Shown here: positions 1-34,613 of the stretch, in pieces | Position numbering within the stretch: position 1 is the stretch's first letter | Layout: the number at the start of each line of letters is the position of its first letter | Source: an uncultured Bacillota bacterium | GTDB lineage: Bacteria > Bacillota_I > Bacilli_A > RF39 > UBA660 | Direction: 5' to 3' | Length of the DNA stretch: 34,613 nt | NCBI GenBank assembly: GCA_947303895.1 | Contig: CAMYZQ010000006.1 | Span: 1-34,613, forward strand | The notes under the pieces: model-generated | Databases searched by the model: none | Told to the model about the DNA's origin: nothing | What the model saw: the letters and a program-made list of their open reading frames with translations, nothing else | Program-made: the position numbers and the translations under genes

Positions 1-1679
1 TACCAGAAGATAAACGTAGAGAAAAATCTAAAGAAACTTTAGAAATATTAGTTCCCATAGCTCATAGATTAGGTCTTGGTGAATTAAAGACTGAACTTGA
101 AGTATTATCTTTAAAATACTATAAACCAAATGAATTTATTTCAGTTGAAGAACAATTAGATAATACAGAAGAAGAAAGACAACAAATAGTTGATAATATG
201 ATTAAAGAAGTATCTAAGATATTGGATGCTAATAACATAGAATATGAAATAATGGGTAGAGCTAAGTCAATTTACTCAATATATAATAAGTTATCAAAGG
301 GTAAGAAATTCTCTGAAATATACGATTTATATGCCCTTAGAATACTTGTTAATACAGTTCCTGAATGTTATCAAGTTATGGGTATAATACACTCAGTATT
401 TAAACCTATGCCAAAGAGAATTAAGGACTATATTGCAAACCCTAAAACAAATATGTATCAATCTATTCATACAACAGTATTTGGTCCTTTTGACAAGTTA
501 TATGAGATTCAAATTAGAACATATGAAATGGATAGAATAGCAGAAAAAGGAATTGCTTCACACTGGTCTTATAAAGAAAAAGGTAAAGGCTTACAAGATA
601 ATATGGAGCAAAAACTTCAAATGTTTAGAAACATTATGGAGATTAATGAAGAAAATGAATCTGCTAAAGACTTTGTAAGTACCGTTAAGAATGAAGTTTT
701 AGGTAATAGTATTTATGTATATACTCCAAGAGGAGATGTATTTGAACTTCCAAAAGGTAGTACTCCAATAGACTTTGCATATAGAGTTCATACAGGTGTT
801 GGAGAAAAGATGGTAGGTGCTTTAATAAATGATTCTATTGCTAAATTAGATCAAGAGTTAGAGTCAGGTGATATAGTAAAAATTATTACTAATAAAAATG
901 CTACTCCGTCAATTGAATGGATTAACATGGCTAAGACTTCACAAGCTAAAAGTAAGATTAAAGCATACTTTACTAAGATGGATAAAGTTGAAGCTATTAC
1001 TAAAGGTAAGGATTTATTCTTAAAAGAAATTAGAAGAAGAAAATGTTCTATTAATGATGTAATGGATAAGTTAGATGTAATTCTTTCTAATTTAAAATTA
1101 GAAACTGAAGATGATTTATATTATTCAATAGGAATAGGTAAATTTACATCTATTCAAACTGTTAATATTGCATTTAAAGAAGAAGAAACAAAAGAGGATT
1201 TTGTTTTAGATAAGATACTTAATAAACAAGATACTGTTAGTGATTATAAGAATGATGTTTTAGTTAGTAATATAGCAGACATTAAAGTTACTTTAGCTAA
1301 AGGATGTAAGCCAATAAAAGGAGATCCTATTATTGGATATATATCTAGAGGACAAGGTGTAATAATTCATCATAAAGATTGTAAAAATGTATCTCATGAT
1401 GAAAGAGTAATAGATGTTAAATGGAATCAAAATACTACAAGAAAGTATGATACTCAAATTAATATAATAGCTATTAATAAAGAAAATACTTTAGTAGATA
1501 TTATTAATACAGCATCATCAAATAATATTTCTGTTTCTAAAGTTAATACTATTTATAATCAAGATACAAATACTTATGAATTGAGTATTAAAGTTCCTGA
1601 TTTAGAAACTCTTAATAAATTCTTTGCTAATTTAAAAAGAAATAGTGATATTAAATCAGTAGAAAGGGTATTTGTATGA
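1..1679 (+). CDS. rel: Rel/SpoT-family (p)ppGpp synthetase, 5'-truncated
   Basis: Makes (and in full-length family members also hydrolyses) the alarmone (p)ppGpp from GTP/GDP and ATP in the cytoplasm. The reading frame is open from base 3, so the start and the N-terminal HD hydrolase domain lie outside the window; an internal ATG at 198 is not the start. Visible in order: the HD-to-synthetase linker (IAHRLGLGELKTELE, about 57-104); the synthetase domain (about 200-580) with EIYDLYALRI and the catalytic-region motif EIQIRT; a TGS domain (about 710-830, IYVYTPRGDVFELPKGSTP); a zinc-finger-like/CC region (about 1290-1400) ending HHKDC; and a C-terminal ACT domain (about 1450-1675). The usual Cys-Cys pair of the zinc-finger-like region reads Gly-Cys (KGCKP). 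Stops at TGA, which overlaps the dtd start by 4 bases. Very sure of family; whether hydrolase activity is present cannot be seen. Confidence 0.96.
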   Translation, partial: PEDKRREKSKETLEILVPIAHRLGLGELKTELEVLSLKYYKPNEFISVEEQLDNTEEERQQIVDNMIKEVSKILDANNIEYEIMGRAKSIYSIYNKLSKGKKFSEIYDLYALRILVNTVPECYQVMGIIHSVFKPMPKRIKDYIANPKTNMYQSIHTTVFGPFDKLYEIQIRTYEMDRIAEKGIASHWSYKEKGKGLQDNMEQKLQMFRNIMEINEENESAKDFVSTVKNEVLGNSIYVYTPRGDVFELPKGSTPIDFAYRVHTGVGEKMVGALINDSIAKLDQELESGDIVKIITNKNATPSIEWINMAKTSQAKSKIKAYFTKMDKVEAITKGKDLFLKEIRRRKCSINDVMDKLDVILSNLKLETEDDLYYSIGIGKFTSIQTVNIAFKEEETKEDFVLDKILNKQDTVSDYKNDVLVSNIADIKVTLAKGCKPIKGDPIIGYISRGQGVIIHHKDCKNVSHDERVIDVKWNQNTTRKYDTQINIIAINKENTLVDIINTASSNNISVSKVNTIYNQDTNTYELSIKVPDLETLNKFFANLKRNSDIKSVERVFV

Positions 1680-2122
1680 GAGTAGTTATTCAAAGAGTAA
1701 CTGAAGCATCAGTTAATGTTAATAATTCATATACTGAAAAGATTAATAAAGGTTATATGATTCTTCTTGGTATTTGTAATAGTGATACTACTGATGATTT
1801 AGAATATTTAGTATCTAAAATAGAAAAACTTAGAATATTTGAAGATGAAAATGAAAAGATGAATTTAAGTATTAAAGATGTAAATGGTGAAATACTTTTA
1901 GTTAGTCAATTTACTTTATATGCTAATACTAAAGATGGTAATAGACCTTCATTTACTGATTCAATGAAGTTTGAAGAAGCAAATAAAATGTATGAAGTAT
2001 TTAAAGAAAAACTAAAAGAAACTAATATACCATTTAAGACTGGTGAATTTGGAGCTGATATGAAAGTTAGTTTAATAAATGATGGACCAGTTACTATAAT
2101 AATTGACTCTAAGGATCGTTAA
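1676..2122 (+). CDS. dtd: D-aminoacyl-tRNA deacylase (DTD)
   Basis: Hydrolyses D-amino acids (and glycine mischarged on tRNA-Ala in this family) from tRNA, a cytoplasmic proofreading step. The 148-residue length is typical. The N-terminus MRVVIQRVTEASV, the active-site motif SQFTLYA with downstream NRPSF, and the C-terminal DGPVTI motif (family: NxGPVT) are all present. The ATG overlaps the rel stop codon (ATGA), so the two are translationally coupled; rel-dtd is a conserved Firmicute gene pair. No terminator separates them. The next gene has its own promoter, so this is probably the last gene of the rel operon. Confidence 0.96.
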   Translation: MRVVIQRVTEASVNVNNSYTEKINKGYMILLGICNSDTTDDLEYLVSKIEKLRIFEDENEKMNLSIKDVNGEILLVSQFTLYANTKDGNRPSFTDSMKFEEANKMYEVFKEKLKETNIPFKTGEFGADMKVSLINDGPVTIIIDSKDR

Positions 2123-2126
2123 TATA

Positions 2127-2154
2127 TAGACAATTAATATAAAAATGTTATAAT
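2127..2154 (+). promoter_or_regulatory. Promoter of the small membrane-protein gene
   Basis: TAGACA (2127-2132), 16-base spacer, extended -10 TGTTATAAT (TATAAT at 2149-2154). Lies directly after the dtd stop codon and 27 bases before the next ATG. Confidence 0.65.
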
Positions 2155-2181
2155 AATAAATGTGGAAAGGGAAAGATTTAA

Positions 2182-2604
2182 ATGAAAAAAGAAACAATAA
2201 CAGGTATTAGTAAACAATATGAACCAATACTTATTTATCTTGTAAGTTTACTTGGATTCATATTCTCATTCTTAAAGGATGAAGTTGATAAGGAAGTAAG
2301 ATGGGTTTATAACCAAGCTGGAGCTATATTTATAGTTTATATGGGAGTAGGAGTTATTTCTTCTTCTGTAATTATTCCAGTAATTGGATGGGTAATTGGT
2401 ATATGTGCTTGGATGGTAGAAGTAGCAGTACTTGTATTTGCTATTATTGCTATAGTTAAAGCTTGCCAAGGTGAACATTATGAAATTCCACTAATTTCAG
2501 ATTTAGCTAAAGCTATCTGGAAATGGGAAGAACCTGTTAAAAAAGATAACAAAAAAATTAAAGATGCAGAAATTAAATCAGAAAAGAAAACTGCAAAGAA
2601 ATAA
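2182..2604 (+). CDS. Small three-helix membrane protein, DUF4870-like
   Basis: Integral membrane protein of 140 residues with hydrophobic segments at about 15-31, 45-66 and 69-94, and a Lys-rich cytosolic tail (about 118-140). The pattern (an early helix, a charged loop KDEVDKEVRW then YNQAG, a hydrophobic hairpin ending IPVIGWVIG, then an IIAIVKACQGEHYEIP segment) resembles the DUF4870/Tic20-like family, in which FHxNQ and 'PILGWIIG' occupy the same places. Function unknown in that family. Single-gene unit: own promoter at 2127-2154 and terminator at 2611-2637. Family assignment is by pattern memory only and is moderately sure; the gene itself is secure. Confidence 0.8.
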   Translation: MKKETITGISKQYEPILIYLVSLLGFIFSFLKDEVDKEVRWVYNQAGAIFIVYMGVGVISSSVIIPVIGWVIGICAWMVEVAVLVFAIIAIVKACQGEHYEIPLISDLAKAIWKWEEPVKKDNKKIKDAEIKSEKKTAKK

Positions 2605-2610
2605 TAAAGT

Positions 2611-2637
2611 AAGAAGATAAATATATCTTCTTTTTTT
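2611..2637 (+). terminator. Intrinsic terminator
   Basis: Perfect 9-bp stem AAGAAGATA/TATCTTCTT (2611-2619 with 2624-2632), 4-base loop, T run to 2637. It starts 7 bases after the stop codon at 2604. Confidence 0.85.
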
Positions 2638-2643
2638 GTGCTA

Positions 2644-2652
2644 TGGTATAAT
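2644..2652 (+). promoter_or_regulatory. Extended -10 promoter of murG
   Basis: TGGTATAAT at 2644-2652. The -35 position falls inside the preceding terminator hairpin and has no good match, so this looks like an extended -10 promoter. The distance to the murG ATG is only 15 bases, giving a very short leader. Confidence 0.7.
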
Positions 2653-2667
2653 TAAAGTGGTGATAAT

Positions 2668-3753
2668 ATGAAAGTTATAATATCTGCTGGAGGTACAGGA
2701 GGACATATATATCCTGCACTAGCAATTGTTGATAAGATTATAGAAAAAGATAAGAATTCTGAGTTTTTATATATTGGAACTACTAATAGAATGGAAAAGG
2801 ATATTATCCCTGAAAGAGGATTACCATTCTTTGGTATAGAAGTATATGGATTAAAAAGAAGTCTTAAACCAAAAAATATAGTATTTAATATTAAAGCTAT
2901 ATTTAAATATTTAAAAAGTATGTCTATTGTTAAAAAGAAAATAAAAGAGTTTAATCCTGATATAGTTATTGGAGCAGGTGGTTATGTTACTGCACCTGTT
3001 ATTAAGATGGCTAAAAAACTAGGATATAAAACACTAGTACATGAACAAAATAGTATTCTAGGTTTATCTAATAAAATGAATTTAAAATATACAGATACTT
3101 TATGTACTTCTTTTAAGAATATGAAGTTAGATAACTGTAATTATGTTTATACTGGTAATCCTACTTCAGATAGGGCTAAAATGGCTCCTAAAATAGATTT
3201 AAAAGAATTAGGTATTAAGGATACTAACAAGAAAACTGTAATAATAGTTATGGGATCACTTGGATCTATGACTGTTAGTAATGTATTAAAAGAATCTTTA
3301 ACTAAGTTTGATAATAGTTATAATACTATTATTATTACAGGTAAAGATTATTATGAATCTTATTTAGGCTTAGAAAAGGGAGAAAATGTATATTTATTCC
3401 CATATATGAATAATTTTTCATCTGTTATGAAATCATGTGATTTAATGGTAACAAGAGCTGGAGCATCTACTATTTCTGAAATAGTATCTACTTTAACTCC
3501 TGTAGTATTTGTACCTAGTCCATATGTAACAGAAAACCATCAATATAAGAATGCTATGTCACTTGTTAATGAAGGGGCAGCATTAATACTTGAAGAAAAA
3601 GACTTAACTGTAGATTCACTTGTTAAGATTATTAATGATACTTTAAGTAATGAAGATACCATTAAGAATATTAAAAAGAACTTATCTAAGTTTGAAATAG
3701 ATAGTTCATCAGAAAAAATATATAACGAAATAATTAAATTAATAAAGGAATAA
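2668..3753 (+). CDS. murG: MurG, lipid II-forming GlcNAc transferase
   Basis: Transfers GlcNAc from UDP-GlcNAc to lipid I to make lipid II at the cytoplasmic membrane face. The N-terminal glycine-rich motif GGTGGHIYPAL (residues 8-18), IGAGGYVTAPV around 110, HEQNSILG, and the C-terminal donor-site motifs TRAGASTISE and PYVTENHQYKNA are all present. The 361-residue length is normal. Start supported by GGTGAT upstream (GTGGTGATAATATG). murB follows after 2 bases. In most Firmicutes murG is in the middle or late part of the dcw cluster; here it opens a unit that ends with divIB. Confidence 0.97.
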   Translation: MKVIISAGGTGGHIYPALAIVDKIIEKDKNSEFLYIGTTNRMEKDIIPERGLPFFGIEVYGLKRSLKPKNIVFNIKAIFKYLKSMSIVKKKIKEFNPDIVIGAGGYVTAPVIKMAKKLGYKTLVHEQNSILGLSNKMNLKYTDTLCTSFKNMKLDNCNYVYTGNPTSDRAKMAPKIDLKELGIKDTNKKTVIIVMGSLGSMTVSNVLKESLTKFDNSYNTIIITGKDYYESYLGLEKGENVYLFPYMNNFSSVMKSCDLMVTRAGASTISEIVSTLTPVVFVPSPYVTENHQYKNAMSLVNEGAALILEEKDLTVDSLVKIINDTLSNEDTIKNIKKNLSKFEIDSSSEKIYNEIIKLIKE

Positions 3754-3755
3754 TT

Positions 3756-4652
3756 ATGAATAACGTAATAGCTAAATTAGATGATAGTTATAAAATTTTA
3801 GATAATGAACTTCTAAGTAAATATACTACTTATAAAGTAGGTGGAGTAGCTAAATATATTATTTATCCTTCATCTATAGAAAAGTTAGTAGAGTTAGTTA
3901 AATTACTTAGAGAAAATAATATTAAGTTTAAAGTAATTGGTAATGGTTCTAATTTAATATTTTCATCTAAAGAATATGATGGCGTAATAATTAAATTAAA
4001 TGAGTTAAATAAAGTTGTTTATGAAGATAATATAGTTACAGTAGAAGCTGGATATTCTGCTGTTAAACTAGCTATAGAAACAGCTAATATGGGTCTTTCA
4101 GGACTTGAGTTTGCATCTGGTATACCAGGAGCAATAGGAGGACTTACATATATGAATGCTGGAGCTTATTTAAGTGATATGTCACGTATTGTAGATGAAG
4201 TAACAGTATTAGATAAAGATAATAATGTAATTACTTTAAAAAATGAAGATATGGGATTTGCTTATAGACATAGTATATGTCCAGAAAAAGGGTATATTGT
4301 TTTAAAAGTTAAATTAATATTACAACATGGTAATAAAGATGAAATATTAGCTTTAATAGATAATAGAAGAAATAGAAGATTAAATGAACAACCATTAGAA
4401 TACCCATCAGCAGGTTCAGTATTTAGAAATCCTGAAGGATTATATTCTGGTAAATTAATCGAAGATCTTGGATTAAAGGGTTATTCTATTGGAGGAGCTA
4501 CTGTTTCTACTAAACATGCAAACTTTATAATAAATGAAAATAATGCTACAGCAGAAGATATAGGAGAATTAATATTATATGTTAAACAAAGAGTTAAAGA
4601 AGAGTATGGTATAGATTTAATCTGTGAACAAGAATTTGTTAACTGGGAGTAA
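3756..4652 (+). CDS. murB: MurB, UDP-N-acetylenolpyruvoylglucosamine reductase
   Basis: FAD-dependent NADPH reductase that turns UDP-GlcNAc-enolpyruvate into UDP-MurNAc. Motifs: YTTYKVGG near the N-terminus; FAD-binding IGNGSNLIF; SGIPGAIGGLTYMNAGAY; GFAYRHSI; the catalytic-serine region YPSAGSVFRNP; and HANFIIN near the end. The 298 residues and the SAGSVFRNP block fit the shorter type II MurB common in Firmicutes. Starts 2 bases after the murG stop, with AAAGGAATAATT upstream lying in the murG 3' end; divIB starts 2 bases after its stop, so the three genes are tightly coupled. Confidence 0.97.
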   Translation: MNNVIAKLDDSYKILDNELLSKYTTYKVGGVAKYIIYPSSIEKLVELVKLLRENNIKFKVIGNGSNLIFSSKEYDGVIIKLNELNKVVYEDNIVTVEAGYSAVKLAIETANMGLSGLEFASGIPGAIGGLTYMNAGAYLSDMSRIVDEVTVLDKDNNVITLKNEDMGFAYRHSICPEKGYIVLKVKLILQHGNKDEILALIDNRRNRRLNEQPLEYPSAGSVFRNPEGLYSGKLIEDLGLKGYSIGGATVSTKHANFIINENNATAEDIGELILYVKQRVKEEYGIDLICEQEFVNWE

Positions 4653-4654
4653 TT

Positions 4655-5317
4655 ATGAAAAAAAAGAAAAAAAGGAAATTAAAAAAAGTATTTGTGTTTC
4701 TTCTTTTTATAATTATAGTAGGTATTACTATATTCCTTTTATCTTTAATAAAAGTAAGAGGATACTATGTTTTAGGTAATAGTTATGTAGATGAAGATAC
4801 TGTTCTTGAAACATGTGGTTTAGATGAAGAAACATCATTCTTTTTAACTTGGTCTTATTTAACTAATAAGAAATGTAAGCATAATAGTATGATTAAATTT
4901 GTTAAAGTAGATCATACTAAAACATTTGAAATAAGACTTATAGTAGAAGAATACAAAGTATTATTTAAATATAATAATTATGCTATTAATGAACTAGGTA
5001 AGAAGATAGATTCTCCTAATGAAGATGCACCAGTTCTTATTAATAAAGTTAGTGATAAAGAAATATATAATAGATTTATTAAGAAAATGAATAAAGTTGA
5101 TGATGAAATACTAAGTATAGTATCAGATATTAAATATGATCCTAATGATGTTGATAACGAAAGATTTCTATTCTTTATGAATGATGGAAATATGGTATAT
5201 GTTACACTTAGTAAGATAACTAAGATTAATTCTTATCCATCTATTACAAAAACTATTGAAAATAAAAAGGGAGTTTTATATTTAGACTATGGGAATTATT
5301 TTGTTCCTATGGAATAA
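4655..5317 (+). CDS. divIB: DivIB/FtsQ-like division protein
   Basis: Bitopic divisome protein that links FtsL and the septal penicillin-binding protein in Gram-positives. Lys-rich cytosolic tail (1-11), one membrane helix (about 12-32), then a POTRA-like segment beginning VRGYYVLGNSYVDEDTVLE (residues 34-52) and a diverged beta domain. At 220 residues it is shorter than Bacillus DivIB, and its sequence is only weakly conserved, as usual for the family. Position directly after murG-murB and before ftsA-ftsZ supports the call. The last 50 bases of the gene form one arm of the terminator. Confidence 0.85.
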   Translation: MKKKKKRKLKKVFVFLLFIIIVGITIFLLSLIKVRGYYVLGNSYVDEDTVLETCGLDEETSFFLTWSYLTNKKCKHNSMIKFVKVDHTKTFEIRLIVEEYKVLFKYNNYAINELGKKIDSPNEDAPVLINKVSDKEIYNRFIKKMNKVDDEILSIVSDIKYDPNDVDNERFLFFMNDGNMVYVTLSKITKINSYPSITKTIENKKGVLYLDYGNYFVPME

Positions 5318-5330
5318 AACTCTTTTTTTT
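5264..5330 (+). terminator. Terminator overlapping the end of divIB
   Basis: AGTTTTAT (5272-5279), extended outward by GGG and A bases, pairs with ATAAAACT (5314-5321) and the T run 5323-5330. The long loop contains an inner hairpin (ATGGGAA with TTCCTAT). The stop codon (5315-5317) lies in the right arm, so the left arm is coding sequence. Confidence 0.6.
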
Positions 5331-5342
5331 TATTAAAAAAAA

Positions 5343-5351
5343 TGGTATAAT
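5343..5351 (+). promoter_or_regulatory. Extended -10 promoter of ftsA-ftsZ
   Basis: TGGTATAAT at 5343-5351, 27 bases before the ftsA ATG. The -35 position coincides with the T run of the upstream terminator. Confidence 0.65.
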
Positions 5352-5378
5352 ATTACTAATAATAGAGAGGTATTCTTT

Positions 5379-6620
5379 ATGAGAAAAATATATACTGCAA
5401 TTGACATTGGTTCAGATACTTTTAAGATAGTAGTAGTAGAAAAAACTAATGATAAATTAAATGTATTAGCATCTAATATATATCCTTCTTTAGGTATTGA
5501 AAAGGGTGCTATAGTTGATGAAAATGAAGCTTTAGCAACACTTAAAGAAGCATTAAAGAAGATTAATAATACTCTTAATTTAGAGATTAAAAAGGCATTA
5601 ATAAATGTTCCTATGGATGAAGCTAATTATAGAATAGTAGATGGATATACTACTATTACTTCAGAAGAATCTATTATTTCTTCAGATGATATATTAAATT
5701 CACTTCAAGCATCTATTTATAATAAGATACCTGAAGATGAAGAATTAGTTACTGTTATGCCTATTAAATACTTATTAGATGATAGAACAGAAGTAAAAAA
5801 TCCAAGAGGATTAAAAGCTAATAAACTTAGTACTTTAGTTATGATGGTAACTGCTCCTAAAGCTACTTTATATAGAAACTTATCTTTATTTGATAAAGCT
5901 GGTATAGAAGTAGTAGATATATTATTTGGTAATATAGGGGACTATTATACATTTAAAGATGATAACTATGATAAGAGTACTACTGCAGTTATTAATATTG
6001 GTTTAAATAAAACTGATATTGCTATATTTAATAAAGGAATTATAACTACATCTAAAGTTTTACCAATTGGATCATTTAATATAGATGAAGATATCTCATA
6101 TGTTTATAATATTCCACTTGATAAAGCTAGAAAAATTAAAGAAATCTTTGTTAATCTAGATAAAAAAGAAATATCTAAAGATGATTATTATGATATGAAA
6201 GATAAATCTGGTATAAAAATCAGTATAAATCAAAAAGAAGTTAGTGAAATTGTTTATAATAACTTATTAGAAATAATAAAAAAAGCAAAAAAAGAACTAA
6301 ATAACTTAACAAAAAAAGAAATTCATTATATAATTATAACAGGTGGAATAAGCAATATTCCTGGTTTTGATACCATTTGCTCTGAGGTATATAATGAAGT
6401 TGTATCTCATAGATTAAATGTAATTGGTATTAGAGATAATATGTATTCTTCAAGTTATGGAACTATTAAATATTTCATAAATAAACTAGAACTTAGAGGT
6501 AGAGAATACTCTATGTTTAGTGATGAAGAAGCTACTAAAATAGTTAGTAACTGGGCTAAGAACGAAGATACTAAAGTATTTGGTAAGTTCTTTAGTCGTT
6601 TGTTTGAGAAGGAGGACTAA
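5379..6620 (+). CDS. ftsA: FtsA, actin-like membrane tether for FtsZ
   Basis: Cytoplasmic actin-fold ATPase that anchors FtsZ filaments to the membrane and recruits late division proteins. N-terminal phosphate-1 motif [13 protein letters not shown]; mid-protein phosphate-2 region [16 protein letters not shown]; adenosine motif TGGISNIPG. The last dozen residues ([14 protein letters not shown]) form an amphipathic helix, the expected membrane-targeting sequence. The 413-residue length is normal. Start supported by GAGAGG at 5365-5370. ftsZ begins 2 bases after the stop, and its Shine-Dalgarno AAGGAGG lies in the ftsA 3' end, so the pair is coupled. Confidence 0.96.
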
Positions 6621-6622
6621 TC

Positions 6623-7687
6623 ATGGCATTAGAAATTGATCAATTAGCAAAAATTAAAGTTATTGGTGTTGGTGGCGGTGGAAATAACGCTATTAATAGA
6701 ATGATTGAATCTGGTATTAAAGGTGTTGAATTCATTGTTGCAAATACTGATTCACAAGCACTTAGAAATTCAAAAGCTGAAATAAAACTTCAATTAGGTA
6801 AAACTGGACTTGGAGCTGGTGCTATTCCTGAAGTAGGTAGACAAGCTGCTGAAGAAAGTAAAGATGAAATTAAAGAAGTTTTAAAAGGTGCTGACATGGT
6901 ATTCGTTACATGTGGTATGGGAGGAGGAACTGGTACAGGAGCTGCTCCAGTTATAGCTGAAATATCACAAAGTTTAGGTGCTTTAACAGTAGGTATTGTT
7001 ACTAAACCATTTAGTTGGGAAGGTAATAGAAGATCTGCTAATGCTGAAGAAGGACTTGAAAAATTAAAAGAACATGTTGATACTTTAATTATTGTTCCTA
7101 ATGATAGATTAAGAGAAATAATTGATAAGAATACTCCAATGCTTGCTGCATTTAAAGAAGTTGATAATGTATTAAGACTTGGTGTTCAATCAATTTCAGA
7201 TTTAATTGCTGTTAATGGACTAGTTAACCTAGACTTTGCAGACGTTAAAACAGTTATGGAAAACAAAGGTGATGCTTTAATTGGTATAGGTGTTGCTTCT
7301 GGTGAAAATAGAGCTATTGAAGCTGCTAAACAATCTGTTAGTTCACCACTTCTTGAAACTGATATTAGAGGTGCTACAGATGCTATTGTTAATATTACAG
7401 GTGGTAATAGCTTAGGATTATTTGAAGTTCAAAATGCTGTTGAAGTTATTAGACAAGCTTCTGGAACAGATATCAATATTATCTTTGGTGCTGTTATTAA
7501 TGAAAGTCTTGAAGACGATGTAATAGTTACAGTAGTAGCTACTGGATTTGATAAAGTAGGAGATGCTTACATGGATACTCTTCATGAACAAGTAATTGAG
7601 ATGAATAATCCAATATCAAATGATTCAGATGATGAAGATGATGGTTGGGATATACCAGACTTCATTAGAAATAGAAAAAATTTATAA
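6623..7687 (+). CDS. ftsZ: FtsZ, tubulin-like division GTPase
   Basis: Polymerises into the Z ring at mid-cell. GTP-binding signature [10 protein letters not shown] (residues 98-107), N-terminal [12 protein letters not shown], and the catalytic T7-loop sequence NLDFADVK are intact. The C-terminal linker is short and acidic (about 320-341) and is followed by the FtsA/SepF-binding peptide [11 protein letters not shown]. At 354 residues it is slightly shorter than Bacillus FtsZ because of the linker. Terminator at 7693-7720. Confidence 0.98.
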
Positions 7688-7692
7688 TTGAC

Positions 7693-7720
7693 AAAAAGAA
7701 GTGTAAACTTCTTTTTTTTT
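7693..7720 (+). terminator. Intrinsic terminator after ftsZ
   Basis: AAAAAGAAGT (7693-7702), loop GTAA, ACTTCTTTTT (7707-7716), T run to 7720. Confidence 0.85.
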
Positions 7721-7731
7721 GTCTTTTAATA

Positions 7732-7760
7732 TTTACAAAAAATCTATATAATTATATAAT
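7732..7760 (+). promoter_or_regulatory. Promoter of the mraZ operon
   Basis: TTTACA (7732-7737), exact 17-base spacer, TATAAT (7755-7760). One of the few promoters in the window with a clear -35. Predicted start of transcription is near 7767, just before the MraZ operator. Confidence 0.8.
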
Positions 7761-7770
7761 TGAATTAACC

Positions 7771-7798
7771 AGTGGGAGAAAGTGGTTGAATGTGGGGG
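7771..7798 (+). promoter_or_regulatory. MraZ operator (three GTGG[G/T] repeats, 10-bp period)
   Basis: GTGGG at 7772-7776, GTGGT at 7782-7786 and GTGGG at 7792-7796, each separated by 5 bases. MraZ is known to bind such repeats one helical turn apart in its own promoter region. The third repeat runs into GGGGG (7794-7798), which is also the Shine-Dalgarno for the mraZ start at 7805. Confidence 0.88.
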
Positions 7799-7804
7799 AT
7801 GTCT

Positions 7805-8233
7805 ATGTTAATGGGAGAATATCATCACAATTTAGACGATAAGAATAGACTTATTATTCCATCTAAGTTTAGATATGAACTTGGTTCTAAGTTTATTATC
7901 ACTAGAGGACTAGAAAAGTGTCTATTTGCTTATTCTGTTGATGAATGGAACAAGATTATAGAAAAACTTAATTCACTTCCATTTACTAGTAAAGATGCTC
8001 GTACATTCATGAGGATGTTCTTATCAGGGGCCACTGAGTGTGAACTTGATAATAATGGAAGGATTTGTATCACAGGACCTTTAATGAATTATGCTTCTTT
8101 AAATAAAGAATGTGTAATTATAGGTGTTGGTGAAAGAATCGAAATTTGGGATCAAGATATGTTTAATAACTTCTTTAATGAAAACATTGATAACTTCAGT
8201 GATGTAGCGGAGAATCTATTTAATGCATATTAG
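7805..8233 (+). CDS. mraZ: MraZ, repressor of the dcw operon
   Basis: DNA-binding, ring-forming protein with two AbrB-like/SpoVT domains that represses its own operon. [21 protein letters not shown] is followed by the second-half motif LDNNGRICI. An in-frame ATG at 7790 would add five residues (MWGMS), but its upstream region is the operator itself; the start at 7805 gives the family's MLMGEY N-terminus, a 142-residue length and GGGGG at good spacing. The gene overlaps rsmH by 11 bases. Regulation: own promoter and operator just upstream. Confidence 0.94.
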
Positions 8234-9137
8234 TGTATTACTTAATGAATGTATAGAGAATCTAAATATTAAAGAAGATGGAATATATGTTGATGCTACT
8301 TTAGGATACGCTGGTCATAGTTCACAAATTTTAAAACGAATAGCAAGGGGTTGCTTATTCGCCTTTGATCAAGATGGGGAAGCTATCGAATATAGTACAA
8401 AGATTCTTGATCAAATTAATGACAATTACGAAATTATTAATACTAATTTCGTAAATATAAAAGATGAACTTAATAAAAGAAATGTTAAGGGAGTCGATGG
8501 TATATTATTTGACTTAGGGGTATCTTCGCCTCAATTGGATGAAGCAGAAAGAGGATTTAGTTTTCATAACGATGCTAAGCTTGATATGAGAATGAATCAA
8601 AAACAAGAATTATCTGCTTATGAAGTAGTCAATAATTATCCAAAAGATAAATTAATTAAAATATTCTATGAATATGGTGAAGAAAAGTTCTCTAAATCAA
8701 TTGCGGAAGCAATATGTAAATATAGAGAAACTAAACCAATTGAAACAACCCTAGAATTAACTGAGATTATCAAATCTTCAGTCCCTGAAAAATATAGAAG
8801 ACTTCATCATCCTGCTAGGAAAGTATTCCAAGCAATTAGAATAGAAGTTAATGATGAATTAAATGTTTTACAAAAGGCATTAAATGATTCACTTGAGCTA
8901 TTAAATCCTGGTGGAAGACTATGCGTTATAACATTCCATTCACTAGAAGATAGAATAGTTAAAAATACTTTTAAAGAAGTAACAAAAGAAAATGAACTTT
9001 ATAAAGGTATGCCAAATATACCTGATGAATATAAAGCAAAATATAAATTAATAGGTAAATTTAAACCTACAAAAGAAGAATTAGAAAATAACAATAGATC
9101 TAGAAGCGCAATTCTTAGAGTTATTGAAAGAATATAA
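8223..9137 (+). CDS. rsmH: RsmH (MraW), 16S rRNA C1402 N4-methyltransferase
   Basis: Methylates cytidine 1402 of 16S rRNA using S-adenosylmethionine. MHISVLLNE at the start; SAM-binding [76 protein letters not shown] near the end. The 304 residues match the family. The start lies within the last codons of mraZ, preceded by GCGGAG about 10 bases upstream, so translation is probably coupled. ftsL follows after 12 bases. Confidence 0.97.
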
Positions 9138-9149
9138 AGGAGAAAGATT

Positions 9150-9443
9150 ATGGGAAAGAAACTTAGAGGCAAGAAAAAAACTTTTGAAAAAAATTTCATT
9201 ACCTTTGGTGGAATATTCTTATTATGTTTATTTGCTATTTGTTTCTTTACTAACAATAGCTTATCTTCATTAAACGTAGATGTTGAAGAGTTAAAAACAA
9301 AAGTAAGAACTCAACAAGAATCAAACCAAGGATTATCTATGAAAATAAATGAACTTGCATCCTTAGAAAATGTAAACGAGGTTGCAAACAATACAGGATT
9401 AGCTTATAATAATAGTAATATTAGAATAGTTAATAGTAGATAG
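9150..9443 (+). CDS. ftsL: FtsL-like divisome protein
   Basis: Small bitopic division protein: basic cytosolic N-terminus (1-16), one membrane helix (about 17-33), then an extracellular coiled-coil segment (about 38-72) and a short tail. FtsL sequences are poorly conserved, so the assignment rests on size (97 residues), topology and the diagnostic position between rsmH and the division penicillin-binding protein. Start preceded by AAAGGAGAAAG. The next gene begins 11 bases after its stop. Confidence 0.85.
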   Translation: MGKKLRGKKKTFEKNFITFGGIFLLCLFAICFFTNNSLSSLNVDVEELKTKVRTQQESNQGLSMKINELASLENVNEVANNTGLAYNNSNIRIVNSR

Positions 9444-9454
9444 GAGAATTACAA

Positions 9455-11557
9455 ATGAGAGAAAAAGTACCGAATAAAATAAACGTAAATAAATTTGTTA
9501 TTTTATTTGGACTTTTTTTATTTGCTGTAATAATTGCAAGACTTATATTTTTAAATTTGTCTCCTAGTATAGATGGTATTAACTTAAGTGATTTTGCAAA
9601 AAATAGAAATACAGTTAATAAAACATTAAAAGCTAATAGAGGAACTATATATGATTCTAATAATGAAGTATTAGCAGAAACAGTAGATTCATATACTTTA
9701 GTAGCTTTCTTAGATAAATCAAGAAGTAAGAATTCTACTAAACCAAGACACGTAGTAGATGTAGAAGCTACTGCTAAAGCATTAGCTCCTAAAATAAATA
9801 TGACTGAAGAAAGACTTATAGAACTTATGAGTCAGAAAGGATTATATCAAGTAGAACTTGGTCCTGGTGGTAAAGGATTATCTGAACTTCAAAAAGAAGA
9901 AATAGAGAAGTTAGAATTACCTGGTATAGGATTTATATCTACTAAGAAAAGATATTATCCTAATCTAGACTTTGCTTCATATGTTATTGGTTATGTAAGA
10001 GAATATGATGATGGTGAAGTAAAAGGTGAAATGGGTATAGAAGCTAAATATGATAGTGAACTAACTGGAGTAGATGGTTCTGTTACATATCAGCAAGATG
10101 CTCTAGGATATAAACTTATTAATTCACCTGAAATAAGAATAGAAAAAGAAGATGGATATGATATATATTTAACAATAGACTCTAATGTTCAATTAATGAC
10201 AGAAAGAGCATTAAATGAAGCTTTTGGTAGATCATATGCAACTAAAGCAATATTTGTAGTAGCTGAAGCTAAAACAGGTAAGATAATAGCATCTGCTACT
10301 AAACCTTCATTTGATCCAAATATTAAAAATATAGAAAACTACCTAGATCCATTAGTATCTTATTCATATGAACCAGGATCTACTATGAAAACATTTACAT
10401 ATATGGCTACTATGGAAAAAGGTAACTATAATGGTCAAGATACTTATCAATCAGGTACTATTAAAATAGATGATTATACTATTAAAGACTGGAATACTTA
10501 TGGTTGGGGTAATATTACATATGATTATGGATATGCTCAAAGTTCAAACCTAGGAGTAGTTAATTTAACTCAAAACTATTTAACTGGTCAAGAATTAAAA
10601 GATTATTTAAAGAAAATAGGATTTGGTTCTAAAACAGGTATAGAGTTACCTGGAGAAGTATCAGGTAAAATAGATTTCCAATATAAAGTAGAAGTAGCTA
10701 CAGCATCATTTGGTCAAGGTATAACTATTACACCAGTTCAAATGATTAAAGCTTTAACAGCTATATCTAATGATGGATATATATTAAATCCTACAATAGT
10801 AGAGAAAGTAGTATCTCCATCTACTGGAGAAGTAATCTATCAAAATAAACCTCAAAAGGGAACTAAAGTAGCTTCTAAAGAAACTGTTACTAAGATTAAA
10901 TCATTAATGAATGATGTTGTAACTATAGGAACAGGAACTAACTTTAATATGGAAGGTTATGACATTATAGGTAAGACTGGTACAGCAGAAGTATATAACG
11001 CTAATACAGGAGGATACTATAATACTACTTATAGAAATATAAGATCTTTTGCAGGTATGTATCCAAAAGATAATCCAAAATATATTATTTATATAGTATT
11101 TGAAAATGCTCCATCAAGTAATGAAATGGCTGATGCTGTTAAATCACTTATTCAAGATATAGAAGCTTATTATAATTTAACTAATGTAAGAGCAAATACT
11201 AACTCTGTTCAAAAAACAGAAAACTATTCTAATAAAAAGATTAATGATGTAAAAACTATACTTGAACAAAGTGGTATTAAGTATGAAGTAATAGGAGACG
11301 GAGATGTAGTTATTAATCAATATCCAAAAGAAAATAACTATGTTGATGGTAAACTATTATTAAAAACAAATGGTAATATATCTGAAACTAATTTATCTGG
11401 TTATTCATCTAAACTATTAAGGAATTATTGTAAGCTTATTAATGCTGAATGTAATATATCCGGTAGTGGTTATGTAACTAACTATAGTTATGAAAAAGAT
11501 GAATCAGGTAAGATAATAAAAGTTAATGCAGAATTAGTATTACCTACAGTACAATAA
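9455..11557 (+). CDS. pbpB: Division transpeptidase (class B PBP) with C-terminal PASTA-like region
   Basis: Septal peptidoglycan transpeptidase anchored in the membrane, working with FtsL/DivIB. One membrane helix (about 14-34), a class B dimerisation domain (about 55-230, NRGTIYDSN), then the transpeptidase domain with all three catalytic motifs: STMK (309-312), SSN (363-365) and KTGT (507-510). Residues about 594-640 resemble a PASTA domain, and the following 60 residues may be a second, diverged one. The 700 residues and the PASTA tail fit Firmicute PBP2B/PBP2X/SpoVD; location after ftsL favours the vegetative division enzyme. It ends the mraZ operon, with a terminator at 11559-11584. No murE or mraY follows, unlike the usual order. 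Confidence 0.94.
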   Translation: MREKVPNKINVNKFVILFGLFLFAVIIARLIFLNLSPSIDGINLSDFAKNRNTVNKTLKANRGTIYDSNNEVLAETVDSYTLVAFLDKSRSKNSTKPRHVVDVEATAKALAPKINMTEERLIELMSQKGLYQVELGPGGKGLSELQKEEIEKLELPGIGFISTKKRYYPNLDFASYVIGYVREYDDGEVKGEMGIEAKYDSELTGVDGSVTYQQDALGYKLINSPEIRIEKEDGYDIYLTIDSNVQLMTERALNEAFGRSYATKAIFVVAEAKTGKIIASATKPSFDPNIKNIENYLDPLVSYSYEPGSTMKTFTYMATMEKGNYNGQDTYQSGTIKIDDYTIKDWNTYGWGNITYDYGYAQSSNLGVVNLTQNYLTGQELKDYLKKIGFGSKTGIELPGEVSGKIDFQYKVEVATASFGQGITITPVQMIKALTAISNDGYILNPTIVEKVVSPSTGEVIYQNKPQKGTKVASKETVTKIKSLMNDVVTIGTGTNFNMEGYDIIGKTGTAEVYNANTGGYYNTTYRNIRSFAGMYPKDNPKYIIYIVFENAPSSNEMADAVKSLIQDIEAYYNLTNVRANTNSVQKTENYSNKKINDVKTILEQSGIKYEVIGDGDVVINQYPKENNYVDGKLLLKTNGNISETNLSGYSSKLLRNYCKLINAECNISGSGYVTNYSYEKDESGKIIKVNAELVLPTVQ

Positions 11558-11693
11558 AAAAAGAGACGAATAATCGTCTCTTTTATTTTTACAATTCGAA
11601 GGCGCCCCCCTGAAGTTGCGCCTTCTTAAAAAAGAATAAAAAGGGGTTGGCTAGTGTGATACTAGCAGCCAATTCGCCATTCGGGAATTGGTA
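11558..11693 (-). ncRNA. Candidate structured small RNA upstream of recG
   Basis: A non-coding, locally GC-rich segment between the PBP terminator and the recG promoter. It holds three hairpins: GAAGGCGC/GCGCCTTC (11598-11605 with 11618-11625); CTAGT/ACTAG (11651-11655 with 11661-11665, extendable by GG/CC); and CCAATTC/GAATTGG (11669-11675 with 11685-11691). CCCCT in the first loop (11607-11611) can pair with AGGGG at 11642-11646 as a pseudoknot. On the minus strand there is a consensus TTGACA (11728-11723) with TAATAT 17 bases later (11705-11700), and the transcript would end at the bidirectional terminator, giving about 135 bases. No known RNA family was recognised. The strand is inferred from the promoter and terminator only; a + strand structured RNA is the alternative. 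Confidence 0.5.
11559..11584 (+). terminator. Bidirectional terminator after the PBP gene
   Basis: Perfect 11-bp stem AAAAGAGACGA/TCGTCTCTTTT (11559-11569 with 11574-11584), 4-base loop, T run on the + side and a long A run upstream that becomes a T run on the minus strand. It can end both the PBP transcript and a minus-strand transcript from the structured segment at 11585-11693. Confidence 0.85.
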
Positions 11694-11699
11694 TCAATT

Positions 11700-11728
11700 A
11701 TATTAATGATTTTAGGTTGTTTTGTCAA
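11700..11728 (-). promoter_or_regulatory. Candidate minus-strand promoter for the small RNA
   Basis: Reading the minus strand: TTGACA (11728-11723), 17-base spacer, TAATAT (11705-11700). A better TATAAT exists 3 bases further on (11702-11697) but at 20-base spacing. The consensus -35 is notable, because most promoters here lack one. Confidence 0.45.
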
Positions 11729-11735
11729 CTATAAA

Positions 11736-11765
11736 TTGAAAAAATATTAAAAAAAATGATATAAT
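11736..11765 (+). promoter_or_regulatory. Promoter of recG
   Basis: TTGAAA (11736-11741), 18-base spacer, extended -10 TGATATAAT (TATAAT at 11760-11765), 18 bases before the recG ATG. The structured segment lies upstream of this promoter, so it is not the recG leader. Confidence 0.75.
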
Positions 11766-11783
11766 TTATCTAGGTGATAACAT

Positions 11784-13733
11784 ATGTTTGGTTTAGATAC
11801 TATAAAAGGCATTGGCCCTTCTACAATTGATAAATTAAATAAGCTAGATATATATTCTGTTGAAGACTTAGTTTCTTATTATCCATATAAGTATAAGTTA
11901 CTAAGAAAAACTTCTTTAGAAGAAGAAAAAGTAACAGTATCAGGTAAAATATTATCTATGCCAACAGTATCTTATTTTAAAAAGATGAATAGACTTTCAT
12001 TTCAAATGGAAGTAGATAATAAAGTAGTAACAGTTACTATTTTTAATAGAGTATTCTTAAAAGATAAATTAACTATAGGTAAAGTAATAACAGTTATAGG
12101 TAAATATGAAAAGAATACTATTACAGCATCAGATATAATTCTTTATGATATAGGAAATGGTACTACTGTTATTCCTGTATATCATTTAGTAAAGGGATTA
12201 ACATCTAAAAAATTAAATACATATATTAATGATGCTTTAAAGTCATCATATGTATATGATTATATTCCAGAAGAACTATCAAACAAATATAACTTTATAA
12301 CTAAGAAAGAAGCTATTTATAAAGCTAATAATCCTACGTCTTTAAAAGACTTAGATGATTCAAGAGATAGACTTAGATATGAGGAATTATTTCTTTATTC
12401 ATTAAAAATGAATTATTTAAAAGATAAAAGAGATAACTCAGGTATATCTATTAATATTGATAGAAATAAAATAAAAGAATTTATTTCATCTCTAGAGTAT
12501 TCTTTAACAAAAGATCAATTAAATGCTTTAGAGGATATCTTCAATGATATGTCTTCACCTGAACGTATGAATAGACTAGTAGAAGGCGATGTAGGCTCCG
12601 GTAAAACCATAGTCTCTTTAATAACAATGTATACATATAAATTAAATAACTATCAATCAACTTTAATGGCTCCAACTGAAATACTTGCTATTCAACATTA
12701 CAATACTATGACTAAGTTATTTAAAGATTTTAATGTAAATGTAGCATTAATAACTTCATCTACTAAGAAAATTGAAAAAGATAAAATATATGAAGGTGTT
12801 AAAGATGGGTCTATTAATATGGTTGTTGGAACACATTCTTTATTAAATGAAGACTTAGAATTTAATAATCTTGGTCTAGTAGTTACAGATGAACAACATA
12901 GATTTGGTGTTAATCAAAGAAAGAATTTAAGAAATAAAGGTAGCGATGTAGATGTGTTATATCTTTCTGCGACACCAATACCTAGGACGTATGCTTTAAC
13001 TCTTTTCGGTGATATGGATATATCTATTATTGAAAGTAAGATATCTGGTAGAAAAGAGATTATTACTAAAGTATTTAAGAATAATCAAACTGATGATTAT
13101 TTAAATATGATATATAAAGAATTAAAGGAAGGTCATCAAATATATATAGTATCTCCTTTAATAGAGTCAGAAGATGAAAAACTAGATATTAAAAAACTAA
13201 AAGATAAATTCTCTTTAGCATTTAAAAACTATAATATAGATATTCTTCATGGTAAAATGAAATCTAGAGAAAAAGATGAAATAATGAATAAGTATAAGAA
13301 TCATGATATTGATATACTTATATCTACAACTGTAATAGAAGTAGGAGTAGATGTTAAGAATGCTACAATGATAGTTATTTTTGATGCAGAGAGATTTGGA
13401 CTTGCTACACTTCATCAGTTAAGAGGAAGAGTAGGAAGAAATGATATGCAATCATATTGTTTATTAGTATCTAATAAAGAAACAGAAAGACTTAAAATAA
13501 TGGAATCTATCCATGATGGGTTTAAACTTTCAGAAGAAGACTTCAAGCTTCGTGGATCTGGAGATTTATTTGGAACGAGACAACATGGAGATATGAATTT
13601 TAAAGTAGCTAAACTTCCAAGAGATTTAGATATCTTAAAGAAATCTAATGAAGATTCAAAAGAAATATTAAATAATATTTCTAATTATCCATTACTTCAA
13701 GGAATAATAAAAGAAACAATAAAGCATGATTAG
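11784..13733 (+). CDS. recG: RecG, branch-migrating DNA helicase
   Basis: ATP-dependent translocase that remodels stalled replication forks and Holliday junctions. N-terminal wedge/OB domain with GIGPSTIDKLNKL (9-21); helicase motif I GDVGSGKT (268-275); motif II DEQH (369-372) followed by RFGVNQR; motif III LSATPIPRT; motif VI region LHQLRGRVGR; RecG-specific TRG region GSGDLFGTRQHG near the C-terminus. The 649 residues are slightly shorter than typical. Start chosen by AGGTGAT at 11772. Own promoter at 11736-11765. The region after the stop begins another small-RNA-like unit; no terminator is obvious directly after recG. Confidence 0.97.
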   Translation: MFGLDTIKGIGPSTIDKLNKLDIYSVEDLVSYYPYKYKLLRKTSLEEEKVTVSGKILSMPTVSYFKKMNRLSFQMEVDNKVVTVTIFNRVFLKDKLTIGKVITVIGKYEKNTITASDIILYDIGNGTTVIPVYHLVKGLTSKKLNTYINDALKSSYVYDYIPEELSNKYNFITKKEAIYKANNPTSLKDLDDSRDRLRYEELFLYSLKMNYLKDKRDNSGISINIDRNKIKEFISSLEYSLTKDQLNALEDIFNDMSSPERMNRLVEGDVGSGKTIVSLITMYTYKLNNYQSTLMAPTEILAIQHYNTMTKLFKDFNVNVALITSSTKKIEKDKIYEGVKDGSINMVVGTHSLLNEDLEFNNLGLVVTDEQHRFGVNQRKNLRNKGSDVDVLYLSATPIPRTYALTLFGDMDISIIESKISGRKEIITKVFKNNQTDDYLNMIYKELKEGHQIYIVSPLIESEDEKLDIKKLKDKFSLAFKNYNIDILHGKMKSREKDEIMNKYKNHDIDILISTTVIEVGVDVKNATMIVIFDAERFGLATLHQLRGRVGRNDMQSYCLLVSNKETERLKIMESIHDGFKLSEEDFKLRGSGDLFGTRQHGDMNFKVAKLPRDLDILKKSNEDSKEILNNISNYPLLQGIIKETIKHD

Positions 13734-13782
13734 ATATATAAATAATATTTGTAAATTCTCATGATAAAGTAAGTCAAACAAA

Positions 13783-13811
13783 TTGACAAAAGTATTAAAA
13801 TGTTTTACTAT
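13783..13811 (+). promoter_or_regulatory. Promoter of the small RNA downstream of recG
   Basis: Consensus TTGACA (13783-13788), exact 17-base spacer, TACTAT (13806-13811). Predicted transcription start is near 13818, the first base of the first hairpin. Confidence 0.65.
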
Positions 13812-13817
13812 AAATAT

Positions 13818-13909
13818 AGCATAACAAGATAAAAGTTATGCTCACTTTTACTGGTTTTTGTAAAAGTGAACCAAACCCCCTGAAGGAGCCTTGTGGCTCC
13901 GCTTTTTTT
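13818..13909 (+). ncRNA. Candidate small RNA of about 92 bases, three hairpins
   Basis: Non-coding unit with its own promoter and terminator. Hairpin 1: AGCATAAC/GTTATGCT (13818-13825 with 13835-13842). Hairpin 2: TCACTTTTAC/GTAAAAGTGA (13842-13851 with 13860-13869), loop TGGTTTTT. AACCA just after it (13869-13873) can pair with TGGTT in that loop, suggesting a pseudoknot. A single-stranded CCCCCTGAAG (13876-13885) precedes the terminator hairpin GGAGCC/GGCTCC and T7. A long in-frame extension of the next gene would cross this segment, but the protein it would encode is not gene-like. No known family recognised. An attenuator-type leader of the downstream regulator is the alternative, though that gene has its own promoter after the terminator. 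Confidence 0.6.
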
Positions 13910-13911
13910 AT
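13885..13911 (+). terminator. Terminator, identical to the one at 15654
   Basis: GGAGCC, loop TTGT, GGCTCC, then GC and seven T. The 27 bases 13885-13911 are identical to 15654-15680. Confidence 0.88.
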
Positions 13912-13915
13912 TTTA

Positions 13916-13924
13916 TGGTATAAT
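13916..13924 (+). promoter_or_regulatory. Extended -10 promoter of the WYL regulator
   Basis: TGGTATAAT (13916-13924), 21 bases before the ATG at 13946. Its -35 position falls in the GC-rich terminator hairpin. Confidence 0.7.
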
Positions 13925-13945
13925 TGTTTTAGGAGTTGGTTCAAC

Positions 13946-14572
13946 ATGTCAAAGATTAGTAATGTTGTTTTAATGCTTGAATATTTAAGTACTAGAAAGA
14001 AATATAGTATTCAAGAATTGTCTGATTTATTAGAAGTATCTCCAAGAATGATTAGAATATATAAAGATGAATTAGAAAAGGCTGGAATATATGTTGATAC
14101 TCTAAAAGGAGTATATGGTGGTTATGTATTAAACCAAAATATGAATATTCCATATTTATTATTTAATAATAAAGATTCGGATACTATTAAGAAATGTATC
14201 TCTGAAATAAAGGATTCTAAATTAAAAGAAGAATTGGAAAATCTTGAAAAAAAGATTACTACAAATTTAATTAAAGAAGAGAATAGTAAAAATGTTTTTG
14301 TAGCAGATGATAATGAACTAAATGTATATAATAAACTTAGTAGAGCTACTAAGAATCAACTTAAAGTTAGAATCAAATACTATAACTTACAACATGGTGA
14401 ATCTATTAGAACTATTTATCCTTTAGGTATGTATTTGTTTCAAGATGAATGGTGGTGTTCATCTTATTGGGAAGAAAAAGATGATATGAGACAATTTCAT
14501 ATTAAAAGAATTTCTGAATGTGAAATATTACCTGAAACATTTGATCCTAAAAAAATTAATATAAGATTTTAA
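13946..14572 (+). CDS. HTH-WYL domain transcriptional regulator
   Basis: Cytoplasmic DNA-binding regulator of 208 residues: an N-terminal helix-turn-helix (about 1-60; YSIQELSDLLEVSPRMIRIY, then GVYGGYVL as the wing) and a C-terminal WYL-type ligand domain (about 125-192; IRTIYPLGMYLFQDEWWCSS then RQFHIKRIS). In the name-giving position it has WWC rather than WYL. WYL domains often sense nucleic acids or nucleotides, and such regulators often control defence or DNA-damage genes; no defence gene is recognised here. The frame is open back to 13838, but that would translate the small RNA and terminator; the ATG at 13946 has AGGAG upstream. The SIS gene follows after 59 bases with no promoter seen, so the two are probably co-transcribed. 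Confidence 0.85.
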   Translation: MSKISNVVLMLEYLSTRKKYSIQELSDLLEVSPRMIRIYKDELEKAGIYVDTLKGVYGGYVLNQNMNIPYLLFNNKDSDTIKKCISEIKDSKLKEELENLEKKITTNLIKEENSKNVFVADDNELNVYNKLSRATKNQLKVRIKYYNLQHGESIRTIYPLGMYLFQDEWWCSSYWEEKDDMRQFHIKRISECEILPETFDPKKINIRF

Positions 14573-14586
14573 AGTGACGTAAATAT

Positions 14587-14631
14587 TACCTCTTTCCTTG
14601 TTAGTATTAAAACAAGAAAGGAGGTATTTTT
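14587..14631 (+). promoter_or_regulatory. Hairpin enclosing the Shine-Dalgarno of the SIS gene
   Basis: The arms 14587-14602 and 14611-14626 form a 16-position stem with one G-U and one C-A mismatch and an 8-base loop. The right arm contains AAAGGAGG (14617-14624), which is the ribosome binding site 7 bases before the ATG at 14632. Five T follow the stem, so it could also act as a terminator. Either way it looks like a control point for the SIS gene. Confidence 0.7.
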
Positions 14632-15648
14632 ATGTTAGAAAATACAAAAACTAATTTTGACAAATTAGAAAGTAGGCTGCTTGCTATTAATTCGGATAAA
14701 AAGAATGCAAATGATATGAGTGAATTAATATATAGTTTAGCTGTAGGAGATAGAGCATCATTAATAATGGCTACTGGAGGTTCAAAAGTAGTAGCATATT
14801 ATTTACAAATGTTAGTAGAGGCTTTTGGAGGCAAAGGATTAATATCTCAAGTTATAGAACCAAGAGATTATTTTCATAGATATGATATTGATAGTTTTTC
14901 TAGATTAGCTGTAATATCTGCTAGTGGAAATACTAATGGTGTTAATGAGGCATTAGACAGCTTTAAAGGTGAAAAGTTTTTAGTATGTGAAAATAAACAA
15001 GATAGAGATTTTGATGTTATTACTTGGGGTAATGATTCATATGAAAAAGAAAATAGTTTTATATCAATTGCATCAAGTTTAGGGCCAATAGTTCTTATGT
15101 TAGATACAATATTTGCTTTGGGCGGATATGAAAAAGGAATAATTAAAGAAGAAATGGAAGAAGTAGATAAATTAGTATCCCGTTTAATAAAACTTTGTAA
15201 AGATAAAATATCTAATTTACCATATTCGTTTAAAGACGAGAAAATAGTTCATATAATGAGTGGATATGATACTAGATGTGCTTGTAGTTCTTTAGAATCA
15301 AATTTAGTAGAAGCAGGATTATGTGCTCCTATTATTCATGATAAAGGATCATTTTGTCATGGAAGAAGTACACTTGTTAGTAGAGATACACCAGTGATAT
15401 ATTTATCACATAAAAAGAATGAACTTGATAAGTTATTATTGGATAATTTACCTAGAGAATGTGATAAGGTCTATGAATTTAATACTGATGATTTAGATGA
15501 ATGTTATTTTGTAAAAGAATTTTACTTAATATTACAAATGTACTATTTATCTAAGAAAATTGCAGAAGATAATAATAAAGATTTAACTAAACCAAATTAT
15601 AAAAAAGAATTAGTTCCACCTCTTTATAAATATAGAGGAAAACTATAA
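14632..15648 (+). CDS. Tandem SIS-domain protein (phosphosugar-binding type)
   Basis: 338-residue cytoplasmic protein with two SIS (sugar isomerase) folds. First: LIMATGGSKVVAYYL (44-58) and ISASGNTNGV (95-104), matching the SIS phosphate-binding Ser/Thr loop ISxSGxT. Second: IVHIMSGYDTRCACSSLESN (205-224), then KGSFCHGRSTLV (238-249), where SIS isomerases often have an HG-containing segment after their catalytic region. Related families isomerise, deaminate or sense phosphosugars; the substrate here cannot be told. Follows the WYL regulator and probably shares its transcript; translation start lies behind the SD-covering hairpin. Ends at a terminator identical to the one before the WYL gene. 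Confident in the fold, not in the function. Confidence 0.8.
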   Translation: MLENTKTNFDKLESRLLAINSDKKNANDMSELIYSLAVGDRASLIMATGGSKVVAYYLQMLVEAFGGKGLISQVIEPRDYFHRYDIDSFSRLAVISASGNTNGVNEALDSFKGEKFLVCENKQDRDFDVITWGNDSYEKENSFISIASSLGPIVLMLDTIFALGGYEKGIIKEEMEEVDKLVSRLIKLCKDKISNLPYSFKDEKIVHIMSGYDTRCACSSLESNLVEAGLCAPIIHDKGSFCHGRSTLVSRDTPVIYLSHKKNELDKLLLDNLPRECDKVYEFNTDDLDECYFVKEFYLILQMYYLSKKIAEDNNKDLTKPNYKKELVPPLYKYRGKL

Positions 15649-15653
15649 TAAAT

Positions 15654-15680
15654 GGAGCCTTGTGGCTCCGCTTTTTTTAT
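15654..15680 (+). terminator. Terminator after the SIS gene
   Basis: GGAGCC, loop TTGT, GGCTCC, GC and seven T; exact copy of 13885-13911. Confidence 0.88.
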
Positions 15681-15698
15681 GCTTTAAAATAATTTTTA

Positions 15699-15707
15699 TG
15701 CTATAAT
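15699..15707 (+). promoter_or_regulatory. Extended -10 promoter
   Basis: TGCTATAAT (15699-15707), followed by AGGTGA and the ATG at 15728. No -35 match. Confidence 0.65.
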
Positions 15708-15727
15708 TAACTTATGTAGGTGAATAT

Positions 15728-16774
15728 ATGAGTGATTTAGAAAAGAGAGTAAATGATTATATTAATAATGAATTACTTGATTTTAATAATATTAATACTA
15801 ATCCTTTAGAGGGAGATACTTTAAAAGACGGAATATTAAATAGACTATTTTCTAGAAAGTGGTCTCGTAAAGCACAATTTGATGCTGCTAAAGAATATAC
15901 TGAAAGTAAAGTAGATACTATATTAAATAATGATTTGGAATTTTTGTTTTGCTTTTGTTTTGGGGGATATAAACATTTCTGGACTCCAACTTATCCTGAA
16001 CCAGATTGGGCAGAAATATTTACAATTAAATATTTAATAGAATATGTTTTACCAATAGTTGAATCACAAGATAAGAGAACTAAAATAGAATTTGAATCAG
16101 AAGAAGTTGCTTTAACATATATGAATAACACTCCTCAAGAGGGTATGGATAAATATAATAAAGCATTTAAATCTTTAATTGATTATATAAATGGTAAAGT
16201 AAATTATCCAATTGATTTAAGTGTAGTACTTGCTAGAGATTTTTATGATAAAGATGAACTACTTAAAAAAATGTATGATTATTTACCTGAAGTAAAAGCA
16301 AGATTTGATGCTTTACCAGAAGAAGAAAAAGAAATTAGATTAAAAAGAGCAGAAACAAATATAATGTGGAATGGTAAAGAGGATTTAACTAATATATCAG
16401 AAGAAGAAAAAAATAAATTTATATATGAATCTAGAACATTAAATGAATCTTTCTTAGATATAGATTATGAACTTAGAGGTAAAGAGTATTTTGAAAAAGA
16501 TAATTTAATTCCTCTTCTTGGATCATTTGGTTTAGGAGCAGGTGGTGAAGCTTGGCTTCATCTAGCATCTAATTCATCATCAATGGTAGACTTCTGGGCA
16601 GGTATGGGAATACTAGAAGTTAGAGAAAACAAAATAATTCAAAAGACTATTTCTAAAAAACAATTTGATCAAATAAAGGATCAATTAATAAAAGTAAATC
16701 TTAGTAATGATTTAGTAAACATAAGTGATAATTATTCATGGATATATGTTTATGAAGGTAAATTACCATTTTAA
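15728..16774 (+). CDS. Unrecognised 348-residue cytoplasmic protein
   Basis: Not recognised. No signal peptide or membrane segment. The most conserved-looking stretch is aromatic and proline-rich: FGGYKHFWTPTYPEPDWAE (78-96), followed by a hydrophobic helix (KYLIEYVLPI) and a strand-like VALTYMNN (127-134). A charged middle (about 190-240) precedes a glycine-rich segment GSFGLGAGGEAWLHLAS in the C-terminal third. This looks like an enzyme or ligand-binding protein rather than a structural one, but no catalytic motif can be named. Start supported by TAGGTGA 7 bases upstream. Has its own promoter after the SIS terminator; the lipoprotein gene follows after 15 bases with no terminator between, so they form one unit. 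Confidence 0.8.
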   Translation: MSDLEKRVNDYINNELLDFNNINTNPLEGDTLKDGILNRLFSRKWSRKAQFDAAKEYTESKVDTILNNDLEFLFCFCFGGYKHFWTPTYPEPDWAEIFTIKYLIEYVLPIVESQDKRTKIEFESEEVALTYMNNTPQEGMDKYNKAFKSLIDYINGKVNYPIDLSVVLARDFYDKDELLKKMYDYLPEVKARFDALPEEEKEIRLKRAETNIMWNGKEDLTNISEEEKNKFIYESRTLNESFLDIDYELRGKEYFEKDNLIPLLGSFGLGAGGEAWLHLASNSSSMVDFWAGMGILEVRENKIIQKTISKKQFDQIKDQLIKVNLSNDLVNISDNYSWIYVYEGKLPF

Positions 16775-16789
16775 AAATAGGAGGATTAT

Positions 16790-17290
16790 ATGAAAAAGAT
16801 TGGTATATTATTTTTAATCTTATTATCAGTATTTTTAATTACTGGTTGTGAAAGTACTAAAGGAAGTACAGGAAAGAAAAAGAGTATATTTGATACTAAG
16901 AAAACTATGACTTGTACTAAAGAAGAAGTAGATGAAGATGGTTATAAGTCTACTAGTAAATATGTAATTACTTATACTTCTAAGAAAGTAACTAAAGTAG
17001 AATCTGAAGAAGTAATGGAAATGGATCCTACAATAGTAGACTGGGTATATTCATTTAGTTATGCTATTATTGAAGAAATAGATAAACTAGATGGAATAGA
17101 TGCAAGTTATGTTAAACAAGATGATAGTACACTTATTATGAAAATAGCTGCAGACTTTGACAAGATTAATGAAGAACAAGTTAAAGAAGCTTTTGGTTCA
17201 TTAAATGAAGATGGAGAAATTTATACTAAACGTAATATAACAATAGATGATTTTGTTAAAGAGAATATGGAAGGATATACATGTAAATAA
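16790..17290 (+). CDS. Small lipoprotein, YehR/DUF1307-like
   Basis: Secreted, lipid-anchored protein of 166 residues. Hydrophobic signal (5-17) followed by lipobox LITGC with the modified Cys at 20, then a Gly/Ser/Lys-rich linker. The mature part has a Cys pair (KTMTCTKEE near 41 and the penultimate residue Cys165) and the pattern YVITYTSKKVTKVESEE, which resembles the DUF1307/YehR lipoprotein family; that match is from memory and modest. Strong AGGAGG before the ATG. Last gene of the unit started at 15699; terminator at 17290-17318. Confidence 0.82.
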   Translation: MKKIGILFLILLSVFLITGCESTKGSTGKKKSIFDTKKTMTCTKEEVDEDGYKSTSKYVITYTSKKVTKVESEEVMEMDPTIVDWVYSFSYAIIEEIDKLDGIDASYVKQDDSTLIMKIAADFDKINEEQVKEAFGSLNEDGEIYTKRNITIDDFVKENMEGYTCK

Positions 17291-17318
17291 AAGAATAATC
17301 TAAGATTATTCTTTTTTT
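17290..17318 (+). terminator. Intrinsic terminator
   Basis: AAAGAATAATC/GATTATTCTTT (17290-17300 with 17304-17314), 3-base loop, T run to 17318. Confidence 0.85.
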
Positions 17319-17330
17319 ATATAATATATT

Positions 17331-17339
17331 TGATATAAT
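17331..17339 (+). promoter_or_regulatory. Extended -10 promoter of murD
   Basis: TGATATAAT (17331-17339), 20 bases before the murD ATG. The -35 position is in the T run of the preceding terminator. Confidence 0.65.
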
Positions 17340-17359
17340 TATTAAGAGGTGTATAAAAT

Positions 17360-18715
17360 ATGTTTGAAAATAAAAAAGTGTTAATACTTGGTTTAGCTAG
17401 ATCAGGGTTTGCTGCTGCTAAGTATTTAATTAATCATAATAATGAAGTTATATTAAATGATAATAAGGATGAAGAAAAACAAGATAAGAGTCAAGTTGAG
17501 GAACTAAGAAACTTAGGAGTTAAATTAGTATTTGGTTCACATCCTGATGATTTATTAGATGATTCGTTTGATTATTTAATTAAAAATCCAGGGGTTCCTA
17601 TAGATCATAAATATGTATTAAAAGCTAGAGAACTAGGAGTAGAAGTAATTAATGAAGCAGAAATGGCTTTTAGATTATTACCTGAGGGAGTAAATTTAAT
17701 TAGTATTACAGGTACTAATGGTAAGACTACTACAACTACATTAACTTATGAAATTATGAAAGAATACTATAAAGAAAAAGTATATTTAACAGGTAATATT
17801 GGTTATCCTATGATTGACTTAATTGGTAAGGTTAAATCAGGAGACTATATAGTAATGGAAGTTAGTTGTCAGCAATTAGAAAATATGAGTCAATATAAAC
17901 CAAATGTAGGATTAATTACTAACTTTAGTCCTGCTCATATAGACTTTTTAAAGAGTTATGAAAACTATAAAAGAGTTAAAGCAAAAATATTTGCTAATCA
18001 AACAAGTGATGATATAGCAATACTTAATGCTGATAATGAAGATGTATTAAATGAAACTAAAGATATTAAATCTACTAAGAAGTATTTCTCATCTAAAAAG
18101 AAAGTTGAAGGAACTTATTTAGTAGGCAATGATATTTATTACTATGACGAATATGTTTTAAGTAGATCAGATATTAAAATAGCTGGTATGCATAATGTTG
18201 AAAATGTTATGGCTGCTACTACTATAGTAAAAGAATATAATGTTCCATCGGAAGTAATTAAAAAAGTTGTATCTTCATTTAATGGTGTTGAACATAGACT
18301 AGAATTTTGTGGTGAAGTAAACACTAGAAGATTCTATAATGATACAGAAGCTACTAATATTAAATGTACTCAAATAGCATTGTCTTCATTTGAACAAGAT
18401 ACATTTATTATTTTAGGTGGTATGGAAAGAGGACAAGAGTTTGAAGACCTTATTCCATATATGAAAAATGTTAAAGGTATCCTAGCTATTGGAACATGTA
18501 GAAATAGAGTAAAAGAATTAGGAGACAAATTAGGTATTCCAACAATTGTATATGAATTTCAAAAAGATGGATTTAAACCATTATATGATATGACTACTCC
18601 AAATTCTGTAATACTATTGTCTCCTGGATCAGCTTCATGGGATCAATATAAAGAATGTGAAGTAAGAGGAGCAGAGTTTAAACAACTAGTAAAAGAATTA
18701 GAAAAATCAGAGTAA
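17360..18715 (+). CDS. murD: MurD, UDP-MurNAc-Ala:D-Glu ligase
   Basis: ATP-dependent cytoplasmic ligase that adds D-glutamate to UDP-MurNAc-L-alanine. N-terminal Rossmann-like domain starts VLILGLARSGFAAA (7-20); ATP-binding GTNGKTTTT (118-126); Mur ligase motifs LTGNIGYP, MEVSCQQLE, the HRLEF region and NDTEATN; C-terminal motif LLSPGSASWDQY. The 451 residues are typical. It stands alone between its own promoter and a terminator, whereas it usually follows mraY in the dcw cluster. The FNGVEHRLEFCGEVNTRRFYNDTEATN region (MurD-specific) separates it from MurC, E and F. Confidence 0.97.
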   Translation: MFENKKVLILGLARSGFAAAKYLINHNNEVILNDNKDEEKQDKSQVEELRNLGVKLVFGSHPDDLLDDSFDYLIKNPGVPIDHKYVLKARELGVEVINEAEMAFRLLPEGVNLISITGTNGKTTTTTLTYEIMKEYYKEKVYLTGNIGYPMIDLIGKVKSGDYIVMEVSCQQLENMSQYKPNVGLITNFSPAHIDFLKSYENYKRVKAKIFANQTSDDIAILNADNEDVLNETKDIKSTKKYFSSKKKVEGTYLVGNDIYYYDEYVLSRSDIKIAGMHNVENVMAATTIVKEYNVPSEVIKKVVSSFNGVEHRLEFCGEVNTRRFYNDTEATNIKCTQIALSSFEQDTFIILGGMERGQEFEDLIPYMKNVKGILAIGTCRNRVKELGDKLGIPTIVYEFQKDGFKPLYDMTTPNSVILLSPGSASWDQYKECEVRGAEFKQLVKELEKSE

Positions 18716-18737
18716 CATCTGATTTATTGCATTTTTT
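18704..18737 (+). terminator. Probable terminator overlapping the murD stop
   Basis: AAATCAGA/TCTGATTT (18704-18711 with 18718-18725) with the stop codon in the loop; the T run (18732-18737) is six bases away, so the element is weaker than others here. Confidence 0.5.
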
Positions 18738-18746
18738 ACGTTTTTA

Positions 18747-18755
18747 TGGTATAAT
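18747..18755 (+). promoter_or_regulatory. Extended -10 promoter
   Basis: TGGTATAAT (18747-18755), 29 bases before the ATG at 18785, which has AGGGGGAA upstream. Confidence 0.7.
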
Positions 18756-18784
18756 ACTGCTACTTTTTAAGGGGGAAAAATAAT

Positions 18785-20488
18785 ATGACTGAAGAAGAAA
18801 AAGAAATAAAAAGACATGAGAAATATCAAAAAGCTTTAGCTGGAGCAACAACTGTTTCAACACTACCATCTAAGATAACTGCCAACAAATTAAAGAAAGT
18901 TTTATGTCAAGAACTTAATTTTGGGGTAGAGCCTATAGATGAAATAGGTATTGATAGCTTAAAAAATGAAATTGTTACAGCATTAATTTTAGACGAAAAT
19001 TATATTAATAGTGATAGTTTTAAAGCAGATTTAGACCATGAATTAAGATATTCAGGTGTTTCAACTGAAGGAATAAAAAGTAGAACAGAATATACATTTA
19101 CTAGTAGAAGACTTCATAATTACATAAAAGATATTAGAGACTATGATAAAAAGTTTAGAGAATTATCTAAACCTAATGCTTTAGCAAGGCATAATATTGT
19201 TATGGAACAAATTAGAAAAGCAGATTCAACAAAGAAACTACCTAAGATTAATAATAGTAATCTTACTATTTTATTGATAAATGCATTAAAACCTGCGTTT
19301 AGAGGTAAACTATCAACTAATGATGTTAAACTTCTTGCTGAAAAATTAATTGAAGGTTATTCTTTTGATGATGAGAAAGTACTTTTAATATTAGAAGCAA
19401 AATTTTGGAATAATACAAATTTAGTATATCCATTTTTTACTAAAGGATATGATGTTAGAAGAAAATTTGTTTTAGGTCTATTAGAAAAGGATTTTAATTT
19501 AAGATTATTAATAGAAGAATTAAGAGCAAAGAATGCCAGAACTTTAGAAATCTATAAAGAAGAACATGAAAGAATAATGGCTTCAATTGGAAGAGCTAAT
19601 AGAATTAGCGAAATGCCTACAGGATTTTCTTTATCAAGAATTACAGGTTATTTATCAGGGAACTCTATTATTACAAAGAATGATAAAAAAATGCCTGGGG
19701 AATGGTTTAATAATTTAGCTTTATTATTATTAAATGGTGCAAGCTTAGATACACCTGAGGTTCAAGCAGAAATTAATAATATATCTCTTAAGTATTGCTT
19801 AGCAATTAGAAAATGTGAAAGTAGTGATATTGCAAATATAAATGCATCTGTATATCAAGAGTTATATTATAAGATTGCTAAATTACCAAAACTTGCATAT
19901 TATGTTGAGGAAGTTAGATATGCATCAACAAGACAAGAAGAATTTATTTCTAGAGAATCACAAAGTGTTAAAGTATATATATTACCAAGTGATAAATCTC
20001 CAATAGATGGTGGTAATTTCTATTGTATATATATAAGTAGAAAAGAAGGACCAAAATTAAATATTGAAGAAATATTTACTAAGGCTGGAGAAGTTAAGGA
20101 TATTGAAAAATATATTAAAGAAAACTACGATCCTACATTCAAAAGAGCAGGCGGTATCATATTAAATAGAGATGAAAAAATAGATCGTAATGTATCAGTT
20201 TATGCTCCTGATGATGGAAGTATTGGAATATCTCCAGAAGATTCTGAAAATTATAAGAAATTAGAGGATTTAACCGCAAGATTAAATGTACTATATAATG
20301 CAAAAACTCAAGCAACAGAAGCATTTGAAAAACAACAAGAAGAATTTAATAAGCAATATGCAGAGTACAAACAACAACAAGAAAAGTCAAACAAAGAAAT
20401 TGGAGAAATCCAAGGAGAAATGAATACTTTAGTAAAGACTTTAAAAGCTAAAGATAAAAAAGAAGATAATAAGGAAGAAGAAAAATAA
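18785..20488 (+). CDS. Unrecognised 567-residue protein with three diverged helical repeats
   Basis: Not recognised. No signal peptide or membrane helix, so probably cytoplasmic. Three related units are visible by eye at about 18-95, 144-215 and 267-340: each opens with a small-residue/charged stretch and [L/M]P (TLP, KLP, EMP), then a Leu/Ile-rich helix, then a second helix ending in a hydrophobic, Asp-containing turn (LILDENYINS, LIEGYSFDDEKV, LLNGASLDTPEV). Charged helices link them (96-143, 216-266; period about 125 residues). Residues 395-480 look like a separate alpha/beta domain (VKVYILPSD, NFYCIYISRKEGP). The C-terminus (487-557) is a Gln/Glu/Lys-rich coiled coil, ending in a highly charged tail. 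Single-gene unit; its terminator also serves the convergent gene. Confidence 0.8.
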   Translation: MTEEEKEIKRHEKYQKALAGATTVSTLPSKITANKLKKVLCQELNFGVEPIDEIGIDSLKNEIVTALILDENYINSDSFKADLDHELRYSGVSTEGIKSRTEYTFTSRRLHNYIKDIRDYDKKFRELSKPNALARHNIVMEQIRKADSTKKLPKINNSNLTILLINALKPAFRGKLSTNDVKLLAEKLIEGYSFDDEKVLLILEAKFWNNTNLVYPFFTKGYDVRRKFVLGLLEKDFNLRLLIEELRAKNARTLEIYKEEHERIMASIGRANRISEMPTGFSLSRITGYLSGNSIITKNDKKMPGEWFNNLALLLLNGASLDTPEVQAEINNISLKYCLAIRKCESSDIANINASVYQELYYKIAKLPKLAYYVEEVRYASTRQEEFISRESQSVKVYILPSDKSPIDGGNFYCIYISRKEGPKLNIEEIFTKAGEVKDIEKYIKENYDPTFKRAGGIILNRDEKIDRNVSVYAPDDGSIGISPEDSENYKKLEDLTARLNVLYNAKTQATEAFEKQQEEFNKQYAEYKQQQEKSNKEIGEIQGEMNTLVKTLKAKDKKEDNKEEEK

Positions 20489-20512
20489 AAACAGAGTTAA
20501 ACTCTGTTTTTT
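20488..20512. terminator. Bidirectional terminator between convergent genes
   Basis: AAAACAGAGT/ACTCTGTTTT (20488-20497 with 20501-20510), 3-base loop, T run on the + side and A run on the other. It ends the gene at 18785 and the minus-strand gene at 20514. Confidence 0.85.
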
Positions 20513-20513
20513 A

Positions 20514-20813
20514 TTATCCAAAAAATCCTTTGTATTTTTGCATTTTAGGATTATTTCTTATCCTTTTTAATGCATATTCTTTTATTCCTATAACTTCTTC
20601 AGGAGTTAATTTAGGTCTTTTTATTATTTCAGCTATTTCTTCTGGAGTATGGTCTTGTTTAAAATGAGCATCAAACCATAGTTTTAATATTCTTCTTTCT
20701 AGAACATTTAATTCACATAAGCATTCTTTATAAGTACATATTAAAGCATTAATTTCTCGTCCTTTAAATACATAATCCGGATCAGGTGTTCTTGAATGAT
20801 CTACACGTCCCAT
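20514..20813 (-). CDS. Stand-alone sigma-70 region 4-like protein
   Basis: 99-residue protein. Residues 36-98 line up with the C-terminal region 4 of a primary sigma factor: LNVLERRILKLWF (sigma: LxxREREVLRLRF), HTPEEIAEII (TLEEVGxxF), LTPEEVIGIKEYALKRIR (VTRERIRQIExxALRKLR), and a tail NNPKMQKYKGFF resembling the RpoD ending. No region 2 or 3 is present. The DNA-reading helix has lost the usual Arg and Gln residues (TPEEVIGIKE), so -35 binding in the normal way is doubtful. An upstream in-frame ATG at 20837 would add eight residues, but AAAGGGG lies between the two ATGs and fits the start at 20813. Only minus-strand protein gene in the window, divergent from murC. Function inferred only by similarity. 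Confidence 0.75.
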   Translation of the reverse strand: MGRVDHSRTPDPDYVFKGREINALICTYKECLCELNVLERRILKLWFDAHFKQDHTPEEIAEIIKRPKLTPEEVIGIKEYALKRIRNNPKMQKYKGFFG

Positions 20814-20842
20814 ATAATTCGCCCCTTTAAAAAACATGTAAT

Positions 20843-20870
20843 ATTATATCAGAATTCTTTTATTAGTCAA
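20843..20870 (-). promoter_or_regulatory. Promoter of the sigma-region-4-like gene
   Basis: On the minus strand: TTGACT (20870-20865), 16-base spacer, TATAAT (20848-20843) with upstream TGA, an extended -10. One of the strongest promoters in the window. Confidence 0.75.
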
Positions 20871-20876
20871 ATTATG

Positions 20877-20885
20877 TGATATAAT
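20877..20885 (+). promoter_or_regulatory. Extended -10 promoter of murC
   Basis: TGATATAAT (20877-20885), 17 bases before the murC ATG. Any -35 would fall inside the divergent minus-strand promoter. Confidence 0.7.
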
Positions 20886-20902
20886 CATAATAGGTGATGA
20901 AT

Positions 20903-22207
20903 ATGAAATATTATTGTATAGGAATAAAGGGTGCTGGTGTGGCAACTTTAGCTTGTTTACTTAGTGATTTAGGATATGAAGTATCTGGTTATGATGATAC
21001 TAAAGATTTTAAATTTACTGAAAAAGGATTAGATGCTAGAGGTATTAAAATTTATTATGATGGAACTAAAGAAATAGATAGTGATACTATTATTACTGCT
21101 TCTAAAGCATTTAGTGAGGATCATAAAGAAATTAAAAGAATTAAAGAATTAGGATTTAATATAACTGCATATAATGAAATAATAGGAGATCTAACTAACA
21201 AATTTAGAACAGTTTCAGTATGTGGTACTCATGGTAAGACTACTACTACTTCTATGATTAGTCATATAGTTAATAATACTATTGGATGTAACTATTTTAT
21301 TGGAGATGGAAGAGGTTATGCTATTCCTGAAAATAATTTGTTTGTAATAGAATCAGATGAATATAATAAACACTTTTTAAAATATCATCCATCTATTTCA
21401 GTATGTACTAATATAGAATTAGAACATACAGAATGTTATGATGGATTAAGCGATATTATTAATTCATTTAGTATGTTTTTAAATAGTTCTAAAGAGTATT
21501 CAGTAGTATGTGGTGATAATGAAAATATAAGAAGTATTACATTTAATAATAAAGTAATTTATTATGGTGAAAATGATAATAATGAATACATAGTTAAAAA
21601 TATAGAAGTAAAAGAAGATGGAACATATTTTGATCTATATCACCATAACGAGTTTATATCTAATATAATGGTACCTGTATACGGTAAACATATGGCTTTA
21701 AATGCTTGTGCGGCCACTATAGTATCATTAAACCTTGGAATAGATATAGATAAGATTAAATCTTTATTAAAAGAGTTTAAAAATGCAGAAAGAAGATTTG
21801 AGGAAGAAAGAGTAGGAGACTCAATAATAGTTGATGATTATGCTCATCATCCAACTGAAATTAAAGTTACTTTAGAAGCTGCTAAAGCTAAATATCCGAA
21901 TAAAGATATTATTGCTATATTTAAACCAAATACATTTTCTAGAACTGTAGAGTTTACTGATGATTTTGCTAAAGCATTAGATATAGCAGATTATGTATAT
22001 ATTACTAATATTGATTCTAATAGAGAAAGACAAGAAGATTATCCTGGTGTTACATCAAATATGATACTTGAAAAGACTAGAAATGGTAAGCTATTAGATG
22101 AAAAAGAAATTAGTGATTTAGTTAGTCATAAAGGCAATATTTATGTGTTTATGAGTTGTGCTTCTATATCACATTTAAAAGAAGATTTAATAAATGAAAT
22201 TAAATAG
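20903..22207 (+). CDS. murC: MurC, UDP-MurNAc:L-Ala ligase
   Basis: Cytoplasmic ligase that adds L-alanine to UDP-MurNAc, the first amino acid of the stem peptide. MKYYCIGIKGAGVATLA (1-17) gives the nucleotide-binding start (usual GIGGxGMS read as GIKGAGVA); ATP motif CGTHGKTTTT (107-116); FVIESDEYN; NIELEHTE; VDDYAHHPTEI. The 434 residues are typical. GTG at 20894 and ATG at 20897 are in frame, but AGGTGA there is the Shine-Dalgarno; AGGTGATGAATATG matches the spacing used by murG, recG and murD. Stands alone in a divergent arrangement with the sigma-like gene. Confidence 0.95.
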   Translation: MKYYCIGIKGAGVATLACLLSDLGYEVSGYDDTKDFKFTEKGLDARGIKIYYDGTKEIDSDTIITASKAFSEDHKEIKRIKELGFNITAYNEIIGDLTNKFRTVSVCGTHGKTTTTSMISHIVNNTIGCNYFIGDGRGYAIPENNLFVIESDEYNKHFLKYHPSISVCTNIELEHTECYDGLSDIINSFSMFLNSSKEYSVVCGDNENIRSITFNNKVIYYGENDNNEYIVKNIEVKEDGTYFDLYHHNEFISNIMVPVYGKHMALNACAATIVSLNLGIDIDKIKSLLKEFKNAERRFEEERVGDSIIVDDYAHHPTEIKVTLEAAKAKYPNKDIIAIFKPNTFSRTVEFTDDFAKALDIADYVYITNIDSNRERQEDYPGVTSNMILEKTRNGKLLDEKEISDLVSHKGNIYVFMSCASISHLKEDLINEIK

Positions 22208-22237
22208 TGAAGTTAATGCAAATTAACTTCATTTTTT
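22208..22237 (+). terminator. Intrinsic terminator after murC
   Basis: TGAAGTTAAT/ATTAACTTCA (22208-22217 with 22222-22231), loop GCAA, T run to 22237. Confidence 0.85.
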
Positions 22238-22238
22238 A

Positions 22239-22267
22239 TTGAAAAAAACATATATTTTTAGTATAAT
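22239..22267 (+). promoter_or_regulatory. Promoter of the dockerin-protein operon
   Basis: TTGAAA (22239-22244), exact 17-base spacer, TATAAT (22262-22267). Not an extended -10 (TAG precedes), unlike most others in the window. Confidence 0.75.
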
Positions 22268-22291
22268 TAATACATAATAGGAGACGATTGT

Positions 22292-25200
22292 ATGAAGAAG
22301 AAAATATTAGGTATATTCTTATCGGTTTTTGCTTTTGTTTTAGTACCAAATATTGTAAAAGCGGAGGGAACAGTAGTTAAACCAACTACTGATATGTGTA
22401 GTGGTGCAGTTTATACTGGTGAAGAACAATCTTTAACTAGTGCTGCTCTTACTGGTTATCATTGGGTTAATAATATGGAAACTGATGCTGGTACATATAC
22501 AGTAACAGCAGTTTTAGATGAAGGCTATGAATGGGATGATAATTCGTCTTCTAATATTGATATTTCTTGTTCTATAGCTAGAGCTAAATTAACTCTTCCT
22601 ACATTAGATGAAGATGAATATGTATTTTCGGGCAGTTCAATTTATCCTGTTTTTATTGGCTTTGATGATACAAAGATGGATATGTCTGGAAATCTATATG
22701 CATCTTTACCTAGTGAATACGTTACAAATATATCTCCTAAATTAAATTATGAATGGCAAGATGGAAGTATTACTGCTGAAGCATATACTTGGCATATAAT
22801 TAAAGGAACTCCTACTACTCCAGTTGTTACTTCATATGAAGGAACTTTTGATGGACAACCACATACTGTAACAGTAAGTGGTATTGATTCTTTAATAGCA
22901 TTATATTCAACTGATCAATCATCGTGGGATACAACTATTCCTACATTAACTAATATTGGTTCAATTACAGTTTATGTTAAAACTCAAAGTAATTCAGTAT
23001 TTAATGAATCTGCAGTTGCTAGTGGAACAGTAACTATATTGCAAGGTGATCCTAATGATAATGGTTGGTATGACGATGGAACATATAAATATTACTATGT
23101 TGATGGTAGTCCTGTAACAGGATTAAGACATTTACCTAGACTTGGTAGTAGTGATCCTAATGAATATACATATTACTATTTTTCTGAAGAAACTGAGTCT
23201 TTAGGAAGAATGGTAACTGATTCTTGGATAGAAACAAATAACAGTAAATATTATTTTGATAATGATGGTGCTGCTGTTACTGGCTGGTACCAAGAAGTAT
23301 CTACAACTGATTTCTATTATTTTGGTAGTGATTGTAAGATGGTTATGGGTCTTCAATATCTTCCAAATAAAGATGATAATACTGTTTCAAATTATTATTA
23401 TTTTGATGGACTTGGTAGTAATACTCCAGGTTTAATGGTTACAAATACATGGATTGCATTACCAGAAGGAACTTTCTATATGACTTCTGATGGTACTCCA
23501 AAAACTGGTTGGTATGATGATGGTAGTGCTGTATATTATTTTGATAATGATGGAATATTAACTACAGGATTATTTACTGATACTGATGATAGAACATATT
23601 ATTTTAGTGAGGAATCCGAAAATATAGGTCATATGTTAACAGGTCTTCAAGTAGTTGGTGATAATGTATATTATTTTGCAGACGATGATGATAATGCAAA
23701 TAATATTAAAAAAGGTGAAGCTATAACTGGTTGGAAGACTGTAAATGGTTATAAATATTATTTTAGAACTGCTACTGATACACCAACAGTTGGTGCTAAA
23801 GGAACTGGAGTAACTGGATTTGTAGAGTTAGATTCTGAAAATTATTATTTTAGAGCAACTCATGAAGATCTTTCTAGTGGACCTTTAGGATCTATGTTTA
23901 AAGGTTTTGCTGTTATTAATAACGAAAAATATTATTTTAGAATTACTGAAGATGAAATAAGCACAGGTAGTGAAGGATCAATGCTTAAGAGTGCTTGTGT
24001 TACAGTTGATAATGGATATTATTGCTTTGATGAAAATGGTGATTTAGAATCTCAAATTATATCTATAGCTAAACCAACTGATAGTAGATGTAATCTAGGT
24101 CTAGTATATGATGGAACTAATAAAAACTTAATTAGTGATGCGTCTTTAGATGTAGGATTTACATGGTCAAATTATACTGAAGTAAATGCAGGTGAATATA
24201 CTATAATTGCTACTTTAAATGATGATTATAAATGGGATGATGATTCAACTGATCCAGTTGGTATTGTTTGTAGTATTGCTAAACAACAATTAACTATACC
24301 AACAATGGCAGTTTCTGATTTTGATTATAGTGGTTATTTAATTACTCCAATACTTGCTAACTTTAATAATTATGTTATGAATATAGAGGGCAATGAATCA
24401 GCAATTGAAGCTGGTGAATATGCATCTACAGTTAGTTTAAAATTCCCAAGTAATTATGAATGGGCTGATGGAACTGATACTCCAATTGAATTTTCTTGGA
24501 AAATTGAAAAAATTAATTATGCTGCTCCTATAGTTGAACCATATTTAGGTACATATGATGGTGAAGAACATTCGGTAACTGCTACTGGAGATGGTACTTT
24601 AGAATATTCAACTGATAATATTCTTTGGTCTACTGATGAAATAAAATATAGTGATGCTAGTGACTCACCATATCCAGTATATGTAAGAGTTAAAGCAGAT
24701 AATAATCATAATGCTTCTCAATCTGTTGAGAGTTCAATTACTATTAATAAAATAGTTGTTAATTTTCCAGTATTAGTAACATCGTTATTTAACTATACTG
24801 GTGAAGATATTAATCCAGAATTAACTGGTGTTGACATGAATTATATGACTGTTTCAGGCGAAACAATAGGAAAGAATGCTGGCGAATATGATATTATGGT
24901 ATCTTTAAAAGATAGAACAAATACTGTATGGGAAGATAATACTGATGGCTCTCATTTTCTTAAATGGAAAATAGCTAAGGTTACTGGTGGTGCTCCTACA
25001 GTTGGACCATACGTAGGAACTTATGATAAACAACCACATTCGATTGAAGCTATTGGCTCTGGTGAACTTGAGTATTCATTAGATATTACTGACGAAAATG
25101 GTTGGTCTGATGAAAATCCAACTAAAGTAGATGCTGGAGTATATACTATTTACGTAAGAACTAAGGGTGATGAAAACCATGAACCTTCAGAATCTGTAAG

Positions 25201-26167
25201 TAGTACAATAACTATTAATAAAAGAAGTTTAATTAAACCAACTAAAACTAAGAGTAGTTATTTATTTACTGGTAGTGAAGTTGATTTCAGTGTAAATTTC
25301 TTTAATGATAATTGGTCTGAATGGATGATGAAAACAGGTACTTATTCAGCAACAACTGTTGGTGAATATGTAGCTGAAGTTGCCTTATTAGATTCCGTTA
25401 ATACAGAGTGGGCAGATGGAACTACTGCTAATGTTTCATTTACTTGGTATATTACTCAATCACAAGCGGCTAATCCAGTAATTACTAATTATACTGGTGC
25501 TTATGATGGACAACCACATTCGATAACTGTTGAGAATCCATCTTATGGAACAATATTCTATTCAACAAATTATAATACTCCAGGAGTAGATACTGTATGG
25601 TCAACAACTAATCCTACAAGAACTAATGTTGGATATACTAATGTATATGTATATATTAAAGGTGATTCAAATCATACAGATTCGCAAGTAGTAATGGGAA
25701 CAATAACTATTACTGATGCAGTACCTGATTATAATATAGATAATTATACGGTTGATGAAAATAATGATTTCATTACTGGTATAACTGTTGGTACAGAATT
25801 AGAAACATTTATTAGTAATATTACACTTGGAACTGGTTATAGTGTTGTTGTTGATACTAAAACAGTCGATGGAAAACAAATTTTATATACTGGTGGTAAA
25901 ACAACAATTAAGCAAGGAAATGCAGTAGTTGCAGTGTTTACTAATGTTGTTAGTGGTGATTCAAGTGGAGATGGAAAAGTTAATTATCTTGATTATGTAT
26001 ATGTATATAATCATATTCAAAAAACTAAACATCCAGAATCAAATAAACAATTACTTGTTGGTGCATATCTAAAAGCTGGTGATATGTCTAATGATAATAA
26101 TATTACATATTTGGATTATGTATTCATATATAATAAGATTAAAGAATTAAAAGGAGGAAATAATTAA
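22292..26167 (+). CDS. Secreted modular protein: Ig-like repeats, cell-wall-binding repeats, C-terminal dockerin
   Basis: Exported 1291-residue protein. Signal peptide 1-24 (cleavage near VKA-EG). Modules, in order: C (about 25-97), B (98-171) and A (172-250); choline/glucan-binding-type repeats (about 257-590: GWYDDG, YYYFSEE, YYFDNDG, TGW...); then C (591-664), B (665-740), A (741-819), B (820-896), A (897-977), B (978-1056), A (1057-1141). The A module carries YDGxxHS and ends in a TITI strand; B carries YSG and EW-DGT; C carries a Cys pair. Residues 1142-1221 are a spacer domain. The C-terminus is a type I-like dockerin with two loops, GDSSGDGKVNYLDYVYVYN (1222-1240) and GDMSNDNNITYLDYVFIYN (1263-1281). 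Dockerins bind cohesins; no cohesin is seen in the window. No LPXTG or membrane anchor is present. AGGAG before the start. The stop overlaps the next ATG. Confidence 0.9.
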   Translation: MKKKILGIFLSVFAFVLVPNIVKAEGTVVKPTTDMCSGAVYTGEEQSLTSAALTGYHWVNNMETDAGTYTVTAVLDEGYEWDDNSSSNIDISCSIARAKLTLPTLDEDEYVFSGSSIYPVFIGFDDTKMDMSGNLYASLPSEYVTNISPKLNYEWQDGSITAEAYTWHIIKGTPTTPVVTSYEGTFDGQPHTVTVSGIDSLIALYSTDQSSWDTTIPTLTNIGSITVYVKTQSNSVFNESAVASGTVTILQGDPNDNGWYDDGTYKYYYVDGSPVTGLRHLPRLGSSDPNEYTYYYFSEETESLGRMVTDSWIETNNSKYYFDNDGAAVTGWYQEVSTTDFYYFGSDCKMVMGLQYLPNKDDNTVSNYYYFDGLGSNTPGLMVTNTWIALPEGTFYMTSDGTPKTGWYDDGSAVYYFDNDGILTTGLFTDTDDRTYYFSEESENIGHMLTGLQVVGDNVYYFADDDDNANNIKKGEAITGWKTVNGYKYYFRTATDTPTVGAKGTGVTGFVELDSENYYFRATHEDLSSGPLGSMFKGFAVINNEKYYFRITEDEISTGSEGSMLKSACVTVDNGYYCFDENGDLESQIISIAKPTDSRCNLGLVYDGTNKNLISDASLDVGFTWSNYTEVNAGEYTIIATLNDDYKWDDDSTDPVGIVCSIAKQQLTIPTMAVSDFDYSGYLITPILANFNNYVMNIEGNESAIEAGEYASTVSLKFPSNYEWADGTDTPIEFSWKIEKINYAAPIVEPYLGTYDGEEHSVTATGDGTLEYSTDNILWSTDEIKYSDASDSPYPVYVRVKADNNHNASQSVESSITINKIVVNFPVLVTSLFNYTGEDINPELTGVDMNYMTVSGETIGKNAGEYDIMVSLKDRTNTVWEDNTDGSHFLKWKIAKVTGGAPTVGPYVGTYDKQPHSIEAIGSGELEYSLDITDENGWSDENPTKVDAGVYTIYVRTKGDENHEPSESVSSTITINKRSLIKPTKTKSSYLFTGSEVDFSVNFFNDNWSEWMMKTGTYSATTVGEYVAEVALLDSVNTEWADGTTANVSFTWYITQSQAANPVITNYTGAYDGQPHSITVENPSYGTIFYSTNYNTPGVDTVWSTTNPTRTNVGYTNVYVYIKGDSNHTDSQVVMGTITITDAVPDYNIDNYTVDENNDFITGITVGTELETFISNITLGTGYSVVVDTKTVDGKQILYTGGKTTIKQGNAVVAVFTNVVSGDSSGDGKVNYLDYVYVYNHIQKTKHPESNKQLLVGAYLKAGDMSNDNNITYLDYVFIYNKIKELKGGNN

Positions 26168-27129
26168 TGAAAAAGTATTTAATATATGTTTTGACATTAG
26201 TAATTTTATTATTTCCAAAAATAGCCTATGCTGCGGGTGACATGTCCGTTTCTACTAGTTCTCTAACAATAGAAGTTGGAAGTTCTAAGACGTTTAATAT
26301 TAGTGCTACAAATACTATAGGTGATGCAAGTATAAGTTCTGGAAATACTACAGTTGCATCTGTTAGTACGGGTTATTGGGGAACAGGTATGGTTGAAGAA
26401 AATACAACTAAATCCGGAAGTGTTACGGTTAATGGTAGAAATATAGGAACTACAAATATTCATATTGTATTTGATGGTGCTACATTTGATGGCGAAACAA
26501 TTGGTTATTCTAGGGATATAACTGTTACAGTAATTGCTAAACCAACTCCAACACCAACTCCAAACAATAATAACAACAATAATAATAGCAATAACAATAA
26601 TAACAATAACAATAAAGAAACAAAATCAAGTGATAAAAAACTTAAGAGTTTAACCGTTGAAGGTTATAATCTTGTTAGAGTTGATGATAATAACTATACT
26701 TTATCTGTTAGAAATGAAATTAGTTCTATTAATGTTCAAGCTGCTGCTAATGATTTAAAAGCAAAAGTAGAAGGAACAGGTGTATATGAATTAGTAGTAG
26801 GAGAGAACCCTATTAAAATTACAGTAACAGCTGAAGATGGTTCTAAAAATGAAATTAATATTGTTATTACAAGAGAAGAAGAGGAGAAAAAGGAAGTAAA
26901 ACCTGTTACTCCTGAAAAGAAAGAAACTCCAAAGAAAAATAACAAGAAAAAGATTAATATCACATTAAAAGATTATCTATTATTTGGATCAATACTACTA
27001 AATATATTATTAATAGTAGCTATAATACTTATTAATATTAAATATCGTGCTTTAAAAGAGGCATCTAAGAATATGGTAGTAGATTCAAGAGATTTACCTT
27101 TTGGATATTTAAATGAAAATGGGAAATAA
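26167..27129 (+). CDS. Membrane-anchored Ig-like / cadherin-like surface protein
   Basis: 320-residue exported protein. Signal peptide 1-23 (cleavage near AYA-AG); an Ig-like (Big-type) domain about 25-123; a Pro/Thr then Asn-rich linker (about 125-150, two runs of eight Asn); a cadherin-like beta-sandwich about 157-235 (LKSLTVEGY ... ENPIKITVTAEDGS ... NIVITR), a module common in surface proteins with dockerin or Ig-like partners; a charged linker; one membrane helix at about 270-291; and a short cytosolic tail. The ATG shares one base with the preceding stop (TAATG) and has AAAGGAGG inside the dockerin gene, so both proteins are made together. No recognisable cohesin, but the coupling makes a role in anchoring the dockerin protein plausible. 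Confidence 0.82.
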   Translation: MKKYLIYVLTLVILLFPKIAYAAGDMSVSTSSLTIEVGSSKTFNISATNTIGDASISSGNTTVASVSTGYWGTGMVEENTTKSGSVTVNGRNIGTTNIHIVFDGATFDGETIGYSRDITVTVIAKPTPTPTPNNNNNNNNSNNNNNNNNKETKSSDKKLKSLTVEGYNLVRVDDNNYTLSVRNEISSINVQAAANDLKAKVEGTGVYELVVGENPIKITVTAEDGSKNEINIVITREEEEKKEVKPVTPEKKETPKKNNKKKINITLKDYLLFGSILLNILLIVAIILINIKYRALKEASKNMVVDSRDLPFGYLNENGK

Positions 27130-27143
27130 AATCCCATTTTTTT
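27116..27143 (+). terminator. Intrinsic terminator containing the stop codon
   Basis: AAAATGGGA/TCCCATTTT (27116-27124 with 27132-27140), loop AATAAAA containing the stop codon, T run to 27143. Confidence 0.8.
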
Positions 27144-27144
27144 A

Positions 27145-27153
27145 TGCTATAAT
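27145..27153 (+). promoter_or_regulatory. Extended -10 promoter of the ABC exporter
   Basis: TGCTATAAT (27145-27153), directly after the terminator T run and 29 bases before the ATG. Confidence 0.65.
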
Positions 27154-27182
27154 ATTATAGTAACAATTGAAAGGATACTAAC

Positions 27183-28919
27183 ATGATTAAATTATTAAAG
27201 AACTTTAAATTTAAAGACTGGTTAATAGTTTTAATGTGTATTTTATTAACTTATATTAATGTACAATTAGAACTTAAAATACCAGATTATATGTCTGAAA
27301 TAACTACTTTAATACAAACTAATAGTAGTACTATGTCGCACGATATATTGGTGCAAGGTATGTGGATGACACTATTTGCATTTGGTAGTTTTATATGTGC
27401 AGGTATATCTATTTATTTTGCTTCTAAGTTATCATCTTCATTTAGTTTAAATGTTAGAAGTAAAATATTTAATAAAGTAGAAAGTTTTGGAATAGAAGAA
27501 ATGAAGAAGTTTTCAACTCCTTCATTAATTACTAGAACTACTAATGATATAACTCAAATAGAAATGCTTATAGCTATGGGACTTCATATGATGCTTAGAG
27601 CTCCTATCATGTGTGCATTAGCTATTACTAAGATAGTTAATAAAAGTATTGAATGGAGTATGTTATTAGCTGGTTGTATAGTACTTTTATTATCAGTTAT
27701 ATTAACTATACTTCTTATAGTTTTACCTAAGTTTAAGATTATTCAAAAACTAATTGATAGAATAAATGGAGTAACTAGAGAAAATTTAACTGGTATTAGA
27801 GTTATTAGAGCATTTAATGCAGAAAAGTTTCAAAAAGAGAGATTTGAGAAAGCTAATGATGATCTAACTAAGAATCAATTATTTACTCAAAGAAGTTTAG
27901 CATTTTTAAGCCCTTTAATGAATATAGTTATGCATGGTTTAACATTTGGAATATATATTATAGGAGCTTATTTGATATATAATTCTATGATGAGTGAAAA
28001 GATAGAGTTATTTTCTAACATGGTTGTATTTACTTCATATGGAATGCAAGTAATTATGTCATTTTTAATGCTAGCATTTATATTTATGATAGGACCAAGA
28101 GCAGCTATATCAGCATCTCGTATTAATGAAGTATTAGATGAAGATATTAAGATAAAAGAAGGTACTTATAATAAAGATACTAAAGAACATGGAACAGTTG
28201 AATTTAAGAATGTTTCATTTAAATATCCTGATGCTGATGAATATATATTAGAAAATAATTCATTTAAAGTTAATAAAGGGGAAACTGTTGCATTTATTGG
28301 TTCTACTGGATCTGGTAAAAGTACTCTTATTAACTTAATACCAAGATTATATGATGCTACTTCAGGAGAAGTATTAGTAGATGGTATAAATGTTAAAGAA
28401 TATACATTTAAAAATCTAAATAATAAAGTAGGTTATATACCACAAAAAGCTGTTATGTTTACAGGAACTGTTAAAGATAATATTACTTATGGAGAAACTA
28501 GTAAAAAAGTAACTGAAGATGATATTAATGAAGCTTTAAAAGTGTCTCAAGCAGACTTTGTTAAAAAGCTAGATAAGCAATTAGATTCTCATGTTGCTAG
28601 AGGAGGTACTAATCTTTCTGGTGGTCAAAAACAAAGACTATCTATTGCTAGAACTATAGCTAGACATCCAGAAATATTTATATTTGATGATACTTTCTCA
28701 GCATTAGATTATAAAACTGATTTAAATTTAAGAAAAGAATTAAAGAAATATACTAAAGATTCAACTAATTTAATAGTTGCTCAAAGAATAGGAACTATTA
28801 TGAATGCTGATAAGATATTAGTATTAGATAATGGAAAATGTGTAGGTATGGGTACTCATAAAGAATTATTAAAGTCTTGTGATGTGTATAAAGAAATTGC
28901 CTTATCACAATTAAAGTGA
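27183..28919 (+). CDS. ABC exporter subunit with degenerate ATP site
   Basis: Membrane ATPase of 578 residues with six predicted membrane helices (about 12-320) and a C-terminal nucleotide-binding domain. Walker A GSTGSGKST (373-381) and signature LSGGQ (478-482) are canonical. The Walker B end reads IFIFDD (498-503), with Asp in place of the catalytic Glu, and the switch His is Gln (VAQR, Q534). This is the pattern of the non-catalytic-site subunit of heterodimeric exporters such as TM287/288 or BmrCD. Such exporters move drugs, lipids or peptides; the substrate here is unknown. The partner gene follows after 14 bases. Ends in TGA. Confidence 0.92.
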   Translation: MIKLLKNFKFKDWLIVLMCILLTYINVQLELKIPDYMSEITTLIQTNSSTMSHDILVQGMWMTLFAFGSFICAGISIYFASKLSSSFSLNVRSKIFNKVESFGIEEMKKFSTPSLITRTTNDITQIEMLIAMGLHMMLRAPIMCALAITKIVNKSIEWSMLLAGCIVLLLSVILTILLIVLPKFKIIQKLIDRINGVTRENLTGIRVIRAFNAEKFQKERFEKANDDLTKNQLFTQRSLAFLSPLMNIVMHGLTFGIYIIGAYLIYNSMMSEKIELFSNMVVFTSYGMQVIMSFLMLAFIFMIGPRAAISASRINEVLDEDIKIKEGTYNKDTKEHGTVEFKNVSFKYPDADEYILENNSFKVNKGETVAFIGSTGSGKSTLINLIPRLYDATSGEVLVDGINVKEYTFKNLNNKVGYIPQKAVMFTGTVKDNITYGETSKKVTEDDINEALKVSQADFVKKLDKQLDSHVARGGTNLSGGQKQRLSIARTIARHPEIFIFDDTFSALDYKTDLNLRKELKKYTKDSTNLIVAQRIGTIMNADKILVLDNGKCVGMGTHKELLKSCDVYKEIALSQLK

Positions 28920-28933
28920 GGAGGAATTAAAAA

Positions 28934-30919
28934 ATGCCTAAGATGAATAGAGTAAATGAAAAACCAAAGAATTTATTTGGTTCTTTAAGTAAACTTTTTA
29001 AGGCTTTAAAACCTTGGAAAGTATTAATTATTATATCTGTATTACTTGCTATTATTAGTTCTATTTTTAGTATAATAGCACCTAATAAATTATCTGATTT
29101 AACAGATGAAATAACTGAAGGTATTAAACCTGATACTGATAAGTTAATGGAGATTAATAGTTTAATAACTACTAATTATGGAGGACCTATAGTAATAGAT
29201 GGAACTACTATAACTATAGAAGATCAAGCAAAATATTTAGAAATTGTTTCTACAATAGATATGAATGATAGAAATGATATGCTAAGTAAGTTTGATAAAC
29301 TTCCTGAGAGTATATATAACTTAGTTAAACCTAAAATGAATATAGATAATATTAAAGCTATAGCATTAATATTAATAATTTTATATGGACTTAGTGCTAT
29401 ATTTAGTTATATTCAAGGTTATAGTATGACTACTATAGCTAATAAGTTTGCTAAGAAACTTAGAAGTGATATATCTAATAAAATTAATAGATTACCACTT
29501 AAGTTTTTTGATAGTCATGAAACTGGAGATATTCTTTCTAGACTTACAAATGATGTAGATACTATGTCATTTAATTTAAGTCAGTCTTTAGTATCATTAA
29601 TATCTAATTTAACGCTATTTTTAGGCTCATTAGTAATGATGTTCTATACAAACTATATAATGGCACTAACTGCTATTGGAGCTAGTTTATTTGGCTTTTT
29701 ATTTATGTTTATAATGTTATCTAAATCACAAAAGTATTTTACTAGAAAACAAAAAGAACTTGGTGATTTAAATGGATACATAGAAGAAATGTATTCTGGT
29801 TATATAGTTACTAAAACATGTAATGGAGAAAAAGAAACTAGAAAAGAATTTGATAAATTAAATAATGGTCTATATAAGAGTAATATGATGAGTCAATTCC
29901 TATCTGGAATGATGGGACCATTTATGGGATTTATTAGTAACTTTGGATATGTAGCGGTATGCGTAGTAGGTGCATTACTTGTATCTAAAAACACTATTAC
30001 ATTTGGCGTAATTGTTGCATTTATGATTTATATTAGATTATTTACTAATCCATTAAATCAAATAGCACAAGCTATGACATCAATGCAATCTACTGCAGCA
30101 GCTTCTGAAAGAGTATTTGAGTTCTTAGAAGAAAAAGAAATGAATTCTCAAAAACATATAACTAAGAAATTAGATAAGAATAAAGTTAAAGGTGAAATAG
30201 TATTTGATCATGTTAAATTTGGATATGATGAAGATAAAACTATTATTAAAGACTTTAGTGCTAAAGTAAAACCTGGACAAAAAGTTGCAATAGTTGGTCC
30301 TACTGGAGCAGGTAAAACAACAATGGTTAATTTACTTATGAAATTCTATGAAATTAATTCAGGTGATATTACTATAGATGGTGTATCTATTAATGAATTA
30401 ACTAGAGAAAATATTCATGAACTTTTTTGTATGGTACTTCAAGATACTTGGTTATTTGAAGGTACAGTTAGAGATAATATTAGATATAATAATCTAAAAG
30501 TAACTGACGAAGAAATAATGAAAGTATGTAAGATAGTAGGGGTAGACCACTTTATTAAATCTTTACCTCATGGATTAGACTCTATGATAGAAGATAATGA
30601 AGCAATATCATCTGGTCAAAAACAATTATTTACTATTGCTAGAGGTATGATAGAAGATTCACCATTCTTAATACTAGATGAAGCTACATCTAACGTAGAT
30701 ACTAGAACTGAAGAACTAGTTCAAAAAGCAATGGATAAATTAACTGTAGGTAGAACTTCATTTATAATAGCTCATAGATTATCTACTATTAAAAATGCTG
30801 ATTTAATACTAGTTATGAAAGATGGAAATATAGTAGAAACAGGTAATCATAAAGAATTAATGAAGCAAAATGGATTCTATGCAGAACTATATAATTCACA
30901 ATTTGAAAAAATAAGTTAA
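28934..30919 (+). CDS. ABC exporter subunit, catalytic partner
   Basis: Partner of the preceding subunit, 661 residues. Walker A GPTGAGKTT (455-463), Walker B FLILDE (578-583) with the catalytic Glu, and switch His614 (IIAHRLST) are intact, while the signature is ISSGQ (558-562) instead of LSGGQ. This is the complementary half of an asymmetric dimer: one active ATP site made of this Walker A/B plus the partner's LSGGQ. Between membrane helices 1 and 2 it has an extra hydrophilic segment of about 85 residues (about 52-137), predicted outside the cell, which accounts for the length. Start preceded by GAGGAGGAATT. Terminator at 30918-30946. Confidence 0.92.
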   Translation: MPKMNRVNEKPKNLFGSLSKLFKALKPWKVLIIISVLLAIISSIFSIIAPNKLSDLTDEITEGIKPDTDKLMEINSLITTNYGGPIVIDGTTITIEDQAKYLEIVSTIDMNDRNDMLSKFDKLPESIYNLVKPKMNIDNIKAIALILIILYGLSAIFSYIQGYSMTTIANKFAKKLRSDISNKINRLPLKFFDSHETGDILSRLTNDVDTMSFNLSQSLVSLISNLTLFLGSLVMMFYTNYIMALTAIGASLFGFLFMFIMLSKSQKYFTRKQKELGDLNGYIEEMYSGYIVTKTCNGEKETRKEFDKLNNGLYKSNMMSQFLSGMMGPFMGFISNFGYVAVCVVGALLVSKNTITFGVIVAFMIYIRLFTNPLNQIAQAMTSMQSTAAASERVFEFLEEKEMNSQKHITKKLDKNKVKGEIVFDHVKFGYDEDKTIIKDFSAKVKPGQKVAIVGPTGAGKTTMVNLLMKFYEINSGDITIDGVSINELTRENIHELFCMVLQDTWLFEGTVRDNIRYNNLKVTDEEIMKVCKIVGVDHFIKSLPHGLDSMIEDNEAISSGQKQLFTIARGMIEDSPFLILDEATSNVDTRTEELVQKAMDKLTVGRTSFIIAHRLSTIKNADLILVMKDGNIVETGNHKELMKQNGFYAELYNSQFEKIS

Positions 30920-30946
30920 AAAGAGAAAATTATTTCTCTTTTTTTT
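30918..30946 (+). terminator. Intrinsic terminator after the ABC operon
   Basis: 11-bp stem AAAAAGAGAAA/TTTCTCTTTTT (30918-30928 with 30933-30943), 4-base loop, T run to 30946. Confidence 0.8.
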
Positions 30947-30952
30947 ATTTTA

Positions 30953-30961
30953 TGTTATAAT
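30953..30961 (+). promoter_or_regulatory. Extended -10 promoter
   Basis: TGTTATAAT (30953-30961), 28 bases before the ATG at 30990. The -35 position is within the preceding terminator. Confidence 0.65.
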
Positions 30962-30989
30962 TTATAGTGTATATAATAGGAGTTGGAAT

Positions 30990-32867
30990 ATGAAAAAGAT
31001 ATTAAGTAGTATTAAAGATTTTTTAGTTAAACACAAATTAATTGTTTTAATCACTTTAGGTGTAATACTTGTTTTAATTGCTTTATTAGTTATACTAAAT
31101 AGATCTAGTGTAGATAAAGTAAAAAGTGTTAGAAAAGTATTATCTAATCGTTATTACAAGATTGAATGTATGAGTGATGATTGTGAATATATTATTGCTT
31201 ATAAGGGAGATTTAATTGGTAAAACTAAGATTAAAATTTTAAATTCTAAAGGTAAAAAAGTAGCAGCTTATACTGAAAAGTTAAACTTAGATAAATTAAC
31301 TATTAGAAATATAACTGCTGTTAATAAGAATTATATTATTTTTGATAAAGCTGATGCTGCCAATAATAAATCTGCAGGTTATGCAATAGCTAAAACTAAT
31401 GGCAAAGAAATATATAGTACTGATAATAAATTAATTGCTTTAAATGATAATTTAATAAGCGAAAAATTAGAAGAATCTTATAATATTTTAAATAAAAATG
31501 GTAAAGTATTATTTACTAATGTTAAAGATATTAAAGGTTATAATGATAATAAGATTTTATCTGCTACTGTTAAGAATGAAGACTATATTATAAATGAAAA
31601 AGGTGAGTTAATTCTTAATGGATATAGTATTGTTAAAGGAGTTAAAGATGAAGAAGATAATACTCTTTATTTAATTCTTCAAGATTCAGGTAAAAATGCT
31701 TATTATTACTATGATATTAAAGATAATAAGATAGTAGGAGATGCATTTAATAGTTATACAAATGGGTCTAATATAGGTGAATTAATTGTTACTAAGAAAA
31801 ATAATAATGACTATATTAAATATATTTTAAAAGCTAATGGTAAAACTGTTAAATTAAGTAATGTATCCTATGATGATTTAAAGTCTATAGATACAAATAA
31901 ATATACTATTGTATATGATAGTTATATTATAAAAGAACAAAGTGCTGTTTTAGTTAGTACTAAAGGTGATAATAAGTTTGGTATTTATAACTTAAAAACT
32001 AATAAATTTACTAAATTATTTGATGGAAGTGCTAGTTCATTAAATAAATTATTATCTAACGAAAAAGCTCTATTTGTAGGAGTAAATTATAACTCTGAAG
32101 ATAGTAATACTATGTATGTTTATGACTTAGTTAATGATAAAAAAGTTTATGAATTAACTAGTAAGGATTTTAGTATTCAATATTATACTAACTATGGTGA
32201 TTATAATGTTGTTAGATACTCATCATCTTCATCTGAAGACTATAAGGGTAAATATGCTGTATATGACAAGAATAATAAAGAAATCTATAGATCTGATAAC
32301 CAAATTGTTGTTGTTGATAAAGACTATGTATTTGGTAAAGAACCATCAAATAGTCAATTAATTCTATTTAATGCTAAGAAAAATAAAGTAATAAATACTG
32401 AAGATACTTTAGCTTCTAGAGTAACTATTGGTAAATCATATTTCTATAAATTTAGTGATAGTGAAAAGACATATTTATATAACTGTAAAGGTGAAAAATT
32501 AAAAACAATTAATATGTCAACTGTATCATTTATTTACAGTACAGATACTATTATTTACATTTACAATAATAAAGTATATATTGTAAACCCAACAGATAAT
32601 AGAACTACAACATATAAATTAAAAGTAAATGAAAGATTAAATGCTAATGATGGTGATTTATTAGCGCCTTATAAAAATACTTTATATATTAATAATCCTG
32701 TAAATAACTATTCTAAAGTAGTAAGTGTTAATGGATTTAGACTTAGAAAAATGAGAAAATCTACTATAGAATCAGTAAATTATAATAAAAAATCTAAGAA
32801 TGTAATTATAGTTACAAAGAAGGTTAAGAAGAATAATAATTTATATGGATTATATATAGGAAAATAG
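30990..32867 (+). CDS. Membrane-anchored extracellular protein, beta-propeller-like
   Basis: Unrecognised 625-residue protein. Basic N-terminus and a single membrane helix (about 15-37), then a large part outside the cell with no further hydrophobic segments. The extracellular part is rich in Lys, Asn, Tyr and short alternating strands with repeated motifs of the type NKNGKVLF, NEKGELIL, DKNNKEIY and YNCKGEKL, each a turn between two strands; this spacing suggests a beta-propeller, but no named family fits. Cys residues in IECMSDDCEY (55-64) could form a disulfide. AGGAG upstream of the ATG. Own promoter and terminator, so a single-gene unit between the exporter and the adhesin-like gene. Confidence 0.78.
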   Translation: MKKILSSIKDFLVKHKLIVLITLGVILVLIALLVILNRSSVDKVKSVRKVLSNRYYKIECMSDDCEYIIAYKGDLIGKTKIKILNSKGKKVAAYTEKLNLDKLTIRNITAVNKNYIIFDKADAANNKSAGYAIAKTNGKEIYSTDNKLIALNDNLISEKLEESYNILNKNGKVLFTNVKDIKGYNDNKILSATVKNEDYIINEKGELILNGYSIVKGVKDEEDNTLYLILQDSGKNAYYYYDIKDNKIVGDAFNSYTNGSNIGELIVTKKNNNDYIKYILKANGKTVKLSNVSYDDLKSIDTNKYTIVYDSYIIKEQSAVLVSTKGDNKFGIYNLKTNKFTKLFDGSASSLNKLLSNEKALFVGVNYNSEDSNTMYVYDLVNDKKVYELTSKDFSIQYYTNYGDYNVVRYSSSSSEDYKGKYAVYDKNNKEIYRSDNQIVVVDKDYVFGKEPSNSQLILFNAKKNKVINTEDTLASRVTIGKSYFYKFSDSEKTYLYNCKGEKLKTINMSTVSFIYSTDTIIYIYNNKVYIVNPTDNRTTTYKLKVNERLNANDGDLLAPYKNTLYINNPVNNYSKVVSVNGFRLRKMRKSTIESVNYNKKSKNVIIVTKKVKKNNNLYGLYIGK

Positions 32868-32888
32868 GCTAAAAAGCCTATTTTTTTT
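32861..32888 (+). terminator. Intrinsic terminator overlapping a stop codon
   Basis: AAAATAGGCT/AGCCTATTTT (32861-32870 with 32875-32884), loop AAAA, T run to 32888. The TAG stop (32865-32867) is in the left arm. Confidence 0.85.
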
Positions 32889-32889
32889 A

Positions 32890-32918
32890 TTGTAAAAATA
32901 CCTTAAAAATGATACAAT
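32890..32918 (+). promoter_or_regulatory. Promoter of the adhesin-like gene
   Basis: TTGTAA (32890-32895), 17-base spacer, TGATACAAT (TACAAT at 32913-32918), about 30 bases before the ATG; GGTGA precedes the start. Confidence 0.6.
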
Positions 32919-32947
32919 TATTATAAGTATAATGGATGGTGAATAGT

Positions 32948-34613
32948 ATGAAAGATACACTAAAAAAATTAAGTAGGAAAAAGGTAATAATATCAACAAT
33001 ATTAGTAATATTGTTTGTCTTAATGATTGGTTTAATTTCGGTAATAAAACCTGTTAATAAAACTATTAAAATTTCTAAAGTGTTAACTAATACTAAAACT
33101 CTATCAGCATCTGTTATAGATGGTGTACAAGAGGGAGTATCATCTAATAACTATGATGAGATAAAATATCAAATCAGAGTTAATAAAGATTCTAGTGATA
33201 CTGCTATTGTTACGGCTACTTTAACAAATGAAGAAAATAAGTATGCTAGATTTAAAGGAAACAAAGAAGGAGTAGTAACAAATAATGGTAAAGAAATTAC
33301 TATTACTACTACAAAGAGTAATATAACAATTACTGTTATTGTAGAAAATGCTCCATATGGTGTAACTATTAATCCAAAAATTAACATAAACAGTGAAGAT
33401 ACAGCTAATTCAAAAATAAATGTTGATCCAGTAACTATTACTGGTAAATCAGTTGAAGGTCAAGTAACTGATGATAATGGAACAATATTTAGTGGTATAG
33501 AGCTAGTTCTAACTAAGAATGGTAATGAAGTAAAAAGAACTTATACTAAAGAAGATGGTAAATATACATTTAGTTTAGGTAATTTAGAAAATTATGAAGT
33601 TAAACTTGCAGAAACTAAATATAAACTTGTCAGATATACTGATGAAACTACTGATCAAAATAGAAAAGTATTAAATGTAGTTATCAAAGAAGTTGAACCA
33701 TTTACTTTAAATATTAAAAAGACTATTAGTAAACTTGATTTAGTAGTTAATGGTAAAAAAGAAACATTTGATTATGATGATGAAACTAGAGTAATTAGAG
33801 TAATTAGAAATGCTAAAACAATTGAAGGTTCTATTTATTATAATATTGCAATTAAAAACGAAGGTGAAGTAAGAGGGACTGTAGCAGTTCTAAAAGATGT
33901 ACTTCCAGATGGTTTATCATTTGATGAAAGTAAAAACCCAGGATGGACAAAAGAAGACAATTATTTATTCTATTCTCCAATAGAAGGAACTGAATTAGAA
34001 GCATTTGAAAAAACTAGTGCAAAGCTAGTTCTTGATATTGCAAAAACAGATGAAGCTAAAAGTTATATCAATAAAGCAATAGCAGCAGGAGATGATTATA
34101 AATACATAGTTTATTATTTAAACGGAAGTGTTTATAAAGAAGAATATGTAATCAATTCTGAAAAGATTGAAAACATTGATCCACATGTAGAAAACTTTGC
34201 TGGATGGTATACAGATAGAAATTATACTAATAAATATGATTTTGATAAGACTGTTACTAAAGATATTGCATTATATGGAAAGATTGATAACAATAAGTTT
34301 AATGTTACATTTATTGATAAGAATCCAAATAATGATGCGCAAACTATTTTAGATATTATAGAAGTTAATGAAGGTGATTCAGTAGATTTAGTAGATCATC
34401 CTGAATACAATGGTTATACATTTAAGTGTTTTACTATGTATGATTCTTGTTATGATGATGAACCTATAATAGGAGATACAGAACTATATACTTCATATCA
34501 AGTTAATAACTATGAAATTGAATATAACTTAGATGATGGATCTGTAAATCCTACTAACCCAACAAGTTATACAGTTAGAGATACATTTACTTTAAATAAT
34601 CCTACAAAAGAAG
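32948..34613 (+). CDS. Large adhesin-like surface protein, 3'-truncated
   Basis: Open from the ATG at 32948 to the window end (555 codons, no stop). Basic N-terminus and one hydrophobic segment (about 12-33), acting as signal or anchor. Visible modules: a beta-rich domain (about 40-155); a carboxypeptidase-regulatory-like fold with TGKSVEGQVTDDNG and KEDGKYTFSLGN (about 163-240); a DUF11-like segment with IYYNIAIKNEGEVRGTVAVL and VLPDGLSF (about 255-375); then InlB B-repeat/Listeria-Bacteroides-type repeats, with FAGWYTDRNYTNKYDFD (about 417-433), NVTFIDKN and a further copy starting NYEIEYNLDDGSVNPT near the window end. Such proteins are surface adhesins in Firmicutes. How it is anchored at the far end cannot be seen. 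Confidence 0.85.
   Translation, partial: MKDTLKKLSRKKVIISTILVILFVLMIGLISVIKPVNKTIKISKVLTNTKTLSASVIDGVQEGVSSNNYDEIKYQIRVNKDSSDTAIVTATLTNEENKYARFKGNKEGVVTNNGKEITITTTKSNITITVIVENAPYGVTINPKININSEDTANSKINVDPVTITGKSVEGQVTDDNGTIFSGIELVLTKNGNEVKRTYTKEDGKYTFSLGNLENYEVKLAETKYKLVRYTDETTDQNRKVLNVVIKEVEPFTLNIKKTISKLDLVVNGKKETFDYDDETRVIRVIRNAKTIEGSIYYNIAIKNEGEVRGTVAVLKDVLPDGLSFDESKNPGWTKEDNYLFYSPIEGTELEAFEKTSAKLVLDIAKTDEAKSYINKAIAAGDDYKYIVYYLNGSVYKEEYVINSEKIENIDPHVENFAGWYTDRNYTNKYDFDKTVTKDIALYGKIDNNKFNVTFIDKNPNNDAQTILDIIEVNEGDSVDLVDHPEYNGYTFKCFTMYDSCYDDEPIIGDTELYTSYQVNNYEIEYNLDDGSVNPTNPTSYTVRDTFTLNNPTKE

What the first reader, a model, noticed from the sequence alone, without database searches (positions are those of the whole stretch)
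11606..13885. Ten-base complementarity between the two candidate RNAs flanking recG
The + strand word CCCCCTGAAG occurs in both segments (11606-11615 and 13876-13885). If the upstream RNA is transcribed from the minus strand as its promoter suggests, its hairpin loop exposes CUUCAGGGGG, a perfect complement to the single-stranded CCCCCUGAAG of the downstream RNA: a loop-to-linear pairing typical of regulatory RNA partners. Such a GC-rich word is unexpected twice in 2.3 kb of this composition.
Basis: inference. Interest (0 to 1): 0.65.

Follow-up and report, generated by a model that had tools for sequence, protein, structure and literature searches.

The report
Paired small RNAs flanking recG
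Two previously undescribed small RNAs on either side of the recG gene, found throughout a large family of uncultured gut bacteria, carry matching sequences that should let one capture the other, and each also matches the messages of other genes, including tiny membrane-peptide genes that look like toxins.

Summary
In detail: CCCCCTGAAG occurs at 11606 and 13876 and nowhere else in the 1.13-Mb draft genome. RNA A (minus strand, about 11693 to 11553) and RNA B (plus strand, about 13819 to 13911) are both conserved across a family of uncultured Bacilli. A's core is in 246 of 291 genomes; B's word is in at least 170. Neither matches Rfam.

A's terminator stem varies (142 stems among 190 copies), but its loop keeps CAGGGGG in 148. 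B's only near-invariant single-stranded stretch is AACCCCCUGAA, the exact complement. Predicted pairing is -12.3 kcal/mol here and centres on this site in all 60 loop-bearing cognate pairs tested; pairs whose A lacks the loop score like shuffles.

The pair looks like part of a larger network. B's complement recurs in UTRs of 20-30-residue hydrophobic, type-I-toxin-like peptide genes in 7 genera. A's invariant core is complementary to leaders of an HTH-regulator gene in 4 genera. Best reading: B is a trans-acting C-rich antisense RNA, and A is a second antisense RNA whose terminator loop can sponge B, like RosA/RoxS. No expression data exist; both pairing sides are conserved rather than covarying.

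The parts
11700..11728 (-). promoter of RNA A (TTGACA-17-TAATAT)
   Evidence: promoter kept upstream in 184 of 190 A copies
11553..11693 (-). RNA A; 3' end by the shared bidirectional terminator 11584-11559
   Evidence: fold z -6.9; A core in 246/291 family genomes
11669..11691 (-). RNA A hairpin 1 (CCAATTC...GAATTGG)
   Evidence: 38 arm pairs, including compensated ones such as CCAAATC/GATTTGG
11650..11666 (-). RNA A hairpin 2 (GCTAGTATCACACTAGC), sequence-invariant
11627..11649 (-). RNA A invariant single-stranded core CCAACCCCTTTTTATTCTTTTTTAA
   Evidence: complement in leaders of an HTH gene in 4 genera
11598..11625 (-). RNA A 3' hairpin with stem GAAGGCGC/GCGCCTTC; variable stem in relatives
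   Evidence: 142 distinct stems in 190 copies
11606..11615 (-). RNA A loop word CUUCAGGGGG, complement of B
11784..13733 (+). recG, lying between the two RNAs
   Evidence: A divergent from recG in 116 copies and B just downstream of recG in 63
13783..13811 (+). promoter of RNA B (TTGACA-17-TACTAT)
13819..13911 (+). RNA B: two hairpins, single-stranded seed, terminator
   Evidence: fold z -5.6; relatives
13870..13884 (+). RNA B single-stranded seed ACCAAACCCCCTGAA; AACCCCCTGAA near-invariant in relatives
13876..13885 (+). RNA B word CCCCCTGAAG pairing with the A loop

Best explanation
A and B are two lineage-wide small antisense RNAs. B acts in trans through its single-stranded AACCCCCUGAA seed on RNAs that carry the complement; in several relatives these include UTRs of tiny hydrophobic, type-I-toxin-like peptide genes. 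A is a second regulatory RNA with its own invariant core, which matches leaders of an HTH-regulator gene in some relatives. A displays a copy of B's target word in its 3' terminator loop, so the two can pair loop-to-linear over 8-10 bp, and A can sequester B (or each can titrate the other). Shown by sequence: both transcription units, their strands, their conservation and the complementarity. Inferred: pairing in the cell, the sponge direction, and repression of the peptide mRNAs.
For: Word found only in A and B in the genome. Promoters and terminators on the required strands, kept in relatives. A core in 246/291 and B word in 170/291 family genomes, controls near zero. A's loop keeps CAGGGGG in 148/190 copies despite 142 different stems. 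B's AACCCCCUGAA stretch is 0.9 to 1.0 invariant with a looser detector, and its flank is less conserved. Net pairing -12.3 kcal/mol here, against best values of -6.7 and -5.5 in 60 shuffles each, and -6.9 if A were on the + strand. In relatives, 60 loop-bearing pairs have median -8.9, all at this site; 12 loop-less pairs have median -1.5, like shuffles. In this genome no other sequence matches the B complement within 2 mismatches over 13 nt. In relatives, 12 of about 15 non-B GGGGGTTTTGG sites lie in UTRs of 20-30-residue hydrophobic peptide genes with ribosome-binding sites, against 0.85% of random positions.
Against: No transcript or pairing has been observed. Both pairing sides are invariant, so there is conservation but no covariation. 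The loop is missing in about 20% of A copies while B persists, and A's core is kept without the loop, so neither RNA exists only for the other. The conserved CU(U)C before the Gs can pair weakly inside the loop, and predicted accessibility is low in most A copies. Part of B's 3' conservation could come from its use as an integrase attachment site.
Confidence: 0.6

Rival explanations
1. A and B do not regulate each other. Both merely carry sequences for the same kind of target: B binds G-rich target sites, and A's loop resembles such a site for another reason, for example as an RNA-binding-protein site or a preferred terminator loop.
For: Loop lost in about 20% of A copies with B kept; inner CUC/GGG pairing makes the loop compact; B has other complementary sites in relatives.
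Against: The invariant loop word and B's invariant stretch match base for base over 7-9 positions, longer than any internal A match (core CCCCU with AGGGG, net -5.0); the site is the best interaction in 60 of 60 loop-bearing pairs.
Confidence: 0.22
2. The G-rich loop pairs within A itself (AGGGG with the core CCCCU), forming a pseudoknot, and the match to B is secondary.
For: Five complementary bases within A.
Against: A's core stays invariant where the loop is lost; the loop keeps CAGGGGG, while an internal pair needs only AGGGG; predicted energy is 7 kcal/mol weaker than with B.
Confidence: 0.08
3. The shared word is a DNA-level feature: a recombination or integration site copied on both sides of recG.
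For: B's 3' end is an attachment site for elements with tyrosine integrases; the words are direct repeats on the + strand.
Against: No integrated element was seen at A; A's word sits inside a variable stem, always as its loop, and on the strand of A's promoter; other copies of the complement are in UTRs of small genes, not at element ends.
Confidence: 0.05

Closest known systems
RosA / RoxS (and FsrA) of Bacillus subtilis; RsaI / RsaE of Staphylococcus aureus
   Same: A stand-alone RNA with G-rich stretches binds the C-rich seed of another stand-alone sRNA; RosA was shown to be a sponge (PMC8216469).
   Different: No sequence relation found (RsaE/RoxS model 14 bits against a cutoff of 79 in the A region). 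Here the G-rich word is in a terminator loop, the partners flank one gene, and the sponge has its own invariant antisense core.
LhrC family of Listeria
   Same: Hairpins followed by a single-stranded CCAAACCCCC-type C-rich stretch and a terminator; best weak Rfam resemblance of B (22 bits).
   Different: Far below the family cutoff of 110; B is usually recG-linked, and its predicted partners are A and small peptide genes.
Trans-encoded type I antitoxin RNAs (IstR-1/tisB, AgrB/dinQ)
   Same: A small RNA encoded away from the toxin gene has limited complementarity to the mRNA of a tiny hydrophobic peptide (PMC8309996).
   Different: B is conserved far more widely than the peptide genes, and one seed matches several unrelated peptide sequences; toxicity and repression are untested.

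Membership tests
RsaE/RoxS sRNA (RF01820) | match to the Rfam covariance model at its gathering score | tested here: not met
   14.2 bits against 79 in the A region, not listed for B
LhrC sRNA (RF00616) | match to the Rfam covariance model at its gathering score | tested here: not met
   22.3 bits against 110 for B
RNA sponge of the RosA kind | complementarity to the seed of another small RNA, longer than chance and conserved | tested here: met
RNA sponge of the RosA kind | titration or destabilisation of the partner RNA in cells | not testable with these tools
   needs expression and mutant data
Type I antitoxin RNA (for B) | complementarity to the mRNA of a small hydrophobic peptide | tested here: met
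   7 genera among relatives; none found in this draft genome
Type I antitoxin RNA (for B) | peptide is toxic and the RNA represses it | not testable with these tools
   peptides match no Pfam or NCBIfam toxin model; toxicity not assayed
Any Rfam family | gathering-score match for A or B | tested here: not met
   no match in the window

The most novel reading that the evidence does not exclude
A family-wide two-RNA circuit: B is a chromosomal, general trans-antitoxin whose one seed silences many unrelated hydrophobic-peptide toxin mRNAs, and A is an anti-antitoxin that both sponges B with its terminator loop and, with its own invariant core, opens terminator-like hairpins in the leaders of an HTH-regulator gene family.
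Probability: 0.22. Interest if true: 0.85.

Novelty: new variant of a known kind. Interest (0 to 1): 0.66.

Why it matters
It would add two new, very strongly conserved regulatory RNA families in a large, mostly uncultured gut lineage (about 150 genera in the family sample), with a built-in RNA-RNA partner interaction that can be tested from sequence. It would also give an example of one trans RNA seed matched by many unrelated toxin-like peptide genes, which bears on how such genes are kept silent and how sRNA sponges evolve.

Tried and rejected
Known RNA families: Rfam at gathering and permissive thresholds gave nothing convincing for A or B. Shine-Dalgarno targets for B in this genome: among the CAGGGG places read, CAGGGGG occurs only in A, antisense of B, beside a tRNA gene and in one coding region. 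Target sites in this genome for A's core: only A itself within 3 mismatches. rsmH as an A target (a 24-nt match in one relative, L089): the match is not kept in the window's rsmH. A as an mRNA: the short ORF MANWLLVSH is not conserved. Spread outside the family: A absent from 12 other-family genomes tested. Of two B-word matches outside the family, one is on a 3-kb contig that may be contamination, the other looks like coding sequence. Compensatory A-loop/B changes: none found. B departs from CCCCCUGAA only where A has no loop (3 of 12 pairs against 0 of 60), which is suggestive but not corrected for relatedness. The literature searches found no description of these RNAs (open-access library only).

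Full report
Observation. CCCCCTGAAG is at 11606-11615 and 13876-13885 and nowhere else in the window (expected 0.01) or in the 1.13-Mb draft assembly. The assembly is about 71% complete, so other copies cannot be fully excluded.

Transcription units. A lies between the 3' end of a penicillin-binding-protein gene (ends 11557) and recG (11784-13733). Its promoter is on the minus strand (TTGACA-17-TAATAT, 11728-11700). Folding gives two 5' hairpins, a single-stranded CCAACCCCUUUUUAUUCUUUUUU stretch, and a GC-rich hairpin whose loop is AACUUCAGGGGG (z -6.9 with the terminator included). B starts near 13819 behind TTGACA-17-TACTAT and consists of two hairpins, single-stranded ACCAAACCCCCUGAA, and a terminator (z -5.6). 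Neither matches Rfam at its cutoffs.

Conservation. The A region hit most genomes of the same family. An exact 22-nt piece of its core is in 246 of 291 family genomes, and B's CCAAA(N)CCCCCTG is in 170 of 291. Among 190 distinct A copies, 184 have an upstream promoter on the same strand, 36 nt from hairpin 2 into the core are almost unchanged, and the 3' hairpin has 142 different stems, yet CAGGGGG is kept in 148. Records that could be named are metagenome-assembled 'uncultured Bacilli / Tenericutes / Erysipelotrichaceae' bacteria. A is divergent from recG in 116 copies with context and B lies just downstream of recG in 63; in a minority they are elsewhere. B hairpins and terminators vary widely (62, 77 and 44 distinct stems). 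Some relatives have CCGAACCCCC or UAAAACCCCC instead of CCAAAACCCCC. With a looser detector, AACCCCCUGAA is the near-invariant part, 0.90 to 1.00 per position. That is the complement of the A loop.

Pairing. In this genome the best interaction is UUCAGGGGG with CCCCCUGAA, net -12.3 kcal/mol after opening costs. The best of 60 shuffled partners reaches -6.7 (B shuffled) or -5.5 (A shuffled), and A read from the plus strand reaches -6.9 elsewhere. Over 72 cognate pairs, the 60 with a loop have median -8.9, all at this site; the 12 without have median -1.5, no better than shuffled A. Loop accessibility is a caveat, because the conserved CU(U)C can pair weakly with the Gs. No compensatory changes were found. 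B departs from CCCCCUGAA in 3 of 12 loop-less pairs and in none of 60 loop-bearing ones, without correction for relatedness.

Other partners of B. Extra copies of B's word in relatives turned out often to be the antisense of very small genes: for example MNKLFILNILLILVIIVIVIFN (tandem), MKEKYFYQIIILFLLFLLLIIIIFK, MTKKDFLIVILLIIIILLILF, MRKDISSLIIEILLILVILELI, MNKKCREDIFLLIVLILVLALLILIIKN (tandem) and MKKDCQILFHYIIILLLLVIIIYLLNQQ (multi-copy). Each has GGGGGTTTTGG in its 5' or 3' UTR. With B copies removed, about 12 of 15 such sites lie at tiny hydrophobic peptide genes in 7 genera, against 0.85% of random positions (10 by the script's filter, 2 more by eye). Part of this set came from a pattern that required a ribosome-binding site and ATG, but the first cases came from an unbiased word search. 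Size, hydrophobicity and tandem copies resemble type I toxins (PMC8309996), but no Pfam or NCBIfam model matches, and this draft genome has no such site.

Other partners of A. The complement of A's core and hairpin 2 (AAAAAGAATAAAAAGGRGTTGGCTAGT) lies 40-180 nt upstream of an HTH-like regulator gene in G013, G019, G049, G107 and more weakly G221 (4 genera). Alignment scores are 22-30 against at most 17 in shuffles. In three of these genomes it runs into a terminator-like hairpin, GCTAGTATTAAGTACTAGC followed by T6-7, so pairing with A could open that hairpin; this is inference. No such target was found in this draft genome.

Mechanism. B is best seen as a C-rich trans antisense RNA, and A as an antisense RNA with a second function, carrying a decoy of B's target in its terminator loop. 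The closest proven case is RosA, which sponges RoxS in B. subtilis (PMC8216469). Loss of the loop in a fifth of A copies shows that the A-B link is a common but dispensable connection. Direction (A sponges B, B removes A, or both) is not settled by sequence.

Verdict. The finding widens to two new RNA families with a conserved partner interaction and further predicted targets. Experiments are needed for every functional step.

Noticed in passing
13884-13911; L117 3354-4526, L131 1823-2998, L331: The 3' end of RNA B looks like an attachment site: terminators after CCCCCTGAA are swapped wholesale between close relatives, contigs often break there, and in L117 and L131 a tyrosine integrase gene (in L117 also a Mob-type relaxase gene; identified by eye) lies next to it.
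   Followed up: partly
15654-15680 and 13884-13910: A 27-nt perfect copy of RNA B's terminator follows the SIS-domain-like gene two genes downstream.
   Followed up: no
L415, L416, L426, L427: Leaders of an HTH-like regulator gene in 4 genera carry a 26-40 nt complement of RNA A's invariant core, in three of them running into a terminator-like hairpin.
   Followed up: partly
L325-L330 (genome G023): A multi-copy toxin-like module: a 28-29-residue hydrophobic peptide gene with TTCAGGGGGTTTTGG in its 3' UTR and, on the opposite strand, a promoter-led B-like RNA with two hairpins and CCAAAACCCCCTGAA.
   Followed up: partly
L414 (G015:C1, around 75217): About 40 nt identical to RNA A's hairpin 2 and core, without A's promoter, hairpin 1 or terminator, in a region with no clear gene.
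   Followed up: no
L363, L368, L381, L398: Several peptide genes share an upstream TTTTGACA(T/A)...TTGTCGA-like element that may be a common operator.
   Followed up: no

What the first reader, a model, noticed from the sequence alone, without database searches (positions are those of the whole stretch)
20514..20813. Stand-alone sigma region 4 with an altered DNA-reading helix
The 99-residue protein copies RpoD region 4 to its tail, but has no region 2 and has lost Arg/Gln in the recognition helix (TPEEVIGIKE). Most promoters in the window have extended -10 elements and no -35, the element normally read by region 4. A free region 4-like protein could act on RNA polymerase as an anti-sigma/co-sigma, or occupy the beta-flap. 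The link to the weak -35s is speculative.
Basis: inference. Interest (0 to 1): 0.6.

Follow-up and report, generated by a model that had tools for sequence, protein, structure and literature searches.

The report
Fast-changing stand-alone sigma region 4
A small gene in a rumen bacterium encodes only the last domain of a transcription (sigma) factor, without the residues that normally read promoters, and it differs far more between close relatives than the genes beside it, hinting at an unrecognised contest around RNA polymerase.

Summary
Window 20514-20813 (-) encodes a 99-aa protein homologous to sigma-70 region 4 and to nothing else I could find. It has no region 2. The -35-reading residues R584, R586 and Q589 are replaced in it and in both orthologues. 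The genome's RpoD is normal.

The proposed link to extended -10 promoters is not supported: genomes with the gene are not enriched for them. A split sigma with a region-2 partner is not supported either.

The new point is its evolution. The gene occurs in 3 of 12 genomes of the genus, always divergent from murC. Flanking proteins are mostly 78-100% identical to the closest carrier, but this protein is 39-41%. DNA identity falls from about 95% to 62% almost exactly at the coding ends. Synonymous codons are also too diverged for the flanks, so I infer replacement of whole alleles, with dN/dS 0.65-0.87 against 0.05-0.09 in murC.

Best guess (0.35): a sigma-4 mimic that works through RNA polymerase rather than by reading -35 elements. 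RNA polymerase binding was not shown, and the published core-contact residues are only partly kept. Rivals: a DNA-binding regulator, a phage-conflict decoy, a decaying remnant. Only three genomes carry it.

The parts
20514..20813 (-). CDS of the stand-alone sigma region-4-like protein (99 aa, P0001)
20821..20828 (-). Shine-Dalgarno-like AAAGGGGC upstream of the ATG at 20813
   Evidence: read
20843..20848 (-). perfect -10 TATAAT; TG extension at 20850-20851
   Evidence: coordinates read
20865..20870 (-). -35-like TTGACT, 16-nt spacer
   Evidence: coordinates read
20490..20513 (.). hairpin with T run after the stop codon, shared with the convergent 567-aa ORF (terminator-like)
   Evidence: read; conserved in G010 and in similar form in G005
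20676..20705 (-). helix 2 (residues 37-46, region 4.1), 4 of 10 columns invariant in the three orthologues
20553..20603 (-). helix 4 (residues 71-87), the recognition helix; 2 of 17 columns invariant; -35-reading residues replaced
20523..20552 (-). C-terminal helix 5 and its lead-in (residues 88-97, NNPKMQKYKG), 5 of 10 columns invariant
20894..22207 (+). murC, divergent neighbour in all three carriers; extended -10 TATAAT at 20880-20885

Best explanation
The gene makes a free copy of sigma-70 region 4, plus the stretch that leads into it, which has lost the promoter -35 code. Most likely it acts on RNA polymerase at or near the place of sigma region 4 (the beta flap), as a mimic or competitor of RpoD region 4. 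It would then weaken or redirect -35-dependent transcription, much as T4 gp33 does with an unrelated fold. Its exposed surfaces, above all the former recognition helix, change fast and whole alleles are exchanged between close relatives, which points to a variable partner other than the polymerase itself. Shown: homology, fold prediction, missing region 2, changed helix, allele-like divergence. Inferred: polymerase binding, effect on transcription, the nature of the variable partner.
For: Only sigma region 4 matches by profile and fold; all 50 rows printed from the PDB fold search of each model are sigma chains or sigma region-4 fragments. R584, R586 and Q589 are lost in 3 of 3 orthologues. 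E555 is kept in 3 of 3, an aromatic at F563 in 3 of 3 (F, Y, F) and an aliphatic at L598 in 3 of 3 (I, V, I); these are core-binding positions in a published list (PMC4943231, one passage read). Helix 4 has 2 of 17 invariant columns, helices 1+2+5 have 15 of 42. Core polymerase contact by helices 1, 2 and 5: PMC2988021, passages. Precedent for a small flap-bound sigma-4 mimic that reads no DNA sequence and represses basal transcription: gp33 (PMC2988020 and PMC7892883, passages). No region-2 partner among Sigma70_r2 hits, so it is not half of an evident split sigma.
Against: Strict identity at the six published core-binding positions is low (2, 1 and 3 of 6), no better than at the sixteen -35 positions (6, 4 and 4 of 16); own RpoD keeps 5 of 6 and 14 of 16. 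R562 is Trp in all three. The helix 4 contrast is not significant (Fisher p 0.11). No complex was modelled. All three proteins are basic (pI 9.0-9.6), which also suits a DNA binder. rpoB was not found in the window genome or in G010, so coevolution with the flap could not be tested.
Confidence: 0.35

Rival explanations
1. A sequence-specific DNA-binding regulator: the sigma-4 helix-turn-helix works alone, each allele reading its own site, perhaps the overlapping divergent promoters of its own gene and murC.
For: The helix-turn-helix is predicted intact; proteins are basic; the G010 orthologue also matches GerE weakly (E 0.0011, below cut-off); its -35 at 20865-20870 lies 10 bases from the murC -10 at 20880-20885 (read). 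Stand-alone region-4-like regulators are known (YlxM in this genome next to ffh, named from recall).
Against: The recognition helix is not conserved although the promoter region next to it is 94% identical between the window genome and G010 (76 of 81); a regulator of its own or murC's promoter should keep its reading helix.
Confidence: 0.25
2. A phage-conflict gene: a decoy (or decoy-derived) sigma region 4 that soaks up phage anti-sigma proteins aimed at region 4, its alleles tracking phage variety.
For: Alleles exchanged and very diverged inside near-identical flanks while RpoD region 4 is identical in the three carriers; phage proteins that bind region 4 exist in Firmicutes (G1 ORF67 with S. 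aureus SigA domain 4 is among the fold hits) and T4 AsiA (PMC2988021). In G005 the neighbour is a NOV_C-domain protein.
Against: No PADLOC hit for this protein or for the five others scanned, apart from the WYL regulator; no phage factor of this host is known; a decoy should copy RpoD region 4 closely, and this does not.
Confidence: 0.12
3. A decaying remnant of a sigma factor or phage gene under weak constraint, with no present function of note.
For: dN/dS 0.65-0.87 across the gene; substitutions nearly even over the three codon positions (34/29/24, 36/36/44 and 45/29/32); found in only 3 of 12 genomes of the genus.
Against: Intact in 3 of 3 genomes; the neutral simulation gives an open frame in 0.3-1.1% of runs and less amino acid identity than seen (P 0.03, 0.0006, 0.0002); decay in place cannot make the G010 copy 38% different in DNA inside flanks 5-6% different.
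Confidence: 0.22
4. One half of a split sigma factor (like SigO-RsoA), with region 2 supplied by another protein.
For: Region 4 alone is what SigO carries against RsoA (PMC8103513, passage).
Against: Sigma70_r2 finds only RpoD in the window genome (71% complete) and in G010 (81%), and RpoD plus one 205-aa frame in G005 (94%); no region-2-only neighbour.
Confidence: 0.03

Closest known systems
RpoD/SigA region 4 (Pfam PF04545 Sigma70_r4)
   Same: Fold, helix order, sequence profile from the lead-in helix to the C-terminal helix.
   Different: No regions 1-3; -35-reading residues replaced; very fast evolving; absent from most genomes of the genus.
Small Sigma70_r4 proteins of uncultured Caudovirales phages (BFVD A0A6J5S254, A0A6J5LJJ3, A0A6J5LKM7)
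   Same: Stand-alone region 4 of 94-136 aa; they rank first, fifth and eighth in the viral fold search.
   Different: Foldseek E 0.007-0.12, so only a fold-level match; this gene sits among cell-wall genes; no viral sequence relative found.
T4 gp33 (flap-bound sigma-4 mimic)
   Same: Small (112 aa), no sequence-specific DNA reading, proposed place of action the same; works like it if the best explanation is right.
   Different: gp33 is not structurally related to sigma region 4 (PMC7892883); it needs the sliding clamp; no such motif was looked for here.
SigO-RsoA two-subunit sigma of B. subtilis
   Same: Region 4 on a separate polypeptide.
   Different: No free region-2 partner found.
YlxM
   Same: Small region-4-like helix-turn-helix protein of Firmicutes (named from recall).
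   Different: The genome has its own candidate beside ffh (L002), over the Sigma70_r4 cut-off; this gene is separate.

Membership tests
Sigma-70 region 4 domain (PF04545) | Profile match over the curated cut-off | tested here: inconclusive
   Window protein 16.4 bits against a cut-off of 24.1; orthologues 28.7 and 33.2, over it; profile of the three against the PDB reaches RpoD at E 1e-9.
Sigma-70 region 4 domain (PF04545) | Region 4 fold with helix-turn-helix | tested here: met
   AF2 pLDDT 75.4 and 79.8; all 50 printed PDB Foldseek rows are sigma for each model, best E 0.036 and 0.0022; VIA Z 9.9, rmsd 3.4, 88 aligned, sigma70 525-612.
Sigma-70 region 4 domain (PF04545) | Residues that read the -35 element | tested here: not met
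   R584, R586, Q589 lost in 3 of 3; 6 of 16 listed positions kept in the window protein.
Sigma factor (promoter specificity subunit) | Region 2 for core clamp and -10 recognition | tested here: not met
   99 aa, only region 4 and its lead-in.
Two-subunit sigma (SigO-RsoA type) | Separate region-2 partner | tested here: not met
   Only RpoD and one 205-aa frame among Sigma70_r2 hits in the three carriers; two of the three genomes are incomplete.
Flap-binding sigma-4 mimic (gp33-like in action) | Binding to the beta flap | not testable with these tools
   Published core-binding positions kept 2, 1 and 3 of 6 by identity.
Anti-phage defence protein | Match to a known defence family | tested here: not met
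   No PADLOC match at E<=0.01.

The most novel reading that the evidence does not exclude
A chromosomal decoy or competitor of sigma region 4 whose alleles are exchanged as whole cassettes between closely related gut bacteria, because the protein sits in an arms race around RNA polymerase (for example with phage proteins that seize sigma region 4).
Probability: 0.12. Interest if true: 0.8.

Novelty: new variant of a known kind. Interest (0 to 1): 0.42.

Why it matters
Promoter-reading domains are among the most conserved proteins of a cell; here RpoD region 4 is identical in the three genomes while a free copy next to murC is 39-49% identical. If it acts on RNA polymerase, it would be a variable, non-essential regulator of the housekeeping enzyme and a handle on what presses on sigma region 4 in gut bacteria. 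If it does not, it is still a clean case of allele replacement confined to one short gene.

Tried and rejected
Split sigma partner: rejected for lack of a free region 2. Link to extended -10 promoters: rejected, carriers not enriched. Matching change in RpoD: rejected. Non-sigma HTH: no better match in Pfam, NCBIfam, PHROGs or PDB. Phage origin by sequence: none in viral contigs, none convincing in phages (best E 1; the best hit, MT836547.1, reads as part of a full sigma gene beside a helicase-like and a glutamyl-tRNA-synthetase-like ORF). Genome contigs: P0001 none, A1 two loci, the records of G005 and G010. YlxM: a separate gene. rpoB flap comparison: not possible, no hit in G000 or G010. 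Rfam and tRNA scans of the window: nothing. Literature searches in the held open library; searches gave nothing relevant. I make no claim that this is absent from print.

Full report
What is there. The window is part of a low-GC (26.8%) Bacilli-type contig with the cell-division and cell-wall cluster (ftsA, ftsZ, mraZ, mraW, murG, murB, murD, murC; names from recall on the translations). The two nearest carriers are records titled Bacilli bacterium from buffalo reticulum and sheep rumen. Between murD and murC lies, on the minus strand, a 99-aa gene (20514-20813) with its own Shine-Dalgarno sequence and a promoter with TTGACT, a 16-nt spacer and TG-extended TATAAT (positions read).

What it is by homology. 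Alone, the window protein is a weak Sigma70_r4 match (E 0.0065, below the cut-off). Two orthologues, in genomes G005 and G010, pass the cut-off (9.3e-7, 3.6e-8). The three-row profile A1 reaches RpoD chains in the PDB at 1e-9 and matches 287 of 291 family genomes at E<=0.001, the printed rows being mainly RpoD-length frames. No non-sigma family does better. AlphaFold2 on two orthologues gives pLDDT 75.4 and 79.8 with helices in the order of region 4. For each model all 50 PDB rows printed by Foldseek are sigma, though no E-value is under 0.001 (best 0.036 and 0.0022). VIA-align 2 superposes residues 8-99 on sigma70 525-612 at Z 9.9, rmsd 3.4, 88 aligned, so the protein is the lead-in to region 4 plus region 4 to its tail.

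What has changed. Of 16 positions that a paper lists for the -35 contact (PMC4943231, one passage), the window protein keeps 6 and the orthologues 4 each; RpoD of the same genome keeps 14. R584, R586 and Q589 are lost in all three. R584 and E585 are the base-specific contacts at -31 and -33 (PMC2613000, passages); E585 is kept in the window protein only. Of six listed core-binding positions, 2, 1 and 3 are identical: E555 in all, an aromatic at 563 and an aliphatic at 598 in all, R562 turned to Trp in all. The sequence thus neither proves nor excludes flap binding, and I count this against my own reading.

Distribution. In the genus 3 of 12 held genomes carry it, each divergent from murC. MurC of the orthologues is 98% and 94% identical. 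Two further genomes have murC at 82% and no such gene in the 1.5 kb upstream of it. Seven gave no murC at the cut-off used. In a draw of 291 family genomes the printed profile matches beyond the orthologues lie in longer frames (175 aa or more); the list was cut, so a weak small copy elsewhere is not excluded.

Evolution. Of 26 window genes compared, 24 have a G010 match in the stretches fetched. Leaving out this gene, the large surface protein at 22292 (65%), the partly covered gene at 26167 (87% over 141 aa) and the gene at 30990 (33%, other locus, probably not the orthologue), the other 20 are 78-100% identical; this protein is 39% in that search (41%). Against G005 it is 47% (49%) where the neighbours murD and murC are 93-95%. 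DNA identity with G010 is 392 of 401 columns in the left 400 nt, 58 of 61 in the last 60 nt, 187 of 302 in the gene, 76 of 81 in the promoter gap and 388 of 400 in murC. dN/dS (NG86) is 0.38/0.46, 0.53/0.82 and 0.51/0.58 for the three pairs against 0.030/0.345, 0.0077/0.170 and 0.026/0.341 in murC.

Fast change in place or swapped alleles? At codons for identical amino acids the window and G010 genes differ in 12 of 39 codons, murC in 38 of 426 (Fisher p 0.0003) and the ORF on the other side in 15 of 415 (p 2e-7; counts, tests). So the G010 and window alleles are older than their flanks: one was swapped in with edges close to the coding ends. Between the window and G005 the synonymous difference (9 of 46) equals that of murC (67 of 410, p 0.54), so there the gene went down the same line and the amino acids changed about as fast as silent sites. 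It is still a protein under some constraint: simulated neutral change leaves the frame open in 0.3-1.1% of runs and gives lower identity than seen (P 0.03, 0.0006 and 0.0002). In the loop and helix 4, G005 against G010 has dN 1.17 and dS 0.40, but on 22 codons. RpoD region 4 is identical in the three genomes, so a changing partner on the RpoD side does not explain it.

Promoter link. Extended -10 promoters are indeed common in the window (11 of the 13 starts with a perfect -10, of 17 starts examined; ties were broken in favour of TG). They are as common in genomes without the gene, so they are a feature of the lineage and not evidence for this protein.

How it may work. With no region 2 and no -35 code it cannot be a sigma factor by itself. 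The place of sigma region 4 is the beta flap, met through helices 1, 2 and 5 (PMC2988021, passages). gp33 of T4 shows that a small protein there can do without DNA reading and repress basal transcription (PMC2988020, PMC7892883, passages). I therefore put a polymerase-directed sigma-4 mimic first at 0.35, ahead of a DNA-binding regulator (0.25), a remnant (0.22) and a phage-conflict decoy (0.12). None is shown.

Known kind or not. Stand-alone region 4 proteins of 94-136 aa exist in predicted phage proteomes, so the architecture is known. A chromosomal one with a changed helix and allele replacement inside fixed flanks is a variant of it.

Limits. Three carriers, one genome each, two of them incomplete (71% and 81%); no reads; no complex prediction.

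Noticed in passing
L099 2008-3951 and L100 1382-3469 (G009, G004), beside murC: Large sigma-like proteins (647 and 695 aa) with Sigma70_r2, a weak Sigma70_r4 and long extra stretches before, between and after them, directly or one gene from murC in the sister group.
   Followed up: partly
L022, L023, L026: Other unusual large sigma-like proteins of the family (frames of 336, 686 and 645 aa) whose C-terminal region 4 is among the best matches of the profile after the orthologues.
   Followed up: partly
L101 6978-7943 (G005): A 321-aa NOV_C (PF13020) protein stands between murD and the small gene where the window and G010 have a 567-aa ORF without any family match.
   Followed up: partly
window 22292-26167: Surface-type protein of 1291 aa, only 65% identical to its G010 counterpart, with repeats and a dockerin-like C-terminus by eye; the G005 counterpart has a different N-terminal part.
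   Followed up: no
window 30990-32867: 625-aa protein with relatives of only 33-34% identity at another place on the same contig in G005 and G010.
   Followed up: no
window, 17 gene starts: Extended -10 boxes (TGnTATAAT) dominate, mostly without a recognisable -35.
   Followed up: partly
window 13838-14572: WYL-domain regulator, matching CRISPR-associated WYL models in PADLOC (E 2e-28), unusually variable (78% to G010) and not found in the G005 stretches fetched.
   Followed up: no
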